This document shows, in pieces, positions 1 through 64,000 of a DNA stretch of 64,000 nt. The stretch's first letter is position 1; each line of letters begins with the position of its first letter. Both the position numbers and the translations under genes were made by a program. The DNA lies in contig NC_068561.1 in assembly GCF_022201045.2 (NCBI RefSeq), positions 18,106,501 through 18,170,500 of the forward strand, in the 5' to 3' direction. The notes below the pieces were generated by a model. It had not been told where the DNA came from and searched no databases. It saw nothing but the letters and a program-made list of their open reading frames with translations. This DNA comes from Citrus sinensis. Lineage: Eukaryota; Streptophyta; Magnoliopsida; Sapindales; Rutaceae.

Positions 1-124
1 TTAATTAATTTCGACCATAAAGCATTTAAATTTTTAAGTTTGGCTTCCTTTGGGGAATATTTAGAGTTCAGGGATACAATTGTTATTATCGGTTAAATAA
101 GCAGCAGTAACAACCCACTGCCAG

Positions 125-179
125 TATAAAATTCGGACACAGCTCGATTCCAGCTTCTCGGTTCTTTCAAACCTCCGTT

Positions 180-216
<37 letters not shown>

Positions 217-662
217 CTCTCTCTGTCTCTGTCCCTCTGCCCCTCCACGGAAGCTCTTAACTCGTGTTCTGTCCGATTCGACTCAGTGAGTTAGTCCGCT
301 TCATGCTAAGGTAACGTTCGCTTAACTGCCCCCTTTAGTACCCACAGCTTTCTTTCGGACTTGAAATGTTCCCATTTCTCAAGTATTTTTCTTTTTTTCT
401 CTGTTTCAGCTTCTCAAAGTCTTTGGATCTGAAGAATTCCTGCTTGGATTCATAATTTGTTTAGCTGAAAAGTTTGTCCTTTGAGCTCATAACTCATTAA
501 AAAAAAAAAAGTTCTGATCTTGAATTTACAGAGTCAGATCTTGCTTGTTCATTTGTCTTTTTCAGTGTCCTGATTGAATTCTTCTGCTCATATAAATCTT
601 TCCTAGTTTAAAATTCCTGTCAACTAAGCTGATTTGTTAAAAAGAAAAAAAATCAGCTTTTT
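125..662 (+). promoter_or_regulatory. FERONIA core promoter and 5' leader
   Basis: A TATAAA motif lies at 125-130. About 55 bases later comes a CT-rich tract (about 179-225) dominated by (CT)n, typical of plant 5' leaders just after the start of transcription. A leader intron is plausible from the donor AAG|GTAACG near 311 to the acceptor TTTCAG ending near 409; a second acceptor-like TTTTTCAG lies near 566. No transcript is available to decide, so the leader structure is inference. Confidence 0.45.
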
Positions 663-3350
663 ATGTCCATGAAGAACTTAAATAAGCAATTTCTTGCTAC
701 CCTCTTCATCTTTCTTTCCTTAGCTTCTGCTATTCATGTCACCTTAGCTGCTGATTACATACCCAGTGAACAAATTCTCTTAAATTGTGGTGAATCCTCA
801 ATACTCAGTGATGACGATAAACGGAGTTGGACTCCTGATATCGGGTCAAAGTTTTTGTTATCAACTAAGGATTCCACAACCTCCAAAGCTGCCACTCAAG
901 ACCCTTCTACACCGACAATTCCTTACATGACCGCTAGGGTTTTCCGTTCTGAGTTTACCTACAGTTTCCCTGTTGTTGCTGGTCGTAAGTTTGTGCGGCT
1001 TTATTTCTATCCGAATTCATACAATCGGCTTAATGCAACCGATGCTCTCTTTTCGGTGAGTACCGGGCCTTTTACTCTTCTTAAGAACTTTAGTGTTGCT
1101 CAAACTGCAGAAGCTTTGAATTATGCTTATGTTATTAAGGAGTATGCGATTCCTGTCGATGGGGAAACTTTGAATATCACGTTTAGTCCTATGAATGTTT
1201 CAAATGCGTATGCGTTTGTGAATGGGATTGAGGTGATGTCAATGCCTGATATTTATAAAAATACTGATGGAGATTTGATGATTGTGGGTCAAAGTTCTCC
1301 TATCTCCATTGATAACACTACTGCTCTTGAGAATGTTTATCGGTTGAATGTGGGTGGAAAAGATATCTCCCCTTCAGGAGATACAGGTCTGTTTAGGTCT
1401 TGGTATGACGACCAGCCATACATTTTTGGAGCAGCGTTGGGGGTGCCGGTGACAATTGGTCCAAATATGACGGTTAGGTACCCGAGTAACATTCCTTCCT
1501 ATGTTGCACCTGTTGATGTCTACGCCACCGCCCGACAAATGGGGCCAAATCCTCAAATCAACTTAAATTACGAGTTGTCTTGGGTTTTCAGTGTTGACTC
1601 AGGATTCTCTTATCTGGTTAGGCTTCATTTCTGTGAGGTTCTTCCAGAGATAACCAAAATTAATCAGAGAGTCTTTGACATTTTGCTCAACAATCAAACT
1701 GCTTTTCCTGCATTTGATGTGGCTGGGTTGACAAATGGTAATGGAATTCCATTATATCAGGATTTTGCGGTTTTTGTTCCAGGTAATGGACCTCAGAAGG
1801 ATCTATGGCTTGGGCTACATCCAAATGTGGCTTCAAAGACACAGTATTATGATGCAATCTTAAATGGAGTTGAGATATTCAAATTAAGTGATCCAAATAG
1901 TAATCTTGCTGGGCCAAATCCTATCCCTGCTCCTAAACAGGATGTAGTTGATCCATCTTTGGCTCTACCATCGAGTTCCTCGGGTAATTCAAAGCAGAAA
2001 GCAATAATTGGTGGGGGTGTTGGTGGAGGAATTGCTCTAGCCCTTGTCGTTGGCTTTTGTGTTTTTGCTGCATCTCGTTGCCGCAGACAAGGGAAGGATC
2101 CGAGCTCAAGTGATGCGCAATCTGGTTGGCTTCCTCTTTCACTCTATGGAAATTCACACTCTGCTGGATCAGCCAAGACAAACACTACAGGAAGTTATGC
2201 ATCTTCCCTTCCTTCAAATCTTTGCCGCCACTTCTCATTTGCTGAGATAAAAGCTGCCACTAACAACTTTGATGAAGCTCTACTTCTTGGGGTTGGAGGC
2301 TTTGGCAAAGTGTACCGTGGAGAAATCGATGGTGCAACAACTAAAGTTGCTATCAAGCGTGGGAACCCACTCTCTGAGCAAGGTGTGCATGAGTTCCAGA
2401 CTGAGATTGAAATGCTCTCAAAACTTCGACACCGACACCTTGTTTCATTGATTGGTTACTGTGAAGAGAACTGTGAAATGATACTTGTATATGATTACAT
2501 GGCTTATGGAACACTGAGGGAGCATCTTTACAAAACTCAAAAGCCCCCTCTGCCATGGAAGCAAAGGCTTGAGATATGTATTGGGGCTGCTCGAGGTTTG
2601 CACTATCTCCACACTGGTGCCAAACACACGATTATCCACAGAGATGTTAAGACTACCAATATTCTTTTGGACGAGAAGTGGGTGGCAAAGGTTTCTGATT
2701 TTGGTTTGTCAAAAACAGGTCCTACGTTGGATCACACTCATGTCAGCACTGTTGTGAAGGGTAGTTTTGGCTATTTGGACCCAGAGTACTTCAGGCGTCA
2801 GCAACTAACAGAGAAGTCTGATGTTTATTCTTTTGGTGTCGTGCTCTTCGAAATCCTGTGTGCCCGACCAGCCTTAAACCCAACTTTGCCCAAGGAGCAA
2901 GTGAGCTTGGCTGAGTGGGCTGCTCATTGTCACAAGAAAGGAATACTCGAACAGATTATGGACCCTTATCTCAAGGGAAAGATTGCACCTGAATGCTTCA
3001 AAAAGTTTGCCGAGACAGCAATGAAGTGTGTATCTGATCAAGGTATTGAGAGGCCATCAATGGGCGATGTGCTGTGGAACCTAGAGTTCGCTTTGCAGCT
3101 ACAAGAGAGTGCAGAGGAAAGTGGCAAAGTTCTTGGTGGAGGAATGGACATTGAGGAAGGAGCATTTGATGTCGACTGTAAAGGTAAGAAAGATCCCAAC
3201 GCATGTTCAGGTTTTAATGGCAACATCACAGATTCGAGGAGCACTGGAATGAGCATGAGCATAGGTGGCCGGAGCTTAGCAAGTGAAGACTCAGATGGGT
3301 TAACACCAAGTGCAGTATTCTCACAGATCATGAACCCCAAAGGGCGATAG
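663..3350 (+). CDS. FER: FERONIA receptor-like kinase (CrRLK1L family)
   Basis: This single-exon gene encodes 895 residues, the same length I recall for Arabidopsis FERONIA. It is a plasma-membrane receptor kinase that, in the known family, binds RALF peptides and pectin and controls cell-wall sensing, growth, fertilisation and immunity. Seen in order: a signal peptide (about 1-30), a malectin-like ectodomain (about 35-410) with many N-glycosylation sites, a Gly-rich start of the membrane segment (about 446-472), a juxtamembrane part, and a kinase domain (about 535-810). The kinase has the glycine loop GVGGFGKVY (about 543), VAIK lysine (about 563), HRDVK catalytic loop (about 658), DFG, and an activation loop ending GYLDPEY, so it should be active. 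The tail ends ASEDSDGLTPSAVFSQIM, as in FERONIA rather than THESEUS or HERK. The start was chosen because the signal peptide follows directly. The lack of coding introns is typical of CrRLK1L genes. Confidence 0.97.
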   Translation: MSMKNLNKQFLATLFIFLSLASAIHVTLAADYIPSEQILLNCGESSILSDDDKRSWTPDIGSKFLLSTKDSTTSKAATQDPSTPTIPYMTARVFRSEFTYSFPVVAGRKFVRLYFYPNSYNRLNATDALFSVSTGPFTLLKNFSVAQTAEALNYAYVIKEYAIPVDGETLNITFSPMNVSNAYAFVNGIEVMSMPDIYKNTDGDLMIVGQSSPISIDNTTALENVYRLNVGGKDISPSGDTGLFRSWYDDQPYIFGAALGVPVTIGPNMTVRYPSNIPSYVAPVDVYATARQMGPNPQINLNYELSWVFSVDSGFSYLVRLHFCEVLPEITKINQRVFDILLNNQTAFPAFDVAGLTNGNGIPLYQDFAVFVPGNGPQKDLWLGLHPNVASKTQYYDAILNGVEIFKLSDPNSNLAGPNPIPAPKQDVVDPSLALPSSSSGNSKQKAIIGGGVGGGIALALVVGFCVFAASRCRRQGKDPSSSDAQSGWLPLSLYGNSHSAGSAKTNTTGSYASSLPSNLCRHFSFAEIKAATNNFDEALLLGVGGFGKVYRGEIDGATTKVAIKRGNPLSEQGVHEFQTEIEMLSKLRHRHLVSLIGYCEENCEMILVYDYMAYGTLREHLYKTQKPPLPWKQRLEICIGAARGLHYLHTGAKHTIIHRDVKTTNILLDEKWVAKVSDFGLSKTGPTLDHTHVSTVVKGSFGYLDPEYFRRQQLTEKSDVYSFGVVLFEILCARPALNPTLPKEQVSLAEWAAHCHKKGILEQIMDPYLKGKIAPECFKKFAETAMKCVSDQGIERPSMGDVLWNLEFALQLQESAEESGKVLGGGMDIEEGAFDVDCKGKKDPNACSGFNGNITDSRSTGMSMSIGGRSLASEDSDGLTPSAVFSQIMNPKGR

Positions 3351-4549
3351 AATCACAAGCGTCCTTGCCAGAATCCGGTAATGCAACTGGATTGCTTATC
3401 AACTTGTCAGTTTACTTTGGCTTATTCATTTATTTACCAATAATCATTTTTCTCTCTTTCCCCCCCCCCCCCCCCCTCTTCACATGTTTTGATCATGTCA
3501 CAATTTGTATCTAGTATCTAAGATTAAATGAAAGAGTGTAAAAGCAATTTGTTTTCACTTCATTTCAACGAGTATCATGTCACAATTTGTATTTTGTTAT
3601 TTATATATATTGTCTATATATTTTTCATAGCACGCTTAGTTTCATATAGCCGGTTGTGATTGTGATAGGACAACCGTTTGATGACTCAAATCTCAAATCT
3701 GAAAAGAATCAACAGTAGGAGTGTATAATAAAACCTATGTGCCCTCTGCCATAAAATTCGGCTGATTACATGTGAGTGGGGGCCTTGTTAGTGGATCTTA
3801 TAGAAAGGCCATTATGCAAGGCAACGACCACATTCAGTATCCTTTCTATTTATTTCCCATTTTAATAAGATTACTAGAAATATAAAAATTAAAAAGAATT
3901 GGGGGGGCAGGGTATTCTCAGATAAGTTGGCAAACGTGGGAAGGGGCTAGTGGAGAGATGGCTTGGGGTCCTCTTTATACGCGGCTATATCTTTTCTTGA
4001 ATAATTGACCTTTGTGACAGAGCAAGGTCCTTGAAATATATAATACTAATTTTTTATTCTGCTTTTTTGATTTTCACCAAGATTTTATATTGTTAGTTTG
4101 ATTTGACTTTAATGTTGGCACGTAAGGTACTTGATTCTGGACACAACGTTTAAATTAGGAAAGTGAGACCACTCGTTTTATGATAATTTCATTTCGCAAC
4201 TGCCAAATAAAAGGTCACAAAAAAAAAATAAATAAATAACTTGTAATGAACCGCATGTGAACTTGTACCAATTCACAGCTATGATTCAATGAGTGAAAAC
4301 TCTTTCCAACAGAAGCAAATCTGGCATAAACATGGAGAGAAAAAAAATGGAAAATAACTTAATTTGGTCCAGGCAAATTCTTTAGAAAAGGCACCGCCAC
4401 TTGTAACATTTAAAGCAGAAACAACCGCACAGATAAGGAATAACAGTACATCCACCCACTTTCTTTCCTTTAGTGGTTCCAGCCAGACCGAAAGGAGGAG
4501 GAAAGAGTCAACAATGCGTAGGAAGCTGTATGCATTAATGTCTTTTTCT
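3351..4549. other. Intergenic spacer after FERONIA
   Basis: This holds the 3' end of the FERONIA transcript and spacer DNA. A run of 17 C lies at 3460-3476. An AATGAAAG near 3528 could be a polyadenylation signal. The overlapping open frames at 4279-4633 on both strands resemble no family I know and have no gene-like context. Nothing else is recognisable. Confidence 0.5.
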
Positions 4550-4960
4550 GTCAAATTTTGTAAGCAAATATATGAGAATATCCTCCGATGCCGAGCGAAT
4601 TGCACGGATAAAGATTCAAAAAAAAAGAATTGATCTAATGTTATAATCTATATAAGGTTCCAACATTATTATTAGAAAATAGGCCGCAAAGAATTGAAGA
4701 ACTACAGATGAGTATACAAAAAGAATTTAATTATGTGAATCGAAAAATAAACATTGCTATTACAAGAATTGCAGGTCCTTGTGGACACCCCAATATTCTC
4801 GCCGAATTTATAACTGGCCAATTAAAAATCGGGTTTCTTTTCTCAAAGCAACGAACAAAGCTATTAAATTTACGGAACATGCTGATACAAAAGGAATTCA
4901 AGTACAAATTGTAAGTGATGGGTATGGAAGTCAGAAAAAAGTAGACTTTGAGGTCTATTG
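4550..4960 (+). pseudogene. rps3: Nuclear copy of part of plastid rps3 (NUPT)
   Basis: Translation in shifting frames matches the middle of chloroplast ribosomal protein S3. Near 4572 the DNA reads ATATGAGAATATCCTCCGAT, then AATTGCACGGATAAAGATTC. The peptide [18 protein letters not shown] follows (from about 4690), then PNILAEF and TGQLK, then in another frame [20 protein letters not shown] and GIQVQI. This corresponds to roughly codons 65-185 of plastid rps3. Stops interrupt the reading frame (for example just before 4650), there is a frame change near 4830, and similarity fades after about 4925. Plastid rps3 is essential and single-copy in the plastome, so this is a decayed transfer of organelle DNA to the nucleus, not a working gene. 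The family match comes from memory of the protein; an alignment to a plastome would settle the ends. Confidence 0.85.
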
Positions 4961-5249
4961 ACGACACAAGAGTGGTGACTAAAAGATGTTATTCATTTCT
5001 AAGGAAAAAAAAAAAAAAAAAACAGTAACGGTGCATATATTCTCATATTTCCATTTCATTGTTTCATGAACAGGGTTGGATTGAATCACAAATCACATAA
5101 GCAGCCATTTCTACAGAAAGTAATGCATAAATATACAACCAAAAAAAAAAAAAAAATCTTGCAATCAAGCAATCTTATCTAACTACTAGCACAGAAACAT
5201 ACACAGATTGGTGACAATGCTAACACAGATTGGACGACCATTGTAATCA

Positions 5250-6870
5250 TCATTTTTGACTTGGGACAACTGAGTCTACAGCCGCTGCTACCTTCTTCTG
5301 TAGCTCTGGCTTGTTTGCTCCAACTAGCTTGTCAACTTGCTGCCCATCTTTAAGAAAGAAGAAAGTTGGAGTGGCTTTGATATCCCATGAAGTGCTGAAC
5401 TCCTGCATCACACACAAGAAGCCATGCTTCCAATAATTGCTATTTCACCCGGACAAATCTCATCACTATAGAAGTTCAGCAGATTTTACCATACAAACCC
5501 AATAACATCAGCGTATAGAATGATTTGCACAATAAATTTGCCTGGATTGTTACTTCTTGATTTCCTATCTTGTGAATGTTCTTAGGAAAATTGCTTATGA
5601 CTTATGAGTGCAGTCCGTTGGCATCAGTAAAGGCATTCCAAGATCAATTGTTAAAATTTCTAAGTCAGGTTTCTTCAAAGTTCAAAAAAATAGTATATTA
5701 CTTACAACTAGTTCATCAACATCGACCAAAAGGAACATTAACGAAGGGTATTTCTCAGATAGCTCGCTGAAGAATGGTGCAATCATTCTACAAGGACCAC
5801 ACCATGTTGCGCTGAAGTTCGCAATCACCTGTTCAATCATATATTTATGAAAGAAGACTCATCAGATAAGTCAAATTAAACTTCACTAATCAGTCTTAAT
5901 TGAACTATAACTACAAGCCAGGATTGAGTATTCTGTCTGTAAGAGGTGGAAAAAAATTCTAGCAAATATCTAGCGACACCAAGAAGCAATCTATTCAGAT
6001 AAGGAAAACATAAAAGGCAACAGTGATGAAGCATAATGTACTCAACTTTCTTTTCGTGAATCCACAAAATGCAATATTAAAAGAATTTTAGAACAGAACT
6101 CATTATACTTGACCTAAATTCATTCATTGAAGATATTAGCGATTATTCCCAGCTTCATAGTTGATACCGGCTATTCTGTGATGCAAACGTCAAACATGAC
6201 ATTTGACATTTTTAAATAAGGACTTATATTTGCTGTAAATCTTTGATTCTCAAATGTGAAATTTTGAGCAAGGGTGCCAACCTCAAAATATCAAAGAAGC
6301 CTACGCCTTAATGCTTCATTCTTGTGATTTATAGAGGCCAGATTTGTTGGCACATTATAGGATTTGAATACTCAACAAAACATAAAACATTCTGGTCAAA
6401 ACAAACCAAAGCAGGCCATTCAACATGATCATCAAAATCCCAGACAGCATATGCTAAATGCTCTTTCTCTGGCCTGAAAATAAGGTAACAGATAACTTAC
6501 TATCTTCCCTTCCCTACTAGCTTCTGACATCTTTTGGTCCCATATATCTTTGGTGGTAACAAGACTCACATTCCCACCGGCAAACTCAACAGGATGTTCA
6601 CCATCCTCCTCATCATGTTGACGCTACAAACATCATGAACATTGCACAGTTAGGATGAAAACGGACAAGTCTTATATAGTTGCTTCACTAAAACGGCCAA
6701 AACAACAAATATTCGCATATATGGTCGTCGATTTCATAGCTTTCAAAGATTTTCATCCATTTACTAAGATTAAGCCATAAGAGAAAAAACAGAATTTCAT
6801 GCGCCAAGAAACAGAAAAATTCCGCAGACTCCAGGCTAAAAGTAATTACCTTGGACAAACATGTTCCCAT
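5250..6870 (-). CDS. TRXH9: Thioredoxin h9-type
   Basis: Four exons on the minus strand (6850-6870, 6501-6623, 5706-5828, 5250-5402) join in phase 0 to give 139 residues; Arabidopsis TRX h9 is about 140. Thioredoxins reduce disulphides of target proteins in the cytosol or at membranes. Exon 1 encodes only MGTCLSK: Gly2 and Cys4 are the positions known in TRX h9 to be myristoylated and palmitoylated, which anchors it to the plasma membrane and allows cell-to-cell movement. Exon 3 carries the active site WCGPC inside [17 protein letters not shown]. Exon 4 carries the cis-proline motif [12 protein letters not shown] and ends VVPSQK before TGA. All splice sites are GT-AG. A 5'UTR exon probably lies upstream at 7578-7700, joined to an acceptor at 6894 (TTTCAG on the minus strand). 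Confidence 0.94.
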
Positions 6871-6894
6871 ATTGAAGCTTTGAAGGCCAAATTC

Positions 6895-7577
6895 CTGAAA
6901 GCTAACAGTTAACAGACGGATAACCTGAAAGTTGAAGACTATCAATGTGACATATCTGGAATTGCATATAAACTCTCTTTTAACTGTTCATTCTAGTTGA
7001 AAACAATAACACAAATGAAGCCATCAAATCCTTTCTCTTCAAAGTCCTATTTAAGTAAATAAATTCAGAACTAATGATCTTGTCCAAATAGAGCAGAGTA
7101 AAACAGGCGTCAGTAGCCATAATTACAGAAGATATTCAGCAAATTTAGAAATATAATTTTTGCATCTCTATTGCTAGTTCAGATTATTCTAATAAAAAAG
7201 GTCCTTACAAAAATATTGCTTTCCAGGCGTTAGCATTTAAGGCATCAAATTTCCAGCTTCTTTCGAACAAAAAGCAGGTAATAATTTCCTATTAACAAAA
7301 TGAATTATAAGCAACAACAAATAACACAAATCTATCAAACTCCATTGCTTTAGAAGATTAGCTCAATCTTAGCACTTAATTGGCATTGATCAGGCCAAAA
7401 AAATAAAAAATTCAATTAAAAAATGAAATCTTTAAAACCGAAACAAAACATAGGAACGAAAATTTAAATGAATTTACCGTAAACCTAAACAATATCATCG
7501 ATTAAAGGAGCAAAGAAATTCGAGATTAACTTAAATTGGAAATCAGAATAGAAAGATTCAAATTTTCAAAACCTTAC
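6895..7577 (-). other. Probable 5'UTR intron of the thioredoxin gene
   Basis: On the minus strand a donor CTG|GTAAGG (base 7577 is the first intron base) and an acceptor TTTCAG (ending at 6895) bracket AT-rich DNA with no open frame. An alternative acceptor lies near 6926. This is inferred from splice consensus only. Confidence 0.4.
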
Positions 7578-7700
7578 CAGACAACAAAACGCCGACGTTC
7601 ACAGAATTGAGAAGGATACACAGGTATATAATAAAGATGGGAGAGTATCTATCTGCGATTAAAAATAAACGTCTCGTTATTATGGAATTAAAAGATGATT

Positions 7701-8630
7701 AAGGGAATAAATCACAGTTACCAAACAACGTGAACATCGTTTTTTTCAGTGTGAATGTATTTGTGTTTTGTTTGTTTCTAAATTCGGGTACCAAGCTGTA
7801 ATTACGTTATTAACCTCACCATGTCGGTTAAATGATTACTTTGACTGCTACCCAGACCTCTGTCAGAGCAAGGATCGTATTTACTTGAATACCCTTCTTA
7901 TTTAGTTGTATGTGATTGTAGGCTTTATAGCCATTTATAGGTGAGCGGGCATCGGGGGCGTTATGGTCAAGTTTAATGGAGTCAGTATGTGGCTAGTAAC
8001 TAGTAAATAGAACGGTCATGGGGGCATAAGTCAGAAAATATCAACTGTTTTGGTGGTTAGAGAATTTTCTTGGAATCATCGAATTTTCAATTGGTGAATG
8101 TGAATTCTGATGGGGACGCTGAGCCTTTGTAGGAAATTATCACTGGGAATAACGACGGGGTCAAGGGCCTTGCAATTTGAAATCAACTGTGGCACCCCGA
8201 TCCAATTTCTGGTTTCCTACAAAGAAATCCATGAAAATGGACCAATCGACAACGAGATACTGCGATGCAACTATGGGAACCTTTTATTCTGTTGAATTAG
8301 AGAGTCAGCCCGGAAATTTAAAAACAAAGAGAGCCAATCGAATCGGATGGGCTAGTCAGCTTCAACGCCTCAACAGTAGTTTTTTATAGAAGAGGGAGTT
8401 GAGTTGGATTGTCTAAGATGCAAAGTTGAAACAGTTCACAGAGTCTGTGCCAGAATTTATAAGTGAAAACAAACGAATAAAGATATCATAGAAAGAAAAA
8501 GTCTTACGAATTTCAAGTACCAACATGATTCGCCTATTTTATCACAAGTTTTCTATTATGGAAGAAATTTCCAAGGAAGGAAGCGAAGGCGTTTGTTTCT
8601 TCATGATTATTGCATGAACACAGACGCGGC
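7701..8630. other. Spacer between thioredoxin and first E2 gene
   Basis: About 7960-8460 is a less AT-rich block with overlapping plus-strand open frames (8110-8295 and 8177-8389). Neither translation resembles a family I know, and no splice or promoter context supports them. The rest is plain AT-rich spacer. From about 8630 rightwards the DNA matches the 3' flank of the second E2 gene. Confidence 0.4.
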
Positions 8631-8876
8631 GATGTAAGAATGTTTGGTGCAAAATAGTAAACAAGTACTTAAGACCATTAACTACGTTCCATCGAAGAAG
8701 CTTCAAACACAAACATTCAACATTAACATAAAAACGTCCCGCCCTTGCAACTCCTCCCAACACCATTCTAAAACACCAACGTCTGCCCTCCCCAAAGCAA
8801 GTTAAAGAAAATAGATAGACAACACACACAACATATTTCAATAAATGCTCCTTTTTCTGCAATATCCTAACAACCT

Positions 8877-10829
<1,953 letters not shown>

Positions 10830-11179
10830 GACTCTTCAAGGGATTATTAAAATTGAAACTACAACGAACCTTAAGACCTGCGAAACTATAAACAGATCCA
10901 TATACGGCTTCTTAATTAGACTATCCAAGCCTGTAAAACAACAAATTATTTGATCTACTGCATCTGAATAAAAAAGTTCAAATCAAAATTTCGAAAATAC
11001 TAAAAATATAACTACGCAAACTGACCTTGCGCGGCAGAGAACAGGATCGGAGAGCGATAGCGTCGAGAAAGCGAAACGGTGAAGCAGATCTAGGTCGTCA
11101 AGCCGCCCCCGCCTCGCTCCTCTATCAACCCCTTGCTTTGTTGTCCTTCAACACAAATATCGTCGAGAAAGAACGTATC

Positions 11180-13050
11180 GTGTTCTTTTGCATATATTTA
11201 TATACGTGGCAAAATTTATTTTTCCCCATTTTTTTTGTTATTTCTTGCAATTTTTTAATTATCGTTCTTATCCAGTTTATTAATATTGTTTGTTTTGTTA
11301 GTCTCGTTATTTAATTTAGGGTGCTATAACTATTTTATTTATTTATTTATTTATCTGGAAAGGAACTTGCGGTGCTACTACTGGCTTTGGAATTTATATT
11401 CCTTGTTTTAAAGGTTACCTCGATTACTCAAAGTTGAATTCTTGTTGAATCACATGGATTCCCATGGTCGTGGCTACAAAAGTCAACTTATTCGTATAAA
11501 AGATATATTATATACTATATTTATTTTCTTTAAATTCATAGTTGATCTTGATGCCCAACGACAAGAGTGAGATCAAAAAAAATATATAAACTTTAATTAT
11601 AAATTATTAAGGGCTGATTTTGAAAATTTTATAGATTCCGTAGGAAGGGAGATTGGATTCCAGACTATAATCAATTTCGGTTTTCGGATATGAGATACTT
11701 TTATGTGTGTACTACAACTCTTAAAACATATAATAAGTTATAAGTCATACTAATCAATTCACAAAGAATGTGTTTGAAACATAGCATTATAGAAATTAAA
11801 ATAATGTTCGTATTAACTTACTACCAATGATATGTTTAATAAAATTTAAGAGATCATTGTGGTATTATAATGTTATAAATATAAATTATTTTAGTATTAG
11901 ATAATAATATAATAAATAAAACATAAAAATATCATATGATATTATTACTTTTTTTAATTATACTCTATTGAATATAACATTATACAATTATATATTTAAC
12001 AATTAATATACAAATAATTATTTAATACAATTAATAGTAATTTTAAATAATATTCAGTTAGTATTAGTATAAAATTAATATAGTATAGTGTAACATCAAA
12101 TGCTGTATAACATTATTATAATATAATTTTAATATAATGCAATATTATACAATACGCCTGCATTAAATAATATAATACAATGTAACATACACACCTTATT
12201 GATAAAATAATATCTCTTATGAGGTATAAGACCTTGGTAAGACATAGAAATTTAGAAACAGTGAGGTTTCTATCCACTCAAGATAATATTTTAAAAGGGT
12301 ATTTGGTCTTTGATAAGATCATAAATTCTAAAAAGTCTCTTGAAGAGTTACAGGTTGAAAATGATGAAATGTCTTTACTCACACTTGAAATTGTGGAATC
12401 GTAAAGAATATAGTCCCGTGGGTTTTTACTGAACAAAGGTCAAATACGATTATTGCAAAAAGTATGTAGCTAAACACATGACCAATTGATATGCTTCATA
12501 GGCTGTAAATAACCATTATCATTTGTATATTTAATTTAATTATCTTACACAGATTTTAATTTGTATTTAGTTAAAAAGTTTTTTAATTTTTTATTGAAAA
12601 ATACATAAGTAATTATTACTTTATTAGTATAATTCATTAAATAATTCTTAAAAGTAAAAATCGCAAAAAATACAATTGGCCACCTACAGTGATATGTGCA
12701 CGGAACATAACACAAAAGAACAACTCACTATCACCAAAAGATTAAAAAAAATAAACAAATAAAATAACTACATGACAAAAAATTCAGTACAAGATAAAAA
12801 AATTTCTCATCTTTTGTGTATTTTATACTATTTTCCACACATATAACTCCAAAAAAAAAAAAAGAATATTCTTTTGCCGCCGAAGAGGTTTTCAGTGACC
12901 AGGCACAGCCGCCAGGATATTGCAACAACGTCAAGCCTCAAAATTTGCAGAACTTGTCAAACCACGGAATAAAACATATGGTACACAATAAATAGATTTC
13001 TCTAGTCATAATCCATAACGCAGTTCAAATATTAACATTAATTCCCCTTT
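11180..13050. other. AT-rich spacer between the tandem E2 genes
   Basis: Very AT-rich DNA (especially 11500-12200) separates the two duplicated units. An open frame at 12219-12404 (+) encodes 61 residues including LKGYLVFDKIINSKKSLEEL; I do not recognise it and no gene context supports it. The 3' flank of copy 2 begins near 13080. No transposon ends were found. Confidence 0.4.
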
Positions 13051-13358
13051 TGTTTTTTGCAAATTTTATCTAATGATAGAATTAGTCAAAAGAGGAGGCA
13101 TTTGTATGATGTAAAATGTTCGGTGCAAAAATAATGAAAGTATTTTTAGGACAACAAACTACATTGAATGATAGGAGTTTCAAACAATAAACATTCAACA
13201 TTAACAAAATCGTCTTGCCCTTGCAACTCCTCCCCAAACATCCTTCCTCATTACTAAAATACAAAACATCCCCTTCCCGAAGCAAGATTGAAGAAAAAGG
13301 AGAAAAAAACACAACATATTTCATATAAATGAGTTCCATTTCTGCAATATCCAAACAA

Positions 13359-15302
<1,944 letters not shown>

Positions 15303-15699
15303 GATGCTTCAACGGATTATTAAAAGTTAAAGCCACAACAAACCTAGGATCTGCAACACTGTAAGCTAAGCCACAAACGGCTACTTAATACAACGATCCA
15401 AGCTTATAAACAACAAATTATTTAATTTATTTTAATAAGGTAAAGAAAATAAATTTACTTAAAAATAATGACGAAATTGACCTTGTGCGGCGAAGAAGGA
15501 GATCGGAGGGCAATAGCAGTGAGAAAGGGGAACGGCTTCGGAGCAGATCTGCGGCGGCTACTGGCCGTCCCGACCTCTCTCCTCTACAATCTCTTGCCTT
15601 TGTTATTCAAGGCAAAAGTCGTTGAGAGAGAAAAATCCACCTTGTTTTACATGATTATATACGTGGCAATTTTTTTTAAAAAAAATTTCTTTTAGGTTG

Positions 15700-16439
15700 G
15701 TAATTTTTGCTTAATTATCGCTCTTGTCCCATTTTTTTAAAAATAATATTAATTTTAATTCTCCTCTTTATCTCCGATGCCACCTACTACCACCTCTGTC
15801 GGGTTGGGTTGTGGAAATTTAGTTTTAATTTTAAAGGTTTTTTAACTGAAAATTAATCACTTTTTTTTTTTAACTGAAAAAAAATAATTCGAAGTTAATA
15901 ATAATTTAATATTTAAAGGTTACACTCAGAGGCCTCACTTAATCATTGCGATCACGTGGATTCACTGAGTGCTTTACGCCTCCGTCCAAAAGTGGCACTT
16001 ATTCCTCTAACTTCACGAGAGAATCAAGTAAATCGCTATAATTCATAGATTTTTCTTCTTTTTTTAAAAAAAAGTCCTTATGACGTAAGATTATTAAAAT
16101 AGTTTTAAAACAAAGTTTTTAAAATATTACACATTGAATTTTTCTTTTTCCTGATAATTTAGTAGTGTCTCAAACTATTAACTCTTATTTACTATGAAAC
16201 GTATTTGAAATATAACTTACTAATTCCAGTATTGACATTGTTGTCAGAAGCTAATTATAAGCAAAGGAAATAAGGGCAGAAAAAAATGATCAGAAAATTA
16301 TTATCTGTTGGTAGTCGGTGGGAGAAAAAAGTAGCCACACGATTAAAAATACGAAGTTTTTTTTTTTAAAAAAAATGAAAATAGTTATTCATTTATGAGA
16401 CAAATAATTACCGCAAGATAACAAAGTTAAGAGTTCAAC
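15700..16439. other. Spacer upstream of E2 copy 2
   Basis: AT-rich spacer with poly-T and poly-A stretches and no recognisable gene. The E2 leader and promoter lie at its left edge (about 15480-15700). Confidence 0.4.
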
Positions 16440-17333
16440 AAGAACTTCTTTTAGCCAAATACAACAATATGATTTTGGCAATGCCAATTTAGACAACTTG
16501 TGAGCCTCTAAATTACAAACTACGGGGACAATCTTAAACACAACATTAGAAACATTCTTAACCAAATTTTTAATCCCATTGACTAGTTATCTAATCTCAC
16601 TCTAGTTTGCGAGCTTTGCCAGTGATCAACCTAATCACAATTTGTGAATTTGGTTCAATAATTAACGAATAAAGCCCCATTAATTTGACCATCTTTAAAC
16701 CTTCATAAATAACAAGCACTTCAACAAATTCAACAATTTCTTCTTCTAAACATCCATTATTCTTTGAACTCCAAATAATTTAGGATGTCACCATAAACAA
16801 GCCAAAATCATCTCTATTACCCTTTTCTATTATAAACCAGGCTAGTCCGTTGAAGCTTAAGTGAGGAATTTCCCATTAAGCACCAATGGAAGATAGCTTC
16901 CATACCTTTTTAGCAAAACCACACTTCAACAGAGCATGCATAGTAGTCTCACAGTCAAGTTTACATCTAGGGCACCAAGAGTTGGCTAAAATTTTTCTCC
17001 CGTAGAGATTTTCGTAAGTTGGTAGCAAGTTGTCGGTGGCACTCTAAAAAATATATTTTAATTTTTGTTTGACACACAGCAAGGCCACAACAACTTAAAT
17101 CCACCTTGGAACACTGTTGGAGCAACTAAGAATCTTAAGAAATCTCATCATTAAAGATACTTGATAAGCACTCTCTCTGAATAAATTCCTCTTTTATCAT
17201 AATGCCAGATTAGCTTTGTCCTATCTTCAAACACGAGGAAGAGGAATTTCAGAATTAACTCAGCATCAACAGGAAGAAATTGTTCATCAGGCAAAAGCTT
17301 TTGCGATACTACTAGCTTGAAAGTTGATGACAT
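16440..17333 (-). mobile_element. Degraded LINE (L1-type) ORF2 3' fragment
   Basis: The minus strand carries a decayed C-terminal part of a plant non-LTR retrotransposon polyprotein. The open stretch 17151-17333 includes LPVDAELILKFLFLVF and KLIWHYDKRGIYSERV, the conserved stretch just before the zinc-knuckle region of plant LINE reverse transcriptases. Downstream (17030-16860) come LLPTYENLYGRKI, then CPRCKLDCETTMHALLKC, matching the zf-RVT zinc-binding motif C-x2-C...H-x4-C. After that (16860-16440) are RNase H-like pieces in broken frames with several stops. The reverse-transcriptase core and 5' half are missing, as expected for a 5'-truncated copy. No clear poly-A tail or target duplication was found. 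It is dead. Confidence 0.75.
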
Positions 17334-18300
17334 GAAAGAAAGTTAACGATGATAAAAGTAAAAGATACAATATAATGATAAGAAAGTTAATGATGATAAA
17401 AGTTAACATGATACAATATAATGACAGTAAGATTATAAATGAGATGGAATGGGATCAATCAATTTTTTTTTTTTTGTAATATAGTATAATATTCACGTGA
17501 CAATTTGTCAATTAGATTTGAGTGTGAAACTTATGTTACCCTGTCAAACGAATCTATCAGCTTTGATTAGATGGCTTTGATATTAAAAACTTTTGTGTCT
17601 TAATTGATATATACATAATAATGTAGGCAAAATAATTAATAATTCCCGCATTATATATTTTTAAAATTACATAATAATCTTATTGAAGTTTACAATTTAA
17701 TTTCTTTAGAAAAATCTTATAAATTAACCATGCAATACCATAATTTCAGATATCTCATATCTAGGTTAAATTGACCAAATTTATCTCCAAATATTTAAAA
17801 GGAAAAAAAAAAAAACCGCAAATGCCAAGCTCGTTTATTAACTCAATTGAAATATGGTATCATTATGAATTTACGATTGTTTCTTCAATTATTTAATATA
17901 TATGTATATATAATATTCTCGAAAAATTAATCAAATTAAATTAAAAATCATATTATTATTATAATAAAGTTAATCAATATGCAATTGGATAACTAGTAAT
18001 TTGCACTATTGCACTCTCCAATCTCCCCATCACCCCATGTGTAATGGGTCTCGCCCTCTGACTCTCAGCCGATTAAACGTTTACAAAATCAGGAACACCT
18101 TCGGCTTCACCAAACACAAACAAAAAACTTCCGAAATTTATTTATTTATTTATTTAAATAATTATTTTCATTTACTCTACAACGTTAGTAAATTCCCGCA
18201 CGGAAAAAAAAAGAAAAAGAAAAAAAGAGGTCAATAACGACAAATTTTTAAAACTGTAATGTAATCCCAGTTAACGAGCGTTCTCAAAAATTTCTACTGG
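17334..18300. other. Spacer and probable promoter of the coiled-coil gene
   Basis: AT-rich DNA with a direct repeat of GATGATAAAAGTTAA-like sequence near 17345-17410. No gene is seen. Transcription of the coiled-coil gene probably starts in 18240-18420. A donor-like CCAG|GTGAGA at 18420-18428 could mark the end of a 5'UTR exon. Confidence 0.35.
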
Positions 18301-18471
18301 ATTTGTTGTATCCGCATATCGTAATCGTCTGAATCTCAACTTTCGGATTTGTATGTGAAGGATTAGGGTTTCTATTGATTTATTTGCGAATCAAATGCTG
18401 ATATCTTATATGCTTCGCTGCCAGGTGAGAGATTGAATTGGATCTCTTGTCAGTAGTAGAGCGAGTGTGAA

Positions 18472-21400
18472 ATGGAGGATGAGAAGAAGAAGAAGAGAAA
18501 CAAGAAGAAGAAGAACAAGCAGACCAAGACGACGACGGATGATGTGGCCGTCGGCGAGGATCCGAATCACGTGACCAATGGACAGAAAGATGACGTTCGC
18601 AGCCAAGCTTCTGAGCCAGCTGACATTCAAAATGTTCAAGTGGACGCCGATAGACACCAATCCAATGGTGTTGAAAGCGTAAGTTTTGCTTTTAACTGAT
18701 TTGGGATTTACATAAATTTATATTTTCAATATGTGATTAAGCTTCTATTATTTATTTATTTATTTTTAACCGCATCATTACATTTCTGAATTGCTGCATT
18801 TTGCATAACAATTACACTTCATTAACTGAATATTAGATATATGTTTTTGGTTTAATATTGACAGATATTTACAGTAAAAAAAATTGATTTTTTTTTTTTT
18901 AATGAGTGACTGCTGAGTGCAGAGATTTTTTTTTTTTCTTTTTTACAGGCAAACTTAGCTGAAGCTGAGAGACAGCATTTGTTGCAAAGAGAGGCAATGG
19001 TTGTTTTGAATTGCTGTCTTTTCTTTCTGCTCTTTTTCTAAGTCACATAGGTGAAGAATTTATATTTTGGTTTTTGCAGGCCATTTTGGAAGAGACAGTC
19101 AAACATTTACGAAATGAAAGAGAATCTCATATACAGAAAGAGGTAATGTAAATTGAATCCAGTTACATAATTAAGCAACAATTTAATTTTATATGTGGGA
19201 ATAGTAGGCCATTCAGTTGATATAGATTAGATGCTTCTTTCTCATCGTTCTTCAAATTACCTGTCTTTCCTTTGATCCTCACTGTGAACCATTAAGTTAT
19301 TGTGTTCTGACAGGCTACCTTGGAAGGGACAGTCCAACAATTACAGAATGAATGTGATTTATACAAAGAGAAAGTGGTAATTTCAAGTCTAATCTAGTTA
19401 TCTATTTATCTTGACAGTTAAGCTACAGAATCCCTGTTTTTGTATATATTCATTGTGACAACACCCTTACTCTATGTTTCTCAGCAGGCTACCTTAGAAG
19501 AGACAATCCAGCAATTACAGAGACAAAATGATTTACGCATGCAGAAAGAGGTGAAAAATATATTATTTTCATTGGGTTGATTTCTGGTATCTTCCAGTTA
19601 TTTAAAAAATACCAGTGTGTATTAACAATCTTTAATTAAGGACCTTCCTGTGCCACTTCCACCCAACACCCCCCCCCCCCCCCCCGGGCCCCCACGCAGG
19701 TGAAACACATAACATTTCACTGTTTCTTACAGGCTACCCTAGAAGAGACCATCAAACAACTGCGAAATCAAAATGATTTACACATACAAAGAGAGGTAAT
19801 ATTAGCTTAATCTAATTGTCCGAACGGAAAGAAAAATATTTTGATAATATTGATCTGGATCATTGGACGTTCTCCATTTAGACTTGCAAGTGGTTTGTAT
19901 TTTTCTTATATGTTTGCTAGCGAACTGACCTATCTAAGTGGAAATTTACAGGGTGGTCTAGAGATGAATATTGCAAACTTACAGAGTGAAAAAGAATTTT
20001 GGCTTCAAAAAGAGGTACTTTGTATTGGATGATAGGCTATATTGTATTATGTCTTTCTCTCTTTTCTTTCTTTAATATTAGAGAATTATATTTCAACAGC
20101 TGGCAATTTTATGATTTTCCAGAAACTTAAATAGAATTGTAAGCTATATGTTGCTGCATGCAGGCTGCCTTGGAGCAGAAAATTAGTCAGTTACGGGATG
20201 AAAGTGCTGCACTGAATATGAAAAGGGTAAAGTTCTCACTCTGATGAATTTTAAGCAGACCAATTGAAAGATCTTCTCTTTTGCTTCCCTTTATGAATAT
20301 ATTACTTCTTCTTTGTCATGGTGTCTCCTTGTATATGAATGTGTGCTATTTCCTTGAAATTCCGGTATGCAATAAGGCTACTTTGATTCCACAGGCTAGC
20401 TTGGAGGAAAAACTAAAACTTTTAGAGGCAGACAAAGATTCCTGGACTCAAATGGAGGTAGCAAAAGCTCCTTTTTATTTTTGGTGGTACTAGTACAGCT
20501 TTGCGCCCCCCCCCCCCCCCCCCCCCGGGCCCCTTCCTTTTCTCTTTTAACCTTAAATTGTTTGCCTGGTTGATGGTCTTTGATATAGGCTTTATTTGTA
20601 TCATACAAAATACATGAATGATTTTGAATTAATTTAGCAATTTAATGAGAAAAACTGATGAATATTTGATTTGAAGGGAGATTTGTCATAGTGATATTGA
20701 GGGCAGCATGTGGCTTTCGATCGGACAGAATGGACAAATAGGATTTATTAGCCAGCCCCAGCTAGTTTGAGATTTAGTCAAGTTGTTGACAGGAGGGCTT
20801 GGGTTTTAATTGGAATCTGGTCTGTTTTGAAGCTCCTGAAAAGTGGCTTTTATTTAATGTACTTTTTCATCTTATTATTTGCAGCAACTACTGGTTTTTT
20901 CTTTCCATCCTCAATTTATGTCCTGTAAATTCTAGTTAAGGCACTTATTTTATACTCCTAATTTTCAATATCTTTACTTTTACAGAGTGTATCCAAAGAA
21001 ACAATTGCTGGCCTGAGTGTTGATATTACCCAGCTAAGGATGCAGGTACACAGGATACTCAATTAGTTTATTGTAACATAGTTTTCCTATCCCAGAGCAT
21101 GGTAAATTGCTTGCTGATCGAAAAGAACAAGGCCTTTCTTTTTCATATTTCTCTATATATTCTGATATGAGAATAAAAACAAAGTCTGGCAGGTAGTGGA
21201 GTTGGAAGAATCTCGTAATAATCTCCTACAAGAAAACCGCCAACTGAAAGAAAACGTATCCAGTCTGCGGTCACAGCTTTCATCTGATGAAAGCAAGAAG
21301 GTTTGTTCTTAAGACCTCCAGAACTTTGGGGATTCTCTTCATAAATACGTGTTGCTTGGTTTAATCTGGAATGCAGTTGGTCTTTTCCCATATTTGTTGC

Positions 21401-22409
21401 AATTTGAGAACAAAACGTTCAAGTTTAAGATTGTGACGAATTGTTTCTTATGTTTGGTTATGTATCAAATCTTTCAGAAGAAAATTACTTTTGATGGTAA
21501 AGAACTTATTTGTTTTGATTTAAGCAATGATAGGGAATGTTGTGATGTCCAATGAATAACATCTTGCTTTCTGCAGTTACAGCATGCTACTTCAGAACAA
21601 AAGGACTTCAGTACTCAGATTGAAGCAGCAGGTGCACTGATTGATAAATTGATCACAGAGAACATAGAGCTTGTGGAGAAGGTACTTGTATGCTTTTCTC
21701 CAAATATATGATGATAGTTTGCTAGTTCTTTTCGTTAATGCTGATGGTTTTTCAGAGGTCTGTTGCTCGAATTGATTTATTGAGTTATGCATGTACATAC
21801 CCAATTAAGTACTGTCATAATGAATTGTGTGGATCATAGTTTAAGTTATTTTTCTTTTCCAACTTTTTTATCCTTTTAATAGTAGTTATGATGCTCCTGA
21901 TTTAATCTTCTCCATGCATAACCACACCTCCATTCTTGGACTACATTATATCTCAGGTGAATGATTTGTCTGTTAAGCTTGATAGACAGAGTGTGGCAGC
22001 TGGGCTTTCTTCAGCAATTGGAAGTGATGCAGTGACTGCACTCACCAGTGATACTGAACCCATGTCTGAATCCAGTGATAATATGTCCTCATTGAACAAT
22101 AGGTTGGAAACCCAGGGAGTGGTAGCAGTCAAAGAAGACAGAAATGGAATTAATGGTGTGCATGCAGATCCCCCACCTTTAGTTTTAAGCTCTTCAGAAG
22201 CTGAATACTCCGGAGAAATTGTCCAAATACCGTTGGATGATAAGGAGGTTCAGGATTTGGAGTTGCAGGTTGTAGAAAGTTACACTGACAAAGTGGCTGC
22301 TGTGCCGCTGACAGATGCTCCACTGATCGGTGCTCCTTTCCGATTAGTATCATTTGTTGCGAAATATGTTAGCGGGGCTGACTTGGTTAACAAGAATGCT
22401 TCAAACTAA
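18472..22409 (+). CDS. Coiled-coil protein with tandem 63-nt exons
   Basis: Thirteen exons, all phase 0, give 472 residues: 18472-18678, 18949-18993, 19080-19142, 19314-19376, 19488-19550, 19733-19795, 19952-20014, 20164-20226, 20395-20457, 20986-21045, 21193-21300, 21577-21681, 21957-22409. The first exon encodes a strongly basic Lys/Asn-rich start (MEDEKKKKRNKKKK). Exons 3-9 are each exactly 63 nt and encode a 21-residue coiled-coil repeat of the type [AG]xLExxIxxLxxExxxxxxKE, for example ATLEETIQQLQ and ATLEETIKQLR. Exon 2 (45 nt) and exon 10 (60 nt) look like shortened relatives. The long last exon is acidic, ends near PFRLVSFVAKYVSGADLV, and could contain an amphipathic helix. I do not recognise a named function; a structural or tethering role is a guess. 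Exon 2 ends at GAG|GCAATG, a GC donor where its sister exons have GAG|GTAATG. Confidence 0.88.
19669..19695. repeat. Poly-C run with GGGCCC in intron 5
   Basis: Seventeen C are followed by GGGCCCCC. A near-identical arrangement (21 C followed by GGGCCCC) lies in another intron of the same gene at 20506-20533. Confidence 0.85.
20506..20533. repeat. Poly-C run with GGGCCC in intron 9
   Basis: Twenty-one C are followed by GGGCCCC, matching the tract at 19669 in the same gene. Confidence 0.85.
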
Positions 22410-22489
22410 ACTTAGGTTCTTAACTTCTTTTGGTTATGACATATTGCTCATTTTTGTGTACAAGAATGATATACCTCAGAGTTAGAGAT

Positions 22490-22640
22490 TTAAAGCCGCC
22501 CACATTGGTCCCCTAAGGGGCAGCTCAGTTTGTTGGGGGACTTGGGATCTGGTGCTTATACTGAGACTCTTTGTTGTCTCACGCCTCATGGGGTCCCGAT
22601 CGGTGCAAGAGTAGTTATCAAAAAAAAAAAAAAAAGCTGC
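22490..22640 (+). mobile_element. tRNA-derived SINE in the 3' region of the coiled-coil gene
   Basis: The segment begins near GGTCCCCTAAGGGGCAGCTC, has an A-box-like GGCAGCTCAGTTTGTTGG, a B-box-like GGGGTCCCGATC, and ends with about 16 A (22620-22635). The imperfect repeats GCCGCCCACA (about 22495) and GCTGCCTACA (about 22637) flank it and look like an aged target-site duplication. Together these are the marks of a tRNA-derived short interspersed element inserted just after the stop codon, probably in the 3'UTR. Confidence 0.65.
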
Positions 22641-23115
22641 CTACACCGGGCTATTTACATTATTATTGTTGTTAATTTTCTTTTCTTTTCTTTTCTTTTT
22701 TTCTGGGTATACTGGGAAATGTAAACTACAGGATCATCTTTGATGCCTGCTTTATATTATTCCTACATTATTTTGTGATTGCTGAAATTTTGTGATAATT
22801 TAGATGATTAGGATCACCAGTCCTGTGATAATGTCGTGTAAAGTGAAATAGCCATACAGGAAATCACATATAATTATTCTGAAATAACTTCATTACAATT
22901 ATCACCAATAATCACAAATAACCAGAGGAAATCAAATGCTACTCCGGGAATTTTGTTACACAAATACCCTGAAAGAATCACACATTGACTAGTAGAAACT
23001 ACTTACATGCAGAAAAGGCTGGTGCAGTGTCCCTGTCAGATAAATTCATTCTCGAACTGGAACAAAGATAACTGTAACATAGAACTTAATACATAGGAAG
23101 AGCATGGCTTAATAG
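22641..23115. other. Convergent 3' ends of the coiled-coil and LRR-kinase genes
   Basis: The plus-strand coiled-coil gene and the minus-strand receptor-like kinase end towards each other here. AT-rich sequence with ATTATT/AATAAT stretches provides possible polyadenylation signals on both strands. No further gene is seen. Confidence 0.4.
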
Positions 23116-25150
23116 TTATGGGGTTTGAGTATTTGAATCCTTTAACTTGTCCTCTGATGATGGCTGGTTTTCTGAATCAGATGGTCGAATGTCCTCGATC
23201 ATCCTAACGACTTCTTCCATTGTAGGTCTCATGTCTGGCACTTTTGCTACACAGGACATTGCTATCTGAAGCATTTGCACCATCTCCTCTTCAATATTCT
23301 CATATCTCATTAGTTCTACATCAAACACCTCAGAAGTCCATTCCTCTCGGACAACCGACTGAACCCATCTTGGAAGGTCGACCACGTCCTCATGCCCTGG
23401 TGCTTGGATTGGTGCTTTGCCAGTCAGCATTTCTAGGAGAAGAACACCAAAACTGTAGACGTCAGATTTTTGGGTAGGCTTTTTTGTTTCAATCACCTCA
23501 GGGGCTCGGTAGCCTGCACTTCTTGATGGGACAGTTGGGGTATTCATTAGCGGAGTTAAGCCAAAATCAGAGATGCATCCCTGAAGGTCTTGGCTGAGAA
23601 GCACATTGGAGGACTTGATGTTGCCAAGGATGAATTTCCCCCCAACTGCAGCATGAATGTGAGCAATGCCCTTTGCACTTCCCAGGGAAATCTTTACTCT
23701 GGATTCCCAGTCTAGTGGCGTTCGTCCAATTCCCCTGTTTCCTGTAGTCCATATAAAAAATTAAGGATTAGGAGCAAAGAAAAAGAATCACAAATCTTTA
23801 CAGAACAGTGTTCTTTCATCTCTGATATGAAAGCGAGGAATTGGAAGCAAAAGAAAAGAAGATTGGACGATTCATACCATGCAACAATGCAGAAAAGCTA
23901 CCAGCCTCTATGAAGTCATAAACAAGGAGTTTCTCATCCTTGGAGAAGTAATAAGCACGAATAGGCACAACATTAGGATGCTGACTGAGCCTCCCCACAA
24001 CTTCCATTTGTTGTTCAAATTCTCTTTTCCCCATCACTACTTCTTTTAACCTCTTCACAACCACTGTTGTTCCCTCCTCCAATATGGCCTTATAAGTTGT
24101 CCCATAGCTTCCCTTTCCTAGAACTTCTGCTGAAGCTCGTAGTAAGTCCTCGAGATCAAAATTATATGAACAGCCTTCAAAGAAAACCAACTTGTTTTTC
24201 TCAGCCTCCTGTACCCCACTCCCAAAGTCTTCTTTTGGTTTCTCATTCCTAATACCCTTTGATTTTGTGGCAGCAGTACCTTCGCTGTCCTTTTTCTTCA
24301 AACAGCAAAAAGCTATCATGAGAAATAGAAGGAACAGAACAGCGGAACCCCCAATTGCAATGGCAACTATAGCCCCGGTACTAAGTTTTTCCTCGGAGCC
24401 CTCTCTTGGTTTTGGGAGTACTGTTGGTGGAGGGGGGAAGTTAGTTGCGGATGGACTAGGTGCTGGGGGAACTGTAGAGCATCGGTTTAGAGGCGGTCCA
24501 CACAGCATAGAGTTCCCTTCGAAGGAGGACGGAGGAAACTTCTGGAGGGCAAGTGGAACTGAACCATTGAGGTGGTTGTAGCTCAAATTTAAATGCCTAA
24601 GCCTTGAAAGATTAAAATTAGGGATAAATCCTGTGAGGGAATTGTTTTGGAGGTTTAAACCTACGAGATGGCTTAAATTTCGAATCGAAGCTGGAATATT
24701 GCCTGTAATGGAGTTGAAGGATAGATCAACCCAGTTAAGTTGGGGTGAGAGGGAGGAAGGGATATTACCCGAGAAGTTGTTGTTTTGAAGATATAAGAAG
24801 CGAAGGGAAGAAAGTGAGAGTACATTAGATGGAAGATCCCCACTGAGATGGTTTGATCGAAGGCTGAGGATCATGAGTGAGTCCAACTTCTCAAGTGTGT
24901 TGGCTGGAATGGGACCATACAGCCCAACACCAGGGAGCCGGACGGCAAGCACACGAGAACCATTCTTGGTACAAGTGATGCCAACCCAGCTAGTGCAAAC
25001 AGAGGTAGAAGAATTCCAGTTCAGTTTGCGGGCATGAGGAACATTGGCAGCGAAGTCAAGGAGAGCCTGTTTGTCTGAATTCAGGTCGGCAATCATTTGG
25101 GGAATCAGCCAAATGAAAGATAACGCTGCAAAAACACAGCGTAACTTCAT
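23116..25150 (-). CDS. LRR receptor-like kinase, probable pseudokinase
   Basis: Two exons (23878-25150 and 23116-23741, split codon G|GA) encode 632 residues, close to the usual size of the At3g08680/At5g58300 group (LRR class III). Seen: signal peptide (1-21), LRR N-terminal cap with two Cys, about five to six leucine-rich repeats (70-200), a Pro-rich spacer, a membrane segment (about 259-283), and a kinase domain from about 343. The glycine loop GKGSYGTTY and the VVVKRLK lysine are present and DFG is kept (ISDFGLTPL), but the catalytic HRD loop reads [10 protein letters not shown], so the catalytic Asp is missing. The family is therefore named probably inactive; such proteins usually signal as scaffolds or co-receptors. 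A 5'UTR intron probably runs from 26612 down to 25223. From memory, the closest Arabidopsis relative is At3g08680. Confidence 0.95.
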
Positions 25151-25222
25151 AGTGATGCCAACGAAACTTCTCCAGCTGAGGCTATGAATGTGAGTGTAGT
25201 TTCATGAATTCTTCAAGTTCCC

Positions 25223-26612
25223 CTGGCAACATAAGGTTTTAGAACATTAGCTTGTTCATTTTCCTAATCTTTATTACAGGTAAGAACAGTAGCCAACCAT
25301 ACAGGCATTAAAGGAAAATTTCTGCACAAGAAACTTATATTTTATCAAAGGTGGTGCAATAAAATGAGATAGCAGAGAGAAGGATAAATAAAACCTAGTT
25401 GATGATTAAGTATTATACAATATGTATATTCCAGTTAAGATATATATGAATCACAAGAAAAAGCCTCACATACTTTATGAGTTTGGTTAACAGCATTGGA
25501 TACCTTCTTAATTAAAAACAAGAGATTTGTCTCTAGAGAACCAAAAACAATATCTAAAACTAAACAAAGTTGACATTTGCAGTGCCACAATTTTGTCTTG
25601 GTCAACTTGCCTTGAAACTGGGAATATATAGATTAGAAACTTCAGAGCAGTTCTGAAGAATAAGTACTTCTATTAATCAATATTACCTAAAGTAAAAGCC
25701 ACTATAGAGAAAGATGCAAAAGAATAAGGCTTTTCTAAAAGAAAAAAATGCAAAAGCACTAAAGCATACAATACAAAATCCTAAAAAGCATGATCTTTTC
25801 AGCTTTCATCGTTATCCTTCACCTTGTCAAAAGGAAGTAAGTTTCATCACAGATGCTTGAAATGGAATACGAGGTAATAAACAACATCATTAAAACCCCA
25901 ATTTGAAAAAGTAGATATATAAAAAATACTGGAAACTTAATGATAATAGCTCATTAATCTATTTATTTATTTTTTAAAAATAATTACCAAACAAGAAGAA
26001 ATGTAGCGACATTGATCAAGCCCTAAATGCAAATTGAGAATTTATAAACTTGTGTGGTAAATGTTGTAGAACAAGTCAATCTCCATCCAAAAGCACCTAC
26101 ATTAAACAAACTTTTGGTGAAAATTTATCGCATTTCCATGCCCTTTTGTCAAAATCTCTTCTTTTAAGGGAAAGACATTCAATTTGGCCACAAATCGTAG
26201 AGAGAAATAAATTTAACTCCATGAAAATTCAAAATTTTGACTAAATTTCGTCTGAAACGGTAAGAAACTCTCCATTAAACCTCAATTAACCAGAACTCAC
26301 CATTTTCTCCGACTTCTTTAAGATAAAAAGAAACCAGTACAATTTCAAAAAGTTTTGAAATTTTCTTCCATTTTTTTGTCAATTTCCCTTCATTTTCTCA
26401 GCAACCAAACAAAGACTTCTCACATTCCTACTTAAACATCTAAATTCCAACAAATTACCCAAAAAAAGAAAAGGAAGGAAAAAAAAAACTCACATTCCTT
26501 CCACAATTAGCTCTTAAATACTCTTAAAACGAACATTACTAAACCTCCACAAAACAAAGAAAACAAAAAACAGAATATTAACAAAACACAACAAAAACAA
26601 AAACAAAAATAC
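25223..26612 (-). other. Probable 5'UTR intron of the LRR pseudokinase gene
   Basis: On the minus strand, CAAAG|GTATTT at 26613/26612 fits a donor, and GTTGCCAG ending at 25223 fits an acceptor. The 1.39 kb between them is AT-rich and contains no credible gene; the small open frame at 26050-26244 is unsupported. A large leader intron is common in this receptor group, as far as I recall, but the borders are inferred. Confidence 0.45.
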
Positions 26613-27085
26613 CTTTGACTAATGAGCAGACTCAAGTGGTGGTGGGCGGTCTGAAACGGAGGCTGAAAGACAGCAACATAATTTTTTTTTTCTGATTTTT
26701 GTCTTTTAACGTTAAATGTCAGAAGCCCAAGCTGAAGCAGATGCGAGTCACGATCGTGCGTGAAGAGCAGTAAAATTGTATGTTTTTAATGAGTTGAACG
26801 AACCTTAACGGCAGCATATCTTCAATAACACGCTCTAAAAATGTTTTTTTTTTTTTTAAAAAAAAGAAAAGTTAAAAGTGAACAAGAAGTTGTTCGTGCA
26901 GATTCAGTGAGAGTAGAAAGAAAAGGGTTTCTCTCTCAACGTTCAATTCTGATAAATCTTTGAAAGCTTCTTCGTTAAGCCAAACGTAGTACTTGCTTAG
27001 TAACAGTCGCAGTAGCCACCACAACGCAGATCTCGATATTTGTTTCAGCTACAGCTAGCTAGCTATAGCTTCAGCTACTGTGCTT

Positions 27086-27089
<4 letters not shown>

Positions 27090-27121
<32 letters not shown>
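27090..27121. repeat. (TTA)n microsatellite
   Basis: About ten uninterrupted TTA/ATT units lie just upstream of the LRR-kinase leader. Confidence 0.9.
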
Positions 27122-27122
<1 letters not shown>

Positions 27123-30100
27123 GCTCTTATTGCTCGTGCTAAGAATTAGTAGATAATATTAACTGGTAATTACATTAACACTAATTAGAAAATGACACAT
27201 GAAAGATTAAGTAGACCAACTAGACACCAGTTTGCTCAGCGCTCACTCCAAGTTCATGATTCGTTCCCATAAAGAGTAAAGTGATGGTTCGACTCACAAT
27301 CACATTTTCTACTTTTGTCCACGTTGGTAAATACCATATTATGTGAATTTAAGCACAAAATTAATCAATCATGTAACGTAATATGGTCGCATTATTCATT
27401 ATAACGTGAACATTAAACACCAAAATTCTGTCTGTTATTACTTGAATTCAGGTAATTGCAGCCTGCAGGCACAAAAGATATTCACGGATGGGTTATGACC
27501 AGGACCCCGTTTGAAGTTTATTTTTTTAAAATTTGACTTAAAAGGTTGACAAAGTGACTAATTGTTATTTTGCTGGGTTTTTTTTTTTTTTTTGGGTATC
27601 TTACAAAATAATTAGAGGACCCACAATTGGAAAACTCTAGGACAAAAAAGATATGGAATAAAATGAAAATGATAATTGGAGTTGGAGACACATCACGGTT
27701 TCTCAGATGACTCTCTGTTTGGGTTTGGTGGGTGGTTTTTGGAAGGATGTAGCCCTGTCTTTGTTATAGATTTCGCAAAATCCAGTAAGTGGGTCACTTT
27801 AACATTTCATCGTTTTTAGTTTCTATTTAGACTTTCATGAGTGACATTGTAACACCACATGAAAATTTTGTATAAATATGTTAAATATTTTTTGGGTGAA
27901 TAGGGGTGATTAATTGGCTTTGGATGCTGTGGAGCGGAAGGACAAAATGCAAAGCGATGCCCATAAGTGAATACTGGCCTAATATGAGCAGGTAATAAAT
28001 ATTGTTGTTTGTTTGTCAAAACTACACTAAATAAATTATGACTTATGGTAAATCAACATCACAATAAGCCACTCGGCCTTAGGTCGAGTGGTCAGGGTTG
28101 CTGCCCTCTAACTTGGAGGGCAGCAGTTCGAATCTCCACAAATATATTGTGGGAGTATTTCTTTCATTAATTAAATTTGAGTAAAGGCAGTCTTTTTTTT
28201 TTATCCAAGTGTGAGGAGTAGACATCCCTCGAATATTTATGAGACTTAAAATTTAGACAGCGCTCCATAAAAAGCTCAAATTTGGATTTGAAAAAAAAAA
28301 GTTATTGTCGTAGAAAGAAAATATTTGTGAATTGGAAAACAGAAATTATTGTCTAATTGAAAGTAAATATGTAAGTGTCTTAGAGAATCTTTAAAAATTG
28401 AAGCACGCATGATTGTGAAGGTTATTGGTGTTGAAGTTATATGAAAATGATAAAGGATTTGACTTCAAGGTTTAGAAATCGATGTCATGATTGTCGTTAT
28501 TATCATTGTTATATATTAAAAAAAAATCAAAGAATCATTAATAGAAAATTGATTAGGATTAGTTGTCGGATCGCGATGCTTCCACGTTTGTGTAAAAACA
28601 CTCTATTTTCTAAAAATTTATTGTACTATAATTTTATTTTTTGAGTGGTTTTACTTATATCTTCCACTTTTGGCTGACGGAATTTCCCAAATTCCCGATT
28701 GAGATTTGCGATTCTGGTGCGTTTCGAACGAGATCTAATATAAAAATTTGTCTCGATTTACTATTTTGGTCGGGATTCAAACTCAAATTTGTCCTAATTC
28801 ACTATTTAATATGAGATTTGAGACGTTTGAAAATTTTGATGAGGATCTTTAATGTCCTAAAATTTAGATTTTCATAAGTATATGACCAGTTGATTTGATG
28901 AATCACGTAGATTTGACATATAGGTAGCAAGAACGGCTTTAAATATAGGTGAATTAAATAGTTGGCTAAGACTCCAAATGTTAAGAAGGCCCAGTATAAT
29001 CCCTTAGGCCCCATATATTAGGAAGTATTTTCTTAATATACTCATAATAATAGATTCTTTTAGGTTATTTATAATAAGAAAATCTATTTTTTAAGTCTAT
29101 CTTTAATTAATAATTATCATACAATTAAAAATGGATTGAATTTTCAGCTCTTTAAGTTCCTTTTGAGTATTGAAGATATTGAATAAAATGAGGTTTCAAC
29201 AAAGGCCCCCAATTCTCTAAAGCGGACCCTAGTCAAATGTATGCGATAAGTCATTTTCATGAATAAAATACATATGACATGACAATCATACGTGTACAAC
29301 GTTTATGTAGGATAATTCATGATACCGATCAAAATTTAAAAATTTATTTGGGCTGAAATCGGGACACATTTTTTGTTCCGAGTTAATGTTTGGGACAGAA
29401 TTCATGATATAATTTTTATCTCGATTATCAATCGGAACAGAATCAAGATTGACAAATCCCCACTCTCCCGATCCTATTGCCGACCCTGTCCCCACCCTTC
29501 TTTATTTCGTTTTCAAGCTCTCTACTTTGGCCATGCGGCCATACCTGCCCCAACTCGGATATGGAATTGAATTTGATTTTCTTAAGAAGACATAAAATCT
29601 TCTTTGTGTAGTTTGTGTTGTCATGTTTGTCACATCTTGATAAAATAAGAGATAACATTTGTGGAACAATGACCAACAATCAAAGAGCGTCTTATTTCTT
29701 ATTCCCCTCGAAAATCAACATCCACTAATTGGAACTTTTGGGAGAATTCATCTCTTCATAAGTTATTACAACTTCTTCACTTAAAACTATTGAATCCGCA
29801 AATCCAAATTTAGCTGTTACGATGAAGCTGTAAATCCTTTTAGTTCTGTTTTGGAGTCTATTTTTTTTTTTTTTTTTTTTTGCTTTTATATAATCCCCAG
29901 AGTATTGTATCATCAACATAGTTAACAACTTAACCAAAAATGAATGATAATTTCATTCCAGAGATTTTTAAAAATAGGGTTTTGCTTTCTCTTCTAATTG
30001 CAAAGCAATTTTATGTAGAAAGAAGTGAAACAAGTTGTTGTTTGCTTTAGGGATAATTTCGGAATTCAGTATTGTGCATTCAAAAAAAAAAAAAAAAAAC

Positions 30101-31100
30101 TCAATTTTAAATACTTTAATGGGGTCTAAATTGATTTGATGATTTGAATTTTGAAGGAAAGTGTCACAAATTATACATTGGTAAGATAGATGGTGATGTT
30201 CGAACGAAGTTGTTGGAACTGCCCTGTTATTATAATACAAGTTTCACGTGGATTAGTAAATCCACTCCAATTTCACGCCACATATTTAATAGTAGGTCCA
30301 TTTGCTTTTTTGATACACAAAGATACTTTTTTTCTTAACAAATAATTAAATCCAAACATAATGTCTATGCACAGCTATTTGATGAATAATTGGACTAGAT
30401 TATTGAGTTATTGAAAAGAATCATTTAACGTTTAAATCTTGACAACCCAAAAATCAAACGTTAGTTGAATATGATATGACTTTGAAACATAAAGTAGGTT
30501 TTGACGATGCAATCTTTTCAATTTATGTTGTGCCACGTACAATACAAATTTTTTTCTTATGAGAATAATTTTTTCTTATTTTCATTTTTAATTATCTTGG
30601 GCAGATATGTTAGATTAGAATCTCGCTACCGAGCTTCTTTAAAGCTAAGGTGAATAATCTAATGATAAACTCGATGGAATCTTGAGTTCATATTAAGAAA
30701 ATAAATAAATAAACAAACAAATTAAAAAAAAAAATGCCATGCTCATGCATGAGAAGTTGATGAAGTGGGCTTTCGATGGACTGATCTTCCTGGCCTTTCT
30801 TCATTTTAACACAATAGAAGGCCTTCCAATGGGCTCATAAGCCTAAACTTAGGTTAAATGAACTAATGAAGTGCAGAGCATTTCTATTTGTACGTTCCAT
30901 ATATTTGAAGCAGATTAGCTTTTCTTTGCTCAGATATTTATTCGAGCAATAACATGATGGTAAATCGGCGGTGACAGATTTCTAATCCCAAATAATGCAA
31001 GTCATCCATGGAGATGAGCAAGTTTTTTTTTGTAATGGTTACTAGCAGTAGGCTTTGTCTCTCTGTTATTTTTATTCTATTATTTTTAGGAGCCAATGTC
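27122..31100. other. 4-kb intergenic region with SINE remains
   Basis: No host gene is seen. It contains a tRNA-derived SINE at about 28065-28290, long poly-T (29861-29881) and poly-A (30081-30099) tracts, and an unclassified repeat-like stretch at 28680-29580 with several GTCTCGATTTA/GTCCC-type motifs. At about 30640-30730, a weak B-box-like GAGTTCATATT followed by an A-rich tail may be a very decayed SINE. Open frames here are short and unsupported. Confidence 0.4.
28065..28290 (+). mobile_element. tRNA-derived SINE
   Basis: An A-box-like TAGGTCGAGTGGTC is followed by a perfect 9-bp stem (GCTGCCCTC / GAGGGCAGC, 28101-28125), placed like an anticodon arm, and a B-box AGTTCGAATCTCC (28126-28138). 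The body then runs about 150 bases to GTGTGAGGAGTAGACATCCC and TCGAATATTTATG. That 3' motif recurs on the other strand at 51660-51690, so the two copies belong to one family. A true tRNA is excluded by the missing acceptor stem. Target duplications were not found. Confidence 0.65.
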
Positions 31101-31430
31101 TAATTACTCTAATCCAGTTGGGATGACAAGCATTAGCAAGAGCCATAAAATGGTATGTACTTCTTCAGTTCGATGAAGGGAAATTAAAAGATCATTTGAT
31201 CGCCACAGCCAGACATGTAAATTTAAATATACAATCAAATGATTGAAGACCAATAACATAGCCATTAATTTTGCAGCAGACACAGCCTCTTCACTCACGG
31301 TTTTGGTGATAGACGTTGACACACTCCACTCTTGCGAAGTGACAAAATAGCTGTAAGAGCATAAGGTATAATTTAGATGTTTAAAAAAATATATATATCA
31401 AAGAAAAACAAATCACCCACTTCTCAATTG

Positions 31431-34082
31431 CTATAATAAGCCGAAGGGTTCAGGTAGAGGCTCAAATCCGGTATCAAAAATGGCTCCTTGATCAGATTTA
31501 TCGTCGAAACTGTGCAGCCAGTTTGTGTTCTTCAAGTCCTCTTTAAGTAAGATTGCATCATAACGGGAGCTCTCGTAGATGTCGGCTTCACTCAACTTAG
31601 CAGAGTATCGTCCATCATGAGCATCATTTCCATTTTCTGCAGGCCCACTATAGGTGTTTCCTTTTTCCGAAATGTCTCTGTTTTTTAAGATTCCATTGGT
31701 ATGTACAGATTCTAAAGCCCGTGCAGAACGGGTTTTAGAGGTCGCAGACCGTATGCTTTGAGGGAAGAGGGTGGTACCTGAAAGCTGACGAATGCTCCCT
31801 GCACCATTTCTTATGTCCTACATTCAAAGATAAATAAATGGTTATGATTTATCCTACACAAAGAATCTTGTGTCCAAGGACACAGACATTCTCTCATAAC
31901 GGAACCCTAAGATGAAGAAGTCTCTTACTCTGCCAAAGCAGCAAAAACTAAGATTAGCTGATGCTGTAACTGGCAGAATTTCATACTATGACCTAACAAA
32001 TTAATATGCCGTGGATGATACGGGAGGAAAATACATACCATATGCCTGATAGCCATGTCCAGTGATTTTTTTGAGATAGTCCTCCCAAATCCAGTGCCAT
32101 CTGAGGCTGTATTTGTGGATTTCACAGGTCTCCGGGTTGACTGCTCTGAAATGTGCGAGGTCCTTCGATACTCATGCGCATCAGCGGTGTGCCCGTTGGC
32201 GGGTGTTCGACTCCTTCCAGGGGGCTCTGTGAGTCTTCCCCTTGTGACTACAGGTGATGAATGTCTTCTTGGCATATTCACCGATCCTGTAGCTTCGGGG
32301 TTACTCTTCATAGTGAGAGCAGCACCTGGGCGGGACCTACCAGCAGACAACGGCCGGTCTGGCAAAGTTGTTCTAAGGTTTGGTGGGGTGTCAAGAGGAA
32401 AATCAGGAGGTACAATTGGCTGCTGTGACCGGACTCGTGGGCTGGGGGAACTTGGTCGTGATGCTGGTCCCTGACTGCGACCATTTGACATAACACGTCC
32501 AGCTGAAGTTGAAGAACTCATTGCTGGAGATGTAGAAGTTATTGGATTGCGACGAGTGGGAGTTGATGGACGAGAACTTGATCGAGCAGTTGAGGAATTC
32601 AAGTTAGCAGGAATTTGTGGCCTAGAACTTGGAGTGGATGGCCTTGAGGTTTGGGATGTTCGAGTCTTGTCCATGGAAGAGCTGGTGAGAGATGGACGAG
32701 TTCTTGAAGGAGTTGAGGATCTCGATGATGTAGGGCGGGCAGATGGAGTTGATGGTCTAGCTGACGATACAGAACGTGCACTTGGGGAGGCCGGTCTAGT
32801 ATAAGATGAGACTGAAGCTGAGCTTGTATTGAGGATCGAAGTGGATCTGTTAGAAGAATAGGTACTATATTGCGAAGCAGAGATAGAAGAGCGAGTCACT
32901 GAACTGCTTCTTGCCGGTCTTAAGGGATGGACAGAATGGTTACTTTCTGATTGTGAGACTGAAAGCTGAAACAAAGTCAGAGAATTTAGTCACTCACGCA
33001 CACGAGCTTGAAAATTGATTCTATGGTACATACAAATTATCCCCCTCATTAATTCTTAATTAATTATTTCCGGTTTTAGAATCCTAGGCAGCAACAAGGA
33101 ATATTCAATACTCATCCTACGTCCATGACCCTTCCGCTCCACCCAAACAAGAGAAGGGGGAGGGGTGGGGAGTTAAGTAAATGACCCCCCCCCCCCCCCC
33201 CCCCCCCAACAAAGAAAAAACATACCCTCGAAGCCTTTGAGGTAGAAACTGATCTGGCCAAGGAACTGATTCTTGGAGCAACTGGATTCAGCTGAGATTC
33301 ACTTCCGTCAGATGAAGGAAAGAGAGGAGTGCCGGGAGGAGTGAGAAGCCTAATATCATAAAATAAATGTAAAAGAGACATTAATCCAACAACATCTAAG
33401 ATTAAAATAATATGCTAACTTAAAAGCTCAAGTTCCAAATACTGAATTCATTACTTTGTAAACATATTATTTAACTCAATCCATACTTAGCTCAGAGCAA
33501 ATAAACAAATTTAGTAGTGAACAATGTGACAGGCAAGGGGAAATTAAAATGAGAAAATCAGGATGAAAAAGGAACTGATAATTGAAACTAGGAATGAAGC
33601 AGATCTGAAATTAAATAATTAACGAAGAAAAGAGAGTCACGAGAAACATACCAGTCATAGTCGTGCTTTCCTCCGTCAGTGGAAGACAACAGATCATCCA
33701 CCCCACTCTTTGCCAGTTTCGCTGATCCAACTGACAGCCTCCCCAGCTTCACCGAAACTGTTCGTTTCGCGAAATATCGCATAAGTAAAACGACGCCGAT
33801 TCTTTCTTCCATTTTCTTTTTTCTTTTTATTAGAAGAATAAAATTAAAAAAGAATAAAATTCAATTCAATTAATTACCATCAGAGGAGTCATCGGAAGAG
33901 GCGACAGAGAGAGAGCGGCGAGACTTGGAGAACAAGTCGAGGTGGTTCTCGTCGGAAGTATCCTTCGTCGAGCCGGTCAAACTTTGACCGCGGCGGTGCT
34001 GGTGATGCAGGTGCATTCCCACCGGAATATTCCTCCCGCCGACCAACGACTCCCTGAGGTGGTTATTACTATATCTATTCAT
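31431..34082 (-). CDS. Ser/Pro/Arg-rich plant protein (At3g08670/At2g40070-like)
   Basis: Five exons (33878-34082, 33652-33757, 33226-33349, 32039-32965, 31431-31817) join in frame to give 582 residues. The N-terminus carries the family hallmarks LFSKSRRSLSVASSDDSSD, then VSVKLGRLSVGSAK, then GGKHDYDWLLTPPGTPLF. Exon 4 is a long low-complexity segment rich in Ser, Pro, Arg and Thr, full of RPSTPS/SRPSTP-type repeats, which are likely phosphorylation sites for proline-directed kinases. The conserved C-terminal stretch includes GFGRTISKKSLDMAIRHM and ends FGLL. There is no signal peptide or membrane segment. Annotations call relatives serine/arginine repetitive matrix-like or proline-rich; no biochemical function is known to me. 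It is largely disordered by composition. Splice sites are GT-AG. A run of 23 C lies in intron 3 close to the exon 3 donor. Confidence 0.9.
33185..33207. repeat. Poly-C run (23 C) in an intron
   Basis: Twenty-three uninterrupted C lie about 20 bases downstream (in transcript direction) of exon 3 of the Ser-rich gene. In the transcript this would be a poly-G tract next to the donor site. Confidence 0.9.
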
Positions 34083-37000
34083 GATTAATCACTTATTTAC
34101 TAAATCTGCCTCACCATTTCTCTACTTGAAAAATGCGCTTTACTGGTTTGTTTCTTTCTTTCTTCTTCTCTCTCGGATGTTAGAGATCTAACGCTCCCGC
34201 GACTGCAGCATGTGCAAACCTCGCTCTCTTTTTTCTCTTTTATTTTTTGTCATTTTCGTCACATCATATGAAATGGAGGAGGGGACACAGAGAGAGGGAG
34301 ACTCGGTTATTAGTTATTACGTATGGAGTATATCATGGAGGTCCCTAATTTGCAGCTAAATCACAAGTAGAGGGCATCAATTACATTGTTTTCCTGAATG
34401 GTCGCCATCGCAGATTCCCATCGTAATCCATTAGTAAATAGTCTATTTGGAAATGTCAACCGCTGATTGGCCTAGATGAGATTAAAAAAATTTGAGTATT
34501 TTTTTATGTGTGGTCAAAGTAAATTTTTAATCCGTTAGTATTTGATATTTTTTTCAATCCGTTTTTGAGCTACGTCAAAGTAAACTTTCGTTATATTTTA
34601 ATATACAACAATGTGATATTAAAAATAAATAAATAAATAAATAATTGACGTGTTTTTATCAAAATTTAAAAATAAATAATTAAAGTATTGAGTAAACATT
34701 CGCTTTCACTTAAAAACTCATAATCGAATAATAAATATTTTTTTTATTATACTCGTATGAAAATGGATTTAAGTTTCTTGTACTAATATGCGAGTTAATT
34801 GCTATAGACTTGCAGCACTTCAGTTCAAAACATAATAGAGATCAATTATTTGGAATCCACGTATTTATAAATTTTGAAACAAACAAATCAAGAGGTAGGT
34901 TGACTTCGAGTTCGAGAGTATGATAATCAATTATCATCCATTTTAGTAGGACTTGTGTTATGAAAATTATAAATTATAACCTTAATTATAGTTTTATCAA
35001 AAACAGGGATCCGGCTGTCATTACTCCCGTTATGGCATGGGCAGATCTAAGCTTCAGCGTTTTGATGTAATCAAATTAATAAATTAACGTTAAGATCTGC
35101 GCTTAGGTGTCTGTTTTTTTTTTTTTTCGATAGAAGGTGTCTGGTTATTTGTTATGGAACATAACAAACCACAAATGTAGGGTCTACGGACCTCACATGG
35201 ACTACCCATTTTTCATCTTTTAATCAGTGCCACGTATCTCATCTTTACGTGATTATTATTAACAATAATTAGAAGCAACCGAAGCTGAGATTTTTATCCA
35301 AAATTTATGTGAATTATGATTGAATTTTGGGTTTTTGGTCCCACAGGTGAAGACATTTTTTTTTTTTAATTAAGTTACTTAAATAGCATAAAAATTAGCT
35401 AAAATAGAAAAGAAAATTGATGCGTCAACTCTCACCCATAAAAAAGATAATTAGTCGTGTTGTGATTCCCCCAACCACTCTTTAAGAAAGTTATAAGTTA
35501 GTTGTTAAATTTTGCCAATTATATGATTCTTTTTATATCAAACGTTCTGTAAGTTTTATATTCAATTTTATAGTGGAAGAATGGAAAGAATCACACATTT
35601 TCTTCATATTAAACATTTGAAGTAATTTTTTCTCTTTTAAATTTATGAGCTTGAAGATCCATGGTTATTGAAAATGTAGTAGGTAAAACTACCCATAAAG
35701 TTGAAAAGCTCATATTGTTTTATTTCTCCAAGCGGCATTTTTATGGTGCGTTTTAAGAGACATGGCAACTACCAACAGTATATTTTATCCATAATTAATC
35801 ACTATTATTGATTAATCTCTATCAACAGAAACTTTCTACTGCAACGACGACTAATTAATAATACTTGGAGGAAATTGATAAGTAGGGATTATTGTATTTT
35901 TCAAAAATTGATCAAAGCATATGTGGCATAATTTGAAATGATATATTATAGTACGTGACAGTGGCACAAACTATATCATTTAATTTTGACCAAAAAAAAA
36001 AAAGAAGTGGGGCCACGGAAGCAAAGCCCTTCCAATAGAAAGAAGAAATGAAGATACGAGTCATGTGACTAAGTCATCGCATTATATACGTACAAGATGA
36101 TGTTATGGACCATTTGGGACAACGATGTGTGAGAAATGGTATGGGCCAACGTACTGCCACTAAGAGCCCAAAATCACAAGATTCGGCATTAAGCCATGTG
36201 AGGGATGATGGTTTGTTTGCGGGAACACAACTCATTTTCATTTGAATCCGACAACGCCACACCCCATGAATTGGATCGTGATTATGATTTATGATCGGCT
36301 GATGTTATTGACTGATATTTTTGCAATTTCCCCACTTTATTATAACAAGCTGCTTTACTTAGGTTAGTTACATGCAAACTTGTAGTAATGTTATTTTTTA
36401 TCAAGATATTGACAACGGTATTAAAAACTCAAAAGAACATATATCGGGAGAGATTTATCAAAACACTAATACAAATGTTAATAATCCACACATGTACGTC
36501 ATAGATAGAGAAAGAAATTATCGAATTAGTTTTCTTTTTCTTTGTTATTATTAATATTTATCAAGAATAAAAAATATGCAAGTGTTCTCAACATTTTTCG
36601 AGGGACAAACTTACTACTTGGCAGTAATCTTAATAAAAACAGACACAATCTATTTAAGTATAGAACTTTAAATTATATTATAGATCGACTCAACTTATAA
36701 ATTGGGTTCTCATAGATACATACTTGATTTACGATATAAGGATACAATGTCAGTAATAAAGAAAATTTTTATCAAGGCTGTATTGATTTAGTCTTTTAGT
36801 TTCTTGATGAATGGAATAAAACCAAATTTCCCAATGAGATATAATTGTCCACCAACTAGTACACGCATTACGCCCCACGCCTCAATAATTGATCTATTGA
36901 CGGTTGAGCTTGGGTTTTTCATAAAATCTAAAATCTTTGCAAATTGGGGCCATGTATCGAAATTTAACCACCAAGATATTGCTTAGAAGCAAAGATATAG

Positions 37001-37859
37001 AAATAATAATAATATATATCTTATAGTAAAAAGAATAAAAGGTGGAGCGACCCATTATTGATGGAAAGTGGAAACATGAGATGCCACGAGAAAGCAAGCA
37101 GTCTCGAAGATTGATGACAAAAGGCCATCGCACTCACCATCATATTTGCTTCTCCCTTCACGTGCTTTCTCTGACACTTCCAATTTCCAAATAAACAAGT
37201 GTTATTTAAGGTAACGAGACCCTTAATCAATACCTTAAAATCTTATGCCCCGATTAAGGTTAACTTGAGCAGTAGACCCAGCATAAATACATAAAAGGAC
37301 CCTCTATTAGAAACATGTGGGGCGTTAAAATTTAAGTCATTACTATTTGAGACTTGAGAAGATCGGGCGCCGAGTTGGGAGTTTACAAGAAGCGTTCAAC
37401 GTTTGCGGCCCATGGGCTTTATTTTCTGTATAACGGCCTTTGAGCCCAAGTACGATCAATGTTGAATAGTTTAAGAGTGGCGCTCTTGGCACGCCGTTGT
37501 TAAACCGATAAAACCATTTTACTAAGAGAACCCGATTCGAAATATTTAATGGTTATATTATGTCTAAGAAAAGTAGAAAACCCACTGTAGTTCCATTAAT
37601 AGCCTTTGTTTCAACTTTCTTTTTTCGTCTGTTCCCTTTCAAGAAACCCCATTAGCGGAATTGAGAACAAATAGTTCACAGTTAAATCTTCTTATCTTAA
37701 TTTATTCTAACTTTGTTTCTTCAAAAAAAAAAAAACTTGATTTCTTCTTAATATGGTTATATCTTTTTGAAAGTGGAAATAAAATCCAATCCTATATTTA
37801 CTTATAGATAAAATCATGTTCAAATAATTTTTTTTAACCCAATCTCACCAAATTCATAT
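34083..37859. other. Intergenic region upstream of the Ser-rich gene
   Basis: The first 250 bases are the promoter and leader of the minus-strand gene, with T/C-rich tracts. The rest is AT-rich spacer with poly-A/T tracts and an imperfect repeat of GTCAAAGTAAA near 34512 and 34575. No gene, transposase or element ends were recognised. Confidence 0.35.
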
Positions 37860-37868
37860 TTTGAGTTA

Positions 37869-38699
37869 GGGTGAAATTATTTGAACCCACTAAATTATTC
37901 ACTAAACTCATTTACTAAATAAACCCAACCTCAAATTTTTAAATTTTAAATTTTACTCAATAAACCCACTTAAATACCTAATATATCCTTACTAAACCCA
38001 ATTTTTATAATAATAGTGATTTTACTCATTAAACCCATATGATAAATGTTTCATTGAAACTATTTTTTTTTTTTTTTGAAGAAAGTTTTTTCGGAAGCAA
38101 ATGCAAAGAATATGATTTCATAGTGCACCTATTGGTGGTTTTCAACAATATAATTTCCATTTACCGATTCAAAAGTTTTGAAATGATGAAAGCTCAACCA
38201 ACAAGGCATAAGGAGTCAAAATGGATGCTTCTCCATTGTTTAGGCTTGCTATCATCAAGTTATGTCAGCAGGCTTGATTTCTTAGTTGAAGTTACAATGA
38301 TTACTCATAAATTTAAATTTTAATTGACAAATGATTGCTCATAAAATTTTCATGTGATAGAGCAATACCATGAGAAAGAAACATTTAGAGAGAGGACAAA
38401 TATCTTCTCAAAAAAAAAAAAAAAGAGAACAATTATAAAAATATTTTAAAAATATATGGCTTGACAGCAGAATCACACCTCTTGATTGATTAGGGTTTAA
38501 TTAAAAGATAATTAGGGTTTAATAAAATTGTGTTGAATATGAAGATGAGTTGAAAAAGTAAAAATTTTATTATTTTTTTCTTTTTTATTATATTTTAATA
38601 TCCATAACTGTAATTTAATTTAGTGGTGTTTGAACCATAAAAAAATATTTTCAAAAGTGGATTTAATGAGTAGTTTGGTGGGTTCAAATAGCCCCACCC
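37869..38699. mobile_element. 831-bp MULE-type non-autonomous transposon
   Basis: Terminal inverted repeats of about 45 bp: the left end GGGTGAAATTATTTGAACCC, followed by ACTAAATTATTCACTAAAC, matches the reverse complement of the right end GGGTGGGGCTATTTGAACCC, followed by ACCAAACTACTCATTAAAT. The element is bracketed by a perfect 9-bp target duplication TTTGAGTTA at 37860-37868 and 38700-38708; 9 bp is diagnostic for Mutator-like elements. No transposase is encoded. A 94-codon open frame at 38039-38323 (+) has no family I recognise; it may be captured host DNA or chance. Confidence 0.85.
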
Positions 38700-38708
38700 T
38701 TTGAGTTA

Positions 38709-41700
38709 TTGCATATTTTCATAAAAAATTATAAATATTTTAATTTAATTTCAATTTTTTCAATAGTGCAATGCCTTTCAAAATTCATAGATTTGGTAAC
38801 CTTAATCGAACTATGAGTGATGGATAAAAAATTGGAACTAAGGGGCTGTTTTTTTTTTTTTTTTTTACTAATGACTTAATTGACTTAATTTTAATCAGTT
38901 AGTCATTATCTATTTGTTTTTTTAACTTAATGACTTAATTGAGTTTAATAATGTGATGCAATTAGTTGTTTTCCTCTCTCATTTATCACTGTGCGCCGTG
39001 CACGGTAACAAAAGGTTATTATTGTAAATCCAAATACAAAGGGTTTCACTAGAATATTTAAGGGACGCCAACAATCCAGCTCAGTCGAATCGATGCCGAA
39101 ATTCTTGAACGATTAAACACGAACCGAAGAAAGTCGACTTCATCAGAGTAAAAAATAGCTGCTTGATTGAGTTGTTGCAGTTGACCCCGATTCATCTCGT
39201 TCACAATGAATGCTTGCTATTAATTATATTGACTTTCGGTTTATTATAAACGAAAATTCAAAGGCTAAACAAATTGACTCCGCATGTGTGTTCACAAAAG
39301 CTGCATCCGACTGCAAGGCGTCGAACACAAACAATTAGATTGAAAAAAACACAATCCCACATGCTTAAATGCTCTCCACACGCTTAAATGCTTTCCACAC
39401 TTTGCACAAAGGCTTCAACTTGAACATGTGCCGCCCAATCCATAACCATAAGATTTGGGTTAATAAGTCTCGAGTTGACAGCAAAACAATGATTCATAAT
39501 GCAATGTAATGTGGTGGGTAGCCGACTGCCGACGATTAATGGCAGATGTATGTGGCAAGTCATCTCAATTAACTGTAATCGTTTGAGGCCCTATCACAAC
39601 ATTTTATATGTTGCCATGTGGATTATTCATTTTCCCCCCCAATTGCATTAATTTCTCTAAATTCTCTTCCGATAATCACCATCTTCCGTCCCCCACCAGT
39701 TTTGCTTTATAGAGTCTCCATTTTATTCGGTTGACTTTAGACCTCGGCATGCTTTGATGTTAAAGAACTCTTCCTTCATCTATTGCGTGTGATCCACAAG
39801 TGACAATGTCTGTGAATTTTCCTTTCTCCTGTTATATTGATTCTACCTCACCAACCAACTTCCACGAATTCATCTCACCATTCTATTGGTGGTTTAATTG
39901 AAAAGCAATAGCCGACTCCATTGATCGGATATCTTCTTTTGGGGGTGTGTGTGTGTACATATTTGACAATATAATGTTATGTTGTGGTTATGGATTATTA
40001 TTATTATTTATTAAAACCCGAATCTTCCTTTACCCCCCCCCCCCCCCCCCCCCCCCCCCCCACAAAGCAATAACTTGAAAAGAAAGGCAAGCAACATCCA
40101 CTTTCGCCAAAGTTATGATAGAAAAAGAAAATTTACAAGTCTCACACTATCAACTCAAAAGTCTCCGTAATCTTACACATATATATTAAAAAAAACAACC
40201 ATCTAAGGTTTATGGGTGAGTGTTTTAGCTTTTGGGCAATAATAGATAGATTCCCATCTCCCCACATACATATATCTTCAAATTTCAATTCTTCCATATT
40301 TATGTGCTAATTGGACTTTGCATCCAACTAATAAAGACTTTATGTGAAATACAAATTTGACATAACATTGTCTAACTACAATGTAACATAGTCTAATCTC
40401 AAATTTATACTTTGAATATAGACACATATAACAATAATTTTTTTTTTCAATTAATGATAATGATCCAGAATATTTGATATTTATTAAGATGATTAAACCC
40501 TTGTTAAGAAAGAATTAAGGCTATCAAGAGGGAATATGTAGGCGGTGGTGGTACATATGCAAGTGAGGGCTATATATAAATCTACATATGAAGCATTATG
40601 AACACTATTATCTCCTACCTAAACACTACATATGGTTGCCTTTAATTTCTTTAATATTATGCTTATGTTATACACATTTATTTTGACGTGGCATCCTATA
40701 ATAAATAGTACTCGATGACGGCAAAGACTTAACTGAACAATGCAAATAGTTGCTTTAATTTCCACTTTTGCGGAAGTTGATGCCCTCTGACTCCGTCTCC
40801 ATTAGTTACACCCACAAAACCCTAGCGGTTGATTTTAAATTTTAATCCCAACTTGTTTAGTGGGCCACTGGGATCTGCCGCCTATGTGTTCTTCCCCCAC
40901 CTCGGCCATTGCAATCCAATCACATTTCATCAATTTGATGTCTTTTTTGCTTTCTGACGGGCCCCGCCACCTCAATCGACTCACTCTTCCCAGGCACATA
41001 TAATGAAGAACATTGTTGTAGCTAGCTACAATTAATTGTTGAGGTTTGTATTTCCTTTTTCTCTCTTTAGGTTTTAATCTGCTACTACTTGTGTTCATCA
41101 TCCAAACTTTGTTCGAGCATCTTTGCCATTTTCCAGACTAGCTACCACGTACATATGTATTAGTTCTTGCAACATTTACCTAATTTGATTATATAGGTCA
41201 CTTTTCTTCGTTCTTTCTTCTCTTTTATTTTCATTTATCCATTTTTTTTCTATTCTAGGTTAATCCAAGAAAGCCACACTTTGGCTCACGAATATACTTA
41301 CAGTAATCTTCAATTAATGAGCTAAATTTTGAGTATATATAAATCAAAACCCATCAATCTTTATATGACATAAAATCAAAACCAAGCTAGTGTAGTTAGA
41401 AACTATTTTCTATCTGGAGTCTAAGTATGCTGCATGCACTTAATAATTATTTTGGAAAAAGCAGAAGAGGAACAAAGACAATCTCACATGCAATTGCTGT
41501 CTTAGTGCGCATTACGTACGAAAGGTTGTTACCCCACAGTAAAAAAGTCTCTTCTCTTTTGCATGCATGGAGCTTAATAATTGGTTCAAATTGTCAAATA
41601 TATACCTTTCCTTTCCTTTTTTTAATTTATAATTACACGATACGTTCTCTTGTTCAATTTCTTCCAAATATCAGTGCTCAATTAATAATAATATATCCTC

Positions 41701-42802
41701 TGAGGTTCTATTTTCTTTAAGAGAGTGTTTTTTTTAGGCTGTGGGGGAATAACTTCCTCACTCGAACATATATAATTAATTAATATCTTCTTTGCTTTGG
41801 TGATCACTAATTAGCATTTGTTATCCTCTTCCGCCATTACATAAAGACACATCAAAATCCGATATATTAATTGTAAATATTGTTCTTAAATTTTGTTTTT
41901 GATAAGTGAGTCATATAATAACATATATACCGGGTTAGTAGAACTTTGGAAAAGGAGGTAAGGAGACTAAGGTGGAAAAAAAAATCAACCATTCTTGAAA
42001 GCCGGCCAATTGCCAAAATTGATTTGCCAATTATATTTTAATTTTCGGTTAAATGGTAAAACTTCTTCATTATTTTACACGTCTTGGCTTATCTATCCCA
42101 TCATTACTAGTTCATTCAGTGTAGCTCAATCATTCAACTGAAGAGACACGACGCATTTAATCATCAAAAAGTCACGTGGCAGACAACGAAGCTACAAATC
42201 AAAGATGAAACTAATTCTCTCATCACTTTCTTAGCTAAAGATTCCCTCTAGAAGGAAACCACCAACAAAATCACACGCAATATTGCCCCCCAACTTACGC
42301 AATAAGATTTCTTGTCGCCCTCCTCACCAATTCCAATTGCGCACGACTCACGTCGTCTCACGACTCGGTCGTGTGGTTTGTTCATCTTACATTTAGAACC
42401 AGTCCAAATTCTTCCCTACAACATATTTAATATAATATAATATAATATAAAAGACACCTTCCATGCATCTTCTCTGATAGCCCCATCATTGCCCTTTAAA
42501 TCTCCCTGCGGCTAAATGCGCCGTAAATTTTCAGCTTAAAATTCACGAAATCTTTGTCAAATCTGTCATTTTCGAAAGTGTTTGTTAAGATTATTATTCC
42601 ACATGCATGATGACAAATTGCTAGACTAGACTTTGATTTTAAATAAATTTTCATTTGGCAAAAAAAAAAAAAAAAAAATTTCAACAAGTCTTTCCCTGGT
42701 CATTATCATGTCTTATCCATTAATCTTTATTGCTTGATTTCTTTTCTAGGAAACCGAGGGAAAAAAAAGAAAAAGAAATAAGCACATACGGTATAAAAGG
42801 CA
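38709..42802. other. Intergenic region upstream of the acid phosphatase
   Basis: No gene is recognised in this 4-kb spacer. Present: a GGGGCTGTTT(T)n start near 38841 with TGACTTAATTGACTTAATT-like repeats that resembles a hAT-type terminus without a matching partner; a 29-C run at 40033-40061; a TAATA pentamer repeat at 42427-42451; and GTCGTCTCACGACTCGGTCG-type short repeats near 42352. The final few hundred bases should hold the acid phosphatase promoter. Confidence 0.35.
40033..40061. repeat. Poly-C run (29 C)
   Basis: This is the longest homopolymer C run of the window, in intergenic DNA, followed by ACAAAGCAA. Confidence 0.9.
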
Positions 42803-43263
42803 ATGATGCAGCCTATAAAGGAGGTATTATTGTTCTTATTGCTTGCAATATTTTCCAAGGCAACCGGCACGAAGGACTATCCTAACTCTAGGTATAGCAT
42901 GCCTGGTGACGGCGCGAGCTATTGCCTGAGCTGGAGGCTGGCTGTTGAGGCCAACAATGTGCGTGCATGGCGCACGGTCCCCACTCAGTGCTTGCGCTAC
43001 GTCGAGAGTTACATGATCGGCGGGCAGTACGACCGAGACGTCGAGTTGGTCGTCGAGCAAATCTTGAGCTATGTCAATGAAGTTGTTCTTTCTGGTGACG
43101 GCATGGATGCTTGGATTCTCGATGTCGATGACACTTGCATCTCCAATGTTTATTACTATAAAGGAAAACGATACGGGTATATTATTAATTGATAAAATGA
43201 ATAATTTTTTTCCCCTCCTTTCCTTGATGGGATTTTTTATATATATTTTGGCTGATTTGGTGA

Positions 43264-43295
<32 letters not shown>

Positions 43296-44280
43296 GATGT
43301 GACCCGTATGACCCGGCTGGGTTTAGGGCATGGGCGCTAAAAGGAGGGTGTCCTGCGATTCCTGGCGTGCTTGTTTTGTTTAACAAGTTGATCGAGAGTG
43401 GATTAAAAGTGATTTTGGTTACTGGAAGAGATGAAGAGACTTTTGGGCAAGTAACTCGTGATAATTTGCATAATCAGGGGTTCGTTGGCTATGAGCGGCT
43501 GATTATGAGGTAACTTGGAATGGTTTTAATTAATATTAATCACTAGTTTCTAGCTTTGATGAAACTGAAATATTGTTTTTTTTTTTTTAAGTGGGCAATT
43601 GATACTGCTCGTGTTGTAGTGGACAGTTTTGTCATACGCCGTGGGACGTTACTAAATTGAATGGTCTATTGAAGTTTTTGAATTGTTTTTTAACATAAAA
43701 TAATACAAACTTTGTAGAGTAACGTTACCTACAATACTATTAAGTCACGGGGTTGAAGTTGTCCAAATCAACGACAAGATGCCAATTGGAATTAGTATTA
43801 CTTTTTTTCTTTGGATCTCTCTAAGTTACATGCACTTAGCATTAGCCTTTTTCTTTTTTATTTTTTTCAACTGTAATCCGATTGGACAGCGATGGACAAC
43901 AGTTTTTTCACTTTTGCCTTGTGGAAAAGTGAACGCTATGCACGTCATATATAATTTAAAGAGTTCTGCTTAGCATTAGAGAAACACGAGAGAAATTTAT
44001 CTTCTCTTTTTATCCACCTACTCTCTTTTTTTTTCTTTTTTTTTTCTCTCATCTTTTTCTACACCAAATATTTTTCTAATTTCAATTTGTTGGTGGCCAC
44101 AGGACCGCAGCCGACAAGGGAAAAAATGCAGTGACTTACAAGTCTGAAATTCGGAAGCAGTTACTGGAAGAAGGTTACAGAATTTGGGGCAATATTGGCG
44201 ATCAATGGAGCGATTTACAGGGAGAATGCACTGGCAATCGCACTTTCAAGCTTCCCAATCCCATGTACTTTGTTCCTTGA
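42803..44280 (+). CDS. Acid phosphatase, HAD class IIIB (VSP/APS1-like)
   Basis: Three exons (42803-43176, 43297-43509, 44103-44280) give 254 residues, the normal size of plant acid phosphatase 1 and vegetative storage proteins. The enzyme hydrolyses phosphate monoesters and is secreted or vacuolar; an N-terminal signal peptide (about 1-22) is visible. HAD motifs are complete: motif I WILDVDDT (nucleophile Asp107, acid/base Asp109), motif II VTGR (about 166-169), a later Lys, and motif IV GNIGDQWSD near the C-terminus. Storage forms that lose the nucleophile are therefore not the model here. Two Met codons start the frame (42803 and 42806) and cannot be told apart. Intron 1 ends in (TG)n(TA)n running straight into the AG acceptor. 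A TATAAAAGG at 42791-42799 is too close to the ATG to serve this start unless translation begins later. Confidence 0.93.
43264..43296. repeat. (TG)n(TA)n run abutting a 3' splice site
   Basis: About nine TG units and seven TA units make up the last 33 bases of intron 1 of the acid phosphatase gene and end directly in the TAG acceptor. Confidence 0.9.
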
Positions 44281-44408
44281 TTGAATTCCATGCTCACTCT
44301 CTTGTCATCAAAATCCAAGTTTGAATTGGAAATGGTCTTGTCATATGTCTCTGAAATGAATATGATTATCAGATGTAGATCATATTATAAACAACAAAAG
44401 AATAAATT

Positions 44409-45340
44409 GTTGGAAAAATTTTGAAAATAAATGGTGTTTTATTGTAAAGACATGTCTAAAAAACATGTCTAAATAAAATAATGTCTTATTGTAAAACAGT
44501 AATGATATAGCCACAAACTCTTGTACAAACTTATTTTATACAAACTTATGTGACACGATAAGATTGGTTGAATTAAATATCACTTGGCCTACATGATTTG
44601 TTTTTATTATTTTATATTTTCATTCAACTAATGAATTAACGTCACGTCAGTTTGTACAAGAGTTTATGGTTGTATCATCACTCATTGTAAAAACATGTCT
44701 AAATGAATAATGTTTTATTATAAGGACATGTCCAATTAATTGTGGCTTATAAAAAAAGTATCTTTTCATTTAAGAATATACTTTTCACGGTGACATTTCA
44801 CTTAGAAATGCATCATTTCATGGTGACATTTCATTTGAAATGGTGATTGTTTAATTTGGACCATTGATTAAAATTAAATCTTGATCCAATGGCCATGAAT
44901 GAAGAGGTATCATGAAAGATGACAACCCAAATGAAGGGGCACAATTATGTGTATAAATAGAAATCATGTTTAAGCCATTTATACATGAAAACAATGATCC
45001 TACACCACTCTTTTCTTAGCCCTCTTTTCTAGAACGAATTTCATATAAAACTCTTATTTTTGTGTATTAAAAATTCAATATATTGTTTTCTGTAGGAACA
45101 ATATTTTATTTCTTGGCAGGCTTGCAACATTCAAGAGTATTCTGGTTTGCTTTCGTCGATGCACAACACAAGCAAACAAACAAGTGATTCATTGTATCCT
45201 GGAGGCGTATTTACTTAAACCATGTGTATCACTCAATTGGTGAAGACAAATAACATCTTAAAGAAAACGACATTTGTAACATATCTTGAAATACACATAA
45301 TTTTCTGCAGTTTACCTATTACTATTATTTTGTTCCTACA
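44409..45340. mobile_element. Possible solo LTR of a copia-like retroelement (fossil)
   Basis: The stretch begins TGTTGGAAAA, a common LTR start, and has a promoter-like TATAAATAG near 44954 followed by a C/T-rich start-like region. No internal gag or pol sequence follows, and no second copy lies in the window, so if real this is a solo LTR. The right end is uncertain, and no target duplication was confirmed. A 187-bp MITE is inserted in it, so it predates that insertion. Its age cannot be estimated further. Confidence 0.35.
44497..44683. mobile_element. 187-bp MULE-type MITE
   Basis: Terminal inverted repeats of about 33 bp: the left end AGTAATGATATAGCCACAAA (continuing CTCTTGTACAAAC) pairs with the right end, whose reverse complement reads AGTGATGATACAACCATAAA (continuing CTCTTGTACAAAC). 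A perfect 9-bp duplication ATTGTAAAA flanks it at 44488-44496 and 44684-44692, indicating Mutator-type integration. It has no coding capacity. It sits inside a possible LTR. Confidence 0.85.
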
Positions 45341-45850
45341 TACAGAGTTGTAAATACATTACTTTACGTAATAAAGTTCCACAATTATTATTGTATTTCT
45401 CTACATTTTCCATTCCCCACAAGTACATACCAACAACAAAAACATCATCAATTGCAATGTTTTTTTTCCCCGGACTTTAATCCAGTTTCAATTTAGTAAT
45501 TATTTACCTGGATATTCCGGCCAAAGTAAATACTGAACCGGAGAATAAAAATACTTATATATACTTATCATGACAATATATTATCATTTAATTACATAAT
45601 TATATCTAAGAGCATAAGTATTGCATTATGAGCTTTTGTTCTTAAATAGATTTGGATTCGGTAAAAGTCCAAGCGAGAGATAAGTTCGGAAGGAATTTCG
45701 GATCAAACAAATAGACAAGAACGGAAGAGATATGATTCATGTTCTTTTAAGTGCATAAAATAAAACTAAGCAACAATTTATGTTCTTGTAGAACAACAAC
45801 AATCTTCCTCAATTAACTTACGAATTTATTTATTTTTTTTGTAAAAAACA
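45341..45850. other. Spacer and promoter of the V-ATPase E gene
   Basis: AT-rich sequence with no other gene. The leader of the V-ATPase E gene must lie in its right part; a short leader exon and intron cannot be excluded. Confidence 0.35.
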
Positions 45851-47092
45851 ATGAATGATGCAGATGTTTCGAGGCAGATTCAACAGATGGTGAGGTTCAT
45901 TCGCCAGGAAGCAGAGGAGAAAGCCAATGAAATTTCTGTTTCTGCCGAGGAGGTTCATTAAATATTAAAAAATTCAACAAATTCCTAATTTTCATTTCAT
46001 TTTTTTTCCATGGTTCTGTAATTTTTTTCCTTAAATTATTCTATTGGGGCATGCAATGTAATTATGCAAATGCTTTGACAGGAATTTAATATTGAGAAAA
46101 TGCAACTATTTGAAGCTGAAAAGAAAAAGATCAAACAGGAATACGAGCGCAAGTCAAAACAAGCTGAAGCTCGCAGGAAAATGTGAGTTTTTCTCCAAAA
46201 AAAAAAAAAAAAAAAAAAATCTTATGACTATTTTTATAATGAATTTTGAAATGTTTTGCAACGGCAGCGAGTACTCAATGCAGCTGAATGCAGCTCGTAT
46301 ACAATTTCTTCAAGCTCAAGATGATGCGGTGAATGCCATGAAAGAGGCTGCGAGCAAAGAATTGCTAAATGTTTCCAATGACAAAAACAAATACAGAACC
46401 GTTCTCAAAGGCTTGATTGTTCAAGTAATAATTACACTGATAAAAGTCTTTCTTTAGTGCGAACGTCTGCACGTTATTTTTTGGTTAATTGTCATGATCA
46501 ACTATTTGCCTTCAAATTTTGTAGAGTATGCTGAGGCTGAATGAGAAAGCAGTGTTGCTGAGGTGTAGAGAGATGGATCGTAAGCTAGTGGAGTCGATTG
46601 TAGAAGAAGCTAAAAAGGAATTTGCAGAGAAAACCAAAAGACAAGCTCCCAAAATCACCATGGATGATAAAGTTTTTCTTCCACCACCTCCAAAGAGTGC
46701 TGATTCTCACGAACCTTCTTGGTAATGATCATTGGTTATTAATTATTACTTAATCGAATGATCAAATGGTTGTTTCTATTTTTATGATGCTTGTATCGTT
46801 GATTCATGGTTTAAAAGCTCGGGTGGAGTTGTTGTGGCTTCACAAGATGGGAAGATAGTCCTAGAGAATACTTTAGATGCAAGATTGAATGTTGCTTTCA
46901 GACAAAATCTCCCTGAGGTATGTATTCCGCTAAAAGGATTGGACTGATATTCTTTCCTGATCTTAACTTTTATCTGAGTAAGTGCTCTCTTTTATGGAGT
47001 TGGATCCCTCAAGAAGTCAAGATTGAGCTTATGCTTGTTCTCTTGTATCCTTGCAGATTAGAAAGCGGCTTCTTGGAAAAGTTGGAGTATGA
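45851..47092 (+). CDS. VHA-E: V-type proton ATPase subunit E
   Basis: Six exons (45851-45952, 46082-46182, 46268-46424, 46525-46721, 46818-46917, 47057-47092) give 230 residues, the standard plant length. Subunit E is one of the peripheral stalk proteins that clamp the V1 ATPase head to the membrane sector, so that ATP hydrolysis can pump protons into the vacuole and trans-Golgi network. Seen: start MNDADVSRQIQQMVRFIRQ, then EAEEKANEISVSAEEEFNIE (long helix), then IEYSMQLNAARI, then KELLNVSND, and the C-terminal head with VLLRCREMD, FLPPPPKS, CSGGVVVAS and ENTLDARL. All introns are GT-AG. Some variable positions differ from the usual VHA-E1 (for example REMDRKLVESIVEEAKKEF), so this may be a more specialised isoform such as the pollen-type E2; that is inference. 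It converges on the NPH3 gene 265 bases away. Confidence 0.96.
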
Positions 47093-47356
47093 CTGACTGA
47101 TTAAGCAGAAATTTTCACCTCTTAAAGTGCAAAGATTAATTTCTTGAAGAAGTTAAGCTTCATGGTTCATCAGTTTTGTGTGTATCTTTCAGTAGGGCAT
47201 AATGCCATGTTTTGTTAGACTAATTGTTTGAAATCTATGAAATAAAACTAGGATTTTGTTATCATGCTGATATGATAAACTGCCATAATCACTCCAAAAC
47301 TCATAAATCATGAACTAATATACAATTGAACTACAAATTCTTACACAAAATCTTAG

Positions 47357-50197
47357 CTAAGAAACAGAATACCTCCTACTCCTGCCAGTCTTCCCGTCTC
47401 CTCGAGATTTTCGGCTGGATTTTTGACGTTTACCTCCAGTTGGACCATTAAATATTCCAATCCTTCCAATCCCTTTGGAGATTGAAGTCAAGAAAGTTTT
47501 TCCATTTCCTGACTTATCTATCATGCCTTGTTTCATGAACATTTGCTCTTTCTCCAGCTCACTCAGCCTCACTCTCATTCTTGAAATTTCAAGTTTAAGT
47601 TCTCGGTTTTCTCTCCTCAAAGAAGCATAGTTATCACGAGGGGACATGGCTGCACTTGGGACACCACTGCTCATTCTCTGTGACAGGAATCCATCTCCCG
47701 AACTTCCTGATAAGGCATTCTGCAAACGTAGTTGCTCGAAGTAGAGGACTCTAACCGCCATTTGCACTGGGAGTCTATCATTCTGTGCAGCATGATTGGA
47801 GGCTTCTTGGGAGAGTTTTTGGCAGTCTATGAACTTGCAGAGCTTCTTGCATTCATGTTCTGTTAACATTGGATGAGCCTGAGCAAGAAAATGAAACAGT
47901 ACTAGTCAGAACTGAAACAAAAAGTGAGTACAAACTGATTTAAAGCTAGACCTCAATTACAAAGCATATCAAAATTCAAAAAGCAAAATAATAAGATAGG
48001 ACAATTCATGAAACAAGACCTACTTTTTGATATCATTAACTGTTCTTGCTAAAGACTGGTGTACAGAGAACATAAATGTTTTGGAATCAACAGAGTTGTC
48101 ATCTTCATGATCTTACCTTCAAATATATGTCAATTGCTCTATAAAGCCCATCATCAATGACACGAGAATAATCAGGCAATATCTCTAACATAGCGATGAA
48201 TTTCTGCAAACTCAAGTAAGGATCGGGAGCAATTTCTGCAAGGTAGGCATCAATGAGCCGTCCAACTTTTAACAAAGAACCATGACCTGGAGAACCAAGG
48301 CCTTCTGATTCATACCCACAATTGTCATTGTCTTCGTCTTCAATCCGCTGTAGGAAATTTATCAGTATCCGATGGACAGTATCAACATCAAATAATGAAT
48401 CCCCGGTCTGGATAGATGGTATAAGCAGATCATCAAGCGAAACCATTTCCAACCGAAAAGCAATCCTCCTTTCGAGTTCAAGCTTACAGGCAATACTAGC
48501 ATCCACCATGATTCCCATCCTTAACATCCCAAACAGAAAATTCTGTGGAATGGAAGAGCTTTTCTCATTTGGCAGAAGACTTACAAGAGTTTCCAATATA
48601 GTCCTCTGGTCATTTTCTGCCATGGTACGATTTGATTTCATCCTTGCCGGATTCCAAATTTGAAATTTTCCAATACCCTTTAATGATGCTTGAGCATAAT
48701 GCATTAGAGATGCAGTAATGCTATCAGGTCTAATGCCTGCTCTTCCCATTGCACATACAACTCTCTGATAATAATCAATTCCTAGTGCTGAGAGATCCTC
48801 AATCCACCACTCAAGACACCCACTTTTAAGCTCAGCAGACTCACCATTGCAATCCAAACGGGACAATCCTGACACTAGTTGCTCCTTGCAAGCATTCACG
48901 GCAACAGCCTCGACACATCTGTTCACAATCCCCACCTCCTCTGCTACAGGAGGTAGCATCTCACAAATTGAAAGCACTTCCACAGACTTCTCGAGACTTT
49001 GTACTACAACCTCATTCAAATAAACTTCAGTCCTCGCAACGAGGTTTTCATCTCGGTAGTCTTCAGTCATTTCTAAGTACTCTGCAGCACAGCGCAAACT
49101 GGCAACATTGGTAGTTGTGATCTCAAAGTTCATGCCATAACAGAATTTCACGGCAAGCTCAAACGTCTGCGGTCCACCTGGTATGTTATGGAGCTCCAAT
49201 TTCGAACTATTGGAATCCTTAGCATCTGCAACCATTTTCCGAATCTTTCCACTTCGCGATACCAGAGGAAACTTTGCATCCAAAACAAATAACACAAATT
49301 TAATTAGATTGCTTGCCATGAAACCAAACCAAGTTCAAGAAGAATATAAAGCAGATACCAATGCATTACAAACAAAATTGCTTCAATTTGTAAGTTGTAA
49401 CTGCTTGACAAAGATCTTACCTTGTGAAGTAGAAAAGATTCTCCATCAACAACAATTGTAATGTCTCCGGCAACATCTGAAAAGATTCTGCATGCAAAAG
49501 GATTCAACATTATAACCATTCTCAGATGAAAATTAGCACAAATAAACTGATTGTCCAAAAAAATCAATGGACCAAACCAGAGAAAGTGGGAAAATCAACG
49601 TACTTTATAATCTCAGATCCTGAAACCCTTTTCATTTCTCTAAAGCTGAGACATTTTTGATCTACCATGTTAACAATAATTCAAGATTTATAATTTTAAA
49701 CCAAAAAGAGTTGGAAGAATGTTGTGAAGAAGAGAATTATCAGCTCAGTACAGAACCTAGAAATTCTATTTTTACTTATATTTTTTTATTTTTAAAAAAC
49801 TAAATGGAAGCTCAAAGAAACATACTGAAACAACTAAATAATTATCTATTAAAAAAAGAGAAAGAAAAATCATCTACTAATCCAAGCACTGAACCCCACG
49901 TTTATAGCTAACAGAAGATGTACAGGACAAGAGAAACACGCACACACACACACTAAATAACTAACTTAAAAACAAGACAAAACACACCCACACCCACACA
50001 CACACACAGATATATATATATAATTGTATTCAGATTAACTATATAGTTTATTAGTAATTACTAAAACTGATAAAAAAGCACAAACATGTGTTTTTATTAT
50101 GGTACCGAGTGGTAAAGGAGTTGTTGCAGAACTTGGGAGCTGGAGAACGGCTAGTACTGCTAGAAGAAGAGAAAGGGCTGTCTGAAGAAGAAACCAT
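47357..50197 (-). CDS. BTB/POZ NPH3-family protein
   Basis: Four exons (50106-50197, 49421-49487, 48117-49271, 47357-47878) encode 611 residues. NPH3/RPT2-like proteins are plant-specific adaptors at the plasma membrane, working with phototropins, PINOID-like kinases or CUL3 ubiquitin ligases. Seen: a Ser-rich start, a BTB domain (about 35-135) with DITIVVDGESFLLHKFPLVS and FCYGMNFEI, LRCAAEYLEMTEDYRDENL, then the NPH3 domain with WWIEDLSALGIDYYQRVV, FLFGMLRMGI, LERRIAFRLE, VDTVHRIL, VGRLIDAYLAEIAPDPYLSL, DDGLYRAIDIYLK, CKFIDCQKLSQEA and HAAQNDRLPVQ. A C-terminal coiled coil (SLRRENRELKLEISRMRVRL) follows. The conserved Tyr of the NPH3 signature lies in GLYRAIDIYLK. From memory the nearest relatives are At3g08570/At3g08660. 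Intron 1 (49488-50105) has CA-repeat and TA-repeat stretches near 49941-50025. Confidence 0.95.
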
Positions 50198-51481
50198 CTC
50201 TACCTCCACCTCTGTCTCTATCTCTATACCTTCCGCAAGTTCTCTAGTTCTCAGTTCTCTTTCAGACAGCAGTCAAAAACAGTCAAAGAAACATAAAAAT
50301 GTAACAAGAACAGTCTCTCTAGTCAAATGGAGGGAAACATCGGAACTTACGTAAATAACCCTTTTGTCCGAACAAATTTACTTGCGTCACGGTCACCCGT
50401 CACCCTCCCTTTTCTGGTCACAGACTGCTTTGCTGATCAATGCAAGTCACCTTTAATTTGCTTTCTCCGTTCTTCTTTTTCCCCTCCCCAGTCCCCACTA
50501 TGTGCGCTTTGTGGGTGTCTTTAGATAGATAATGTAACTTTATGATGTTACGTCTTATAAAGAAACGAATAAAAAGAGTGATGTTGCAGTAAGTAAATAA
50601 CAGAGGCAGCTAACTTCACGCCATGCTGAGGGACAGAATAAAGATTAAAGAAATTGAACAAAAGACGTTCAAAGTTTCGAAGTTTGAAGCCTGCGGAGCG
50701 ACGAACGTTAATGTTATGGCTACCAAATAGTATGGCTCGTCCTACTGGCACGTTACTTTTATGCTTTCTTTGACTGCTAAATTTGAACCTTTTTCAACGG
50801 CTCTGTTATCATTTTAATTAGGAGTGATTAAGCTAAACTGGGAATCAATTTACATTGGCTGTGGCAGCGCGTTAATTTTCTGAAAATTGATTACTGTTAA
50901 AATTAAAAAAAAAAAAAACAAAAACAAAAAGGTGTGAGGGCGTGGAAGGAGAGAGGAGTGGGCGGCTTGAATGGCACGGAACTCAATAAAGATGGAAATT
51001 ATTAGAGAGAAGTACATTGCAAGAAATAATGGGTGCCAACTTTTTTTTTTCTTTTTTAATTTGTAACTGCATTTTCTTTAATTTATTTAAATAAAATATA
51101 TGCACATGTATAATGGAATTTTAGGAGACATGGGTGCAGTTGATGCATCTCCATGGACATGACTAAAGATGGAAGGAAGGTAACTTGGAGGCCAACATAG
51201 AGACTGTTGCATTCCCTTTGCCCTTTGGCTCATTACTATAAAAACATTTTTTGGGTATGGACTTCTTTTGAATTTTATGACATGTCATGCTTCATATCTA
51301 ATTGTCTTGCAAAGTTAAACGTACCAAAGTCTTTAATTGTCTTGCCTCATATCTAATAGTGCATATAAATTTATGCAAGTTATTCGTAAAATCACTTTTT
51401 TAATGAGAGGATTTTCATTTTAATATAATAAAGAATAAATTATCAAAAAAAAGAATTAACTTTAAGGTATTACAAGATATG

Positions 51482-51485
<4 letters not shown>

Positions 51486-51517
<32 letters not shown>
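51486..51517. repeat. (AT)n microsatellite
   Basis: About 16 AT units, uninterrupted. Confidence 0.9.
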
Positions 51518-51520
<3 letters not shown>

Positions 51521-51654
51521 ATTCTGTTATACACAGATTGTTATTGATATTATATCAGACATTACAATTACAATATTTACAATCGTATTAAATAATTAGG
51601 ACTACCGCCATATATTAACCCACCGAAGTACTTGTCCCAAATACTTTAAACATT

Positions 51655-51832
51655 CTTTAATATTCGAGGGGTGCCTACTCCACTCACATTTTGTAAGGGA
51701 GAGATTATCTCCACTTAATTAGTTGATAATTGAGGAAGAACTGAAACTAACTTCCATAATGCTCTTATGGAGGCTCAAACCCTTACACTCAACATTATAA
51801 GTGCAAGGCTCTCCCATTGGACCAAAGGCCCA
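51655..51832 (-). mobile_element. tRNA-derived SINE, same family as 28065-28290
   Basis: Read on the minus strand it starts GGGCCTTTGGTCCAATGGGA (A-box-like), has a B-box-like GGGTTTGAGCCTCC about 35 bases on, and ends with TGTGAGTGGAGTAGGCACCC followed by CTCGAATATT. The 3' motif matches the plus-strand SINE at 28205-28237. Its position about 300 bases from the NSI start codon puts it in or near that promoter. Target duplications are not clear. Confidence 0.65.
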
Positions 51833-52121
51833 TTGGTGACATGACAAAAATATTTGATTGAAGCTTTTCAATTTTTTTTTTCTTTTGTTTAATTTTGTTT
51901 ATAACTTAATTAAAATGAAAACTTTGATCTTCTCACTTTAAGGGTGCCACTTGGCGATATTCAAATTGAGGGGTTTATGAGAGAAATGAAAAAAAACAAT
52001 GAGGACAAGAGTGAAAATACGAAAAAAGGGGCGCAAGTGGCAAGTTGATGTTTGGCACCAGCACCAGAGGACTGAAAGGGGAGAGTGCCTGCATCTTCTA
52101 CTACAACCAGAAGATAAAAAA

Positions 52122-55068
<2,947 letters not shown>

Positions 55069-56600
55069 TGACCACTGGCAATGACTCTTATCTGTCAGCC
55101 GGCAAGTTTGTATGGAACAGAGGCAGCAGATGATCTGTATGTAAATCTGTACTAACAATACAATTGCAAAATATATATATTGTTTCTTTTGGATAAGAAA
55201 TCAATGATATGTGAGCCATCTGCCATGAGTTTACAAGTTTACAAAATCAATAGTTGTTTCTTGCTAAGTGGATTTCTATTTCTTGTACTGTTATAATGAC
55301 GTCTACTGGTACTACAGCTTGTATATATTCCTATTTATTTACGGTGGAGTCATAATCCCACTTCATCTACATTATCAACTTGGATTTATGCTTGCATAAG
55401 ATAGTTTTAAATTAATTGTTGCTCTGTTCAATTTTATTATTGTAAGGTTGATGGTAAATAAAATGATAGTCTCTTGTTTTTAACTTTCAAGAATGACATG
55501 TACTTGGTGAAGGTAGGTTGTCGGTTAATTTGACTAATACAAATGCTGACAGATGAAACTTTGTTTAGTATCAATGCTCGTTAAACTAGTTGAATATAAC
55601 ACCAAAAATAAAAAAAGTTGACTTCTTAGATTTAGTGGGGTTATTTTTAATTGTGCTTAGCAATGCATTGAAATGTGCTTTCATGATTTAAATTTCATGT
55701 ACAGCCTTTCTGCACGTCATGTTAGATTTTTAGTCAGATATTTAATTTCAATGGCATCGATGGAGGAAATGGAAGTTGATCAGGGAAATATTTTGCTTTT
55801 GTCATGTTCAAAATGATGCATGATTTTATTCAAAGATTAGATGTAATGGAAATATTTTGCTTTGTCATGTTCAAAATGATGCATGATTTTATTCAAAGAT
55901 TAGATGTAATAGACAGTAACATGATCTTCCTCATCGTGATTTATTAGAGTTTCAATTAAAGGGGAGCCACAATATGTCATTGAGTGTCAGCTTTTGACCA
56001 AGAGTGATGATAAATGATGCTCCATGCCGGCAAAGTGTTGTATTATGAAGACTGTCCAAGAAGTGGGCATATATTTTTTGATCTGATTTATGTCATTTGC
56101 TTGCCTCTACTGGACTCAACTGATTAGTTAATTGGTAATTGAAGTATGAAAACATTAGAATCATTCGGCCATATCGACATCAACATTTCGGTAAGTATTT
56201 TTGGAGTCACTAATGTTGCCGAACTCATTCAATTCCAATTCCAAGCACCCAATGGATAAGTTCTTCTGATTTTTTCTGAGAGGTTTCTGGGTAACTGAAA
56301 TTATCACTAACATGTGTGCTGAATGACCTTTTTTCCCAGCTATGATTAAGTGAAAGATAAGAATTTGGTATTATGAAGACTTCCAACAAAACTGGAAAAA
56401 GTGCATCTGCACGCATTAAAATATGGACTTGAGGAGGAAAGAAAAATTCTTTTTTCTCTCAATGTAATAGCCAACCACCATTACTTACCGGCTAAACTTC
56501 AACGGACCTTATCAATCACTGCGTGTGTAATTACATAGCCATCACAGCCAGAATTTTAAACCACCAAACCTTTAGATCTGCTGTTCAACTCTTTCTTTAC
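55069..56600. other. Spacer after the NSI gene with a local tandem duplication
   Basis: The first about 150 bases are the NSI 3'UTR. A tandem duplication of a 63-64-bp unit lies at 55784-55910. No gene is seen; the small minus-strand frame at 56225-56416 is unsupported. Confidence 0.4.
55784..55910. repeat. Tandem duplication of a 63/64-bp unit
   Basis: Unit 1 (55784-55847) and unit 2 (55848-55910) start GGAAATATTTTGCTTT and end GATTAGATGTAAT. They differ only by one T in the T-run, so the duplication is recent. Confidence 0.92.
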
Positions 56601-56649
56601 TGGCCACCATGAACTAACAGCACCTTACCCCCACTGCCGCTGCTGCCAC

Positions 56650-57397
56650 CAGCCACCATTGTATCAGCTTCTTTTATTGTGCTTCTTGTTATGCTGTGTT
56701 GTGTTGTGTTAGTCTCGTGTTTTAGTCGTGTTTTTTGGCATGATTCTATACTGCTTCTACGGTGGTTCTAGTGGTCTGCATAGATGTTGTCCTTTCAGTG
56801 TCTGGGTTAGGATCATGTCAGTGTTATGATTAGAAGGGTATGCCTATATTAAAGCTGTTGAGAGCTTTAATAGTGGTGCATCGAGAGGTTCCAATGACCT
56901 GGGGCGAGATTCTGATGACCTTGGGATAGGGTTCATTGATATTGAGACTTTTTGGTGAATCGTAGGGGTGGTTTTGTTGTAGTTTTGTGATTTTATTATT
57001 ATTTGTTTGTGTTTTGTGGTTAGAATTGTGTTGTATTGTGTTATATATACCAGATAATATGAATTTTTTTTTTCTTTTGATTGGAAAGCAGTTTCTTCTA
57101 TAGTAGTGAAAGTGTGTTCCTTTAGTGCTTTGTTGGATCTTAATGTGTGAAATCATTTACTCTCCTTTCATCTGGTAGAAATTTGTAGTAGTGTTTGAAG
57201 TTATGAATTATTTATAGACATTGTCGTAACTTCAACTTGAGTCTTAGGTATTGTCTTATAATTGTACTTAAACTTGATGTAATCTTATATTTACGTCTAT
57301 ATGACATTGTATTTTAAGCCGTTATTGGTCTTTTAATGAAACGCATACTTTTCTCTAAAAAATAATAATAATAATAAAAAAAAAAGAAAAAAAAATG
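56650..57397 (+). mobile_element. Possible 3' end of a LINE with poly-A tail
   Basis: The stretch is T/G-rich, lacks long open frames, and ends GTCTTTTAATGAAACGCATA, then CTTTTCTCT, then an A-rich tail with AATAATAATAATAA and A-runs to 57397. This is the usual look of a 5'-truncated plant LINE 3'UTR on the plus strand. No coding part remains and no target duplication was found, so the call is tentative. Confidence 0.35.
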
Positions 57398-58337
57398 AAA
57401 GAGATGTTTTAACTGACATTTGAATCTGGTCGTTTTGGTTAAAACTAAAATAAATTTAAAATGATAAACTATTGAACATCTTAAAATGAATGTTAGCTAT
57501 TACATTGTTGGCGATGCTGTTGCAGCGCTTCGGTCCCTAAGTTTTAACAAAATTTACTAAGAAAATTTGTAATTTTTTCTATGTAGATTTTTGCCATTGG
57601 GCTCTGTTATACAATTTATTGAAAATCGATAGTCAGACCGTTATATTGAAATCAACTTGTCCATAGACTTGATTTGCTTTTAAAAACTTCACCAATAAAT
57701 AGTTAAATTATTGTTCAATTTATGAAATTTCATTAAGTGGTACGTGAAATTCGAGTCGAACTTCGCTCACATGAATAAAAATGATTTTTGATTCTCATCG
57801 GAATATATATACACTTTTAAGAAGTCAATGGGCAAAGCTTGTATGAAATTTAACGACATGGCTCCTCATGAAATAAAAATATAAACCATAGTTGTTTCTT
57901 GCAATATTAGTACAATTCAGTGATTCAAATGTTATTAACTATATGCGATCAAAGAAGTTAAGCTTTGGCGCCACGCTCGAAGGACGAAGTCCGAGGCCAA
58001 GCTAGCATTCAGTTACCTCCAACTTGGACAGAGCCGCTTACCAAATCCTTTTACTGAGTTAAAACTTAATTAATACCCTGTCCCAATCCTCCTTCCATTC
58101 AGAGCTCTACATTATATTCCATGCAAAAAAATTGGCTTTATTAGTCATCAAGCTTCTGTAAGCTTTTCTTGTAGCAACAATCACGATGGTCTAAATGCCC
58201 AATTGGGTTAAAGAAAGAAACATTCTTGTGGTATTTTAAGCACTTTCCACTGGAGGGCCTCAAAAGGTTTCTGAATCTTCTTTCGGGTTTGTGCTGAATT
58301 TGCGTTACATAGATGGCACGGCGGGGAGTTTATCTCA
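57398..58337. other. AT-rich spacer
   Basis: No gene is recognised. About 57970-58030 has a slightly GC-richer block (GCGCCACGCTCGAAGGACGA) that looks repeat-derived but could not be classified. Confidence 0.35.
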
Positions 58338-58559
58338 TTAGGATAACTCCAGTCGCCTCATAGTCTTGTTGCTTTTTCCTAGTTGTTTCTGGACAGAATC
58401 GTACTCACCCAGTAGAAGGTTGATTTCACTTTCATTTTGTACTTGAAAATACATACACCGCAAGCTAAAATTTTCCTGTCGAATCTTTCTTATTAAATTC
58501 TCGATCATCTTGTAAAGTTGTTTGTTATGCGTCACTGTTGATGCTTTGAAGTCAATCCA
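58338..58559 (-). pseudogene. Orphan coiled-coil exon fragment
   Basis: On the minus strand a clean acceptor (TTTGCAG|TGG at 58560/58559) is followed by 73 codons and a stop. The translation, including MIENLIRKIRQENFSLRC, ESEINLLLGEYDSVQKQLGK and MRRLELS, looks like a C-terminal coiled-coil exon. No upstream exons are visible: the DNA to the right is a plus-strand LRR pseudogene and then a transposon. It is probably a gene fragment cut off by rearrangement. I do not recognise the family, and chance cannot be excluded. Confidence 0.35.
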
Positions 58560-58599
58560 CTGCAAACTTAAAAGATATCGGGAAAACTATCAATAATTG

Positions 58600-59525
58600 T
58601 AAAAAGACCGATCCATGTAAATCAAATTGGACCGTGGAAATCTGCACCCTTGGATCCAAATGATGGCTATTACCATGTCCAAGAATTGTAAGTTCATCAG
58701 ATATTTTTAGTAGTCTTGACTTAATTAGCACATGAAGTTGCTATGTGAGTTTATAGTAAATCACAAACAGGTTGCTGAGATATGAGAGAAGTTTTACTGT
58801 TATATTTTGAATGTTTTGAAATGAACTAAGATTGGTTTGTGCATTTTATCAAAAGTGATTTGTTTTGGCTTATATATTTTTAGGTTTCTATACGATTAAC
58901 GCGGTTGCTAAATATGGAACTTTCGGGAAAGTTATCTCCTGAACTTGGGAAACTATCTCTTATGGCTATACTGTGAGTCCGTCATGTAAAAAACAAATTG
59001 CTATGCATTGAATCTTCAACCATTCCAATCTATCATTTACTTTTTTCTCCTTGGTGTATTCTTTTGCCAGGGACTTCATGTGGAGCAATATAAATGGTAA
59101 CGTACCGAAGGACGTAGGAATCTGCTTCGTTTAAATCTCCGGTAAGTTAGAATGTCAAGGTTTCGACTTGGTATCATATTGCTTCAAGTGCTTAACACAC
59201 AATGAATCTTCTCTTGCAGGCTATTGAGTGGAGACCAGTTATCAGAGTCTTTACCTGACGAGCTTGGTAATTGCTCTAACTTAGAAATACTAAACCTGGA
59301 CGATAATAATAATATATGAGGACCACTGCCCAAAACATGTGCAAAATTGACCAAAGCCATGCACTTGCTAGTTAGTCAAATGTTTTGAAATTAACCAGTA
59401 CTTTGATGCTATTCTTGGAGCTTGTGTTCATAGATTTTGTTAAGTGCAGTCTTATGAACAACAATTCAATCAGTGGTCAAGTACCAACCGAGCTTTCAGA
59501 ATTACCTAAACTTCTACATTTTCGA
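58600..59525 (+). pseudogene. LRR receptor kinase fragment (class VIII-1-like)
   Basis: Exon-like pieces with normal intron spacing encode leucine-rich repeats: TDPCKSNWT and DGYYHVQEL (58602-58688), LLNMELSGKLSPELGKLSLM (58905-58965), DFMWSNINGNVPKDVGICF (59072-59132), LLSGDQLSESLPDELGNCSN then LEILNLDDNN (59220-59309), and MNNNSISGQVPTELSELPKL (59457-59514). The order and the MNNNSISGQ motif fit the ectodomain of the At1g06840 type of LRR-RLK as I recall it. The coding frame is broken by stops (for example after DDNNNI near 59318 and in the first exon) and by shifts, and the signal peptide, remaining ectodomain, membrane segment and kinase are absent. It is a decayed partial gene copy. Confidence 0.75.
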
Positions 59526-60482
59526 GTTCAATAAAAATTTACTTGTATTTTTTTTTTTTTGGAAATCCATATAAAATGAGTTCAAATCTTATGAAGTAAA
59601 ATTTATTCAATAAGCCCTTCTAATTTACAGAAAAATAAGATTCTTCTTGTTAATCGTTTTTAAAGTATATATTTTATTAAGAGATATCTATGCTGTCTAG
59701 AAACTATCTAGTGTGATTATTGTATCATGGATTAACTAACAATAAACATAACTTAAAACACATCCTAAATCATGCCTAAAGGTATGTAATATTCTAAATC
59801 GTAATAGAATACACTATAGGAAAACTAGTTGGGCATATGATGAGTAAGACTTATCAACCATTAAGACTCTCTCCTAAGCAAGAGTCTAAATACTAGGGTA
59901 CGAGCAAAGAGTAATGAGCAGTTGAGAGAATAGAAAAATGCCACTGTAAATTTAGAGTTATGGAAGAGGGAACAAAAAGTATGAATTTATAGGGAACCAT
60001 AGGAAACCCTATTAACTTTGGAAAGAATAGATATTTTCCATAATTATCCTATGAATTTTAATTAGGGATATAAGAGAAGAAAGTTTCTACATTAAACCAT
60101 TCTTCTCCTCTCATAATTCTTTTTTCTTTTAACAAAAAATTCGGGTATTACAATTATAGCCTTTTTTTTATGCCTTCATCAATTTCTTTGATATTCTCCC
60201 ATATTTTGCAAATCAGACTATTGTGCATCATTTTAGGAAATTTGAATGAGATTAAGGCAGTAGCATACGATTAATTACAGAAGTTGATGAATCCTTCGAG
60301 CGTTTGCAAGCATTGATTTTCCGTTACTTCTGTCATTTTGATGGTGACTATCTTTCATTGGAAATGCTCCAAGTCTTTACTTTCACATCTAAGTCCATGC
60401 AGCAAATGTAGTTGACTAATCAGTTGGAAATGTACAATTGGTTCTTTTATGTTAATTTTTTTCATTTTTGATTGGAAACATC
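59526..60482. other. Spacer between LRR pseudogene and CACTA element
   Basis: AT-rich DNA. About 59740-60180 has a repeat-like look, with AGTCTAAATACTAGGG and TATTTTCCATAATTATCC-type blocks, but no diagnostic ends or coding parts. Nothing can be named. Confidence 0.35.
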
Positions 60483-61410
60483 CACTACTACAAAACTGAT
60501 CATTTCTGATAGAATTATTCTATCACAAATAATGTTACTGACATAATTATTTTTTGTCACAAAAGCCACAGTAAGAATGTTGTGACAGAATATTTATTGT
60601 TTTGTGACAGAAAATAACTGTCAAGAAACAATGTTAAAAATATACTTTCACACATGGCAACGTATATGCACAGTATTTTGTTGATGTGGCATCTTATTTG
60701 GCAATTGAGTTGGCATATATGGCCCCACAATTGGCTGACATGTTAATTATAATTTTTTTTAATATAATTGATGTGGAATCTGACATATTTGTACATGTGG
60801 AATAATTTGCAAACGTGGCATATGATGTGGCTACTAACATTATGGTAACGTGGCAATCATTTCTGTCACAAGTGGATGATAGATTTTTGTCACGGTGGAA
60901 ATATATTCTATCACATGTGCATGCATGATAGATATTTTTCAATTTCAATTATCCTTTTTTTACTATTCCTAAATAATAAAATTCTAAAATAAATCCATTA
61001 CAATTAAAAAAAATACAAATTGGTTCAGTAAATCACATAATAAATTTTTATAAAGTATAATCCAACATACATATATTTATATCTAGTATTCCAAAATATA
61101 AAGTAGAAGATAAATTCAATCCAGGTAATAAACATATACATTGATCAGTTAACTAAGAGATAACTACCAAAAATATACAGCTTAAAATATCGAAATTGAC
61201 CCCAAAAAGAAACATCAATGTATGTTAATCGCCTGATCACCAGTAGCATATATAAGCAATGAACAACAGCAACAAGCTCCTGCATACATAGAAATAAAAG
61301 AAAATGCATCAATGTAATGAAATTTTGAAATGCTGCTTAGTTACAAATACATAAATGTACATTAATCTTCAAATGGACCAAATTTTATTCACAGTATGCT
61401 TACAAATTGT

Positions 61411-61434
61411 CCCCCCCCCCCCCCCCCCCCCCCC
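61411..61434. repeat. Poly-C run (24 C) inside the CACTA element
   Basis: Twenty-four uninterrupted C followed by nine A, in the non-coding part between the terminal repeats and the transposon gene. Confidence 0.9.
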
Positions 61435-61764
61435 AAAAAAAAGCATACACAACATCAACCAACAATAAAACGTACACAAGCATTAGCCAACAAAAATATG
61501 TAAACAGAAACCTAAAAAAGCCTAAGCACTTAGAATGCTTACAAATATTAAAAAACATTAGTTAACAACAAAGTCAAACTATTCTATTGCCTATAAACTA
61601 TAATATTCTAATTAATACAAATATACTTAAAGAAAAATGGAAATGAGGGAATAATTACTTATGAAAACTAAAGTGAATATCTGATACCTAATACTCTCTT
61701 TTGTATATTCGTAGTATGAAAAAGCCAACTTTCAACGGATATTTATATCACATACCTGACATAA

Positions 61765-63984
61765 TCACAACTTTTCCAAGACAAAGGATGCCCACTCCTT
61801 ACGGATTTCATCAATCTCTTCTTCATTATAAGTTTTCTTTCCAAAGAACTATAAACAAATTCAAATAAATTAGCTATTATATAAATATAGTACTACATCA
61901 TAAAAAATGCATACTTACATCTTCTTTTAGAACACTGTTATCAGCAATGATATCTTGCATATAGGACATGACATAAAACCCGCATTCGACATTGCCGGGT
62001 TGTCTCGGTGCCTAAAAAATTATTCAATTAACTGTATGTTAAGAATATTTATCATTTGAACTCAAATGTGCATGATAATTAATAATTAATTACTTTTACC
62101 TTCACTGTAGCCCAATTAACTTTAACTTTATTACTTGAAGCTGATTCTTTAACATTAAGTCTTGCCATGGCACTGCAGAATGTATGATTATCCATGGTAG
62201 AAATTGTCAAAACATACCTTTAATGTCATAAACATATGTGGAAACATATAAAATTTCACTTACTTATTCAAAAGAAGCCTTAGATCCATATGCATTGGTT
62301 GTCGCATTGGATCCAAATAGTATATTGTATTAGAATCCATGTCAATAACAATAAGGACCCAATGAAATCTACAACAAATCAAACTTTAATTTTAGTAAAG
62401 GATTTTCTTAAAAAAGTAATGTGATTAAATAAAATAATAAGGCTCAAGTACTTACTTAGGATTATAAGGCATGAAGCATAACTGTCCAGATTGAATTCCT
62501 TCCAATTGGGATACAATGATTTTCGTTCTATCAATTCGAGATTTATTGGTATTTGCTCGACCAGAAAGCGAGACAGCAGCTGGATTTATGAATTTATACT
62601 TCATCGTCATCCCAATCTTCTTTAGTTCCTCATATAACTTCCTGTACAAACGAAAATTTAATAAGTTATACAATAATTAATAATTAAAACATAAGCTCGC
62701 AAGAAATCTCAATCTTCTTTACATTGTCCATATCATGAGACAATTCACTGTCAACTCCTCGAAGTATGCCAACACACTACAATCCTCTATCGTTATGTAT
62801 GTGTTGATATCACATTGTCCATAAATCAAATCCTCAAAATATACTTTCTTTCCTTGAAACCTAAGAAGCTCTTGTGCCATGGTAAGAAACCGTTCAATTT
62901 CTTCGCATCTTTTCATTTTCAGAATTCTAGAATGCTCTTCTGCCTGAGAAAGAATGTGTTCAATATCTTCACTAATCTTCATCCGTATAATGGTTTCATC
63001 ACCCTAAGTCAAGAAATGTAAATTTATGTTAATTTTCATTCATAAATTAAAAGAAAAATGGCTAGCTAATTTAAATTATCTAACGTATTCTAATTACATG
63101 GCATAAGATTTTATAATCTGGGGAGGCTTCTTCAATGCCAACAGGCGGCATGGCTTTATGACTGTCACTTTCTTCTTCCACATTGATCGCTCTTTTTTTG
63201 CTTTCCTCATTTTCAATGACATTGTAAGCTCTTTTTTTAAGCTGTTTTTCATTCAAATCATCTTCCTATCTCATAAAATTAAAAAATGATCAGCATAAAA
63301 CAAATTATCTATATAATAAACCATGAAGAAATTCAAAATTGGTTTAACTTACATCTAAAAACACTCAGAACATCAAGCATAAAATAGAATAAGTGAAGGA
63401 GTAACATATCATATACTTACATCATCATTATCTGAGGAGACAGCATCTATATCTAATTGCTGGCCAACCTTCTTACCACTAATCTTCATATTAGAACTCA
63501 CACCTTCAGAATCCTTGCCACTTACATTCAAATGTGCAGAAATATGTTTTAGTTGACTGTTAATTTCACATAATGTCTCTTGAAAAATGTTTCCTTCTGC
63601 ATTTATTGAACAATTAGTTTTCACAGTATCAAAGTACATTGAAGCAGTAATAAACTTCCCTAAGCCTTGCATATGGCCAGTAACAGGAGGTTTGCCTAAT
63701 GCTTTAGCAAGAATATCATCCCTTCCCTCAACTTTCATTACTCCTTTCTTTACTTCCCTAGCCAAATTATCCTAAAACCGAAACCAAATATTAATGAATC
63801 CAACATAATTTCCAAATTTTCCCTCAAAAAATAGTATAAATTCATGAACAACATCAATAATTCTTACAATCTTATTAACAATGGGTAATGCTTCAGATTT
63901 AAACTCTCCAGACTTGCTTTTGCGTCCCTCTTTCCATAAAATGCTTCTATCAATTTGTAATTCAGATAGGCCTGTCTCTTTCAT
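61765..63984 (-). CDS. CACTA transposon protein: Transposase_24-like plus Ulp1-like cysteine protease (5' end outside window)
   Basis: Nine exons can be joined in frame: 63868-63984, 63421-63771, 63098-63265, 62723-63003, 62456-62641, 62264-62368, 62100-62172, 61919-62011, 61765-61848, about 485 residues with a normal stop. The first visible exon follows an acceptor (TAAATAG), so more exons lie to the right. Exons A-B carry the plant En/Spm signature: LWKEGRKSKSGE, then GRDDILAKALGKPP, then GHMQGLGKFITASMYFDT. The last exons form a Ulp1/SENP-like (C48) fold: FHWVLIVIDMDS, YYLDPMRQP, then QPGNVECGFYVMSYMQDI, and RKEWASFVLEKL at the end. The His, Asp, Gln and Cys expected for catalysis are all present. 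All splice sites are GT-AG and no stop interrupts the frame, so the element may have moved recently. Whether it is expressed is unknown. Confidence 0.85.
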
Positions 63985-64000
63985 CTATTTAGAAAAGTAT

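Follow-up and report, generated by a model that had tools for sequence, protein, structure and literature searches.

A gene on the forward strand of Citrus sinensis carries seven consecutive coding exons of exactly 63 nt (exons 3 to 9), all open and in phase 0, which are homologous to one another in register and each of which contributes 21 residues to a predicted coiled coil. The array most probably arose through old tandem exon duplication under a filter for whole heptads, yielding a coiled-coil rod that is probably constitutive. Exon length, intron phase, and coiled-coil register match neatly here in a natural gene, and each exon thus adds a set length to the rod.

The gene model was rebuilt from the sequence alone and comprises 13 coding exons at positions 18472-22409 of the window (the whole 64-kb stretch of DNA that was analyzed), encoding 472 amino acids (Table 1). 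AG stands immediately before and GT immediately after each of the seven 63-nt exons, and the introns between them are short, ranging from 111 to 182 nt. Phase 0 holds for each of the 12 introns, and every internal exon is divisible by three, including those outside the 63-nt array. The first-pass annotation had described seven consecutive 63-nt phase-0 exons in the range 18949-21045. Their lengths, phases, and AG/GT borders were borne out, and the range coincides exactly with the stretch that the 45-nt exon 2 opens and the 60-nt exon 10 closes. Tandem exon duplication would leave neighboring exons that match in length and have symmetric phases, as the seven exons here do (63 nt, 0-0). The encoded protein would begin with a basic N terminus and end in a C-terminal tail, separated by a predicted coiled-coil rod of ~260 residues whose central 147 residues derive from the seven tandemly duplicated exons. 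Toward the end of the tail, positions 22320-22388 encode a hydrophobic/basic stretch (PLIGAPFRLVSFVAKYVSGADLV), a candidate helix for membrane or partner binding.

Table 1. Coding exons of the Citrus sinensis rod gene, with positions in the window
Feature	Position	Strand	Remarks
Exon 1, coding part, 69 aa	18472-18678	+	Lys-rich start MEDEKKKKRNKKKKNK..., polar stretch after; donor GTAAGT
Exon 2, 45 nt (15 aa), rod start	18949-18993	+	45 nt if GC-AG intron; 51 nt (to 18999) with GT donor
Exon 3, 63-nt module AILEETVKHLRNERESHIQKE	19080-19142	+	Length, in-register homology, register
Exon 4, 63-nt module ATLEGTVQQLQNECDLYKEKV	19314-19376	+	Possible donor 3 nt upstream
Exon 5, 63-nt module ATLEETIQQLQRQNDLRMQKE	19488-19550	+	Tandem acceptor CAGCAG directly 5' (19482-19487)
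Exon 6, 63-nt module ATLEETIKQLRNQNDLHIQRE	19733-19795	+	Identical to exon 5 at 15/21 residues
Exon 7, 63-nt module GGLEMNIANLQSEKEFWLQKE	19952-20014	+	Length, in-register homology, register
Exon 8, 63-nt module AALEQKISQLRDESAALNMKR	20164-20226	+	Length, in-register homology, register
Exon 9, 63-nt module ASLEEKLKLLEADKDSWTQME	20395-20457	+	Length, in-register homology, register
Exon 10, 60 nt (20 aa), putative register adaptor	20986-21045	+	Starts at b; next exon starts at a
Exon 11, 108 nt (36 aa), rod	21193-21300	+	Start register a; five heptads plus one residue
Exon 12, 105 nt (35 aa, five heptads), weaker rod part	21577-21681	+	Start register a
Exon 13 with stop, 150 aa	21957-22409	+	Final residues of the rod, then tail ending PLIGAPFRLVSFVAKYVSGADLVNKNASN

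The coiled coil was evaluated by COILS-type scoring, with a reconstructed weight matrix and Gaussians, and by a period test that is independent of the matrix. Scoring of the 472-residue model predicts a rod at residues 67-327 (score above 0.5), in line with the coiled coil proposed in the first-pass annotation, with a mean score of 1.68 compared to 1.30 ± 0.04 in 60 shuffles; exon 12 scores barely above 0.5. Heptad periodicity runs over several turns, and the power at period 3.5 lies above that of 2000/2000 shuffles. When the exons are scored singly, b is the best start register in all seven 63-nt exons; their register is thus fixed, in agreement with the earlier claim that each adds 21 residues, or three heptads. 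Exon 10 likewise starts best at b, and exons 11 and 12 start best at a. Exons 3 to 11 nevertheless share one register, because the 20 residues of exon 10 shift it from b to a; exon 10 therefore looks like a register adaptor for exon 11 and would act as one in the rod. A one-residue register discontinuity is found at the border between exons 11 and 12 (ratio of one-register to free score, 0.68).

Within the modules, the d positions are columns 3, 10, and 17 (Leu, Leu, and mixed or often aromatic residues, respectively), and the a positions are column 7 (Val/Ile/Leu), column 14 (mostly polar), and column 21 (mostly Glu). Conserved hydrophobic residues had been reported at columns 3, 7, and 10 and often at 17. 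Counting VILMFWY as hydrophobic, the first three columns hold in all seven exons; column 17 is weaker than stated, being hydrophobic in only four of the seven, the same as columns 16 and 18. With Cys included (VILMFWYC), hydrophobic residues occupy 27 of 42 core positions versus 13 of 105 positions elsewhere in the modules. Of the six core columns, three are weak, being mixed or polar in composition (a columns 14 and 21 and d column 17), and 15 of the 42 core residues are non-hydrophobic, meaning that stability of the coiled coil is not assured. Length and register make each module three heptads, but its strong hydrophobic seam is confined to columns 3-7-10. Dimerization or oligomerization of the rod would rely on Leu at d and Ile/Val at a, the a layers at columns 14 and 21 being mostly polar.

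Are the modules related by descent, or do they resemble each other only in the way that heptads do? In gapless alignment, the mean in-register identity of 63-nt exon pairs is 8.24 of 21 residues, compared to 1.82 of 21 when residues are shuffled within exons, and none of 20000 such shuffles reached the observed value. As a stricter control, each exon was rotated by whole heptads, which retains generic coiled-coil similarity. Rotated exons share 4.29 ± 0.71 identical residues, and the observed value was reached by 3 of 2187 rotations, the number expected since uniform rotations leave the relative register unchanged. Module pairs also share a mean of 37.7 of 63 bases, versus 18.8 for codon shuffles. 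The similarity of the seven exons therefore goes beyond composition, and they are homologous in register. Using a profile of the seven exons against six-frame pieces of both strands, no further or decayed module was found in the 64-kb window. The seven exons score 33 to 42 bits against this profile, a match by construction, and the best non-module match in the window reaches 14.8 bits (52258-52302, reverse strand).

The flanking 45-nt and 60-nt exons had been taken for trimmed relatives of the modules, a view that is not supported: homology is not detectable by the in-register profile of the seven modules, which neither exon 2 nor exon 10 matches. MAFFT places exon 10 against the modules with a shift of one third of a module. 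Exon 2 ends much like a module (...LLQRE versus ...HIQRE) and has a donor similar to the one after exon 3, and a common origin with the modules is thus possible. The signs of kinship between exons 2 and 10 and the array are confined to phase, position, and register.

Exon 2 also has an ambiguous 3' border. All introns of the gene are GT-AG save the one after exon 2, where the 45-nt form needs a GC donor (GAG/GCAATG, 18994-18999) and the alternative 51-nt form ends at a weak GT donor (ATG/GTTGTT). The putative GC donor is one base apart from the donor of exon 3 (GAG/GTAATG). Scored alone, exon 2 does best from start register f (1.45), a start compatible with exon 3 if exon 2 is 51 nt but not if it is 45 nt; for the 45-nt form, the start has to be a, with a score of 1.33. 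Register alone does not discriminate between the two lengths. If the upstream AG of the CAGCAG acceptor were used, exon 5 would become 66 nt long, gain one Gln, and break the heptad register in silico (ratio, 0.66).

How could such an array have been built? Under the tandem duplication that we favor, a single ancestral 63-nt phase-0 exon would have given rise to the others in several rounds of duplication, for which unequal recombination between the flanking introns is the likeliest mechanism. With equal intron phases at both ends and a unit of 21 residues, each added copy would have left both frame and heptad register intact. Copies of 63 nt could thus be fixed, and copies of other lengths would have been selected against. 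The exon borders lie at an identical place in each repeat, which is best explained by duplication of the exons together with their flanking introns. The present array is most likely a fixed rod that is spliced constitutively, constitutive splicing being our assumption.

A reading compatible with old tandem duplication is that the array behaves as an evolutionary accordion, the number of 63-nt exons differing between plant lineages, and we entertain it tentatively. Exons 3 to 6 form a closer group, with 9 to 15 of 21 residues identical in within-group pairs, and exons 7 to 9 are more diverged (5 to 7 of 21), suggesting that the duplications took place at different times. However, no pair appears recent enough for current turnover. 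The dS values, which are rough given ~12 synonymous sites per 63-nt exon, are at least 1.0 in 15 of the 21 exon pairs, 5 of them saturated, and the lowest is 0.26 (exons 4 and 5); no clearly recent pair was seen among the 21 pairs compared in this way. The exon tree groups exon 8 with exons 3 to 6 and exon 7 with exon 9 (support, 82/78), but none of its four inner branches is starred, and the tree thus fixes no order of duplication events. Should orthologues vary in exon number, or should the exons be skipped in a regulated way, the gene would provide a plant system for relating rod length to function. Doubtful in our view is a modular molecular ruler, in which rod length would be set in three-heptad steps by the number of 63-nt exons kept, through regulated small-exon retention or lineage-specific gain and loss, and exons 2 and 10 would serve as invariant register adaptors at either end.

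Another question is whether splicing alone might tune the length of the rod, by regulated skipping of 63-nt exons in whole three-heptad steps, which we regard as unlikely. Skipping was simulated by joining the flanks of each contiguous block of exons 3 to 9 and comparing, within 28 residues spanning the new junction, the score in one register with the free score. All 28 block skips retain the frame and a single register in silico (ratio of at least 0.90), and the lowest absolute score among them is 1.06, obtained with exons 6 to 9 removed. The first-pass annotation had argued that loss of any array exon would be harmless to frame and register, which is right on paper. Outside the array, removal of exon 11 leaves the register intact (1.00), but the register is lost without exon 2 (0.71), exon 10 (0.77), or exon 12 (0.73). 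However, skipping that is safe for frame and register is a by-product of the duplication history itself and hence no evidence of use in the cell. Many plant introns are recognized by intron definition, and this mode, together with the shortness of the introns between modules, also speaks against regulated skipping.

Published work on small exons bears on the same question from both sides. The 63-nt modules fall in the class of 51- to 100-nt exons whose retention in Arabidopsis depends partly on GRP20, which binds GA-rich motifs; exons of this size make up 48 of the 238 skipped in grp20 flowers and 140 of the 265 skipped in leaves (PMC10808074). The seven exons are 62 to 65% purine, each with a purine run of at least 6, compared to 38 to 49% in the 12 introns. 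Such richness is compatible with GRP20-type retention, yet it is expected from a coding sequence rich in Lys, Glu, and Gln. Exon skipping with a 14-residue effect, which by our arithmetic equals two heptads, is listed for the MADS genes STK (in the K-box) and FLC in PMC3266260, but the STK event is unconfirmed in the translatome data of that source. In the four columns of a table in PMC2674458, exon skipping and cryptic exons together make up 10.0 to 20.2% of events, which likewise weighs against skipping as a regular means of tuning.

The introns of the array were compared for a trace of duplication, which would be helpful to the tandem duplication reading but is not required by it. Only 2 of 28 pairs among introns 2 to 9 have z > 3. 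The similarity of introns 5 and 9 consists of a 24-nt poly-C/GGGCCCC tract alone, introns 2 and 7 are borderline (z of 3.4, their score being matched by the best of 40 shuffles), and the introns are otherwise not alignable. We therefore rejected intron similarity as a duplication trace; its absence is expected if the duplication events are old. The same lack of mutual alignment, apart from the poly-C tract, would suit a repeat coiled coil that was first encoded by a single exon and received its introns later at equal repeat positions. This is very improbable, as many independent insertions would be needed at the same phase and the same place in the repeat, and loss of intron similarity is expected anyway at such divergence. 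That the modules are not homologous and look alike only as all coiled coils do is scarcely credible: coiled coils are compositionally biased, and the protein weakly matches unrelated coiled-coil Pfam families, but an in-register identity of 8.24 against 4.29 ± 0.71 for heptad-preserving rotations, along with the equal length, phase, and border position of the modules, argues against it.

Searches for relatives returned little beyond the gene itself. Among the best candidates scored at E up to 0.001 and, in another search, at E up to 10, no second locus with the array was found in the genome of the same species (299.7 Mb, 11 contigs). Exon 13 was found there only at its own place, and exons 11 and 12 had no second place, in both cases among the best candidates scored at E up to 1. 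With exon 13 as the query, 45 pattern hits in a prokaryote collection and 20 in viral contigs were obtained, none of which was confirmed, as expected for a plant gene. Seven Pfam families matched the protein at E up to 1, in a search that mostly filtered weak matches above E ~0.1; all seven were under their cut-offs, the best being TSC22 (0.0033) and Cep57_CLD_2 (0.015). Five PDB sequences (E of 0.064 to 0.92) were weak generic coiled-coil matches. As these generic matches are all that Pfam and PDB gave, we treat the product as a rod protein without a named family here. No published 63-nt coiled-coil exon array was recognized in the open-licence literature searched.

The array is a fresh example of a known growth mode of repeat proteins, in a protein without a named family, and it illustrates a logic of exon duplication that is already established. 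Tandemly duplicated exons as a class share with the Citrus array adjacent, similar, symmetric exons of equal length; work by Kondrashov and Koonin (2001) and Letunic et al. (2002) reportedly ties such duplication to alternative splicing. Mouse RHAMM/HMMR is a coiled-coil protein with 21-residue repeats, which are not known to be encoded by one exon each. It shares with the Citrus modules a repeat of 21 residues within a coiled coil but is an unrelated animal protein, and it was not found as a printed precedent for 21-residue repeats in the open-licence literature searched.

Closest in logic are the 54-bp/45-bp exon arrays of fibrillar collagens, in which a rod is likewise assembled from same-length exons that hold whole structural repeats and grows by exon addition. 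PMC4450265 describes, for fibrillar collagen, a 57-exon ancestral domain and 23 exons of 54 bp in one contiguous block, and it also mentions 63-bp exons for collagens VI, VII, and XIX. The collagen unit builds a Gly-X-Y triple helix, whereas the Citrus unit is three coiled-coil heptads, present seven times. No Gly-X-Y repeat occurs in the module sequences, and we claim no homology between the two. Among plants, MIKC MADS proteins come closest: their K domain is a coiled coil lengthened by exon duplication (PMC10178880). One K-box motif corresponds to exactly two tandem micro-exons (PMC7714060). In SEP3, the K3 region has polar residues at a positions (E161 and N168) beside Leu at d (PMC6018978), much like the a positions of the Citrus modules. 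The K domain differs from the Citrus array in its shorter exons, its few copies, and its place in a transcription factor, and neither SRF-TF nor K-box is among the seven Pfam families matched by the rod protein at E up to 1, where matches above ~0.1 were mostly filtered.

The neighborhood of the gene holds several other coding regions. An open frame at 633-3350 encodes a malectin-like receptor kinase (Pfam Malectin_like and kinase), and an LRR receptor-like kinase in two open pieces lies on the reverse strand just downstream of the rod gene (23116-25201). Farther along are open frames for an acid phosphatase (HAD IIIB; 42797-43192, forward strand) and an NPH3-family protein (47357-49334, reverse strand). 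Families such as NPH3 and the malectin-like receptor kinase, along with the structure of the rod gene, point to a plant origin. Upstream of the rod gene, 8631-11223 and 13108-15677 are diverged copies, 77 to 84% identical in three pieces, representing a local tandem duplication. The tracts in introns 5 and 9, at 19669-19692 and 20506-20533, read poly-C and then GGGCCCC, with 24 of 24 aligned bases identical, and they are set in a window with a GC content of 35%. Five more C or G tracts of 17 to 29 nt begin at 3460, 14971, 33185, 40033, and 61411, and these C/G tracts are possibly a repeat or an assembly feature.
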